NCBI GenBank assembly: GCA_028281265.1
Contig: JANQKE010000203.1
Coordinates: forward strand, 1-43,572
Source: Alphaproteobacteria bacterium
GTDB taxonomy: Bacteria; Pseudomonadota; Alphaproteobacteria; DSM-16000; Inquilinaceae
DNA: 43,572 bases
Direction of reading: 5' to 3'
A program made the translations under genes and the position numbers. The stretch's first letter is position 1. Each line of letters opens with the position of its first letter. This document shows, in pieces, positions 1 to 43,572 of this stretch. The notes below the pieces were generated by a model that ran no database searches, was not told the DNA's origin, and saw only the letters and a list, made by a program, of their open reading frames with translations.

Positions 1-211
1 GGAGCGAGGAGGAAGGACATGCCGGGGCATATTCGACGACGAGCGACGCCGCAGCAGGGCCCATCCACCCGGCCCTTCGGGTTGGTGTGTGCCGGCCGCC
101 CGCCGCGTGGCGCCGCTTGCCCGATAGCACCGCATCGCGCGGCGCGACGCGCCTTGCGGATCGATCCGGCACACGCCAACAGATCGACCCGGCATTCCTT
201 GAAAACGCTCT
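1..211 (+). repeat. MITE-like element copy 1 (left end cut by window)
   Basis: This stretch aligns base for base without gaps to 41130-41340, a complete element later in the window, with scattered substitutions. Its right end (about 175-211) reads, in reverse complement, AGAGCGTTTTCAAGGAATGC, matching the terminal inverted repeat of the complete copy. A short open frame across it is not conserved between copies and I do not call it a gene. The element ends at a CTAG. No transposase is encoded, so it would be a non-autonomous element mobilised in trans (inference). Confidence 0.75.
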
Positions 212-229
212 AGCGACCCCGGACCGGCT

Positions 230-1213
230 GTGGCGATGACGGTCGACGATCACACCACGCCGGTGCTGCTGGCGCCGGCGCTGGCGGCCGCCGGCGATCC
301 GACCGACCTTTCGGTACCGGAACAATCCTGGCTCGACCGGCCGGACGGGGCCCGGATCCGCTTGGGGTGCTGGCCGGCCGCCACGGGGACGCCAGACCGG
401 GGTGTCTTGTTGCTGCTGAACGGCCGGTCGGAGTTCATCGAGAAATACGCCGAGGCCGCGCGGGTGTTCGCGGGGCTGGGCTTCGAGGTCTGGTCGCTCG
501 ACTGGCGCGGCCAGGGCCTGTCCAGCCGCTGGCTCGACGACCCGATGAAGGGCCACGCCGCGGATTTCGGCGTGCTGGTCGACGATCTCGCGGTGATGAT
601 CGACCAGGCGGTGCGGCCGGGGGACCGGCCGCTGCGGCTGCTCGGCCATTCCATGGGCGGGCATCTCGGCCTGCGCTATCTGGTGTCCGGTCCGGCGGTG
701 ATGCCGGTGTCCGTCGCTTTGTCGGCGCCGATGGTCGATATCCTGGCGTCCCGCACGATGCGCACCGCCAGCCAAACCCTGGCGGCGCTGATGGGGCGGC
801 TGGGACGGTCGGAGGCCTATGCCCTGGGCCAAGGGCCGTTCGACCCGGCGGTCGAGCGCAAGGCCGACATCCTGTCGGCCGACCCGGTGCGGGCGCATCT
901 GCACTATCGCGCCTTCGTCGACCGGCCCGCGTTGCGGGTCGGCGGCGTGACCTGGGGCTGGCTGGACGCGGCGGCCCGGTCCACCCGCATGTTGTTCGAC
1001 CGGTTCCGACACGACCCGCCGGGTGTGCCGATCCTGGCGCTTCTGGCCGGGCATGAGAGCCTGGTCAGCAACCCCGCGGCGGAGCGGCTGATGGCGCTGG
1101 CCCCGCACGGATTGACCAAGCTCTACCCCACCGCCCTGCACGAGGTGCTGATCGAGGCCGACACCATCCGCCTGGCGGTGTTCGAAGACCTCGCCGATCA
1201 CCTGCTGCGGTAG
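230..1213 (+). CDS. alpha/beta hydrolase, lysophospholipase-like (PldB/COG2267 type)
   Basis: Predicted soluble serine hydrolase of 327 residues, likely acting on lysophospholipids or monoacylglycerols; the substrate is inferred from family resemblance only. The GxSxG nucleophile elbow appears as GHSMGG about 140 residues in. The oxyanion-side motif GRSEFIEKY near residue 65 is typical of PldB-like lysophospholipases. A C-terminal LHEVLIE supplies the likely catalytic histidine. The expected acidic residue of the triad falls in LLAGHESLV, where Glu stands in the place usually held by Asp. The start is GTG at 230, with an in-frame ATG two codons later at 236. The gene begins 18 bases after a MITE-like repeat and is convergent with the next gene, only 9 bases away, so it is probably monocistronic. 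Confidence 0.85.
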   Translation: MAMTVDDHTTPVLLAPALAAAGDPTDLSVPEQSWLDRPDGARIRLGCWPAATGTPDRGVLLLLNGRSEFIEKYAEAARVFAGLGFEVWSLDWRGQGLSSRWLDDPMKGHAADFGVLVDDLAVMIDQAVRPGDRPLRLLGHSMGGHLGLRYLVSGPAVMPVSVALSAPMVDILASRTMRTASQTLAALMGRLGRSEAYALGQGPFDPAVERKADILSADPVRAHLHYRAFVDRPALRVGGVTWGWLDAAARSTRMLFDRFRHDPPGVPILALLAGHESLVSNPAAERLMALAPHGLTKLYPTALHEVLIEADTIRLAVFEDLADHLLR

Positions 1214-1222
1214 GCGGGCGGC

Positions 1223-2488
1223 CTACCCGGCCGGCCACGCCGCCGGCATGTCGGCCTCCAGCCACGCGGCCTCCAGAGCCTTGAGCCGGCGCCCCAGATC
1301 CGGACCGGGGACGGCGCCGCGGGCGATCAGGTCCCGGGGCCTGACCGGGAAGCGCGGGGCGCGGAAGTCCGCCAGGATCGGGGCGAAAACCGGCCAGCCG
1401 AACCCTTGGGCGACCGGATGACCGCGCGCAAGCGCGCTCGCCGCCAGCGCCAGCGCCAGATCGTTGCCGTCTCGATAGACCGCGACCCGGGCCCGGTGCG
1501 GGGTGGCGGGAGGGTAGCCGGAAAGCCGGTCCGCATCCGTCAGCGCCTTGAGCCGGTCGGCCCGGCGGCGGCTGGGCTTGAGGCGGTCGATCACCGCTTC
1601 GGCCCCACCCAGCGGCAGCAGGGCCGCCAGGCGCGGGATCGCCCCTGCGACCGGCGGGTCCAGCCGGGTGAGCCGCGCCAGGCGATCCGGCCCCGCCGGC
1701 TCGGCCCCAGGGATCAGGGCCGGCAGCAGCCCGGTCGCCGCCATGACCGATACCGCGGCGACCGCCCCGGGTTCGGTCACCAGGCGCAGCATCTCCTTGG
1801 CGATCCGCTCCCCCGACAGCCGGTCGATCAGATCCCGGCGGGCCAGGGCCAGCCGTGCGATCCCGGGGTCCGGCCGGCCGGCGCCGTAGGCGGCGTGAAA
1901 GCGATAGTAACGCAGCACCCGCAGCATGTCCTCGGCCAGCCGCGTCGCGGCGGCGCCGACGAACCGGACGCGGCCGGCCGCCAGATCCGCAAGCCCCCCG
2001 ACCCAGTCGAACACCGTGCCGTCCGCGGCGGCGTACAGGGCGTTCATCGTCAGATCGCGGCGCCGGGCGTCCTCGGCCCAATCATCGGTGAAGGCCACGG
2101 TCGCCCGGCGGCCGTCGGTGCTGACGTCCCGGCGCAGGGTGGTGACCTCGAACCCCCGATGATCGGCCACGATGGTGATCGTGCCGTGATCGATCCCGGT
2201 CGGAACCGGCTTCAGCCCGGCCGCCCGCGCCCGCTCGGTTACCGCAGCCGGGGGCAGAGCCGTCGCGATGTCGATATCGGCCGCCGGCATACCGAGCAGC
2301 CAGTTGCGGACGCAGCCGCCGACGAAGCGCGGCGGGCGTGCCGGATCGTCCGACAGGGCCTCGACGACCTTGGCGACCGCCGGGTCGCCCATCCAGTCGG
2401 GGGGAGGGAGGGTCGCGGTGACCGGCCGGGTCCGTCCGGTATCGGCGTCCGGAGCGGCAGGGTCCACCAGGTCGATCGGTCGGGGCAT
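1223..2488 (-). CDS. CCA tRNA nucleotidyltransferase / poly(A) polymerase family
   Basis: Adds or repairs the 3'-terminal CCA of tRNAs using CTP and ATP. The N-terminal nucleotidyltransferase domain shows GGCVRNWLLG followed by DIDIAT, the two carboxylates that bind metal. Next come the RRRDLTMNA motif and the EDMLRVLRYYRFHA helix of the head/neck region. At 421 residues it matches alphaproteobacterial bacterial-type CCA enzymes, and no HD phosphohydrolase motif is visible in the tail. The position usually occupied by Asp in GGxVRD is Asn here. It is the last gene of a minus-strand operon (DUF1285, NUDIX, small membrane protein, this gene). ATG at 2486-2488 lacks a clear Shine-Dalgarno, so a start slightly further in is possible. 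Confidence 0.9.
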   Translation of the reverse strand: MPRPIDLVDPAAPDADTGRTRPVTATLPPPDWMGDPAVAKVVEALSDDPARPPRFVGGCVRNWLLGMPAADIDIATALPPAAVTERARAAGLKPVPTGIDHGTITIVADHRGFEVTTLRRDVSTDGRRATVAFTDDWAEDARRRDLTMNALYAAADGTVFDWVGGLADLAAGRVRFVGAAATRLAEDMLRVLRYYRFHAAYGAGRPDPGIARLALARRDLIDRLSGERIAKEMLRLVTEPGAVAAVSVMAATGLLPALIPGAEPAGPDRLARLTRLDPPVAGAIPRLAALLPLGGAEAVIDRLKPSRRRADRLKALTDADRLSGYPPATPHRARVAVYRDGNDLALALAASALARGHPVAQGFGWPVFAPILADFRAPRFPVRPRDLIARGAVPGPDLGRRLKALEAAWLEADMPAAWPAG

Positions 2489-2560
2489 CGGTCCGGGCCC
2501 GATGGGGAAGGAGCACGGACACCGTGCGGCAACCCGCCGAGCGCGTCGACCACCCGCGCG

Positions 2561-2992
2561 CTATTGCGGCGCGGCGTCGCCTGCGGCTGGAGCGGTCTCG
2601 GCATCGTCGTCCTGTGCCGCGGCTTCGGCCGCCGCCTCCTTGGCGGCCCTCGCCTCGGCCTGGGCCTGGGCCTGATCTTCGGGAGTGATGAAGAAGCCGG
2701 GCTGGACCTCGCCGTCGACCACCCGGGCCGGCACATAGACGCTGCCGGGCGGTGCGCCGTCCTGGAAGGCGAGCCAGGCGAACCCGGCCATCGCCAGCAC
2801 CAGGCCGCCGCCGATCAGCCAGGGCCACGGCGCATCGGCGAACAGGCTCTGGGATGCCGCCGCCGGCTGCTCCGCGTCGGCATCCGGCCCCGCCGGTACC
2901 GGGCGGCCGCGGCGCGCGGTGGCGGCCATCCACAGGACGTAAGCCGCCGCCGGCAACAGGACCAGAAGGATCGGGATGAGTTTCTGCAGCAG
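2561..2992 (-). CDS. small membrane protein, DUF6111-like; start uncertain
   Basis: About 143 residues from the CTG at 2992. The first segment, LLQKLIPILLVLLPAAAYV, is a membrane helix; a second helix (around LIGGGLVLAMAGFAWLAF) follows, then a short periplasmic stretch and an Ala/Glu-rich acidic tail. Topology and position between a NUDIX and a CCA transferase gene fit the DUF6111 family of Rhodospirillales; the assignment is by resemblance. No ATG or GTG start lies in frame near the first helix. An in-frame TTG at 3083-3085 would give 174 residues and leave a 31-base gap to the NUDIX stop. An imperfect duplication (about 3025-3055) lies in this uncertain leader, so a small frameshift near the start cannot be excluded. 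Function unknown. Confidence 0.6.
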   Translation of the reverse strand: MLQKLIPILLVLLPAAAYVLWMAATARRGRPVPAGPDADAEQPAAASQSLFADAPWPWLIGGGLVLAMAGFAWLAFQDGAPPGSVYVPARVVDGEVQPGFFITPEDQAQAQAEARAAKEAAAEAAAQDDDAETAPAAGDAAPQ

Positions 2993-3116
2993 CGCCGCCG
3001 TGCCGTCGATGAGAGGGGTGTGGACGCCTGGTCTATGGTCGCCTGGTCTATATGGTCGATGTAGGCAGCCGGTCCACGTCCGCAACGGGACGCCGCCACC
3101 CCCTGCCCGGCGCGCC

Positions 3117-3737
3117 TCAATGCAGGTCGAGCAGCACCTGGCGCAGGTTGACCAGCATCCCCGCCGTCGCCCCCCAGATGAACCGGTGCTCGAACGGAAA
3201 GGCGTAGAACTGCCCGGTGCGACCGCGGAACGGACGGGACCGGACCTCCGGCAGCCCGGGGGCCAGGAAGAAGGCCAGCGGCACCTCGAACACCTCGGCG
3301 ACCTCATAGGGGTCGGGGCTATAGGCGCGCGGCGGCCGGACCACCGCCACATGCGGTTCCACCCGATAGCTGGTGCGGGTGATGTAGACGTCGAGCCGGC
3401 CGATCGGCGCCACCAGCGCGGGGTCGAGCCCGGTTTCCTCCTGGGTCTCGCGCAAGGCGGTCGACAGGCCGTCGGGGTCCTGCGGCTCCCGCCGGCCGCC
3501 GGGAAAGCTGATCTGGCCCGGATGGTTGGCCAGATGATCGGTGCGCTGCGTCAACAGCACCTTGGGTCCGTCGTCCCGCAGCACGATCGGCACCAGGACG
3601 GCGGCCTCCTTCAACGGTTCCGGCGTGACCATGCCGGGGTTGAGGTCCGCGTCGCCGCGCCGCTGTCCGGCATCCGCACGCCCGGCGGCCAGCCGGTCGC
3701 TCAGCCGGGGCAACCAGTCGGCCGACAGCTCCTTCAC
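3117..3737 (-). CDS. NUDIX hydrolase, CoA pyrophosphatase type (NudL-like)
   Basis: Likely cleaves CoA or acyl-CoA to phosphopantetheine and 3',5'-ADP. The CoA-pyrophosphatase signature LLTQRTDHLANHPGQISFPG runs directly into the Nudix box (GG...TALRETQEETGL), where the REtQEE glutamates bind Mg2+. I place the start at GTG 3735-3737 (206 residues). There the GTG overlaps the TGA stop of the upstream DUF1285 gene as GTGA, a classic translational-coupling arrangement. A longer frame opens to 3791 but would overlap the neighbour by 58 bases. Co-transcribed with the DUF1285 gene above and the small membrane protein and CCA transferase below. Substrate preference is inferred from the motif. Confidence 0.88.
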   Translation of the reverse strand: MKELSADWLPRLSDRLAAGRADAGQRRGDADLNPGMVTPEPLKEAAVLVPIVLRDDGPKVLLTQRTDHLANHPGQISFPGGRREPQDPDGLSTALRETQEETGLDPALVAPIGRLDVYITRTSYRVEPHVAVVRPPRAYSPDPYEVAEVFEVPLAFFLAPGLPEVRSRPFRGRTGQFYAFPFEHRFIWGATAGMLVNLRQVLLDLH

Positions 3738-4291
3738 CCCGCCGTCGGCGGCGGATCGCGATCCAGCGGAAAGAACCGTCCCTCGCTCCATACCCCGATC
3801 CGATCCTCGTGGGGGACCGCCCGGTCCACCAGTTCGTAGAACACCGGGCGGGCGATCAGCGCCTCCAGCCCCTTGGTGCGGTCGATCAGGATATAGGGGC
3901 GCGGCGTATCGTCGTCACCGTCGTAGCGGACGGAAATCGGATGCCCCGGACCGGCCACGACTTCGTGATCGAGGTTGGTGCGGAACACCATCGCCCCGTC
4001 CGGATGCGCCGGATCGTCCGGGGCGTCGACGGCGATGGCGATGAACGGGGCATCCTCGACCGTGATCCGGCCCCGCTCGGCCGGGGTGATCAGCCAGAAC
4101 GCCCCGTCATCGTCCCGCCGCAGAACGGTGGCGAACAGCTTGCATAACGCGATCCGGCCGATCGGCGTGCCCTGGTAGAACCAGGTGCCGTCGGCGGCGA
4201 TCCGGATGTCGTAGGCCTCGTCCTCGGCCGACGGTCCGGCCGCGATCCGGGCCAGATGCGCCGACAGGTCAGGCTTGGCGTCCTGCGTCAC
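3734..4291 (-). CDS. DUF1285 domain protein
   Basis: 185 residues from a GTG start at 4289-4291, preceded by a GGAGAG Shine-Dalgarno about 7 bases upstream. A longer ATG-initiated frame (to 4528) is rejected because it would run through the promoter region of the divergent MoxR operon. The sequence has the DUF1285 pattern: YDIRIAADGTWFYQGTPIGR near residue 30, a central ITPAERGRITVEDAPF segment, and a C-terminal GVWSEGRFFPLD. Soluble, no signal peptide. Function is not established. First gene of the operon leading to NUDIX, a small membrane protein and CCA transferase, and divergent from the MoxR operon with a 124-base gap holding both promoters. Confidence 0.85.
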   Translation of the reverse strand: MTQDAKPDLSAHLARIAAGPSAEDEAYDIRIAADGTWFYQGTPIGRIALCKLFATVLRRDDDGAFWLITPAERGRITVEDAPFIAIAVDAPDDPAHPDGAMVFRTNLDHEVVAGPGHPISVRYDGDDDTPRPYILIDRTKGLEALIARPVFYELVDRAVPHEDRIGVWSEGRFFPLDRDPPPTAG

Positions 4292-4415
4292 GATGCTCTC
4301 CCGCTCCCAGTGGCAGGCGATCCCTCTCGCCTGAACGGAATTTCGCCATAGACTGGATCGTAAGAAAACCGTCTCGCCCCGGCACGCGCCGACCGGGGCC
4401 GACCGAAAGGCTCCC

Positions 4416-5441
4416 ATGTCCGATCCGACCGCGACCCTCGCCCCCGTCGCCCATGCCCCCGGTCCGCACGAGATCGTCGCCGCGGTCGAGCGGCTGACCG
4501 CCGAACTGGGACAGATCCGCGCGGCCATCGGCCGGATGATCTTCGGGCAGGAAGCGGTGGTGGATCAAACGCTGGTCACCGTGATGGCCGGCGGCCACGC
4601 GCTGCTGATCGGGGTGCCGGGGCTCGCCAAGACCCGGCTGGTGGAAACGCTGGGCACCGTTCTCGGCCTGACCGAGCGGCGTGTCCAGTGCACCCCGGAC
4701 CTGATGCCGGCCGACATCCTCGGCTCGGAGATCCTGGAGGAGACCGACGCGGGCAAGCGGGCGTTCCGCTTCGTCCCGGGCCCGATCTTCACCCAGCTTC
4801 TGATGGCCGACGAGGTCAACCGGGCGAGCCCGCGCACCCAGTCCGCCCTGCTGCAGGCGATGCAGGAGCAGCGGGTCTCGGTGGCCGGGCACTATCACGA
4901 CCTGCCCCGGCCGTTCCACGTGCTGGCGACCCAGAACCCCATCGAGCAGGAGGGCACCTACCCGCTGCCCGAGGCGCAGCTCGACCGCTTCTTGCTGCAG
5001 ATCGATGTCGGCTATCCGGACCGGGAGGCCGAACGGACGATGCTGTTGGCCACGACCGGGGCCGAGCAGGCGGCAGCCCCGACCCTGTTCGATGCCGAGC
5101 GGCTGCGGGCCGCCCAGACGCTGATCCGCCGGGTGCCGGTGGGCGATCAGGTGCTCGACGGCATCCTGGAGCTGGTCCGGGCGGCCCGGCCCGCCAGCTC
5201 CGCCCATGAGGCGGTGCGCGCCCATGTGCTGTGGGGGCCGGGCCCCCGGGCCAGCCAGGCGCTGATGCTGGCGGTGCGTGCCCGGGCCGTCTTGCAGGGC
5301 CGCCTCGCCCCGTCTGTCGACGACGTCCAGGCCTTGGCTCTGCCGGTGCTGCGCCATCGGATGGGCTTGAGCTATGCCGCGCGGGCGGAAGGCATCACGG
5401 TCGAGGCGGTCCTCGACCCGCTGGTCGCGGCATTGGGGTAG
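4416..5441 (+). CDS. MoxR-family AAA+ ATPase
   Basis: AAA+ ATPase thought to act as a chaperone in assembly or activation of partner proteins, usually with vWA/DUF58 proteins. Walker A is GVPGLAKT (residues 66-73) and Walker B LLMADEVNRA (128-137). The sensor region ATQNPIEQEGTYPLPEAQLD follows, a MoxR hallmark. 341 residues, normal for the family, with the C-terminal lid domain complete. AAAGG lies about 6 bases before ATG. First gene of a four-gene plus-strand operon; the DUF58 gene starts 6 bases after its stop. The MoxR, DUF58, DUF4159 and membrane-protein order is the common alphaproteobacterial relative of Bat aerotolerance operons. Confidence 0.95.
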   Translation: MSDPTATLAPVAHAPGPHEIVAAVERLTAELGQIRAAIGRMIFGQEAVVDQTLVTVMAGGHALLIGVPGLAKTRLVETLGTVLGLTERRVQCTPDLMPADILGSEILEETDAGKRAFRFVPGPIFTQLLMADEVNRASPRTQSALLQAMQEQRVSVAGHYHDLPRPFHVLATQNPIEQEGTYPLPEAQLDRFLLQIDVGYPDREAERTMLLATTGAEQAAAPTLFDAERLRAAQTLIRRVPVGDQVLDGILELVRAARPASSAHEAVRAHVLWGPGPRASQALMLAVRARAVLQGRLAPSVDDVQALALPVLRHRMGLSYAARAEGITVEAVLDPLVAALG

Positions 5442-5447
5442 CCGGAC

Positions 5448-6341
5448 ATGGACGTCGATCCGGCACCGGCCGGCCGACTGGCGGCTGCCGCGCACCGACT
5501 GACCGAGCCGTTGCCGCCGCTCCTGGTCGCCGCGGAGCGGGTCGCCAACACGGTCGCCCTCGGTATCCACGGCCGTCGCCGGGTCGGGGTGGGGGAAACG
5601 TTCTGGCAGTTCCGCGCCTACATGCCCGGCGACACGATCGGCCGGATCGACTGGCGCCAGACCGCCAAGCGCGACACCCCGTTCGTGCGCGAACTGGAAT
5701 GGGAAGCCTCTCAGACCGTCCATCTATGGCGGGCGGACGGGCCGGGCATGGGCTACGCCTCCGCCCGAGCCGCGGGCAGCAAGCGGGCGCGGGCCGACCT
5801 GCTGCTCATGGCGCTGGCGATCCTCCTCGACCGGGCGGGGGAGCGGGTGGCCCTGCTGGACGGCGAGAACCCGCCGGCGACCGGCCGGTCCAACCTGATG
5901 CGCCTGGCCGCGGGCCTGGCTGCCCCGATCGCGGATCGGCCACACGACCTGCCGACCGTCCGGCCCCGGTTGCCGGCGCATGGCGCGGTCGTGCTGGCAG
6001 GCGACTTCCTCGCCCCGCTGCCGGAGATCGAGGCGGCGCTGGCCGGTCTTGCGGCCCGACGACAGCGGGTGCACGTGATCCACCTGCTCGATCCGGCGGA
6101 GCTGGCGTTGCCGTTCCGCGGTCGCATCCGCTTTCACGGGCTGGGTCGGATGGCCGGGACGGACACGCTGATCCCCCGCGTCGACAGCGTCCGGCCCCTC
6201 TATCAGGAGCGGTTCGAGGCCCATTGCGCCGGGCTTGCCGCGCTGTGTCGCGGGCTGGGCTTCCGGCTGGCCCGGCACACGACCGACCAGCCGGTGGAAA
6301 GCGCCCTGATGGGCTTGGCCCAGGGACTCGCGGCACGATGA
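5448..6341 (+). CDS. DUF58 domain protein
   Basis: 297 residues. The diagnostic DUF58 core is clear: FRAYMPGDTIGRIDWR, then TAKRDTPFVRELEWE. The remainder has a vWA-like fold pattern, but the MIDAS DxSxS motif is not conserved (WRADGPG at that point), as often in this family. No signal peptide or membrane helix is evident. Members are encoded beside MoxR ATPases and are presumed partners or substrates. Starts 6 bases after the MoxR stop with GGGG upstream, so translation is probably coupled. An ATGA at the stop codon opens only an 11-codon frame; the next real gene starts at 6370. Confidence 0.92.
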   Translation: MDVDPAPAGRLAAAAHRLTEPLPPLLVAAERVANTVALGIHGRRRVGVGETFWQFRAYMPGDTIGRIDWRQTAKRDTPFVRELEWEASQTVHLWRADGPGMGYASARAAGSKRARADLLLMALAILLDRAGERVALLDGENPPATGRSNLMRLAAGLAAPIADRPHDLPTVRPRLPAHGAVVLAGDFLAPLPEIEAALAGLAARRQRVHVIHLLDPAELALPFRGRIRFHGLGRMAGTDTLIPRVDSVRPLYQERFEAHCAGLAALCRGLGFRLARHTTDQPVESALMGLAQGLAAR

Positions 6342-6369
6342 GGGGTGTTCGCCTGCAAAGGGTCGGGCC

Positions 6370-9135
6370 GTGACCGGTTGGCTGGCTCCCCTGGCGTTCA
6401 CCGCCCCGTGGCTGCTGACCGCTCTGGTGCTGTTGCCGGCGATCTACTGGCTGTTGCGGGTGACTCCCCCTGCCCCCCGTCGGCTGGCGTTCCCGCCGAT
6501 CCGCCTGCTCCTGGGCCTGGAGAACACCGAGGAGACGCCGGACCGCACGCCCTGGTGGCTCCTGCTCCTGCGGTTGCTGGTCACGGCCCTGGTCATCCTC
6601 GGCCTGGCCGGCCCGATCCTCAATCCCGGCGAACGTCTGGGCGGGACCGGCCCGGTGCTGCTCGTCGTCGACGATGGCTGGGCGTCGGCCGCCGCTTGGC
6701 CGGAACGGGTGCGCGCGGCCACCGACATCGTCGACCGGGCGGGACGCGAGGGCCGGCCGGTGATCCTGTTGACCACAGCACCCCCGGCGGCCGGCACCCC
6801 CGTGGCGGCGTCCGACGTGCTGACCGCCGGTGAAGCCCGCGCGCGCCTCGAAGCGCTGGACCCCAAGCCCTGGTCGACCGATCGACCGGCGGCGTTGGCG
6901 GCCGCGCGGGCCACCGCCGCCGCCGGCCCGATCACCGCGATCTGGCTGAGCGACGGCCTGGCCGGCGAAGCGGCCCAGGCGCTGACCACCCTTCTCCAGC
7001 GCGCCGGCGGGCTGACCCTCGTCAACCCGGATACCGGGCCTTTGCTGCTGCGGTCGCCCGAAGGCGACGGGCGGGCCCTGGTCGCCACGGTGGTCCGCGG
7101 GCCCGCCGACACGCAGACCGAAGCTGCCGTCACCCTCCGCCTGCTGGCCGAGGACGGCCGCGTGCTCGACCGGCAGGACGCCTTGTTCGACGCCGGCGCC
7201 CGGTCCGCCCGCACCCGCTTCGATCTGCCGTTGGAGGCGCGCAACCAAGCCGCCGCCGTCCGGATCGAAGGGATCACCGGGGCCGCCGCCACGGCCCTCA
7301 TGGATGAGCGCTACCGGCTGCGGCCGGTCGGCGTGGTCGTGCCGGAGACCGGCGACCAGGTCCAGCCGCTGTTGGCACCGAGCTTCTATCTCGAGCAGGC
7401 GTTGGCGCCGTTCGGGGCCGTCACCACCGCCCCGCTGGCGGATCTGCTCGACGGCGGTGACCAGGCGGCGATCGCACTGACCGACGGCCCCGGCCTGTCG
7501 GAGCCGGCACGGCAACGCCTGACCGGATGGATCGAGGCCGGCGGCGTGCTGATCCGCTTTGCCGGTCCGTTGACCGCGGCCGATCCCGACCCGCTGATGC
7601 CGGTCGCCTTGCGCCGCGGCGGCCGGTCGCTGACCGGGGCCCTGTCCTGGGCCGAGCCGATGCCGTTCGACCGGTTCGACCCGGCCGGGCCGTTCTCGGA
7701 CCTGACACCGCCGCCGGAGGTCCGGGTATCCCAGCAGGTGCTGGCCGAACCGTCGGCGGAACTGGCGGGGCGGACCTGGGCGCGGCTGATCGACGGCACC
7801 CCGGTGGTCACGGCCCGCGCGCTCGGCCGGGGCTGGCTGGTGCTGTTCCATGTGACCGCGTCGCCCGACTGGTCCGACCTGCCGCTGTCCGGGCTGTTCG
7901 TGGACATGCTGCGCCGAACCGTCGCCTTGGCAGAAGGCGTCGACAGCCCGGCCGGCGGCGTCGCCCTGCCGCCGATCGTCACCCTCGACGGCTTCGGACG
8001 GCTTCAGGAGCCGGGCGGGACGGTGCGCGCGCTGCCCGCGGAGGCCGGCGACGCGGTTCTAGGGCCGCGCACGCCGCCGGGGCTCTACGGCACGGCGGAT
8101 TACCGGCAGGCCTTCAATCTCGGCGACATGGTGGAGATGCCGGCCGCCGCTTTCGATCCGCCGGCCGGGGTGCCGGTGCGCGGCTACGCGGTCGCCGAGA
8201 CCGTCGCCCTGGGTCCATGGCTCCTGGCCGTCGCGCTGGCCTTGATCGCGCTGGACACGCTGATCGCCCTGGGTCTGCGCGGCCGGCTGGTACCGGCCTT
8301 CGGAAAGCGCAAGCCGGTTGCCGGCATGGCCGCGTTGATCGTCATGCTGGGGGCGGCCGGGGCGATCGAGCCCGCGACCGCGCAGTCCGTGCCGCAGATC
8401 CGGGCCGAGGAACGCGATCTTCTGGCCGCGACCGGTACCTATCTCGCCTATGTCCGCACCGGCAACCCGGATGTCGACGCGATGAGCCAGGCGGGTCTCG
8501 ACGGGCTCGCCCGGGTGTTGACGGCCCGCTCGTCGGTGGAGGCGCAGGGCGCCTTCGCGGTCGACCCGGCGACCGACGAGCTCGCCTTCTACCCCTTGCT
8601 CTATTGGCCGATCCTGCCCCGCCAGCCGGATCTGAGTGCGGCCGCGGTCGCGCGGCTGAACGCCTATATGCGCGGTGGCGGGACCATCGTGTTCGACACC
8701 CGCGACCAGCCGCAGGGCGGCTTCGGCGGCCGGGGCGGACCGCGCGGACCGGCGGCCGAGCGGCTGATCGACGTCGCCGGCAGCCTCGCCGTCCCGCCAT
8801 TGGTGCCGGTGCCGCCCGATCACGTCCTGACCAAGTCGTTCTACCTGATGCAGGAGTTCCCCGGGCGCTTCGAGGGCGGCGATGTCTGGGTGCAGACCGC
8901 CGACGTGGCGGTGAACGACGGGGTCTCGATGGTGGTGATCGGCGCCCATGACTGGGCCTCGGCCTGGGCGATGGATGCGGCGGGCCGGCCGCTGCGGCCG
9001 GTGGTGCCGGGCGGCGACCGCCAGCGGGAGATGGCGTTCCGGTTCGGGATCAACCTCGTGATGTATACGCTGACCGGCAACTACAAGGCCGATCAAGTCC
9101 ATGTGCCGAGCATCCTGGAGCGGTTGGGGCAATGA
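6370..9135 (+). CDS. BatA-like membrane protein fused to DUF4159 domain
   Basis: 921 residues from GTG at 6370. Residues 1-80 carry two membrane helices with the FTAPWLLTALVLLPAIYWLL pattern of the N-terminal BatA/aerotolerance domain. A large periplasmic region follows, with a glutamine-amidotransferase-like segment (ALTDGPGLSEPARQRL). Two hydrophobic segments lie at about 615-640 and 650-670. The last 250 residues are DUF4159: ERDLLAATGTYLAYVRTGN at the front, then FYPLLYWPI, RGGGTIVFDTRD and FRFGINLVMYTLTGNYKADQ. The second hydrophobic segment ends in ATAQS like a signal-peptidase site, as if two ancestral genes had been joined. The stop overlaps the next start by 4 bases (ATGA), indicating coupling. 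Likely part of an inner-membrane complex with the MoxR and DUF58 products (inference). Confidence 0.9.
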   Translation: MTGWLAPLAFTAPWLLTALVLLPAIYWLLRVTPPAPRRLAFPPIRLLLGLENTEETPDRTPWWLLLLRLLVTALVILGLAGPILNPGERLGGTGPVLLVVDDGWASAAAWPERVRAATDIVDRAGREGRPVILLTTAPPAAGTPVAASDVLTAGEARARLEALDPKPWSTDRPAALAAARATAAAGPITAIWLSDGLAGEAAQALTTLLQRAGGLTLVNPDTGPLLLRSPEGDGRALVATVVRGPADTQTEAAVTLRLLAEDGRVLDRQDALFDAGARSARTRFDLPLEARNQAAAVRIEGITGAAATALMDERYRLRPVGVVVPETGDQVQPLLAPSFYLEQALAPFGAVTTAPLADLLDGGDQAAIALTDGPGLSEPARQRLTGWIEAGGVLIRFAGPLTAADPDPLMPVALRRGGRSLTGALSWAEPMPFDRFDPAGPFSDLTPPPEVRVSQQVLAEPSAELAGRTWARLIDGTPVVTARALGRGWLVLFHVTASPDWSDLPLSGLFVDMLRRTVALAEGVDSPAGGVALPPIVTLDGFGRLQEPGGTVRALPAEAGDAVLGPRTPPGLYGTADYRQAFNLGDMVEMPAAAFDPPAGVPVRGYAVAETVALGPWLLAVALALIALDTLIALGLRGRLVPAFGKRKPVAGMAALIVMLGAAGAIEPATAQSVPQIRAEERDLLAATGTYLAYVRTGNPDVDAMSQAGLDGLARVLTARSSVEAQGAFAVDPATDELAFYPLLYWPILPRQPDLSAAAVARLNAYMRGGGTIVFDTRDQPQGGFGGRGGPRGPAAERLIDVAGSLAVPPLVPVPPDHVLTKSFYLMQEFPGRFEGGDVWVQTADVAVNDGVSMVVIGAHDWASAWAMDAAGRPLRPVVPGGDRQREMAFRFGINLVMYTLTGNYKADQVHVPSILERLGQ

Positions 9136-11228
9136 TCGCGGTCGGCGGCGTCACCTTCGATCCGGTGCTGCCCTGGGCGGTGCTGGCCCCGCTGTTCGCC
9201 ATGGCCGGCGCGGCCGTCCTGTGGGGCCTGGCGATGCGGGCGCGGGGGGCGTGGCTGCGGCTATTGGGGGTGCTGATCCTCGCCGGCCTGCTGCTCGATC
9301 CGGCCTGGACGGAGGAGGAGCGGGAGCCGCTGACCGACATCGTCGCCGTCGTCGTCGATGAGAGCCCGAGCCAGGCGATCGGGGACCGGCCGGGCCGGAC
9401 CGATCGGGCGGTGGCCGAACTGACCGCGGCCCTGGCCGATCGGCCGGGGCTCGAGGTCCGCCTGGTCCGGGCCGGCGGCCAGGGCGACGGCAGCGGGGTG
9501 GTCGACGCCACCAACCTGATGACCGCGGCCGAACAGGTGCTGGCCGACGTTCCCCGCAGCCGGGTGGCCGGGACGGTGCTGATCACCGACGGCCAGGTGC
9601 ACGACCTGCCGGACACACCGGCCGACCTGGTGCCGCTCGGCCCCGTGCACGCGCTGTTGACCGGGGCGCCGGGGGAGCGGGACCGGCGGCTGGTGATCGA
9701 ACAGGCGCCGGCCTTCGGGGTGGTCGGCGAGGCGGTGACGATCCAGCTCCGCATCGAGGATCTGCCGACCGATTCCGGTACCGGCCGGCCGGTCCGGCTG
9801 ACGGTCGCCCGGGACGGCCTCGTACTGGCGGAGCCGCTGGTGATCACCGGCCGGCCGGTCGCCGTCCCGGTGCCGATCGACCGCGGCGGTCCGACGGTGG
9901 TGGAGATCGCCGCGGAGCCTTGGGAGGGCGAGCTGTCGGCGGCGAACAACCGGGTCGCGATGACCATCAACGGGGTGCGCGACCGGTTGCGGGTACTGCT
10001 GGTCTCCGGCCTGCCGCATCCGGGGGAGCGGACCTGGCGCAACATCCTGAAGTCCGACCCGTCGGTGGACCTCGTGCACTTCACCATCCTGCGCCCGGCC
10101 GAAAAGCAGGACGGCACCCCGATTGAGGAGCTGTCGCTGATCGCGTTTCCGATTCGGGAGCTGTTCGAGCTGCGGCTGGACGAGTTCGACCTGATCATCT
10201 TCGACCGGTACCGCCGGCGCGGGGTGCTGCCACCGCTGTATTTCTACAATATCCGCGACTATGTAGAACGGGGCGGGGCGTTCCTGGAAGCCAGCGGCCC
10301 CGCATTCGCCGGGATCACCAGCATCTACCGGACCGCCTTGTCGGACTTCCTGCCCGGATCCCCGACCGGCGACGTGGTGGAAGAACCGTTCCTGCCGCGG
10401 CTGACCGAGCTGGGCCGTCGCCATCCGGTCACGTCCGTGCTCGCCGAAGCCGATCCGGACGCGGCCGGCCGGCCCGGCTGGGGCCGCTGGTTCCGGCACG
10501 TCCCCGTCGATGTCCGCGCCGGGGAGACGCTGCTCAGCGGTACCGAGGAGCGGCCGCTCCTGATCCTCGACCGGTTCGGGGAGGGCCGTGTGGCCCAGCT
10601 CGCCACCGACCAGATCTGGTTGTGGAGCCGGGGCTATGACGGTGGTGGGCCGCATGCCGAGTTGTTGCGCCGGATGGTGCACTGGCTGATGCGCGAGCCG
10701 GCGCTGGAGGAAGAGGATCTGCGCGCCCGGGCCGAGGGCGACCGGCTGTTCGTGGAACGCCGCAGCCTGGACGACGCGCCGCAGGCGGTGACGGTGACCA
10801 CGCCGACCGGCCAGGTGCTGCCGCTGGCACTCGACGACCTGGCCGGTGCCCCCGGCATGCGGACCGGCGAGCTGTCGGTCACCGCGCCGGGGGTCTACCG
10901 GGTGGAGGACGGCGTGCGGGCGGCCCTGGCCGTGGTCGGGGCCGAGAACCCGCCCGAATTGCGGGACCTGCGGTCGGAGGCCGATCCGCTGCGCCCGGTG
11001 GCCGAGGCGACCGGCGGCAGCGTCCGCTATCTCAGCCGGGGTGGCCTGCCCGACATCCGTCATGTCGACCCCGACCGGGCGCTGGCCGGCTCCGGCTTCA
11101 TCGGCCTGCGGGCCAATGGCGACTATGCGGTCACCGGGGTGCGCCAGGTCCCCCTGCTGCCGGCCTGGATCGCCCTGGCCCTGGCGCTGGCCGCCCTGAT
11201 GGCGACCTGGCGCCGCGAAGCCGGCTAG
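9132..11228 (+). CDS. large membrane protein of MoxR operon, glutamine-amidotransferase-like fold
   Basis: 698 residues. Two N-terminal helices (about 10-30 and 38-56) and one C-terminal helix (about 675-692) bracket a large periplasmic domain. Near residues 70-160 there is a vWA-like stretch (VAVVVDESPSQAIGDR, then VLITDGQVHDLP). After residue 290 comes a class-I amidotransferase-like fold (LRVLLVSGLPHPGERTWRN, then GAFLEASGPAFAG); no catalytic Cys-His pair is evident. It shares an ATGA with the gene before it. The amber stop TAG (11226-11228) is followed at once by a 38-base palindromic repeat. Last gene of the MoxR operon. Biochemical role unknown. Confidence 0.88.
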   Translation: MIAVGGVTFDPVLPWAVLAPLFAMAGAAVLWGLAMRARGAWLRLLGVLILAGLLLDPAWTEEEREPLTDIVAVVVDESPSQAIGDRPGRTDRAVAELTAALADRPGLEVRLVRAGGQGDGSGVVDATNLMTAAEQVLADVPRSRVAGTVLITDGQVHDLPDTPADLVPLGPVHALLTGAPGERDRRLVIEQAPAFGVVGEAVTIQLRIEDLPTDSGTGRPVRLTVARDGLVLAEPLVITGRPVAVPVPIDRGGPTVVEIAAEPWEGELSAANNRVAMTINGVRDRLRVLLVSGLPHPGERTWRNILKSDPSVDLVHFTILRPAEKQDGTPIEELSLIAFPIRELFELRLDEFDLIIFDRYRRRGVLPPLYFYNIRDYVERGGAFLEASGPAFAGITSIYRTALSDFLPGSPTGDVVEEPFLPRLTELGRRHPVTSVLAEADPDAAGRPGWGRWFRHVPVDVRAGETLLSGTEERPLLILDRFGEGRVAQLATDQIWLWSRGYDGGGPHAELLRRMVHWLMREPALEEEDLRARAEGDRLFVERRSLDDAPQAVTVTTPTGQVLPLALDDLAGAPGMRTGELSVTAPGVYRVEDGVRAALAVVGAENPPELRDLRSEADPLRPVAEATGGSVRYLSRGGLPDIRHVDPDRALAGSGFIGLRANGDYAVTGVRQVPLLPAWIALALALAALMATWRREAG

Positions 11229-11270
11229 AGAGCCTCTTATCTGCGTCCGTTCGGACGCAGATAAGAGGCC
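11226..11270. repeat. composite palindromic repeat, copy R1 (hairpin I only)
   Basis: 11232-11249 and 11252-11269 are perfect 18-base inverted arms around a TT loop, with core CTGCGTCCG/CGGACGCAG. The same core occurs at about 18888-18909, 22471-22488 and 40976-40995. The element begins at the TAG stop of the upstream gene. It could terminate the MoxR operon transcript, although no U-tract follows. Confidence 0.85.
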
Positions 11271-11358
11271 TCTCACTCTTCTGTGCCGGAAACGGCACGG
11301 ACAAGGTATTCCAACCCGGCCGGGGCGTGGGCCGATGGCGGCTGGTCGGACGTGCCGC

Positions 11359-11889
11359 TCAAGCCCCGTCGGCGACGTCGTCGCCCCACTCGTCCCGCAG
11401 CTTGTCTTGCGCCTTCTTGTGCTCGGCGATGGCGGTGCGGGTCTTCACCGCGATGCTGGCGGCGACCAGCGGCGGGACCGCAAGGTGGATCGCCCAGCCC
11501 AGCGCGGCGGCCCCGAACATCCCCAGCCAGTGCATCGGCTGGGACAACAGGCCGATCGTCAGCTCCATGCTGTGGCCGCCCGTCCACAGCTCGAACGCCG
11601 CCGGCATCACCCCGCAGAAATTCAGGCTGCCGACCGAGATCGCCGCGTATTTCTCCCGGTTCTTGTCGACGATCAAGGCCACCAATGTCGGCACCAACCC
11701 CACCGCGAACAGAACCGCCGTCGGCAGCGCCACCGCCGCCAACGGGCCGAGGATCAGCAGGCCGGTCAGGATGTTGCGAACCAGGCTGCCGCCCCGTTTG
11801 GCCGCCGGGCGCGGGCGTGCCGCCGGGCGTACCGGTTTGCCGGGCGCCGCGGGACGGCGAAGCGGGGCAGGGCGCTGCTGCGGGGCCAT
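11359..11889 (-). CDS. conserved hypothetical membrane protein
   Basis: 176 residues. The N-terminal 35 residues are a cytoplasmic Pro/Arg/Ala-rich basic tail. Three to four membrane segments follow (about 36-60, 62-75, 115-135 and 140-158), with the motif FCGVMPAAFELWTGGHSMEL between them, and then a charged C-terminal helix (KTRTAIAEHKKAQDKLRDEW). I do not recognise a function. It starts 26 bases after the stop of the pseudokinase gene on the same strand, so the two are almost certainly co-transcribed. The kinase-like protein ends in a membrane anchor, so the two products may meet at the membrane (inference). Confidence 0.75.
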   Translation of the reverse strand: MAPQQRPAPLRRPAAPGKPVRPAARPRPAAKRGGSLVRNILTGLLILGPLAAVALPTAVLFAVGLVPTLVALIVDKNREKYAAISVGSLNFCGVMPAAFELWTGGHSMELTIGLLSQPMHWLGMFGAAALGWAIHLAVPPLVAASIAVKTRTAIAEHKKAQDKLRDEWGDDVADGA

Positions 11890-11915
11890 GGGGGCTTGAC
11901 GTGCTGCGGCGGCCG

Positions 11916-14096
11916 TCAGGCGGCCTGCCAGACGACGATGATCGCCAGCAGGCCGGCGGCGGCGATGCTGGAAGCCAGCGCCGCCATCTGCTGACCGGTA
12001 TCGCGGGACACGGCGTGGCGGGTCTCGAGCTTTCGGGTCAGTTGCCGGATCTCCCGCGCATGGGTGCGGTACTCCGCCCGGGCGGCGGCGAACTCACCGG
12101 AATCCTTGGCCGGACTGGCGTCCTCCTGCATCAGCATCTGGATGTTGCGGAGCAGCCCGGTTGCGGCCTGCTTGTCGATATCCCGAAGCAGACGCTCCCG
12201 CCGTTTCCTGCTGTGCAGGGTTTGCAGTCCCGGCTTCAGCAAGCGCACGATCCAGCGACACAACCCGGGCAGCGGATGCACCCGGGCGTCGGCCTGCAGG
12301 GTGGTGAGCACGTCGAGAGCCCCCAGGGCCCGTGCGACCGGGTCGTCGGCTCGGCCGATCGCCCGCATCTGCCGCGGGCTCAGATTGGGGTAGCGCGACA
12401 GGATGAAGCCGGCGATATGGCGGTCGATGGGGTCGCGCGGGGCGTCGCGCCGGTCGGCGATGGTTTCCAGGGCCCGGAGCAGTTGATCGCATTGCAGGAT
12501 GTAGAACCCGTCCAGGAACGGGCTGCGGCAGGGCATCGAGGGGTTGAGCTCGTACAGGACCCGCTCGATGCCGAAGCCCGGGATCTCCTGATCCAGGAGC
12601 GTTCGCATCGCCTCGAACTGCCGGGCCCAGGTGGCGTGATCGCTGGTATGCCGGGCCTGAACGGAAACCCAGAACAGCGGCAGGTTGCCGGCGATGATCT
12701 CCGCCGGGATCTGCGGGCCCTTGCCGGAGATGTACTCCTCGGACAGTAGAGCGGCGATGCCATCGATCGTCGTCGCCACGCCGCGGTACCGGATCGGCCC
12801 GGTCGGATCGAGGGCGATGCACAGCCGTGCCAGCCGCCGATGGCCCAGGGTGGGGTTGCTCCCCGCCTGGCCCCCGCGCACGGCCTCCTGCACCCGGTCC
12901 GCTATGGCGTCGTCGCTCAGTCCGCGACGCAGCCAGGCGTCGAGGTCGGGCAGGCTGATCGTGTTGGGCCGCAGTTCCGGCTCTTCGGCCAAGGCGATGG
13001 CCAGGCGGCGCGGCTGCCAGTGATCGGCGCCGGCGTGATGCAGGGGCCGGACCGCCTGCACCGGTGAGCGGGCCTGCTTCGGCGTCAGGCGGCGGCCGCT
13101 GAGCCATTGGTCGAGATCGTCGACCGTCCACCGGTCGTCCGGCTCGTCGAGCAGCAGCCCCTTGATCGGCTCCACCAGGTCGAGCGGCAGCCGGTGATCG
13201 CCCACGACGGCCCCGAAGCTGCCATTGGCCAGCTTGCTCTCCAGAATCTCGGCATCGGACATGCCGTCAAGCGGTGCCCGTCCCTTGAGCAAGGCGACCA
13301 GCGTGACCCCGAGGGCGTACAGATCGTCGGCGTTGGTGCCTGCCCCGCGCCCCGCCGGGGTGCATTGCATCCGCTCGACGGTCTGATAGAGGGCCGGCTG
13401 GCCGAGCCCCGCGGGTGCGGCAACGCAGTCGCCCAGCACGGCCGGCGTCTCGCCGCCGGCGCGGTACAGGTTGGTGGGGTTGATGCAGCCGTGAAACACC
13501 CGCCGCGCCCGCAGATCGCGCAACACCTGGGACATCGGCTTGATGATGCAGCGCACCAGGATGTCGTCCCGGTACGGATCGATCCTGTCGTCGGCGGTGC
13601 GGAGGATACGTCGTCCCGGCGGTCGCGCGTAGACCAGGATCGGCGTCTCGCGGCCATCCTCGATCCAGCGGCTGACCCCGAAGCTGCGGACCTTCAGCAA
13701 CGCTTCGTTGTCCAGCCGCAGCAGCGACGGGAGCAGATCCAAGCGAAGCGGCCGGCCGGTCGTGCAGACATAGCCGATCGCCATACGCTTGGGCTTCTTC
13801 AGGTCGCGGGCCTCGAAGGCGTTGGCGTAGGGCCGGTCATACTCCGGCATCGGCAGGTGGGCGATCACCTCGTAGCGGGAACCGACCGTAACCGCCCCGG
13901 ACGCCACCACTGTCCCGCCACCGCCCCGGTACGCCGACCCGCTCGTCGCCGCCGGCGGGTCGGTTGCCGGTGCCGTCCCCCGGCCGACCCGGGCCGCCGG
14001 CTCGAACGGCGGGGGTGTGGCCCCGTCGGAACGGCCGGCGTCCGGGGGCGGGCTGTCCGAACCGGACAGAAAGGTGGTGAGATCGCTGGGCGGCAT
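11916..14096 (-). CDS. tail-anchored protein-kinase-like protein, probable pseudokinase
   Basis: 726 residues. A Pro/Ala/Gly-rich N-terminal 70 residues precede a degenerate Ser/Thr-kinase fold (about 72-335). The catalytic loop that should read HRDxKPxN is HGCINPTN (202-209), lacking the catalytic Asp and Lys. The DFG position reads GDC (222-224). No glycine-rich loop or VAIK lysine is recognisable. The structural ADDLYALGVTL segment (256-266) is preserved, so the fold is probably retained. The middle third is alpha-helical with no recognised domain. The C-terminus has a charged helix (about 665-695) and a single membrane segment (about 704-723), giving a tail-anchored topology. Likely a scaffold or regulator rather than an enzyme. 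Operonic with the membrane protein downstream. Confidence 0.8.
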   Translation of the reverse strand: MPPSDLTTFLSGSDSPPPDAGRSDGATPPPFEPAARVGRGTAPATDPPAATSGSAYRGGGGTVVASGAVTVGSRYEVIAHLPMPEYDRPYANAFEARDLKKPKRMAIGYVCTTGRPLRLDLLPSLLRLDNEALLKVRSFGVSRWIEDGRETPILVYARPPGRRILRTADDRIDPYRDDILVRCIIKPMSQVLRDLRARRVFHGCINPTNLYRAGGETPAVLGDCVAAPAGLGQPALYQTVERMQCTPAGRGAGTNADDLYALGVTLVALLKGRAPLDGMSDAEILESKLANGSFGAVVGDHRLPLDLVEPIKGLLLDEPDDRWTVDDLDQWLSGRRLTPKQARSPVQAVRPLHHAGADHWQPRRLAIALAEEPELRPNTISLPDLDAWLRRGLSDDAIADRVQEAVRGGQAGSNPTLGHRRLARLCIALDPTGPIRYRGVATTIDGIAALLSEEYISGKGPQIPAEIIAGNLPLFWVSVQARHTSDHATWARQFEAMRTLLDQEIPGFGIERVLYELNPSMPCRSPFLDGFYILQCDQLLRALETIADRRDAPRDPIDRHIAGFILSRYPNLSPRQMRAIGRADDPVARALGALDVLTTLQADARVHPLPGLCRWIVRLLKPGLQTLHSRKRRERLLRDIDKQAATGLLRNIQMLMQEDASPAKDSGEFAAARAEYRTHAREIRQLTRKLETRHAVSRDTGQQMAALASSIAAAGLLAIIVVWQAA

Positions 14097-14390
14097 GCGC
14101 GGCGGCGGTGTCCGAGAAAGGGCGGCCCCCGGCCACCCGGTCCAAACGCACGATCGCGTGCGATGGCAAAGATTCGGTTAAGCCCCCCGGTGATTGCACC
14201 TAATGGATGAGGTGGACGGGGGGGCGACGTTCGTTAACGGCGTCAGACACCTCATGCCAAGGTGTGATGAGCAAGAGGCATCGCAACTTGGCAAGCACGA
14301 CCGCACGCCCAGGCGATTGCGGGGAAAGCCTCGCATGTCGCTCGAACGAAACGACGGTTTGAGCTGAGGTCACCTCAGTGCGAACCGGCA
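14097..14390. other. intergenic region between purA and pseudokinase gene
   Basis: 294 bases with lower GC than its neighbours and no convincing gene. Two short inverted repeats lie downstream of purA: CTGAGGT/ACCTCAG near 14364-14378 and ACACC/GGTGT near 14249-14266. They could form weak terminator or processing hairpins but lack T-tracts. The pseudokinase promoter should lie in the left part; I could not fix -35/-10 boxes. Confidence 0.4.
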
Positions 14391-15683
14391 TCAGTCCTGA
14401 AACGGGTCGCGGACCAGGATCGTATCCTCGCGCTCCGGGCTGGTGGACAGCAAGGCGACGGGGGTCTCGATCAACTCCTCCAACCGGCGGATGTACTTGA
14501 TCGCGTTGGCCGGCAGATCGGCCCAGCTACGCGCCCCCTGGGTGCTGTCGGTCCAGCCGTCCAGGGTCTCGTAGATCGGCTCGACCGCGGCCTGGGCCCG
14601 TTCGCCGGCCGGCAGGTGATGGACCAGGCTGCCGCCCAGCCGGTACGCGGTGCAGATCTTCAGTTCGGACAGCCCGTCGAGCACGTCGAGCTTGGTCAGG
14701 GCGATGCCGTTGATACCGCCGAGCTTGGCGGCCTGGCGCACCATCACCGCATCGAACCAGCCGCAGCGCCGGGCCCGGCCGGTGACGGTGCCGAACTCCC
14801 GCCCGCGCTCACCCAGACGCTGGCCGATCGTGTCGTGCAGTTCGGTCGGGAACGGCCCGCTGCCGACCCGGGTGGTGTAGGCCTTGGTGATGCCCAGGAC
14901 GAAGCCCGTGGCGCCGGGTCCCAGCCCGCTGCCGTTGGCGGCCTGTCCGGCGATGGTGTTGGAGGATGTCACATACGGATAGGTACCGTGATCGACGTCC
15001 AGCATGATGCCTTGTGCGCCTTCGAACAGGATGCGCCGGCCCGCCCGCCGCAACTGCTCCAGCCGCTGCCAGGCGACCCCGGCATAGGGGAGGATCCGCG
15101 CCCGTACCGGTTCGAGCTTCTTCAGCACGGCTTCGGTGGCGATCTCGGGCTCGCCGACGCCGCGCAGATAGGCGTTGTGGTGGGCCAGCAACTGGTCGAG
15201 CTTGGCCGTCAGGATCTCCGGCTCGGCCAGATCGCACAGCCGGATCGCCCGGCGCGCCACCTTGTCCTCATAGGCCGGGCCGATGCCGCGTCCGGTGGTG
15301 CCGATCTTCGCCGAGCCGCGCGCGATCTCCCGGGCCCGGTCGATCGCCTGGTGGATCGGCAGGATCAGGGTGGCGTTCTCGGCGATCATCAGGGTTTCGG
15401 GGCTGACCTCGACCCCTTGCCCACGGACGGTCTCGATCTCCTCCAGCAGGGCCCAGGGGTCGACGACCACGCCGTTGCCGATCACCGACAGCTTGCCCGG
15501 CCGCACCACGCCCGACGGCAACAGGCTGAGCTTGAACACCGTATCGCCGATCACCAGGGTGTGCCCGGCATTGTGGCCGCCTTGGAAACGGACGATCACA
15601 TCGGCCCGGGCCGACAGCCAATCGACGATCTTGCCATTGCCCTCATCCCCCCATTGGGAGCCGATGACGGTCACATTGGCCAT
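14391..15683 (-). CDS. purA: adenylosuccinate synthetase
   Basis: Condenses IMP and aspartate with GTP to adenylosuccinate, the first committed step of AMP synthesis; cytoplasmic. 430 residues, full length. N-terminal [14 protein letters not shown] carries the catalytic Asp13. GGHNAGHT holds the catalytic His, and [12 protein letters not shown] closes the C-terminus. Where almost all enzymes have Lys16 (GDEGKGK) this copy has Asn (codon AAT), a notable change in the GTP/IMP-binding loop. It lies 78 bases downstream of hisZ on the same strand, the usual alphaproteobacterial pairing, so co-transcription is likely. Confidence 0.97.
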
Positions 15684-15761
15684 GTTGCATACACCTGGGT
15701 GATGAAAGGAAAGCGGCGGCGACCCCGCGGGTCGCGCCCGGCCGGTTGCGGGCGCATCAGC

Positions 15762-16937
15762 TTAGCCCGGCACCGGCCGGATCACATCGTCGATCAGCAC
15801 ATGGCCGCAGCCCAGCCGATCCGCCTCGATCAGCGGGTCGTCGACCGGCTCCAGCCCGGCCACCGTCACATGGCCTTCGGCGCGCAAGGCACGGGCGCGC
15901 GCAGCCGGGATCCCGGCCGGCAGGTAGAGCTTGGCGACCGTCCGCGGCTCCGGCACCGCGCGGAGGATGGAGTCGAGGAACAGGGAGAAGCCGGTTGCCG
16001 GCTCGCCATCGTCATTGGCGCCGACGCTGCGCTGGGCGATGTAGCGCCCGCCGCGCCCCAACTCGCCCCGCACGCCCCGGGCGAAGGCGGTGAAGGCGAC
16101 GCCGGTCTGGTACTCGAAGCCACGGTTCTCGGTGAAGTCGAGGGTGAGCGCCACCTCCGGCCAGGTCGTCCGGACCCGCTCGACCACCTCCCGCAGCCGC
16201 TCGATCGCCCGGGCCGGCGCTTCCGCAAACGCGAGATCGGCGATCGCCTCGAAAGCGGCCTGCCACGGCCCGGCCGCGGTGAGCAGCGGGACCAGGCTGT
16301 CGCCCAACGGTCCCGCGGTGGCGGCGACGCCGGCGGTGTCCTTGCGGTCGATCGCATGCCGAAGCCGTTCCAGCGCCTCGGCTTCGTATCGGACCGTGGA
16401 CAGCAGCATCGGCACCAGGGTCGGCAGCGTCAGATCCAGCGACAGGTTGGGCACGCCGATCGCCTGCAACGCCTCGATCGCCAGGCCGATCACCTCGGCG
16501 TCGGCCGTGGCGCTGCGGGGGCCGATCAGCTCCGCTCCGACCTGGGCGAACTGCCGCTCCGGCCGGAGCTGGGAGCCGCGCACCCGCAACACCTGCCCGG
16601 CATAGCACAGCCGCAGCGGCCGCTGGGCGCGGGCCAGCCGATTGAGCGCGATGCGGGCGACCTGGACCGTCATGTCCGCGCGGATGCCCATCATCCGCTG
16701 GCTGATCGGGTCCATCAGCCGGAACGTCGACTGGGCCAAGGCCGCACCCGGGCCGCTCAGAAGGCTGTCCTCGAACTCCACCAGCGGCGGCTTGACCCGG
16801 TCGTAGCCGTTCAGGGTCAGGGCCCGGACCAGCCCGTCGATCACCGCCTGCTCATGGGCGGCGGCCGGCGGCAACGTGTCGACGAACCCGTTGGGCAACA
16901 GGGCGGCAGGGCCGGCGGTCGGGAACGACTCGGTCAT
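15762..16937 (-). CDS. hisZ: ATP phosphoribosyltransferase regulatory subunit
   Basis: HisRS-like, catalytically inactive partner of the short-form HisG, needed for the first step of histidine synthesis. 391 residues from ATG at 16935-16937; a longer in-frame opening to 17006 has no family support. Class-II synthetase motif 2-like region (SQRMMGIRADMTVQVARIA) and the following RLCYAGQVLRVR are clear. Motif FEYQTGVAFTAFARGVRGEL near residue 270 resembles the HisRS histidine-site region in degenerate form. It lacks the HisRS anticodon-binding domain, as expected for HisZ. Directly upstream of purA. Confidence 0.93.
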   Translation of the reverse strand: MTESFPTAGPAALLPNGFVDTLPPAAAHEQAVIDGLVRALTLNGYDRVKPPLVEFEDSLLSGPGAALAQSTFRLMDPISQRMMGIRADMTVQVARIALNRLARAQRPLRLCYAGQVLRVRGSQLRPERQFAQVGAELIGPRSATADAEVIGLAIEALQAIGVPNLSLDLTLPTLVPMLLSTVRYEAEALERLRHAIDRKDTAGVAATAGPLGDSLVPLLTAAGPWQAAFEAIADLAFAEAPARAIERLREVVERVRTTWPEVALTLDFTENRGFEYQTGVAFTAFARGVRGELGRGGRYIAQRSVGANDDGEPATGFSLFLDSILRAVPEPRTVAKLYLPAGIPAARARALRAEGHVTVAGLEPVDDPLIEADRLGCGHVLIDDVIRPVPG

Positions 16938-17088
16938 GGCGGAGGTCCGGGCGTCGCCGCGGGGAGGACGGGCCGGTACCCTTACCATGCTCGTTCCGGG
17001 GCGCAACGGGGCGCACGACAGCCGGTCTCACCTCCCTCGGCTCCCGGCGACGGCGGAGGCGGCCTCGCAAGCCCCCGCCGTCCGATCC

Positions 17089-18240
17089 TCAACCGGTGGC
17101 CGATATCGCCGGGGGTGCCGGCGTGCGGAACTTGCGCTGCCGCACGCTGTCGGACTTGAGCTGGCCGCAGGCGGCCATGATGTCCTGGCCGCGCGTCGCC
17201 CGCACCGGACTGGCCAGATGGGCGTCCATCAGCACCTGGGCGAAGCGGTCGATCTGCGCCTTGGTCGAGGTCTCGTAACCGGCACCCGGCCAGGGGTTCC
17301 AGGGGATCAGATTGACCTTGGCCGGAATGCCCCGGAGCAGGCGCACCAGCTCCTTGGCATCGGCGACCGAGTCGTTGACGCCTTTCAGCATCACATATTC
17401 GAAGGTGATGCGCCGCGCGTTGTTGATGCCGGGATAGCTCCGGCAGGCGTCCAGCAGCTCGGCGATCGGGTACTTCCTGTTCAGCGGCACCAGGACATCG
17501 CGCAGATCGTCCCGCACCGCGTGCAGCGACACCGCCAGATTGACCCCCAACTCCTCGCCGCAGCGGCGCATCATCGGCACCACGCCGGAGGTCGACAGGG
17601 TGATCCGCCGCTTGGAGATCGCGATACCCTCGGCATCCATGACGATGGTCAGCGCCTTGGCGACGGCGTCGTAGTTGTAGAGCGGCTCCCCCATCCCCAT
17701 CATGACGATGTTGGTGAAGCGTCTGGCCTCGTGCGGGGTGCCCCACTCGCCCAGGGCATCCCGGCACAGCATGACCTGGCCGAGGATCTCCGCCGGTTCC
17801 AGATTGCGGACCAGCCGTTGCGTGCCGGTGTGGCAGAACGAGCAGGTCAGGGTGCAGCCCACCTGGCTCGACACGCACAGGGCCCCGCGGTCCTCCTCCG
17901 GGATGTGGACGGCCTCGATCTCCTGGCCGTCCCGCAGTTTCAGCAGCCATTTGCGGGTGCCGTCGACGCTGGTCACGTGCCGGGAGGTCTCGGGCCGTTC
18001 GATCGCAAACCGCTCCGCCAAGCCCACGCGCAAGGGTTTGGCGATGTTGGTCATGGCCTGGAAGTCGGTCACCCCGCGCCCGTAGATCCAGCCCCAGAGC
18101 TGCTTGGCCCGGAACGGCTTCTCACCCAGATCGGCCACCGCGGCCGCGAGGTCCTGCCGGGACAGGCCGATCAGGTTGATCTTGCCGTCGGCGCGCGGCG
18201 GCACCGGGCCGAAGACCGAGGAATGGCTGTCGATACCCAT
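17089..18240 (-). CDS. rlmN: 23S rRNA (adenine2503-C2)- and tRNA methyltransferase RlmN
   Basis: Radical-SAM enzyme that methylates C2 of A2503 in 23S rRNA and A37 of some tRNAs. 383 residues from ATG 18238-18240. The radical-SAM cluster motif is C129xxxC133xxC136 ([12 protein letters not shown]). Cys122 in LCVSSQVGC matches the conserved family Cys. The methyl-carrying C-terminal Cys is in [24 protein letters not shown] and [11 protein letters not shown] are further family blocks. The frame is open upstream to 18522, but similarity begins at MGIDSH. Monocistronic, about 80 bases beyond the hisZ region. It is the left housekeeping boundary of the accessory island. Confidence 0.96.
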
Positions 18241-18518
18241 GGCGGGCAGCCTCGCGAAACGCCGTGAAGGGGCCGGGAAGAGGGTGGGGCCACGGGATCG
18301 TCGATGGCACCCGACGACGGCTCCATATAGGGGGTCGGGCGCCCCGGGACAAATGCGGGTTCCGCCATGCGGACACCGTGCCGTCTTCACGGGCGGCCGA
18401 CGCGGTACGGCGAGCCGGCCGGTCTTCGCATTGGTACTCTTGCCGATATGGCGGGCCGCCGAGAGTTCCTCGCCCTCCCGGGCTCGCCGCCACGTGACCG
18501 CCGCGCCGCTCGCCCGTT

Positions 18519-18764
18519 TCACTCCTGCCAGAGACGCCGCTGACCCGAATAGGGCTGGGAGAAGCGCGTCCGAGCCGCCGGATCCGCCAGGATTCGGGTG
18601 GCGATGCCGTATCTGACATGGCGTGGCGAAGCACCGAGCGTAAAGAGCCTGGGATCGACACCGGCGCTCTGCGGCGGCCGGCGCGTCAGCGCTCCCGCGG
18701 CGGCCTCGGGGTTCTGCGCCGAGGCGGTTATGTCGGTCTGCGACCTTTCCCGTTCCCTAGTCAT
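18519..18764 (-). CDS. small hypothetical protein (81 aa) of accessory island
   Basis: Open frame of 81 residues. ATG at 18762-18764 is preceded by AGGAAAGG with 7 bases spacing, a strong ribosome site. The protein is Arg-rich and polar, with no membrane segment; the C-terminal part includes [21 protein letters not shown] do not recognise it. It lies between the composite repeat R2 and rlmN. It shares no clear similarity with the peptides upstream, so whether it belongs to the peptide cassette is unknown. Could also be a remnant. Confidence 0.45.
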
Positions 18765-18819
18765 GATTGGGCCTTTCCTGGCTGTGTCGATGGTGAAGGT
18801 GGGGCTCGCCGGGCGGCGA

Positions 18820-18922
18820 GATCAACCTGCGTTCAGAGGGACTCATCTGAACGCAGATAAGGTGATCGACTTCAAAGAGTTAGAGCATCTTATCTGCGTC
18901 CGTTCGGACACAGGATACTCTA
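18820..18922 (+). repeat. composite palindromic repeat, copy R2
   Basis: Hairpin II has arms 18827-18837 and 18846-18856 (CTGCGTTCAGA/TCTGAACGCAG). The linker GTGATCGACTTCAAAGAGTT leads into hairpin I (CTGCGTCCG, then a degenerate right arm CGGACACAGGATACTCTA). Orientation is the same as R3. Its last three bases are, on the minus strand, the TAG stop of the 63-aa peptide gene. Confidence 0.88.
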
Positions 18923-19111
18923 TCTCGTCCAGCCCTCGGCACGACGTGCGATCGCCTGCCGGACGATCGGGTTGCGCGCCGCGATCTCGTTGATCACGAC
19001 CCTGAACCCTACGGGGTTGCTGAGAAGCGGTTCGCTCCCGATGGCACCGGGCGTAGCGACTTCCGCGGTCGATGAGGCGGACACGCGTCCCCTCTCCCCT
19101 TGCTCGTGCAT
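18920..19111 (-). CDS. small hypothetical peptide (63 aa), possible third precursor peptide
   Basis: 63 residues. ATG at 19109-19111 has AGGAG 8 bases upstream. The sequence is Ser/Ala/Glu-rich in the first half and ends in a basic amphipathic helix candidate (INEIAARNPIVRQAIARRAE). It lies 80 bases downstream of the 52-aa peptide gene on the same strand, so it is probably on the same transcript as the PatG-like protease. It does not share the conserved N-terminal half of the other two peptides. Its TAG stop is supplied by the edge of repeat R2, so the original C-terminus may have been altered if the repeat inserted later. Function unknown. Confidence 0.55.
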   Translation of the reverse strand: MHEQGERGRVSASSTAEVATPGAIGSEPLLSNPVGFRVVINEIAARNPIVRQAIARRAEGWTR

Positions 19112-19191
19112 GATCCGTCTCCTGTCTCGGTGGATGGCCGACCTTCAACCGTGGCGGTAGGCGGCGACCGGTCGATGCCGGACATGGCCGG

Positions 19192-19350
19192 TCAGCTATT
19201 GATGGCGCCCCTGACCGCGCCGACGATGGCCGGTAGGGCCAAGCTGGCCAGGACGCCCAGGAACGCCGGTCCGACCCCACCCGCAGCGCCGATCTGGGCC
19301 GTCTTGGCCGGCCCTCGCTCGACGCCGGGGGACTGAATTGGCTTGCGCAT
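19192..19350 (-). CDS. putative RiPP/bacteriocin-like precursor peptide A (52 aa)
   Basis: 52 residues beginning MRKPIQ, with SD AGGAAG about 7 bases before ATG (19348-19350). The first 40 residues match peptide B (19431-19607) at 31 positions, including an unbroken GVERGPAKTAQI and PAFLG. The C-terminal part (LASLALPAIVGAVRGAI) is hydrophobic and helix-prone with a single Arg. There is no signal peptide, no double-glycine site shared with peptide B, and no Cys. The shared front and divergent hydrophobic tail resemble a leader/core layout. Position after a PatG-type protease gene suggests that the protease cleaves it (inference). Too short for default gene callers and easily missed. Confidence 0.75.
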   Translation of the reverse strand: MRKPIQSPGVERGPAKTAQIGAAGGVGPAFLGVLASLALPAIVGAVRGAINS

Positions 19351-19382
19351 GGTTCACTTCCTGATCGTTCGTGCGCAGAGCA

Positions 19383-19415
19383 GGCGGTGCCGCGACTGGG
19401 TATGGCGGCACCGCC
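19383..19415. terminator. 11-bp perfect hairpin between peptide genes
   Basis: GGCGGTGCCGC (19383-19393) and GCGGCACCGCC (19405-19415) are perfect inverted arms around an 11-base loop. It lies in the 80-base gap between peptides B and A. No U-tract follows, so it is more likely a processing, stabilising or partial attenuation structure than a simple terminator. Confidence 0.55.
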
Positions 19416-19430
19416 CATCGGCGCCGGTGG

Positions 19431-19607
19431 TTACGAATCGCCGCCGAGCGCACCTTGCAGGGCGCCGAGAGCGGCGTTCTTGAGGACCGGCAGGGCGCTG
19501 CTCAGCAGCCCGCCCAGGAACGCCGGGTTGACACTGCCGGCCGCCGCGATCTGGGCGGTCTTGGCCGGGCCGCGCTCCACACCTTCACACTGCATTGGCT
19601 TACGCAT
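19431..19607 (-). CDS. putative RiPP/bacteriocin-like precursor peptide B (58 aa)
   Basis: 58 residues beginning MRKPMQ, with a strong AAGGAG 7 bases before ATG (19605-19607). Paralogue of peptide A: both share GVERGPAKTAQI, AAG and PAFLG, then differ. Within the 12 invariant residues the two genes differ at several synonymous positions (for example GTC/GTG, CGA/CGC, ACG/ACC), so the protein sequence is conserved by selection. The tail LLSSALPVLKNAALGALQGA is amphipathic and helix-prone, ending GGDS. One Cys at position 7. It is 130 bases after the protease stop, separated by hairpins. Probably the first processed substrate gene of the cassette (inference). Confidence 0.78.
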   Translation of the reverse strand: MRKPMQCEGVERGPAKTAQIAAAGSVNPAFLGGLLSSALPVLKNAALGALQGALGGDS

Positions 19608-19685
19608 GACGAGTCTCCTTGTGAGTCGAGAGGGTAAGAAGGGCGCGCCTGTCCGGATGCGCCGGAAGGTCGCGCCCGCTCAATG

Positions 19686-19705
19686 CCGGCACCGACCGGT
19701 GCCGG
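19686..19705. terminator. hairpin between protease and peptide B genes
   Basis: CCGGCACCG (19686-19694) and CGGTGCCGG (19697-19705) form a 9-bp stem. A second small stem (CGCGGC/GCCGCG) lies at 19711-19726, nearer the protease stop. No T-run. These stems may adjust peptide mRNA levels relative to the protease. Confidence 0.5.
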
Positions 19706-19737
19706 TTCCTCGCGGCAGCAGCCGCGCGGATTCCTGC

Positions 19738-22032
19738 CTAGAAGATCATCCAGTCGCGCAGCGGTCCGACCGTCACGGGCACCACGTCGCTGACATCGAC
19801 GGTGTACTGGAACACCTTGCGCGCGGTCGTCAGGGTCGCGGCCGGATCGAAGAACGTCCAGGTCACATCCCAGCAATCCGAATCCGGCCGGCAGATCGTG
19901 CTTCGGTCCACCGACACGGTATCGAGGAACATCGGGTTGGGCTTACTATGCGCCACGTCCCGGAAGATCTTCTTCGTGTTGAAAGCGTTGAAGGCCGAGT
20001 AGTTCATGGCCCGGTCCTGCGGCGACACGCCGACATTGCGGAACTGATTGTAGATCCTCTCCAGGAACGCCCGGAAGTTCTCCGGCGGGTCTTCGCCCGC
20101 GATGTCGTCGATGTTCCAGCCGAACATGCCGCGCCAGATCGGTACGAGTTGCGGTATGACCGTCCCGTTCAGCAGCCGGACCTCACCGTTCACGAGACCG
20201 GCCTGAGAGACCCGCTCGACTGACGGTTCCTTCTTCTCACCCGTCGCCCTCGATCTATCCCCCATCGTCGTGTGATCGCGGGCATTGCCGAAGGGTTCGG
20301 CGATTTCCTGCTGCCACAGCAACGACAGCAGTTCCAAGTATGTTGGAAATCCAAAGGCACTCTGCGGCTGAATGGCATAGATCGGAGTGGTGTCGATGTT
20401 GATCGTCCAAATAATCGCGTTGGCATTTGGCAGATTCACATCGTCACCTTGTTCCTTGTACAGAAGAAATCTGATCATGATCTCCGGATTCCAGGGCGCA
20501 GCGTAGTCTCCACTCGGATCATAGGTGCCGGGGGTCACCCGCCTCCGCCACTCGGCGATGGCCTGGACGAAGTAGTCGAACCGCGCTTCGCTCTCGAAGT
20601 CGTAGAACAGCCGGCCGATCACGAAGACGGGCGTCTCATGGATCGCCTGCGACGGCCGGACCCCCGCACAGCCGCAAGACTGGCTCGGCGCGACGGCGGC
20701 GACCGGAGCGGTGGCCGAACCGCCCGGAACGGCCTGCGGGCCGACCGACTGCAGGGTCGACGGTAGCGGCACCGCCATCTGCGGGGTACCGCCCTGGAAC
20801 GCCTGCGGCGGCAGGCTGGGCGCTGCCGCAGGCATCGGTGCCGCGGCCTCCATCGGCGCCGGGGCCGTGGCCGGCACCACCGCGGCGCTCGCGTCGGACG
20901 GTGTCACCTGGGACTGATCGGGTGCCGTCGGCACGCGGGTCGAGGGACCCACCCCGGACAACGGCATGCCGTCAGGGCCGAGAAGGGTGGACGGGGTGGG
21001 GCCGGATGCCTGGTTGTTCGCGGACATGGAACCTGCTTCTCCTGTGGGTTGGGTGTCGGAACGGGGAGAGTCGAACGACGCATTGCCTGCCTCGCTCGGG
21101 GTCGCGGCGATGATCGGCGGCGTCGCGGAGGGGCGCGGGTCGGGCCCGCTGCTTGGCGCGGGGAGCCGTAAGGCCGTCATCGCTGCCTGGACGTCGAGGA
21201 CGCCGGGAGGGCCCCGGCCGTCCTCCGGCGCTCGTTGCGGATCGAGGGGGGCCGCGGTGTCGAGGAGAAGCTGGCGGATGGCCTGGGCGTCCATGTCGTG
21301 GCCGCGTCGGTATCGCTGGCTGAGCAGGAGCGCGGCGACCGCGGTGACGATGGGGGTCGCGAAACTGGTGCCGGATCGTCTGTCCACGCTTCCGCCGGCG
21401 CCGGCGCCAGGGACGGCCTCCCCGGGCGCCAGCAGGCCGTTGTCGCGGTAGGCATCGCCGTAATTGCTGAAGGGCAGGGGCCGGCCGTCGCGATCACAGG
21501 CACCGACGGCCAGGACCGTGGGCAGGGCGGCCGGCACGTGGAGGCACCGGCATCCGTCGTTCCCGGCTGCCGCGACGATCAACGCGTTGCCCCGGGCGCA
21601 TCTGTCGACGGCCGCCTCCAGGAAGCGGTCGCCCTGCCCGGTCGGCGTGAACTGGCCGCCGCTGATGTTGATCAGGACGGCGCCGCTGTCGAGGGCAAGG
21701 TGGATCGCCCGCGCAAGGGTCGTCTGGGCACAACTGATCAGGTTGCCGTCGGGATCTTCCCGGTACACGGGAATGCACAGGACGGCGCAGTTTGGCGCAA
21801 TGCCGGCGACCGACGTTCCGGGCTGGCCGGCGACGACGCTGGCGATATGGGTGCCGTGCGTCGACCGGGAGGGATCGATGTGGCTCGACAGGACGTCGAG
21901 GCGCGCGTCCCGAAACGCCGGGTGACTCCGGTCGACCGGCCCGTCGATGATCGCGACCCGTACCTCCGGCGTTCCGCCTCCGGACATCTCGATGAGGTCT
22001 TCGAGGCCCGGCATGTCGACAACGGTGGTCAT
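19738..22032 (-). CDS. PatG-type subtilisin-like maturation protease (S8 domain plus PatG C-terminal domain)
   Basis: 764 residues from ATG 22030-22032, with GGAAAGAGGG upstream; the frame opens further but without support. Residues 20-290 are a subtilase with an intact triad: Asp30 (VAIIDGPVD), His59 (STHGTHIASV), Ser223 (SGTSFATPIV), oxyanion Asn158 (AAGND). Residues 290-450 are a Pro/Ala/Ser-rich linker ending in SCGCAG (Cys453, Cys455). Residues 468-764 match the PatG C-terminal domain of cyanobactin proteases: VIGRLFYDFESEARFDYF, CRPDSDCWDVTWTFFDP (714-730) and TVDVSDVVPVTVGPLRDW near the end. In cyanobactin pathways PatG cleaves and macrocyclises precursor peptides. Here no PatA, PatD, oxidase or transporter is encoded nearby. 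No signal peptide, so cytoplasmic. The peptide genes immediately follow. Confidence 0.85.
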   Translation of the reverse strand: MTTVVDMPGLEDLIEMSGGGTPEVRVAIIDGPVDRSHPAFRDARLDVLSSHIDPSRSTHGTHIASVVAGQPGTSVAGIAPNCAVLCIPVYREDPDGNLISCAQTTLARAIHLALDSGAVLINISGGQFTPTGQGDRFLEAAVDRCARGNALIVAAAGNDGCRCLHVPAALPTVLAVGACDRDGRPLPFSNYGDAYRDNGLLAPGEAVPGAGAGGSVDRRSGTSFATPIVTAVAALLLSQRYRRGHDMDAQAIRQLLLDTAAPLDPQRAPEDGRGPPGVLDVQAAMTALRLPAPSSGPDPRPSATPPIIAATPSEAGNASFDSPRSDTQPTGEAGSMSANNQASGPTPSTLLGPDGMPLSGVGPSTRVPTAPDQSQVTPSDASAAVVPATAPAPMEAAAPMPAAAPSLPPQAFQGGTPQMAVPLPSTLQSVGPQAVPGGSATAPVAAVAPSQSCGCAGVRPSQAIHETPVFVIGRLFYDFESEARFDYFVQAIAEWRRRVTPGTYDPSGDYAAPWNPEIMIRFLLYKEQGDDVNLPNANAIIWTINIDTTPIYAIQPQSAFGFPTYLELLSLLWQQEIAEPFGNARDHTTMGDRSRATGEKKEPSVERVSQAGLVNGEVRLLNGTVIPQLVPIWRGMFGWNIDDIAGEDPPENFRAFLERIYNQFRNVGVSPQDRAMNYSAFNAFNTKKIFRDVAHSKPNPMFLDTVSVDRSTICRPDSDCWDVTWTFFDPAATLTTARKVFQYTVDVSDVVPVTVGPLRDWMIF

Positions 22033-22199
22033 GAGAGGCCCTCTTTCCCGGGCTTGTGGCACCGGCCGCGCCGGCATTCCGGCTGCGCCGGCATCCCAGG
22101 ACGCCCGCCCACCGGGCTCCCATGCTTCACGCACCGGGGATCGACTTCGCGTTCCAGGGACATCGATCGGCCCATCCGACAGGGACAGCATTCGGGATC

Positions 22200-22436
22200 G
22201 TGGGGCATGTCTCGGGCCTCGCCAGAAGATGAGTGCCGTTTATTCGCCTATGAACACATCATGATACACTCCAATCTACAAAGCAATTTCAGGATATTGC
22301 ATGCGGAGGAACTGGTTTTATTTATATTGCACGCTGCGCAAGCATACTCGTATGGCACTTTATCGTCCTAATATTATTAGGAATTCAAGCGATGAGATCG
22401 CTCGGCCATGCAATGCTGTGACGAAACCTGGGAAGC
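22200..22436. other. AT-rich upstream region of protease cassette
   Basis: GC falls far below the surrounding sequence, especially 22240-22400. It must hold the promoter of the protease-peptide transcript (minus strand), but I could not assign clear -35/-10 boxes. A 54-codon plus-strand frame (22207-22371) crosses it but has no supporting ribosome site. The base composition suggests horizontal acquisition. Confidence 0.5.
22366..22382. promoter_or_regulatory. 17-bp palindrome, candidate operator
   Basis: TCCTAATA-T-TATTAGGA: 8-base perfect arms around one T, inside the AT-rich region upstream of the protease gene. The dyad fits an HTH dimer site. The HTH regulator gene at 23055 is a candidate ligand (inference). 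Confidence 0.4.
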
Positions 22437-22500
22437 CGATAAGTTGATCGACTTCAAAGAGTGAAAGCATCCTGCGTCCGTTCGGACCCAGGTTGCTCTA
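22437..22500 (+). repeat. composite palindromic repeat, copy R3 (partial)
   Basis: Linker TTGATCGACTTCAAAGAGT followed by hairpin I core CTGCGTCCGTTCGGAC and a degenerate right arm CCAGGTTGCTCTA. Hairpin II is reduced to a remnant (GATAA). The degenerate right arm resembles that of R2 and not the intact arms of R1 or R5. Confidence 0.8.
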
Positions 22501-22639
22501 CAAGGTGAGAACCAGAGCGGGATTCAGACGTCGGAAGCCGGCCGTGACCGGGGCGATCACGCCGGGGTCCCTGTCCCGCCGATGGCGCGGGTCCCGCATC
22601 AGGTGGTGCAGGTCCTTGGCGGCCGGCGCGTCCGCTTCC

Positions 22640-22715
22640 GTGCGGACGCGGCGCGGCGTGCGGATCGATCCGGCGCACGCCAACAGATCCACACGGCACT
22701 CCCCGAAAACGCTCT
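22640..22715 (+). repeat. MITE-like element copy 3 (right-end fragment)
   Basis: The segment GCGGCGTGCGGATCGATCCG, then CACGCCAACAGATC and CCCCGAAAACGCTCT, matches the right ends of the copies at 1-211 and 41073-41340 in the same orientation. The left part has lost clear similarity. Confidence 0.7.
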
Positions 22716-23054
22716 GGCCGACGCTCCTCCAGACGACCCCGATGGTGATCGGCGCCCCCTCCGCGCGCGCCGCCCGCCCCTCAGGCGCCGTTGGCGAGGA
22801 GGTGGACGATGACGAGGAAGCGGCGTCCCGAAGCCCTCCGGCGGTGCAGCCGTACCGTCTGGTCCCGGGCGCCGGTGTCGTGGACGCGGATGACCGGCGC
22901 CCCGCCAGCGGTATCGATCATGGCGTAGCGCCCGCGGCCCTTGGCCGATCCGGCCGGATCGGCGGATCTCGCGCCCCGGTTGTCCGCCGGACCCTTCGAT
23001 CTCGGGACAGCTTTCGGGCGACGGGTGTCTTGGCGGGAGACGAGTTATAAGATG
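22716..23054. other. gap region with possible remnant ORF
   Basis: No confident gene. On the minus strand a frame is open from 23046 to its stop at 22781, with an ATG at 22921 giving 46 residues (includes VIRVHDTGARDQTVRLHRR). It has no ribosome site, and I read it as a possible C-terminal remnant of a lost gene. Confidence 0.3.
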
Positions 23055-23468
23055 CTATTCGGAGGAGATTGCCTCGATCGCCCTTGCAAAATGAACGATA
23101 AAGTCCCTTGGTGTTTCGCGGAGCTTCTCAAGCAGCCTTTTCTCTTTTGGACTAATGGAGAAGGAAAGATGATGATCTATAGTGCCCCTCTCCAACAGCA
23201 GCCAATCCGCGGAGATGTCCAGGATCCGACAGAGCTTGACCGCGTTGTCCGTCGTTATCGGCGCGCCTTTTCTCCAGCGGCTTATCGTGCTCTCGTTGAC
23301 TCCGACCTCGATCGCAAGAACGTACATCTTGTTGATCTTTCGAACACGGAGCGCCTCTTCGAGACGACGACCCCGCCCGCGGTCGTATTGCGTCTCGGAT
23401 CGATCACCCATTCCCAGAACGTGAGTCGGAACATCTCGCATGGATAGTGTTCTGGAGTACGGTAGCAT
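23055..23468 (-). CDS. HTH (Xre/Cro-CI-like) transcriptional regulator
   Basis: Up to 137 residues. The HTH runs from about RRLEEALRVRKI through LAIEVGVNESTISRWRKG, followed by AVKLCRILDISADWLLLERG, the classic Xre/CI third- and fourth-helix pattern. The C-terminal 45 residues are a charged helical tail. Start choice is open: ATG at 23468, 23441 or 23411 (118 residues) all lack a good Shine-Dalgarno. GC content is well below that of housekeeping neighbours, suggesting transfer. Located about 1 kb upstream of the protease cassette and probably autoregulated or controlling it (inference). Confidence 0.82.
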   Translation of the reverse strand: MLPYSRTLSMRDVPTHVLGMGDRSETQYDRGRGRRLEEALRVRKINKMYVLAIEVGVNESTISRWRKGAPITTDNAVKLCRILDISADWLLLERGTIDHHLSFSISPKEKRLLEKLRETPRDFIVHFARAIEAISSE

Positions 23469-23505
23469 GCTGCGAGCATCACCGGGAGGGGATACCGCTT
23501 ACCAG

Positions 23506-23670
23506 ATGACGAATTTATCTTCAGATATTCTAATTAATGAAGCAACCATGGGAGATTGCGCGGCAAGCAACTCGGTTCGGGTTGTCCTGCACGGGATGCA
23601 ATCAACAGAAAAACGTATGTTCTATATGATGCAATCAACAGAAGAACGTATGTTCTATATGACGACATAG
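23506..23670 (+). CDS. small ORF with duplicated 11-codon unit
   Basis: 54 codons from ATG 23506, divergent from the HTH gene. The frame also opens at 23440, which would overlap that gene. The C-terminal half consists of two consecutive 11-residue units, MQSTEKRMFYM and MQSTEERMFYM, then TT. The 33-base unit keeps the reading frame. AT-rich; no clear ribosome site. It may be a real small protein or merely a tandem duplication in non-coding DNA. Confidence 0.3.
   Translation: MTNLSSDILINEATMGDCAASNSVRVVLHGMQSTEKRMFYMMQSTEERMFYMTT
23596..23661 (+). repeat. 33-bp tandem direct repeat, two units
   Basis: 23596-23628 and 23629-23661 differ at one base (A/G at the sixteenth position). Both begin ATGCAATCAACAGAA and end ATGTTCTATATG. 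Confidence 0.9.
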
Positions 23671-23728
23671 ATCGGCATGCCGCCGTCCGAAACCGATGGT
23701 CTTGCCTTTGCGGGCGAGACCGCTGGGC

Positions 23729-23923
23729 TCAAAACCCAATCAGGATATTGAGTGAGGTTGGCAAATCATCTTTCCATTCGCCGAAAGCGATGGCAGGCAT
23801 CGCAGCGGAGGGTGGGATATCGGGAGCGGGCATCAACGCCGCAACGTAACCGCCAGGGCCGACTATCGCCGCGGTCACGACGCCGGCCAGTATCTGTCCA
23901 ATGATACCGTCCTTCGCTACCAT
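23729..23923 (-). CDS. small single-span membrane peptide (64 aa)
   Basis: 64 residues. ATG at 23921-23923 has GAGG about 9 bases upstream. A short charged start (MVAKD) is followed by one strongly hydrophobic Gly-rich segment (GIIGQILAGVVTAAIVGPGG, residues 6-25), then a Pro/Ala-rich region and FGEWKDDLPTSLNILIGF. It could be a small membrane protein, a holin-like or toxin-like peptide, or a further precursor peptide; nothing decides between these. It lies at the right end of the island, with the HTH regulator on one side and preA on the other, all on the minus strand. Confidence 0.5.
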   Translation of the reverse strand: MVAKDGIIGQILAGVVTAAIVGPGGYVAALMPAPDIPPSAAMPAIAFGEWKDDLPTSLNILIGF

Positions 23924-24228
23924 GCGACCGGTCCTCGCATCTGGTGCGGTTTTTCGATCAAGGATGGCTGACGATCTTGGTGCAAAGCCTTCAGGTCTCC
24001 GGCCACTCCGCTGCTTGCCCGTGAACCGCTTCTGATTGGCGGGAGGCTCCAAGCCTTGCGAGGGCGGAGCCCCCGACGACGACATGCCGTTCCCCGGAGG
24101 ATCCGGCGAGGGCCGGGTCGAGGGTGGACGGCGGGAAGCCGCCCTTGTCTCACTCCCGCTTTCCTCGCCCTTCCGACAGCGACTTCGCCAAGGGCTCGTG
24201 CAGCCGAACCGCACCCCGCACTGCTCCC
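23924..24228. other. intergenic region downstream of preA
   Basis: 305 bases without a supported gene. A small stem (GGCGG/CCGCC) near 24130-24145 could aid termination of preA. Composition returns to high GC across this stretch, marking the right edge of the accessory island. Confidence 0.35.
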
Positions 24229-25515
24229 CTACTCCGCCGCCTCCTTCACCGCCCGCATCGGGTTGTTGGGGTGGTGCTTCCAGGTCAGCTTGTCCTGGCC
24301 GGTCGCCAGCGGGTGCATGGTGATGCAGTCGTCGACCGGGCAGACATGCATGCACAGGTTGCAGCCCACGCATTCCTCCTCGATGATCTCGTAGCGCCGT
24401 CGCCCGTCGGGGGTGCGTGAAGCCGCGATCGACTGGTGGCTGGTGTCCTCGCAGGCGATGTAGCACTTGCCGCACTGGATGCAGAGATCCTGGTCGATAG
24501 TGGCCACGATCGCGTGGTTGAGGTTCAGATCCTCCCAGTTGACGAAGCGCGGCACCGCGGCCCGCCGGAAATCGGCCGTCGTCCGATGGCCCTTGTCGTC
24601 CATCCAGTTGGCCAGGCCCGATTTCATGTCCTCGACGATCTTGAAGCCATGGGTCATCGCCGCGGTGCAGACCTGGACGTTGCCCGCCCCCATGGCGATG
24701 AACTCCGCCGCCTCCCGCCACGAGGACACCCCGCCGATGCCGGAGATGGCGAGGCCCGCGCAGTCGGGGTCGCGGGCGATCTCCCCCACCATCCTCAGCG
24801 CGATCGGCTTGACCGCCGGGCCGCAATAGCCGCCATGGGTGCCGTAGCCGTCGACCGTTGGCATCGGCGCCATCAGGTCGAGATCGACCCCCACCATCGA
24901 CTGGATGGTGTTGATCAGGCTGACGGCATCCGCCCCGCCGCGCTTGGCCGCCCGGGCGGGGCCGAGGATGTTGGTGATGTTCGGGGTCAGCTTGACGATG
25001 CAGGGCATGCGGCTGTGCTGCTTCACCCAGCGGGTGACCATCTCGACATAGTCGGGCACCTGGCCGACGGCCGAGCCCATACCGCGCTCGGACATGCCGT
25101 GCGGGCAGCCGAAATTGAGCTCGACCCCGTCGGCCTCGGTCTCCTCGACCCGCTTGAGGATGTCGATCCAGTAGTGCTCCTCGCACGGCACCATCAGGGA
25201 GACGATCATCGCCCGGTCCGGCCAGGCCCGCTTGACCGCCTTGATCTCCTGCAGGTTGACCTCCAGCGGCCGGTCGGTGATCAGCTCGATATTGTTGAGG
25301 CCGGCGACCCGGACGCCGTTATAGGTGACCGCGCCGTAGCGGGAGGTGGCGTTGACGATCGGCGGGTCCTCACCGAGCGTCTTCCACACCACCCCGCCCC
25401 AGCCGGCCTTGAACGCGCGCTCGACATTGTATTGCTTGTCGGTCGGCGGGGCGGAGGCGAGCCAGAACGGGTTCGGGCTCCTGATGCCCGCGAAGTCGTT
25501 GCTGAGATCGGCCAT
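24229..25515 (-). CDS. preA: NAD-dependent dihydropyrimidine dehydrogenase subunit PreA
   Basis: Reduces uracil and thymine to dihydropyrimidines together with PreT. 428 residues. The N-terminal FMN-binding TIM barrel is dihydroorotate-dehydrogenase-like, with VELNFGCPHGMSERGMG near residue 130 and AISGIGGVSSWREA near 250. The C-terminal ferredoxin domain carries two 4Fe-4S motifs, CIQCGKCYIAC and CVGCNLCMHVC with a following PVDDC. GAGGAG lies 9 bases before ATG. Normally adjacent to preT; here three genes intervene, all on the same strand with short gaps, so it may still be the last gene of one operon. Confidence 0.95.
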   Translation of the reverse strand: MADLSNDFAGIRSPNPFWLASAPPTDKQYNVERAFKAGWGGVVWKTLGEDPPIVNATSRYGAVTYNGVRVAGLNNIELITDRPLEVNLQEIKAVKRAWPDRAMIVSLMVPCEEHYWIDILKRVEETEADGVELNFGCPHGMSERGMGSAVGQVPDYVEMVTRWVKQHSRMPCIVKLTPNITNILGPARAAKRGGADAVSLINTIQSMVGVDLDLMAPMPTVDGYGTHGGYCGPAVKPIALRMVGEIARDPDCAGLAISGIGGVSSWREAAEFIAMGAGNVQVCTAAMTHGFKIVEDMKSGLANWMDDKGHRTTADFRRAAVPRFVNWEDLNLNHAIVATIDQDLCIQCGKCYIACEDTSHQSIAASRTPDGRRRYEIIEEECVGCNLCMHVCPVDDCITMHPLATGQDKLTWKHHPNNPMRAVKEAAE

Positions 25516-25601
25516 CGATCGGGTCTCCTCGGTCAGGATCTCTGGTCAAGTGAGCCGCGGCGTCTGTCGACCGCGTTGGTGTCGGGTGTGGCGGCGGAGG
25601 G

Positions 25602-25985
25602 TCATCGCGGGACGGTCAGCGTCACCGCAGCACCGCCGGTGCCGTGGACGCTGTCCCGCGCCCGGACGGTGATGGTGGCGATGCCGTCGGGCAGGACCAG
25701 GCCGGACAGGCTGCGGGTGAAGGGCTGCTCCTCCACATGCGGGTGGACGAGGATGCGGGTCCCCAGCACCGTACCGTCGGGTGCCAGCACCTCGAAGGCG
25801 TCGGCATAGTGGTCCCAGCCCGTGTCGGCATGGCGCACGGTCGCGGTGACCCGCCAGGTGCCGTCCCCGGCGGCTTCGAGGGTGGCGGCGAGCACATCGG
25901 CCTCCCCGGCCTGGGCGGTCGCGGCGAGGCCGGTCAGGGCCAGGGCGAGGATCGGGACGGCGCAGGGAATGCGGCTACGCGGCAT
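25602..25985 (-). CDS. conserved exported hypothetical protein
   Basis: 127 residues with a Sec signal peptide (basic start, hydrophobic ALALTGLAATAQA, likely cleavage after AQA). The mature part is a small beta-rich domain with WDHYADAFEVLAPDG and HPHVEEQPFTRSL. Function unknown. ATG preceded by GGAGG about 6 bases upstream. It overlaps the end of the sulfotransferase-like gene by 11 bases and precedes preA by 86 bases. Confidence 0.8.
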   Translation of the reverse strand: MPRSRIPCAVPILALALTGLAATAQAGEADVLAATLEAAGDGTWRVTATVRHADTGWDHYADAFEVLAPDGTVLGTRILVHPHVEEQPFTRSLSGLVLPDGIATITVRARDSVHGTGGAAVTLTVPR

Positions 25986-26646
25986 CGGGGGCCTCCAGCG
26001 AAAGGGGATGATCGGCGTAGAGCGCCATCAAGCGCGGGCACAGGGTGGCGATCCGCTCGACCGTCTCCGCCGGGGTGGGCGGCAGCGGATCGAAACGGAA
26101 GCCGCCCGGCCGCCAGTCCCCGAACCCGTGCGGGAAGCGGGCGGCGACCGTCGGCGCATGGGCGTAGAGATCACGGAGGATCGCACCCTGGTCGCGTGGG
26201 AACCGGTCGGCCTCGGCGGGCAGGGGCCAGCCCAGCGCTATGAGGTCGGCCCGGACCCCGTCCCGCCGGTGTTCGAGATCCTCGTAGCGGATCAGGAGGT
26301 CATAGTCGGTGCCGACCGCCCCGGCGGCCCGATCGGCCAGGGCGACCTTCTCCTCGATCAGCCCGTTGTCGTCCCGATAAGCCTTGCGGCTCAGGCTCAG
26401 CCAGTTGGCGACCGGGTGGCGGGTGACCAGCACGGTCCTGTCGGCCCGGAACCGCTCGCGGTGCTCGGCCAGGCTGTAGGCGGTGGTGATCACCGCCTTG
26501 GCCACCACCGGCCGGTCCCCCGGCACGAACGGCGTGACATGGCTGAACGGCACGTCGACCAGCGCCAGACAGCCCGGCGCCTGCGCCAGCCACGCGGCGG
26601 TGAGGGAGGCCCCGGAAGCCTGGAGCGCGTGCAGCAGCAGCCTCAT
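25975..26646 (-). CDS. sulfotransferase-like P-loop protein
   Basis: About 223 residues from ATG 26644-26646; GTG at 26656-26658 is an alternative. An N-terminal P-loop-like segment (HALQASGASLTAAWL) corresponds to the 5'-phosphosulfate loop. VLVTRHPVANWLSLSRKAY matches the 3'-phosphate-binding RxxxxNxxS pattern of PAPS-dependent sulfotransferases. IRYEDLEHRRDGV follows, as in that family. Acceptor unknown. Lies between DUF29 and an exported protein inside the split pre locus, with no obvious link to pyrimidine catabolism. Confidence 0.65.
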   Translation of the reverse strand: MRLLLHALQASGASLTAAWLAQAPGCLALVDVPFSHVTPFVPGDRPVVAKAVITTAYSLAEHRERFRADRTVLVTRHPVANWLSLSRKAYRDDNGLIEEKVALADRAAGAVGTDYDLLIRYEDLEHRRDGVRADLIALGWPLPAEADRFPRDQGAILRDLYAHAPTVAARFPHGFGDWRPGGFRFDPLPPTPAETVERIATLCPRLMALYADHPLSLEAPDAA

Positions 26647-26661
26647 CGTCGACCGCACCCT

Positions 26662-27147
26662 TCAGGCATCGCCGTCCTCCCCATCCCAGCGGCTGGCCGG
26701 CAGCCAGGTCTCGTCCAGCAGGTCGGCGGTCGCGTAGACACATACCGGCGGCAGGTCGTCCTCGGAGAGGGCCAGGCCGGCGGCGGCGGCGAAGCGGCCG
26801 GTGGCATAGGCCTCTCCCACCAGCGTATCGAGCGGAGCGCGCAGGCTCGGGCTGCGGGCGAGCCGGCGGTTGACCTGGCGCTGGCACTTGCGGACCGACA
26901 GGGTCCAGTGCCGGCGCGGCCCCCGCTCCGGGGCGTGTTCGAGCTTGAGGGCGTGCTCGATGACGAGGGCGAGCAGGCTCACCACCGCCCGGCGTTCGCT
27001 TTCGCCCATCGCTTCGACCTCTTCGGCGAGATGGGCGTAGTCGAGCCCGGAGTGGGGCCGCCTTTGGGCTTCGACGCGCAGGCGGGTGGCCTGATCCGCG
27101 GTCCAGGCGACGAAGTCCCGGTCGTAGAGCGGTGCCGGCCCGTCCAT
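26662..27147 (-). CDS. DUF29 family protein
   Basis: 161 residues from ATG 27145-27147 with AGGAGG 9 bases upstream. DUF29 features: LYDRDFVAWTADQATRLR at the start, DYAHLAEEVEAMGESERRAV, then LLALVIEHALKLEH and the tail LPPVCVYATADLLDETWLP. Soluble and helical. Function not established; the family is often found in many copies in cyanobacteria and alphaproteobacteria. The next gene starts within a few bases of its stop. Confidence 0.88.
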   Translation of the reverse strand: MDGPAPLYDRDFVAWTADQATRLRVEAQRRPHSGLDYAHLAEEVEAMGESERRAVVSLLALVIEHALKLEHAPERGPRRHWTLSVRKCQRQVNRRLARSPSLRAPLDTLVGEAYATGRFAAAAGLALSEDDLPPVCVYATADLLDETWLPASRWDGEDGDA

Positions 27148-27227
27148 GGTGCCGTTCCTCCTGTACTGCCCCCGCGGATGCGATCCGGCCAGTCTACCCG
27201 AAACCGGACCGGACCGCGTGCCCCGGA

Positions 27228-28595
27228 TCACCCCTTGAGCATCCGGTCGATGGCGTGGGCGGCGACCTTGCCGTCCTCGACGGCGGCGACCGTCAGGTCG
27301 GTACCGGGAACGCAGTCGCCGCCGGCGAACACGTCCGCCAGGCTGGTCCGACGGTCGGCGTCGACCGCGATCCGGTCGCCGGTCATCTCCAGCGGCTCGG
27401 CCACGTCCAGGGCCGAGGGGATGAAGGTCTGGCCGATCGCCTTGAACACCTGGTCGGCGAACAGAGTGAAGGTATCGCCGGTGCCCATCAGCCGGCCGGT
27501 CTCGTCGAGCTGGGTGTACTCGAACGCGACCTCCTTGACGGCCGTCGTGCCGTCCGCGCCGGTCCAGCCGATCAGCCGCCGCGGCTGGGCCCAGAGCTTG
27601 ACCTTGACCCCGTTGGTCTGGGTCCAGTCGACCTCCTTCCAGGTGGCCGACATGTGCTCTTCCCCCCGGCGGTAGACCAGGGTGACGTCTTCGGCGCCGA
27701 GGCGCTTGATTTGGGTGGCGATGTCGATCGCGGTGTTGCCGCCGCCGATCACCACGACCCGGCGGCCGACCGGCAACGTGCCCTTGTCCTCGGCCTGGCG
27801 CAGCCGGGCGATGTAGTCGACGGCGTTCATCACCCCGTCCATGTCCTCGCCCTCGGCCTGGAGTGCCCGCACCCCGGTATGGCCCATGCCCAGGAACACC
27901 GCGTCGAAGTCGCAGCGGAGCTGGGCGAGGGTGATGTCGCGGCCCAGCGCCCGGCCGGTCTGCACCGTGATGCCGCCCAGCGACAGGATGAAGTCGACCT
28001 CCCGCCGGGCGAAGTGGTGCGGCACCTTGTAGGCGGCGATGCCGTATTCGTTCAGCCCGCCGAGCTTGTCCCTGGCCTCGAACACCGTCACCGCGTGGCC
28101 GAGCAGGGCGAGGCGGTGGGCGCAGGCGAGACCGGCCGGTCCGCCGCCGACCACCGCCACGGTCTTGCCGGTCGGTGCCGCCCGCTCATAGGGCTGCAGG
28201 CCGCGGTCGAACAGATCGTCGGTGGCGAAGCGCTGCAGGGCACCGATGGTGACCGGCTTCTCCTCGGCGGTGTTGCGGACGCAGGCCTCCTCGCACAGCT
28301 CCTCGACCGGGCAGACCCGGGCGCACATCCCGCCCATGATGTTGGCGTCGAGGATGGTCGTGGCCGCCCCCCTGGTGTTGCCGGTGGCGATCGACTTGAT
28401 GAAGGCCGGGATGTCGATGCCGGTCGGGCAGGCCTCGATGCAGGGCGCATCGTAGCAGAAATAGCAGCGGCTGGCTTCGATCAGCGCCTGGCGCCTGTCC
28501 AGCGGCGGGTGGGCGTCGTCGAACGCCTCGGCCAGCGCTTGCGGCGACAGGCGGCCGGGCGCGATGTCCGGGCCGGCGGACAGATCGGCGGTCAT
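27228..28595 (-). CDS. preT: NAD(P)H-dependent dihydropyrimidine dehydrogenase subunit PreT
   Basis: Passes electrons from NAD(P)H via FAD and iron-sulfur clusters to PreA. 455 residues from ATG 28593-28595. The N-terminal helical Fe-S domain has CYFCYDAPCIEACPTGIDIP and CARVCPVEELCEEACVR, as in glutamate synthase small subunits. It is followed by the FAD Rossmann motif VAVVGGGPAGLACAHRL, an NAD(P) motif VVVIGGGNTAIDIATQ, and the C-terminal FAD-binding VFAGGDC. Divergent from the RutR-like regulator, with a RutR-box-like palindrome in the gap. First gene of the minus-strand run reaching preA. Confidence 0.95.
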   Translation of the reverse strand: MTADLSAGPDIAPGRLSPQALAEAFDDAHPPLDRRQALIEASRCYFCYDAPCIEACPTGIDIPAFIKSIATGNTRGAATTILDANIMGGMCARVCPVEELCEEACVRNTAEEKPVTIGALQRFATDDLFDRGLQPYERAAPTGKTVAVVGGGPAGLACAHRLALLGHAVTVFEARDKLGGLNEYGIAAYKVPHHFARREVDFILSLGGITVQTGRALGRDITLAQLRCDFDAVFLGMGHTGVRALQAEGEDMDGVMNAVDYIARLRQAEDKGTLPVGRRVVVIGGGNTAIDIATQIKRLGAEDVTLVYRRGEEHMSATWKEVDWTQTNGVKVKLWAQPRRLIGWTGADGTTAVKEVAFEYTQLDETGRLMGTGDTFTLFADQVFKAIGQTFIPSALDVAEPLEMTGDRIAVDADRRTSLADVFAGGDCVPGTDLTVAAVEDGKVAAHAIDRMLKG

Positions 28596-28708
28596 CGTTT
28601 CATCGATCCCTGGTCGTGAACAGCAGGCTGTCATCGGGTCCGATGGCCGGCCGGTTGACCGATCCTTGCCTCGAACCTCTTGGTATTGAAGCGTATCAGA
28701 ACCGAGAC

Positions 28709-28724
28709 CTGACCGATTGGTCAA
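28709..28724. promoter_or_regulatory. RutR-box-like operator between preT and tetR
   Basis: CTGACCGATTGGTCAA agrees closely with the RutR site TTGACCAnnTGGTCAA. It lies in the 216-base divergent gap, 88 bases before the TetR gene and 114 before preT. Pyrimidine-responsive repression is inferred from the site and neighbours. Confidence 0.7.
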
Positions 28725-28811
28725 AACATTTCTGCATCCCGGCGGTGTTTTTTCGCGCCGCCGCCGCGGCCGGCTTGACAAGCCGCCGACCGACGCCGGA
28801 TCACTGCGCCC

Positions 28812-29513
28812 ATGACCGCGCCGCTCCCGTCCGTTCGCGCCAAGCGTGCCCGTCCGGCTCCCCGGCCGGCGGCGTTCCCCAGCCGGGCCCGCCGGCTGAA
28901 GGAGCAGCGGATCCTCGAAGCCGCCGAGCCGGTCTTCGCCGAGGCCGGGTTCGGCGGCGCGAGCATGCAGGCGATCGCCGAGCGGGCCGGTCTGCCCAAG
29001 GCCAACCTCCACTACTATTTCGGCACCAAGCAGGCGCTGTACCGGGCGCTGCTCGCGCGCAATCTCGACCTCTGGCTCGACGCCTTCGACCACATCGTGC
29101 CGGAGCGGGATCCCGCCGACGCGCTGGCGGCCTATGTGCGCGACAAGATGCGGGCATCGTGGGAGCGGCCGCTCGCCTCCAAGGTCTTCGCCAACGAGGT
29201 GATCCACGGTGCCGTGGAGATCGGCGGCTACCTCTCCACCAAGCTGCGGCAGAAGGTGGACGAGAAGGTGGCCGTGATCGACGGCTGGGCGGCGGCCGGC
29301 AAGATCGCCCCGGTCGACGCGCGGCACCTGTTCTTCACCCTGTGGGCCGCCACCCAGACCTATGCCGATTTCGATGTCCAGGTGTGCGCGGTGCTCGACC
29401 GCCGCCATCTGACCAAGGCGGATCTGGCCCGGGCGACCGACCATCTGGTGGCGTTCGTGCTGCGGGGCTGCGGGCTGACCCCGCCGGCCGCCTGCCCCCC
29501 CCGTACCGCCTGA
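28812..29513 (+). CDS. TetR/RutR-like regulator of pyrimidine catabolism
   Basis: 233 residues. The N-terminal HTH is ILEAAEPVFAEAGFGGASMQ followed by IAERAGLPKANLHYYFGTKQ, the RutR/YcdC variant of TetR. The C-terminal ligand domain includes WERPLASKVFANEVIHGA and FFTLWAATQTYADFDVQV, as in RutR-type proteins that bind uracil or thymine. Divergent from preT with a RutR-type palindrome between them, so it probably represses preT-preA and itself. The N-terminus has a basic extension of about 30 residues before the HTH, and the ATG has only a weak ribosome site, so a later start is possible. Confidence 0.88.
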   Translation: MTAPLPSVRAKRARPAPRPAAFPSRARRLKEQRILEAAEPVFAEAGFGGASMQAIAERAGLPKANLHYYFGTKQALYRALLARNLDLWLDAFDHIVPERDPADALAAYVRDKMRASWERPLASKVFANEVIHGAVEIGGYLSTKLRQKVDEKVAVIDGWAAAGKIAPVDARHLFFTLWAATQTYADFDVQVCAVLDRRHLTKADLARATDHLVAFVLRGCGLTPPAACPPRTA

Positions 29514-29522
29514 CGCCGGCCG

Positions 29523-30575
29523 ATGCCCGACCTGCCGCCGCTTCTGGTCGCGTTCGGGCTTGCGCTGGCGGGCTCCGTGCTTGGCCTATGGATATCGATC
29601 CCGGTGCTGCGCCGCCGCCTGCTCGACCGGGTCACCGAGCGCAGCGGCCACGCCGTCCCGACCCCGCGGGGGGCCGGGCTGGTCGTCGTGCCGGCCGTCC
29701 TGGTCGCCTGGGCGGTCGCCAGCGGCGATGTCGGCACGCTGTGGCCGTTCCTGATGGGTGCCGCGGCGCTGGCGATGGTGTCCTTCGTCGACGATTCCCG
29801 GGGGCATGTCCCGCCGCTGGTGCGCCTGGCGATCCAGGCGGGCGCCGTCGCCGTGCCGTTGGCGGTCAATCCCGGTCTGCTGGAAGGCCTCGGCCTGCCC
29901 TGGCCCGGCTGGGTGCTGTTCGCCGGCTGCGTGGTTTCCGGGGTCTGGTTCCTCAACCTGTTCAACTTCATGGACGGGGCCGACGGGCTGTCCGCGGTCG
30001 AGATCCTGGTGATCGCCGGCGGGGTCCTCGCGGTGCTGACGGTCGTGCCGGAAACACATGGTGGCGCGGCCGGCCTGCTGGCGGCCGCTCTGACCGGCGG
30101 TGCGCTGGGTTTGCTCGTCTGGAACCGGCCGGTGGCGCGCGTGTTCCTGGGCGATGTCGGGTCGGTCCCGATCGGTTATCTCCTGGCGGTTCTGCTGCTG
30201 ACCCAGCCGGTACCGCCGGTCTGGGCGATCGGGCTGATCCTGCCGGCCTATTACTGGCTGGATGCGACCAGCACCGTCGTGGCCCGGTTCCTGACCGGCA
30301 AGAAGGTATGGCAGGCGCATCGGGAGCACGCCTATCAGCGCGGGATCGACCGCGGCCTGTCGCCGCCGCGTCTGCTGATCCATGTGGCGCTGGCCGGGGC
30401 GGTCTCGATCGGCCTGGCCCGCTGGGCCGCCGTCACCGCCACGGTCGAGGCCGCGCTGATCGCCGCCGGTGCCGCCTGGGGTGTGGCCGGTCTGCTGATC
30501 CTGCATCTGAGGACCTTCGTCTCCACCGCCCGGGGCGGCGGAGCGGACGGGGATCCGCCGCATCGCGGTACTTGA
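29523..30575 (+). CDS. polyprenyl-phosphate sugar-1-phosphate transferase (MraY/WecA/WbpL family)
   Basis: 350-residue integral membrane enzyme, about 10 helices, that transfers an amino-sugar-1-phosphate from a UDP-sugar to undecaprenyl phosphate, starting glycan assembly. Motifs: MVSFVDDSRGHVPP (DD pair), NFMDGADGLSAVE, VFLGDVGSVPIGYLLA and the C-terminal HREHAYQR of the WecA/WbpL subgroup. Starts 9 bases after the regulator stop, yet belongs functionally with the CapD-like gene that follows. Sugar specificity unknown. Confidence 0.88.
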   Translation: MPDLPPLLVAFGLALAGSVLGLWISIPVLRRRLLDRVTERSGHAVPTPRGAGLVVVPAVLVAWAVASGDVGTLWPFLMGAAALAMVSFVDDSRGHVPPLVRLAIQAGAVAVPLAVNPGLLEGLGLPWPGWVLFAGCVVSGVWFLNLFNFMDGADGLSAVEILVIAGGVLAVLTVVPETHGGAAGLLAAALTGGALGLLVWNRPVARVFLGDVGSVPIGYLLAVLLLTQPVPPVWAIGLILPAYYWLDATSTVVARFLTGKKVWQAHREHAYQRGIDRGLSPPRLLIHVALAGAVSIGLARWAAVTATVEAALIAAGAAWGVAGLLILHLRTFVSTARGGGADGDPPHRGT

Positions 30576-30660
30576 CGGCGCATCCGCCCGACCCGCAAGG
30601 GTAGGTGAGCCGCGTGGCGAAGCCGCCAACCCCGCCGGCCAGCATGATCATCGATCCCGG

Positions 30661-32706
30661 ATGCGCCCTGTGACCGCAGTTTCGGAACCGCCGCATGACC
30701 CGCATCACGAGCGTGCCCTCCGGATGCGATTTCTGACCCGGTGGCAGCGGCCCGCCGTGGTGTTCGCCCATGACGTGCTGATGGCCAGCCTGTGCCTGCC
30801 GATCACGCTGGTGCTGACGGCCGGTACCGCAGGCACCGCATGGCCCGCGCCGCTGTGGGCCAGCCTTGTGCCGACGGCGATGGTGTATGTCGTCATCATG
30901 TCCATCGCGTTTTCGGCCTTCGACATGTATCGCGGGGTCTGGCGGTATGCCTCGCTGAAGGACCTGCGCGCGATCCTGTTCGCCGTGGGAAGCGGCATGG
31001 CGCTGTTCGCCCTGATCCAGACGGTCGCCGGCCTGCCCGTCGCCATGGGATGGCGCAGCCTGATCATCGCGTTCCTGGTGCAGGTCGCGGCATTGGCAGG
31101 GCCGCGCTATCTCTATCGCTATGCCCGAAGCCGCTCCAAGCGGCATCTGCTGCGCGGCATCGGGATCGACGCCCAGCGCGTCGCCGTCCTGGGATACGGC
31201 AACCGGGCCGAAGCGTTCGTCCGCGCAGCCAATGCCGATCTGTCCCTGGGCCTGGAGGTCGTCGCGGTCGTCGATCTCGCCGCCCGCTGGGGCGGTGCGC
31301 GTATCCATGGGGTGCCGGTGATCGCGGTGCCGGCGGCCTCGACGGCGGCGGGGCTGTTCGACGTCTTGGAGCGCTATGCCGGCCGCTTCGATGCGTTGGT
31401 GATCGCGGACGATCCGGCGACATCCACCTGGGAACGGGTGAGTGAGCTGTTTCGGGAGGCGCGCCGCCGAACCATCCAGGTCAAGAAGCTCGCCCCTGCC
31501 AGGACGACGGCACCCGGTGAGGATCAGACCGGTCTCGGCGACCGGCTGGCCCGGCTGGACTACGAGGATCTGCTGCGTCGGCCCGGCGTCAGGCTCGCCA
31601 AGACCGAGGCGGGCCGCCTGATCACCGGCCGGCGCGTCCTGATCACCGGGGCGGGCGGTACGATCGGTTCCGAGCTCGCCCGGCAGATCGCCGATCTCGG
31701 GCCGGCCGAGTTGGGGCTGGTCGATCATGGCGAGTACGCGCTGTACACGATCGACCGGCATATGCGCGGTACCGCCCCGGACTTCGCGGTGACCACCGTG
31801 CTGGCCGATGTGACCGACGGGGCCGCGGTCGACCGGCTGTTCGCGGATTTCGCTCCGGACGTGGTGTTCCACGCCGCCGCCCTCAAGCATGTGCCGCTGG
31901 TGGAAGCCAACCCCGTTCAGGGCATCCACACCAATCTGCTGGGGACAAGGGTGGTGGCCGAGGCGTGCCGGCGGCACGGAGTGTCGGTGATGATCAACAT
32001 CTCCACCGACAAGGCGGTCGCCCCCTCCAGCGTGATGGGCGCCAGCAAGCGGGCGGCCGAAGCGCTGGTCCGGGCGATGGACCTGCACCACGGCGCCGCC
32101 GGATCCCGGTATCTCTCGGTCCGGTTCGGCAATGTCCTGGGCTCCACCGGGTCGGTGGTCCCGCTGTTCCGGGAGCAGATCCTGGCCGGCGGCCCCGTCA
32201 CCGTGACGGATCCCGAGATGACCCGGTACCTGATGACGACGGACGAGGCGGTGTCGCTGATGCTGACCGGGTCCGGGCTGTGTCCGGCCGGCGATCTTCC
32301 CTTGGGCACGGTGCTCGTCCTGGATATGGGGGAGCCGCGCCGCATCCTCGATATCGCCACCGACATGATCGGTCTGGCGGGACTGGTGCCGGAGGTCGAT
32401 GTCCCGATCCGCTTCATCGGCCGGCGCCCGGGGGAGAAGCTGCATGAAGCGCTGATCGATGAGGACGAGACGTTGCGCCCCCTCGAGACACCGTTGGTCC
32501 GCGCCATCGTCGCACCGCCGCCGAACCCGGTTCGTCTGGGCCGCCTGCTCGATCAACTGGCCCAGTCGGTGATGTCGAAGGATTCCGCGGCGTCTCTGCA
32601 GGCGCTCCGCCAACTGGTGCCCAGCTATCGGCCCGATCGATCCGCCGCCCCGGCCGGGGCGACCGGTGCCGCCGATCGCCGCGCAGCCGCAGGTCCGGCC
32701 GAATGA
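30661..32706 (+). CDS. CapD/WbpM-type nucleoside-diphosphate-sugar dehydratase
   Basis: 681 residues. The N-terminal 130 residues have four membrane helices, followed by a CoA-binding-like Rossmann domain (VAVLGYGNRAEAFVRAA). The C-terminal SDR domain starts with the NAD loop ITGAGGTIGSELARQI near residue 325. The catalytic set is ISTDKAV and VMGASKRAAE, with Met in place of the SDR Tyr, as in WbpM/PglF 4,6-dehydratases. The RFGNVLGSTGSVVPLF signature follows. Probably makes a UDP-4-keto-6-deoxy-amino sugar for a surface polysaccharide, together with the transferase upstream. The last bases overlap the lipoprotein gene as ATGA. Confidence 0.92.
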   Translation: MRPVTAVSEPPHDPHHERALRMRFLTRWQRPAVVFAHDVLMASLCLPITLVLTAGTAGTAWPAPLWASLVPTAMVYVVIMSIAFSAFDMYRGVWRYASLKDLRAILFAVGSGMALFALIQTVAGLPVAMGWRSLIIAFLVQVAALAGPRYLYRYARSRSKRHLLRGIGIDAQRVAVLGYGNRAEAFVRAANADLSLGLEVVAVVDLAARWGGARIHGVPVIAVPAASTAAGLFDVLERYAGRFDALVIADDPATSTWERVSELFREARRRTIQVKKLAPARTTAPGEDQTGLGDRLARLDYEDLLRRPGVRLAKTEAGRLITGRRVLITGAGGTIGSELARQIADLGPAELGLVDHGEYALYTIDRHMRGTAPDFAVTTVLADVTDGAAVDRLFADFAPDVVFHAAALKHVPLVEANPVQGIHTNLLGTRVVAEACRRHGVSVMINISTDKAVAPSSVMGASKRAAEALVRAMDLHHGAAGSRYLSVRFGNVLGSTGSVVPLFREQILAGGPVTVTDPEMTRYLMTTDEAVSLMLTGSGLCPAGDLPLGTVLVLDMGEPRRILDIATDMIGLAGLVPEVDVPIRFIGRRPGEKLHEALIDEDETLRPLETPLVRAIVAPPPNPVRLGRLLDQLAQSVMSKDSAASLQALRQLVPSYRPDRSAAPAGATGAADRRAAAGPAE

Positions 32707-33386
32707 CCGCCGCCATGATGTCCCGCCTTCGTCCCCTTGCCGTCTGCGGCACCGTCCTGATCGCGGCCGCGCTGACCGGCTGCTCGGGCGATGGGCCGAT
32801 CGCCCCGGCGCCGACCGAACAGACCGTCCTGTCCGCCGCTGCGGATACGGCGGAGGGGGCCGCTGCGACGGGGCCGTCGATCGGGTCGTTCGATCTGCCC
32901 CGATCCCTGTCGCTGACGGAGCAGGCGGCGGCACGGCAGCGCGCCAACGAGCTGACGGCAGCCGCGACCTTGTATCGGGAGGCCGCGCTGACCTGGCCGG
33001 GCAACGGTGATGCGTGGTCCGAGCTGGCGCGGATCGCACGTCATCTGGGCGATAGGCAGGAGGCGGACGCCGCCGGTTTCGTCGCCGACCGGCTGCTCCT
33101 CTACGAAACGGCGGAACTGGCGACCCAGCGCGCCATTAACCAGTCGCTCAAGACCTATCTGGCCGAGCAGGAAGGCATCGCCGACGCCAATCCGGTCCAA
33201 CTCGGCTACGCCACGGCGCTGAGCCAGTTCCTGGAGGCGCTCAATGCGGAGCGGGGGCTTTGGGTCCCGCTGGATGAACGCGGGCCGACCGAGATCCAGC
33301 GGCGCGACATCCCCGCCGCGCTCGCCTCGGCGGGGCTGGTCGGCGGCTACATCTTCTTCGGCTTCCTGAGCGGGCCCGGAGAGTAG
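32703..33386 (+). CDS. lipoprotein with tetratricopeptide-like helices
   Basis: 227 residues. Type II signal peptide with lipobox LTGC near residue 27, so membrane-anchored. A Ser/Ala-rich spacer follows, then a helical region resembling a single TPR-like pair (AATLYREAALTWPGNGDAWSELARIARHLG). The C-terminal part ends in LVGGYIFFGFLSG. Starts at ATGA overlapping the dehydratase gene, so translation is coupled and a role in polysaccharide assembly or export is plausible (inference). Not recognised as a named family. Confidence 0.78.
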   Translation: MTAAMMSRLRPLAVCGTVLIAAALTGCSGDGPIAPAPTEQTVLSAAADTAEGAAATGPSIGSFDLPRSLSLTEQAAARQRANELTAAATLYREAALTWPGNGDAWSELARIARHLGDRQEADAAGFVADRLLLYETAELATQRAINQSLKTYLAEQEGIADANPVQLGYATALSQFLEALNAERGLWVPLDERGPTEIQRRDIPAALASAGLVGGYIFFGFLSGPGE

Positions 33387-33407
33387 CGGTCGGTCCCGTC
33401 CGGTCCG

Positions 33408-33410
<3 letters not shown>
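33384..33410. terminator. bidirectional hairpin containing both stop codons
   Basis: TAGCGG at 33384 pairs with CCGCTA ending at 33410, with an inner CGG/CCG. The first TAG is the stop of the lipoprotein gene, and the last CTA is the stop of glgP on the other strand. Confidence 0.5.
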
Positions 33411-35912
<2,502 letters not shown>

Positions 35913-36207
35913 CGCGATGCGTCCCTTGCAATGCGGGGCCAGCCGGGAGAGGGGGCGGTGGGATCCCCGGGGGCACCGGGGACGCTACCCTAACCGACCC
36001 GAAGCCGCTGGCAATTCCCCATAAGGTCGGCCGACGCCATGCGGCCGGCGCGCAAGGATTGGCACGGCGGCAACCCTTTTGGCCGGTTCGCCTCCCATGG
36101 AAGGCAGCCTCCGGAGGGGTTGCCCCTTGCGTGACCGCTGCCGTTTCGGGTTGGGTCACCGCCTGCGCCTGGGAAGGGTGCACCCGTCCGCAACGGAATG
36201 ATCCTCG
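35913..36207. other. divergent promoter region glgP / GH13 gene
   Basis: 295 bases with no supported gene. It should hold both promoters. I see no strong repeat or operator beyond GC-rich imperfect dyads. Confidence 0.4.
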
Positions 36208-38565
36208 ATGATCCGCCTCGATCGCGCAGCCACCCGTCAGTTGGCCGACCGGTGCCGGCACCTGCTCGCCGACTCCGCGACCGCGTTCGAGGCGTCCCGG
36301 CAGATCGCGCGCCTGCTGGGCGCACATCGGCAGGGGGATCTCTGCGCGGTGGGCTTCTGGGCGCCCGAGCTGCTGGAGCACCGGGTGGCCGACGGCGACA
36401 TCTTTGTCGAGGTTCTGCAACCGCCGGAGGGTTTCGAGCTGGTCCGGGCCCGTCAGCATGTCTGTTTCGCGCGCACGCGCGTGCCGGTCGAGCGGGTGGA
36501 CAGCTTCTGTTTTGCCGCCGTCGCCGGCATGCGGCCCGGCTGCCGGGAGGTGATCGGCGACTTCTACGCCCTGTCCTGGCGGGATGCCGACGGGGTGTGG
36601 CGGCGCGTGCTCGATCCGCTGGCGGCGTCCCTGCCGTTCGGCGCCTTCGCTCCGGCGGAATACTACGATGTCGCCGGTATGCTGGCTCGGCGCACGGATG
36701 CCGAGTACTGGCAGGCCCTGCCGGACGGCGATCCGGTCAAGCTTGGGCCGGCGGTCAATATCCTGCAGATCCACGTACCGACGGCGACGCCGGGCCGCAC
36801 GCTGGCGAGCCTCGCCCGGCATTTCGAGTATGTCGGCGAACGGGTTCGGCGGGGGGCGGAGATCGAGCGGGCCGACCGGCTGGTGCTGGGGTACGACGCG
36901 GTGCAGCTGATGCCGGTCGAGCCGACCACGGTGCACGAGGCCGGTCCCGATTTCTGGACCGAGGAGGGTGACGACGAGCGGAGCGTCACCGTCGATCTGC
37001 GCCAGGTCGACACCACCAACTGGGGCTATGACGTGGTCATCGCCGGCTCGGCGGCGGTCAATCCGGCGTTGCTGGAAACCGGCCGGCCGGATGAACTGGT
37101 CGATCTCGCCGCAGCCCTGCACACTTTCCCGTTCCGGCCCAAGAAACTGATTCTGGACGTCGTGTTCGGCCATGCCGACAACCAGGGGCTGGAGGTTCTC
37201 AACGCCCATTTCTTCGCCGGGCCCAACATGTACGGGCAGAACATCAACTACCGGAACTGGACGGTGCGCGCGATCCTGCAGGAAATGCAGCGCCGCAAGG
37301 TCGACTACGGCGCCGACGCGGTCCGGGTCGACGGTGCCCAGGACTTCAAGTGGTGGGACATCGATACCGAGGAGGTGCGGCACGACGACGACTATCTGCA
37401 GGAGATGGCCGACGTGGTGCAGGAGGTCGCCGGCCGCCGCTACCGCCCGTGGTTCATCTTCGAGGACGGCCGTCCCTGGCCGCAGGAGGACTGGGAGCTG
37501 TCCTCGACCTACCGGGCGGTGATCGAAACCCAGCGCGACGACGACGTCTTCCAGTGGGGGCCGCTGACCTTCGCCCACAACACGCCGTTCCTGTACACGT
37601 TCTGGCTGTCCAAATGGTGGCGGATCCAGGAGATCATCGAGCACGGGTCGAACTGGATCTCCGGCTGCGCCAACCACGACACCTTGCGCCGCGGCACCCA
37701 GATCAGCCCGAAGCTGAACATCAACACCCGCCTGGGCGACACGCAGATGGATATTCTCGACCGGGCCTACGACAACCCCGGTGCGCAGACCCTGACCTAT
37801 GCCGCGTTGCCGGGTGTGCCGATGGATTTCCTCAACGCCTCGGCGCGGGCGTCCTGGGGCTTCATCCGCAACCAGGATCATCGCTACGGCGTCAAGATCA
37901 TGGCCGAGGAGGCGATCAGCCTCGACTGGCAGGTCGATGACTACGCCTATTCGGTCCCGGCATCGTTCCGCCGGCTCAAGGAGTTCGGCTTCGAGACCCG
38001 GGAGGATCTGGCGCGGCTGTTGCGGGTGCTGCCGGCCCTGGTCGACGTGACCGGCTACGACCTCGAGGGGATGGCGACGCTGCTGAACAACGTCGATCCG
38101 CCGCTCGCCGGGCCCGAGCGCTACGATCCGGACATCCTGCGGCGGATCGCCCGGGCCTGGATGGACGATATGCACGACTACTGCAACGTGTCGGGCTATC
38201 TTGACCTCCTGTCCGATGCCCAGACCGGCTTCAACCTGTCCTTGCGGCTGTTCCGGATCGACCGGGCCTGGCTGCGGCACAGTTTCGGACCCCAGGACCG
38301 GTTCGCCTACGTCAAGCCTGTGGACGGCACGGTCCTGTTCACCTCCCTGCGGCACGGTCCGGACGGGGAGCAGGTCTACACCATCGTCCATATGGAAGGC
38401 GGGCCGACCGACGAGATCGACCCGCTGACCCTCGATCCCACGGCCTCGGCCGGCGGCGGCTGGTCGGTCGCCTTGCGCACGCCGCCGATCGGCGGCGACT
38501 ACTTGGGCGGCCCGATCACCTTGCGGGACAGTATGGGGCTGGTGTTCACCCGCCCGCGGCAGTAG
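36208..38565 (+). CDS. GH13-like glycosidase, glucosylglycerol hydrolase type
   Basis: 785 residues. The central alpha-amylase-like barrel has the four GH13 regions. Region I is LDVVFGHADNQ (316-326). Region II is GADAVRVDGAQDF, with nucleophile Asp375. Region III is WFIFEDGRPWP, with acid/base Glu419. Region IV is SGCANHDTLRRG, with His490-Asp491. GPNMYGQNINYRNWTVRAIL and the long N-terminal region resemble cyanobacterial GghA, which hydrolyses the compatible solute 2-O-alpha-D-glucosylglycerol to glucose and glycerol; I recall this resemblance and have not aligned it. No signal peptide, so cytoplasmic. Divergent from glgP. Another GH13 specificity is possible. Confidence 0.75.
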   Translation: MIRLDRAATRQLADRCRHLLADSATAFEASRQIARLLGAHRQGDLCAVGFWAPELLEHRVADGDIFVEVLQPPEGFELVRARQHVCFARTRVPVERVDSFCFAAVAGMRPGCREVIGDFYALSWRDADGVWRRVLDPLAASLPFGAFAPAEYYDVAGMLARRTDAEYWQALPDGDPVKLGPAVNILQIHVPTATPGRTLASLARHFEYVGERVRRGAEIERADRLVLGYDAVQLMPVEPTTVHEAGPDFWTEEGDDERSVTVDLRQVDTTNWGYDVVIAGSAAVNPALLETGRPDELVDLAAALHTFPFRPKKLILDVVFGHADNQGLEVLNAHFFAGPNMYGQNINYRNWTVRAILQEMQRRKVDYGADAVRVDGAQDFKWWDIDTEEVRHDDDYLQEMADVVQEVAGRRYRPWFIFEDGRPWPQEDWELSSTYRAVIETQRDDDVFQWGPLTFAHNTPFLYTFWLSKWWRIQEIIEHGSNWISGCANHDTLRRGTQISPKLNINTRLGDTQMDILDRAYDNPGAQTLTYAALPGVPMDFLNASARASWGFIRNQDHRYGVKIMAEEAISLDWQVDDYAYSVPASFRRLKEFGFETREDLARLLRVLPALVDVTGYDLEGMATLLNNVDPPLAGPERYDPDILRRIARAWMDDMHDYCNVSGYLDLLSDAQTGFNLSLRLFRIDRAWLRHSFGPQDRFAYVKPVDGTVLFTSLRHGPDGEQVYTIVHMEGGPTDEIDPLTLDPTASAGGGWSVALRTPPIGGDYLGGPITLRDSMGLVFTRPRQ

Positions 38566-38601
38566 GCAGGCCATGCACCCCGACCCTCAGGACCGACGAC
38601 C

Positions 38602-38985
38602 ATGCGCACGCTGCAACCGCCGGGATGGCCCCGGCCCAAGGGCTACGCCAACGGCATCGCCGCCAAAGGGGAGCTGGTGTTCGTCGCCGGCCAGGTCGGC
38701 TGGACCCCTGACGGCGTCTTTGCCGACGGCTTCGCCACACAGTTCCGCCAGACCCTGGTGAACACCCTGGCCGTCCTCGCCGAAGCCGGAGCGGGGCCGG
38801 ACCATGTCGTGCGCATGACCTGGTACGTCACCGACAAGCAGGCCTATCTCGCCGGTCTCAAGGATGTCGGCGCGGCCTGGCGGGACCTGATGGGCACGGC
38901 CTATCCCGCCATGGCGGTGGTCCAGGTCACCGCCTTGATGGAAGACGCCGCCCTGGTCGAGATCGAAACCACGGCGGTGGTGTAG
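38602..38985 (+). CDS. Rid (YjgF/YER057c/UK114) family protein
   Basis: 127 residues, a single Rid domain: YANGIAAKGELVFVAGQVGW, then FATQFRQTLVNTLAVLAEAGAG and the terminal VEIETTAVV. RidA enzymes hydrolyse enamine/imine intermediates. The arginine of RidA (PARS motif) that holds the substrate carboxylate is replaced here: YPAMAVVQV has Met. It therefore probably belongs to a Rid subgroup without canonical imine deaminase activity. Starts 36 bases after the GH13 gene on the same strand. Confidence 0.9.
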   Translation: MRTLQPPGWPRPKGYANGIAAKGELVFVAGQVGWTPDGVFADGFATQFRQTLVNTLAVLAEAGAGPDHVVRMTWYVTDKQAYLAGLKDVGAAWRDLMGTAYPAMAVVQVTALMEDAALVEIETTAVV

Positions 38986-39109
38986 GTGGGGGCCCGTACA
39001 GGGTGTCGCTCACGCTCCCCCCTGCCTGTAGGGTCTTGGGAGACGGAACCTCACACCGACCCGCCCCGGCCGTCACGTCGGGCGACACCGTGGTGAAAGA
39101 CCACAGCTG

Positions 39110-39200
39110 GATCAACCTGCGTTCAGATGGATTCATCTGAACGCAGATAAGTTGATCTAATTTAAAGAGTTAGAGCAGCTTCAAAGGATGAGAGGCTCTA
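39110..39200 (+). repeat. composite palindromic repeat, copy R4
   Basis: Hairpin II is perfect: arms 39117-39129 and 39134-39146 around GATT, with outer GATCAAC (39110-39116) and GTTGATC (39151-39157). The linker TAATTTAAAGAGTTAGAGCA follows. Hairpin I is reduced to a tail ending AGAGGCTCTA. The last three bases are the stop codon (minus strand TAG) of the GGDEF gene. Confidence 0.88.
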
Positions 39201-39929
39201 GCTGGCCTTGCGTTCCGCTCGTTTGCGTTCGTACATCGCACGGTCGGCGCGATCGAGGATGTCCGTGGCCTCCCCGGTGCCGTCAAAGGAGAACGCTCCC
39301 ACCGCGGCATCGACGGACAGCGTCTGTCCCCGGAACGAAAACGACGTTTTGGCGACCAGTCTGGCCAGTTGCTGGCCTTTCAGCGTGGCCGCCGTCTCGT
39401 CGGCCTGGGCCAGCAGGACCCCGAACTCGTCCCCGCCCAGCCGGCCGACCACGTCGGAGCTCCGGACATTGTCCAGCAGCAGGTCGGCGATGTGGCCCAG
39501 CGCAGCGTCGCCGGCGGCATGGCCATAGCGATCGTTGATCGCCTTCATGCCGTTGACGTCGAAGTACAAGACGCTCGACGGTACGTGATAGCGCTCGGCA
39601 TAGGCCATCATCCTGTTCAGTTCGCGCACGAAAGCCCGCCGGTTGAGGATCGGCATCAGCGGGTCTTCGTCGGCCAACTGCTCGAGGTGCTGGATGCGGC
39701 GGTCCTTCGCCTCACCCACCCGGCGTAACCGATCCACTTCGGAGATCAGCTTGTCGAGCCCGCGTCTGACATTGGCGGACAGCTCCACCTCGGGGATGCC
39801 GAGGAACGCCGCCACTTCCTGGACGGAGCGGACAGGTCCGGTCTCCTCCACAGACGCAGACGCCTCCACCGTCGCGACGGAATGGGTCCGCGCGGCAGGC
39901 TTGACGCTGGATGTGCGGGAAACCCTCAT
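39198..39929 (-). CDS. diguanylate cyclase (GGDEF domain)
   Basis: Makes cyclic di-GMP from two GTP. 243 residues. The N-terminal 75 residues are helical, followed by a short coil (VGEAKDRRIQHLEQLADEDP). The GGDEF domain spans about 75-240, with active-site motif RLGGDEFGVLLA intact, VLYFDVNGMKAINDRYGH metal site upstream, and AVGAFSFDG near the end. No RxxD inhibitory site is obvious before GGDEF. No membrane segment or known sensor domain, so input is unclear. AGGAG lies 10 bases before ATG. Its stop codon lies at the edge of repeat R4. Confidence 0.93.
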   Translation of the reverse strand: MRVSRTSSVKPAARTHSVATVEASASVEETGPVRSVQEVAAFLGIPEVELSANVRRGLDKLISEVDRLRRVGEAKDRRIQHLEQLADEDPLMPILNRRAFVRELNRMMAYAERYHVPSSVLYFDVNGMKAINDRYGHAAGDAALGHIADLLLDNVRSSDVVGRLGGDEFGVLLAQADETAATLKGQQLARLVAKTSFSFRGQTLSVDAAVGAFSFDGTGEATDILDRADRAMYERKRAERKAS

Positions 39930-40064
39930 GCCCGCGACCGACTCCTGTTGTAGGACAAAGCGGTGGTAAGAGGTAGGGGAAGGTCGTAAACATCGGGTTG
40001 CCAGTGACCGTCCGCAGCAGGCAACAAGTTTTTCTCAAACTCGTTATATCGTAGCCGCTCGGAT

Positions 40065-40967
40065 ATGGACACGCCACACCCAAACGCATCGGCGCTGCCA
40101 TCCTCCCCCGCCGACCTCGAAGCCGGTCCGGTCCGGGTCTGCCTGCTCGCCATGTCCGGGGTCGGCAAGACGCATCTTGCGCGCCACCTGCCGCGGGGTC
40201 GCTGGTTCCACTATTCCGGGGACTACCGCATCGGTACCCGGTATCTGGCCGACGAGATCGGCGACTACCTCAAGGCGCTGGCGATCCGCGACCCCACCCT
40301 GCGGGCGCTGCTCGCCTCGGACAGCATCTACGTCAACCACAACATCACGTTCGCCAATCTCAATGCGCTGTCCGCCTATATGGGACTGGTCGGCTGCGAG
40401 GTCGAAGGCGGGCTGCCGACCGACGAGTTCCGCAAGCGCCAGGCCAAGTTCCGAGCCGCCGAGATCGCCGCCATGGCCGACGTGCCGCGTTTCGTGAAAC
40501 GGGCGTCGACCCTGTACGGCTATCCCAACTTCATCAACGATGCCGGCGGCAGCCTGTGCGAAATCTATGCCGAGGCTGCGGTCGCCCCAGCGATCAACGG
40601 GCCCGCTGCGGGGATCATCCTGTACATCGCCGAGCCCGACAGCCTGGTCGGGACGCTGCGGGCCCGCGCCGAAACCGACCCCAAGCCGATGTACTATGAT
40701 CCGGCCTTCTTCGAAGCGGCCTACGCGGATTATTGCGCCGAGCAGGGGCATCGGGAGCCGGCGGTGATCCCGCGCGCGTTCTTCGCTTGGGTGTTCGACC
40801 GGCTGATCGCGCATCGCCGGCGGCTCTACCGCGCCATGGCGGCGCTGCCCAACGGGATCATGGTGCCGATGGAGCGGGCTCAGGCCGTCGCCAGCGAGGA
40901 GGACTTCCTGGCCCTGCTGTGGGACGGCATCGTCCGACGCAAGGCGGACATGCAGGCTCCCACCTAG
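40065..40967 (+). CDS. P-loop ATPase / kinase-like protein of unknown function
   Basis: 300 residues. Walker A is MSGVGKTHLARHL near residue 32. The next conserved block, WFHYSGDYRIGTRYL, resembles the substrate site of small-molecule kinases, and a Walker B candidate is GIILYIAEPD near residue 183. The C-terminal part has AVIPRAFFAWVFDRLIAHRR. No membrane segment. I recognise it as a conserved alphaproteobacterial P-loop protein but not its substrate. ATG has only a weak ribosome site. Its stop codon TAG is the first three bases of the long palindrome R5, so the C-terminus is set at the repeat edge. Confidence 0.75.
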   Translation: MDTPHPNASALPSSPADLEAGPVRVCLLAMSGVGKTHLARHLPRGRWFHYSGDYRIGTRYLADEIGDYLKALAIRDPTLRALLASDSIYVNHNITFANLNALSAYMGLVGCEVEGGLPTDEFRKRQAKFRAAEIAAMADVPRFVKRASTLYGYPNFINDAGGSLCEIYAEAAVAPAINGPAAGIILYIAEPDSLVGTLRARAETDPKPMYYDPAFFEAAYADYCAEQGHREPAVIPRAFFAWVFDRLIAHRRRLYRAMAALPNGIMVPMERAQAVASEEDFLALLWDGIVRRKADMQAPT

Positions 40968-41071
40968 AGCATCTTATCTGCGTCCTAACGGACGCAGATA
41001 AGATGCTCTAAATCTTTGAAATAGATCAACTTACCTGCGTTCAGATGAGTCCATCTGAACGCAGGTTGATC
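40965..41071 (-). repeat. composite palindromic repeat, copy R5 (most complete)
   Basis: Hairpin I has perfect 21-base arms, 40965-40985 and 40990-41010, around TAAC. The linker is followed by hairpin II, 14-base arms 41034-41047 and 41052-41065 around AGTC, with outer GATCAAC and TTGATC. Read on the minus strand the order is hairpin II, linker, hairpin I, as in R2 and R4. It abuts the MITE-like element at a CTAG. Confidence 0.92.
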
Positions 41072-41072
41072 T

Positions 41073-41340
41073 AGAGCGTTTTCAGGGAGTATCGGGCGGA
41101 TCTGCCGAGGTGGATGGGCCCTGATGCTAGGAGCGAGGAGGAAGGACATGCCGGGGCCTATTCGACGACGAGCGACGTCGCAGCAGGGCCGATCTGCCCG
41201 GCCCTTCGGGTTGGCGTGTACCGACCGCCCGCTTCGTTGCGCCGCTGGCCCGATGGCGCCGCATCGCGCGGCGCGGCGCGGCGTGCGGATCGATCCGGCA
41301 CACGCCGACGGATCCACCCGATGATCCCCGAAAACGATCC
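41073..41340 (+). repeat. complete MITE-like element, copy 2 (268 bp)
   Basis: The left terminus 41073-41107 (starting AGAGCGTTTTCAGGGAGTAT) matches the reverse complement of the right terminus 41306-41340 at 27 of 35 positions. The interior from 41130 aligns without gaps to 1-211. No transposase frame. CTAG flanks the left end. Confidence 0.8.
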
Positions 41341-41625
41341 AGAAAACCGCGCCTTCCCCGAAAACCGGCGCCGACGGTCATACAGTCATAATGCCGTCGT
41401 CATCGAAGGATCACCCCCGTCACACGGCCGCGTCATCGTCCCCGGCTAAAGCAGCATCCGGAAGCGGCCAGCCGGCCAAGCACCGGCCCGAAGCCCTTCC
41501 GCTGCCTCTCGGTCCCGATCCGCGCTGGGGCAAAGAGCACCCGCGCCGTTCCGGGCTCCGGGAGTCCCCAACGGGTCCGACCGTTCCGGACCCGCTCGAC
41601 GATGCGCTTCGGGAGATATCCGATC
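41341..41625. other. upstream region of phosphoesterase gene
   Basis: 285 bases between the MITE-like element and the ATG at 41626. The only clear signal is GGGAG about 10 bases before that ATG. No other gene is supported, and promoter boxes could not be assigned with confidence. Confidence 0.4.
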
Positions 41626-43572
41626 ATGACCGTTGCCCGCCTCAAGCCGCGCCTTCTGGCCGGGGCCTGCGCCTTCACCCTGGCCGCGGCGAGCCCCGCG
41701 CTGGCCCGCACCGACTACATCGCCGACATCCATGTCGTTCCCGGCACCCAGGGCGCGGCGGCGGAGACCGTGACCGGCGTCGTGTTCGACGATCTCAGCC
41801 GTGACGGCGTCCATCAGGACAACGAACCCGGCATCCCGGGCGTGCTGGTCTCCAACGGCCGGGACGTGGTGCTGACCGATGCCGACGGCGGCTACGCCCT
41901 GCCGGTCTACGACGACATGACCGTGTTCGTGACCGAGCCGGCCGCCTACGACGTGCCGGTCAACGACGACATGGTCCCGCAGTTCTTCTATCATCACAAG
42001 CCGGCCGGCACGCCGATCGCGCTGCGCTACGGCGGCCTGGCGCCGACCGGCCCGCTGCCCGCGGCGATCAACTTCCCCATGGTGCGGGGGCACTACGCGG
42101 AAGACTTCTCCTGCGTGATGATGGGCGACACCCAGCCCTATTCGAACACGGAAGTCGGTTACGTTCGCGACAGCATCGTCGCCGATCTGCTCGACCGGGA
42201 CCTCTCGGACGCCGAATGCATCGTCATGCTCGGCGACGTGATGGGTGACGATCTCACCCTGCTGCCCCGGTTCATGGACATCTTCTCGGTCCTGGGGCTG
42301 CCGCAATACTATATTCACGGCAACCACGACTACGATTTCGACGCGACCTCGGACGCGGATTCGGCCGATAGCTGGCGGAACCTGTACGGCCCGGCCTATT
42401 TCTCGTTCGAGATCGGCGAGGTGTTCTTCTTCGTCATCGACAACGTGGTGTTTCCCTGCGGGGAAGCGGACGACGGCCCCGGCGGCCGGAACGTTTGCGT
42501 CGACCCGGACCGGATCACCTATAACGGCCGGATCACCGACACCCAGATGGCGTGGATCGAGAACACCCTGGCGCATGTGCCCGAGGACAAGCTGATCGTC
42601 CTGATGAACCACATCCCGCTGGTGTCGTTCATCGACAGCAACACCGGCCGCCACCAGACCGACAACCTCGTCGAGCTGATCGAGCTGGTGCACGGCCGGC
42701 CGGTGCTGTCCCTGTCGGGTCACACCCACACCTATGAGCATCTGGCCGCCGGCGAATGGTACCAGGGCTGGGAAGACATGGTCGGCATCACCCGGCTGCC
42801 CTTCGACCACATCGTCGCCGGCGCCCCGTCGGGCAACTGGTGGCAGGGCGATTTCAGCTTCGACGGTATCCCGATGGCGTTCGCCCGCGGCGGCACCCCG
42901 CCGGGCCATCTGGTCGTCGACTTCTCCGGCAACCAGTATCGGACCGAGTTCTTCGCCTCCAACCAGCCGGCCGACCGGAAGATGGCGCTGTCGTTCAACA
43001 CCCCGGGCTTCCGGGCATGGTTCGACACGCTGTGGACCTGGATGGACGACAATGGCCGCGGCTTCGACGGCATCCCGCCGGTCACGATCAACGATCTCGA
43101 AGACCTCAAGCTGTTCACCCCGGAAGACCTGGCCGAGGGCGTGATGCTGAGCGCCAACTTCTGGCAAGGCGATCGCCATACGCAAGTGTTCGCCGCCATC
43201 AACGACGGTCCGCGGATGGAGCTGACCCGGACGCAAGAGGGCGATGGCGAGGATATCCGGTTCGGTGCCGAGTACGCCGACCCGTTCGCCGCCCCCCGTC
43301 AGATGACGATCGGCCGCTACGCGTATGAGAGCACCTCGGGCGACCCCCGCGCGCAGGGCTTCGAAATCTGGCAGGGCCGGCAGTTCGGTCCGGTGCCGCC
43401 GCAAGGGATGAGCAGCGGTCACATCGCCGACAGCTCCACCCATCTGTGGCAGCTTACCCTGCCGGAAGGGCTGCCGGTCGGCACCCATGTCGCCACGGTT
43501 ACGGCCGTCGATCGCTGGGGCCGGGCGTATACCGACCGGATCGCCTTCGGGGTCCGGGACGAGCGGCCAGCG
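41626..43572 (+). CDS. exported calcineurin-like metallophosphoesterase (3' end beyond window)
   Basis: At least 649 residues; the frame runs off the window without a stop. Sec signal peptide (basic start, hydrophobic GACAFTLAAASPALA). A small SdrD/MetallophosN-like beta domain follows (GVVFDDLSRDGVHQDNEPGI, then TDADGGYALPVYDD). The catalytic domain has all calcineurin-type motifs in order: MMGDTQPY, VMLGDVMGDD, HGNHDYDFD, LMNHIPLV and LSGHTHTYEH, giving a dinuclear metal centre. A C-terminal beta-rich MetallophosC-like region follows (THVATVTAVDRWGR). Probably a periplasmic or secreted phosphoesterase for phosphate scavenging; substrate unknown. Confidence 0.92.
   Translation, partial: MTVARLKPRLLAGACAFTLAAASPALARTDYIADIHVVPGTQGAAAETVTGVVFDDLSRDGVHQDNEPGIPGVLVSNGRDVVLTDADGGYALPVYDDMTVFVTEPAAYDVPVNDDMVPQFFYHHKPAGTPIALRYGGLAPTGPLPAAINFPMVRGHYAEDFSCVMMGDTQPYSNTEVGYVRDSIVADLLDRDLSDAECIVMLGDVMGDDLTLLPRFMDIFSVLGLPQYYIHGNHDYDFDATSDADSADSWRNLYGPAYFSFEIGEVFFFVIDNVVFPCGEADDGPGGRNVCVDPDRITYNGRITDTQMAWIENTLAHVPEDKLIVLMNHIPLVSFIDSNTGRHQTDNLVELIELVHGRPVLSLSGHTHTYEHLAAGEWYQGWEDMVGITRLPFDHIVAGAPSGNWWQGDFSFDGIPMAFARGGTPPGHLVVDFSGNQYRTEFFASNQPADRKMALSFNTPGFRAWFDTLWTWMDDNGRGFDGIPPVTINDLEDLKLFTPEDLAEGVMLSANFWQGDRHTQVFAAINDGPRMELTRTQEGDGEDIRFGAEYADPFAAPRQMTIGRYAYESTSGDPRAQGFEIWQGRQFGPVPPQGMSSGHIADSSTHLWQLTLPEGLPVGTHVATVTAVDRWGRAYTDRIAFGVRDERPA

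What the first reader, a model, noticed from the sequence alone, without database searches (positions are those of the whole stretch)
18920..22032. PatG-type protease with tandem small peptide genes: candidate minimal RiPP or bacteriocin system
A subtilase with intact triad and a PatG C-terminal domain is followed on the same strand by three short genes with good ribosome sites, two of them paralogous. Classical cyanobactin loci also need PatA, a cyclodehydratase and often an oxidase; none is here. A lone PatG-like enzyme plus peptides with a conserved front and hydrophobic tail would be a reduced or different peptide-maturation system outside cyanobacteria.
Basis: partly seen in the sequence, partly recalled or inferred. 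Interest (0 to 1): 0.88.

Follow-up and report, generated by a model that had tools for sequence, protein, structure and literature searches.

The report
Lone cyanobactin-type protease with precursor peptides
A bacterium carries a stripped-down relative of the cyanobacterial cyanobactin pathway, just a leader-cutting protease and small precursor genes, and the same pairing turns up beside related lone proteases in other Alphaproteobacteria, in Streptomyces and in cyanobacteria, which points to an overlooked peptide-maturation system.

Summary
On the minus strand, 22032-19738 encodes a 764-aa subtilase with intact triad and PatG_D/PatG_C domains, above the TIGR03895 cut-off. All, with an upstream HTH gene, are conserved in order in a Kiloniellales MAG. 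'PatG-type' needs correcting: the catalytic domain is PatA-type (leader-cleaving), without the macrocyclase insertion. pep1 and pep2 carry two signatures of the cyanobactin precursor PatE: the N-terminal PxQxx[PG]VxR motif and a PatA-like cut site (GxVxPA; PatA: G[LV]E[AP]S), but no heterocyclase site and no AYDG. A leader profile built without this lineage ranks them top of the window's ORFs. Such peptides lie beside 20 of 20 lone PatA-type proteases examined (Alphaproteobacteria, Streptomyces, cyanobacterial plasmids); no other maturation gene is shared, and the genome has no YcaO. Most likely the protease removes the leader and frees 23-29-residue hydrophobic peptides, perhaps bacteriocin-like (untested). 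I found no description of this in the held papers. It is a new variant of the cyanobactin kind that makes the unexplained leader motif and DUF testable.

The parts
19738..22032 (-). PatA/PatG-family subtilase, 764 aa: PatA-type catalytic domain (residues ~16-289), low-complexity linker, cyanobactin DUF (PatG_D 469-576, PatG_C 651-761)
19431..19607 (-). pep1: precursor-like peptide, 58 aa, MRKPMQCEGVERGPAKTAQIAAAGSVNPA / FLGGLLSSALPVLKNAALGALQGALGGDS
   Evidence: held-out leader HMM E=3e-4; dN/dS 0.19
19192..19350 (-). pep2: precursor-like peptide, 52 aa, MRKPIQSPGVERGPAKTAQIGAAGGVGPA / FLGVLASLALPAIVGAVRGAINS
   Evidence: held-out leader HMM E=6e-7, best of 509 entries; dN/dS 0.23
19572..19598 (-). 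pep1 PxQxxGVxR leader motif (PMQCEGVER), counterpart of PQQGQPVIR in PatE
19315..19341 (-). pep2 PxQxxGVxR leader motif (PIQSPGVER)
19521..19538 (-). pep1 PatA-like cleavage site GSVNPA (cut predicted after A29)
   Evidence: alignments; PatA consensus G(L/V)E(A/P)S from PMC10885120; the cut itself is inferred
19264..19278 (-). pep2 PatA-like cleavage site GVGPA (cut predicted after A29)
   Evidence: the cut itself is inferred
18920..19111 (-). pep3: conserved 63-aa gene (LSNPVGF..EIAxRNPIVRQAxxRRAEG), no leader motif, role unknown
   Evidence: 55% identity to L003, dN/dS 0.44
18519..18764 (-). pep4: conserved 81-aa gene (RRPPQxxGVDP..[20 protein letters not shown]), not in the finding, role unknown
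   Evidence: dN/dS 0.35; SD-like aggaaagg
23055..23468 (-). HTH (Cro/CI-like) gene upstream of the protease, conserved beside it in L003; possible regulator
   Evidence: (dN/dS 0.15)

Best explanation
This is a minimal cyanobactin-related maturation cassette. A PatA-type protease with the cyanobactin DUF recognises tandem small precursors (pep1 and pep2, possibly pep3 and pep4) through the N-terminal PxQxx[P/G]VxR motif. It cuts at the conserved GxVxPA/S site, probably after A29. That frees unmodified, hydrophobic peptides (FLGGLLSSALPVLKNAALGALQGALGGDS and FLGVLASLALPAIVGAVRGAINS). There is no heterocyclisation and no PatG-style macrocyclisation. The likely role of the products is bacteriocin-like or membrane-active. 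Shown: gene arrangement, domain membership, selection on all genes, leader and cut-site motifs, recurrence beside lone PatA-type proteases in several bacterial lineages. Inferred: that this protease cuts these peptides, the exact site, that the motif is the docking signal, absence of modification, and the biological role. My estimate is about 0.8 for leader cleavage of these peptides by this protease and about 0.45 for a bacteriocin-like role.
For: TIGR03895 510 bits, PatG_D and PatG_C. Catalytic domain closest to the PatA/LynA structures, 53% identical to PatA against 40% to PatG, triad intact. PatE leader confirmed from PDB 4v1t/2kya: ILPQQGQPVIR..GLEAS; PatA cuts after G(L/V)E(A/P)S (PMC10885120). 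A leader HMM built without window or L003 ranks pep2 first (6e-7) and pep1 third (3e-4) of 509 entries, with L003 pep1 second. Strict motif P.Q..[PGA][VI].R: 39 of 194 ORFs within 1.5 kb downstream of lone proteases, 0.1 expected in shuffles; elsewhere 8 of 2328, 7 of which are further family members; 18 of 20 loci strict, 20 of 20 with one-residue variants. In seven loci the first peptide ORF overlaps the protease stop codon, suggesting translational coupling. No other maturation gene recurs across lineages. Own genome: no YcaO, no C39 peptidase, a single PatG_C. Purifying selection on pep1-4.
Against: No cleavage data. The predicted site ends in A, not the usual S, and in pep1 has an extra residue (GSVNPA). 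PatG-DUF did not bind PatE' by NMR (PMC4259220), so leader recognition by the DUF is unproven (PatA-DUF was not tested there). No dedicated exporter or immunity gene was found near. Core amphipathicity is only marginal against shuffles (p 0.07-0.10). pep3 and pep4 lack the leader motif and remain unexplained.
Confidence: 0.72

Rival explanations
1. The protease also joins the ends of the freed cores, giving head-to-tail cyclic hydrophobic peptides like circular bacteriocins.
For: The cores are short, hydrophobic and Gly-rich, as circular bacteriocins are (own knowledge). PatA and PatG are homologous and both carry the DUF (PMC4259220).
Against: The insertion of the PatG macrocyclase is absent (query 46-57 spans PatG 55-107). 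No AYDG-like C-terminal signal; C-termini vary between loci.
Confidence: 0.1
2. The freed or intact peptides are signals or act on the producing cell, read by the neighbouring HTH gene, rather than acting as antimicrobials.
For: A conserved HTH gene lies upstream in window and L003. A BTAD regulator neighbours the Streptomyces proteases. No exporter or immunity gene seen.
Against: Several divergent copies per locus and strongly variable cores (Cys-rich or hydrophobic) fit a product family better than a single signal.
Confidence: 0.22
3. A partial cyanobactin pathway: other modifying enzymes act in trans from elsewhere in the genome.
For: The assembly is 99.4% complete but in 232 contigs, so a missed gene is possible.
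Against: No YcaO and no second PatG_C in the genome. Lone loci in several lineages all lack such enzymes nearby. Peptides lack the heterocyclase site and AYDG.
Confidence: 0.1
4. The small ORFs are unrelated to the protease; adjacency is accidental.
For: There is no direct biochemical link.
Against: 20 of 20 loci, shuffle expectation near zero, start-stop overlap, held-out profile hit.
Confidence: 0.03

Closest known systems
PatA, N-terminal leader protease of the patellamide cyanobactin pathway (TIGR03895; PDB 3zxx/3zxy)
   Same: Subtilase with the same triad, best structural match by sequence, C-terminal cyanobactin DUF; substrate leaders share PxQxx[PG]VxR and a related cut site.
   Different: Stands alone: no PatG macrocyclase, PatD, PatF, PatB or PatC; long Pro/Ala-rich linker; substrates lack the heterocyclase site and AYDG; cut site ends in A.
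PatE and other cyanobactin precursors
   Same: N-terminal motif and RSII-type site; several precursors per locus occur in both.
   Different: One long 23-29-residue hydrophobic core at the C-terminus instead of short cassettes flanked by RSII and RSIII.
Azoline-free cyanobactins such as sphaerocyclamide (PMC6162287)
   Same: No heterocyclase or oxidase.
   Different: They keep the SphG macrocyclase, SphF prenyltransferase, SphB and SphC; here none.
'Cyanobactin peptidase' of Roseomonas oryzae (PMC8776678)
   Same: Cyanobactin-type peptidase in an alphaproteobacterium; the authors guess a cyanobactin-like peptide.
   Different: No precursors, motif or gene arrangement were described in the passage read.
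PatB/AcyB/McaB family (TIGR04220), unknown function
   Same: The L004 PatB begins MRLPKLAPPVKR, close to the leader motif; last genes in Streptomyces cassettes begin LPVQGAAIERG or similar.
   Different: The window has no PatB hit; any link is speculative.

Membership tests
PatA/PatG-family cyanobactin maturation protease (TIGR03895) | Score above the curated cut-off | tested here: met
   510.5 bits against 421.05
PatA/PatG-family cyanobactin maturation protease (TIGR03895) | Intact subtilase triad and cyanobactin DUF | tested here: met
   D30/H59/S223; PatG_D and PatG_C
PatG-type macrocyclase | Capping insertion in the subtilase domain | tested here: not met
   PatG 55-107 has no counterpart; query 46-57 spans it
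Cyanobactin pathway | PatE-type leader motif LPxQxxPVxR | tested here: met
   KPMQCEGVER and KPIQSPGVER; held-out HMM. Caveat: K for L, G for P, and PatE itself scores only weakly with that HMM (0.024)
Cyanobactin pathway | RSII cut site G(L/V)E(A/P)S | tested here: inconclusive
   GSVNPA and GVGPA align with GVxPS of relatives, but A for S
Cyanobactin pathway | RSIII (AYDG-like) after the core, and a G-protease | tested here: not met
   absent in the peptides; one PatG_C gene in the genome, and it is PatA-type
Cyanobactin pathway | PatB and PatC family genes | tested here: not met
   pep4 has no NCBIfam hit at E<=1, pep1-3 no TIGR04220 or TIGR04447 hit at E<=10
Cyanobactin pathway | YcaO heterocyclase (in many, not all, pathways) | tested here: not met
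   no PF02624 match in the genome
Cyanobactin pathway | Macrocyclic or prenylated short product | not testable with these tools
   needs mass spectrometry
Bacteriocin | Growth inhibition of other bacteria by the mature peptide | not testable with these tools
   cores are hydrophobic, hydrophobic moment only marginal

The most novel reading that the evidence does not exclude
A distinct class of ribosomal peptides spread over Alphaproteobacteria, Streptomyces and cyanobacteria, matured by a PatA-type protease alone. The (L)PxQxxPVxR motif would be the docking signal for this protease family, kept in PatE (and perhaps PatB) as inheritance from this simpler system, from which cyanobactin pathways grew by adding PatG, PatD and PatF.
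Probability: 0.4. Interest if true: 0.85.

Novelty: new variant of a known kind. Interest (0 to 1): 0.72.

Why it matters
The DUF of PatA and PatG and the small proteins PatB and PatC have no assigned role in the papers read (PMC4259220, PMC4663559), and I know of none for the conserved first residues of PatE. Here a natural system keeps only the protease with its DUF, the leader motif and the cut site. That isolates which parts belong together and gives a two-component test system. It also gives a simple genome-mining rule (lone PatG_C protease, then scan downstream for PxQxx[PGA][VI]xR) for a set of unexplored peptides, annotated at best as hypothetical proteins, in Streptomyces and Alphaproteobacteria.

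Tried and rejected
Flanking direct repeats (18865 and 22447) as mobile-element ends: rejected, the repeat has about 95 copies in the genome. Chance motif: rejected by shuffles and off-target ORFs. YcaO, C39 peptidase or a second PatG elsewhere in the genome: none. A conserved maturation or export neighbour: none; recurring neighbours in one family only mark a chromosomal site. Structure prediction of the protease from a two-sequence alignment failed (pLDDT 28) and is not used. pep4 on plasmids or convincingly in order relatives: none. An IMG/VR search gave one generic subtilase match. pep4 as a PatB homologue: no profile support. The one genome-contig scan gave only L003, because a single protein was used as query.
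Full report
What is there. [quoted passage not shown] PatG_C 651-761). It passes the curated cut-off of TIGR03895, the PatA/PatG family. Gaps are 130, 80, 80 and 155 bases, and each gene has a Shine-Dalgarno-like site. Upstream, 23468-23055 encodes a small HTH protein.

They are genes. A protease in a Kiloniellales MAG (L003; 70% identical over 759 aligned residues) has the same HTH gene upstream and the same four small genes downstream, in order. Between the two loci dN/dS is 0.29 for the protease, 0.19, 0.23, 0.44 and 0.35 for pep1-4, and 0.15 for the HTH gene, whose synonymous sites are near saturation. All show purifying selection. Neighbouring genes recognised by Pfam are housekeeping genes (PurA, a HisZ-like protein, RlmN, PreA/PreT-like proteins).

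Which protease type. PatA and PatG both end in the same DUF (PMC4259220), so the Pfam name 'PatG' does not decide. The catalytic domain matches the N-terminal cyanobactin proteases over its whole length (258-270 bits) and PatG about half as well (150 bits), and it lacks PatG's insertion of roughly 40 residues. It is 53% identical to PatA and 40% to PatG. It is therefore PatA-type: expected to remove leaders, not to macrocyclise. Window and L003 form their own well-supported pair in the tree; deeper order is unresolved.

What the peptides are. The patellamide precursor leader (PDB 4v1t, 2kya) begins with ILPQQGQPVIR near its N-terminus and ends GLEAS, after which PatA cuts (consensus G(L/V)E(A/P)S; PMC10885120). 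pep1 and pep2 read KPMQCEGVER..GSVNPA/FLGG and KPIQSPGVER..GVGPA/FLGV. The heterocyclase element LAELSEEAL and the C-terminal AYDG are missing. I then collected lone PatA-type proteases elsewhere: plasmids of Streptomyces and cyanobacteria and ten genomes of one other alphaproteobacterial family (10 of 248 sampled). In the wider samples the domain is rare: 1 of 385 class genomes and 2 of 398 phylum genomes. In every one of 20 loci a short ORF just downstream carries the motif: 18 by a strict pattern, and L005 and L038 by variants. The strict pattern occurs in 39 of 194 downstream ORFs, with 0.1 expected after shuffling. Elsewhere it occurs in 8 of 2328, of which 7 are further members or longer readings of members and one is chance. 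A leader profile built without window or L003 puts window pep2 first and pep1 third of 509 entries (E 6e-7 and 3e-4), with the two L003 peptides second and fourth. In seven loci the first peptide ORF overlaps the protease stop codon. Cores vary: hydrophobic here and in many Streptomyces peptides (for example GVEA then NFLPLLGALGSLLF), Cys-rich in the other alphaproteobacterial family and in cyanobacteria.

How it probably works. The protease is recruited to the leader motif, cuts at GxVxPA, and frees FLGGLLSSALPVLKNAALGALQGALGGDS and FLGVLASLALPAIVGAVRGAINS. Recruitment, cleavage, site and product form are inferred. No YcaO or C39 peptidase and no second PatG_C was found in the assembled genome, and no other maturation gene recurs across lineages, so the simplest product is a linear unmodified peptide. 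The cores are hydrophobic, with charge 0 or +1 and only marginal amphipathicity, so a bacteriocin-like role is plausible but not shown. A signalling role is the main rival. Export and immunity are unexplained. pep3 and pep4 are conserved but lack the leader motif.

Against. PatG-DUF did not bind PatE' by NMR (PMC4259220), so the idea that the DUF reads the leader motif rests on genomic co-occurrence alone; PatA-DUF was not tested there. The window's cut site diverges from the usual one (A for S). The 20 loci are not all independent: several alphaproteobacterial ones are close relatives, and the Streptomyces ones form one clade.

Compared with what is known. It is a member of TIGR03895 and works like the leader-removal step of a cyanobactin pathway. 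It is not a cyanobactin pathway, because macrocyclase, RSIII, PatB/PatC and YcaO were tested and not met. A 'cyanobactin peptidase' has been noticed in Roseomonas oryzae (PMC8776678), without precursors. Literature searches of the held papers found no description of this protease-peptide arrangement or of the shared leader motif outside cyanobactin pathways. Most subscription papers and all preprints were not covered, so prior knowledge cannot be excluded.

Verdict. A real, conserved, minimal cyanobactin-related system, new as a variant, with a motif-level explanation that can be tested with two purified parts.

Noticed in passing
window 18865-18915 and 22447-22500: A repeat with a palindromic core (ATCGACTTCAAAGAGTNNNAGCAT then TGCGTCCGTTCGGAC) flanks the protease-pep3 part in the same orientation; about 95 copies in the genome within 2 mismatches against 0 for the control, so a REP-like intergenic element.
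   Followed up: partly
window 22191-22450: AT-rich stretch (46% GC against 69% for the window) just upstream of the protease, possibly its promoter region.
   Followed up: no
window 23440-23670: Short near-tandem repeat, read in one frame as MQSTE(K/E)RMFYM, next to the start of the HTH gene.
   Followed up: no
L008 6962-8338: The Nostoc plasmid protease has lost part of its subtilase domain (including the catalytic Ser region) but keeps the DUF and a downstream Cys-rich leader peptide; possibly a peptide-binding remnant.
   Followed up: no
L004 9080-11479: The Gloeothece cyanobactin locus has a protein with apparent methyltransferase domains fused to the cyanobactin DUF, without a protease domain.
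   Followed up: no
L004 11577-11792; L007 11239-11493; L014 9841-10161: PatB of a cyanobactin locus and the last genes of Streptomyces cassettes begin with a leader-like motif (LPKLAPPVKR, LPVQGAAIER, LPVQGAVER); PatB might descend from a precursor.
   Followed up: partly
L012, L032-L036, L038-L039: In one alphaproteobacterial family the cassette sits beside the same long opposite-strand gene (it looks like a TypA/BipA-type GTPase, not verified), a recurrent chromosomal site.
   Followed up: no
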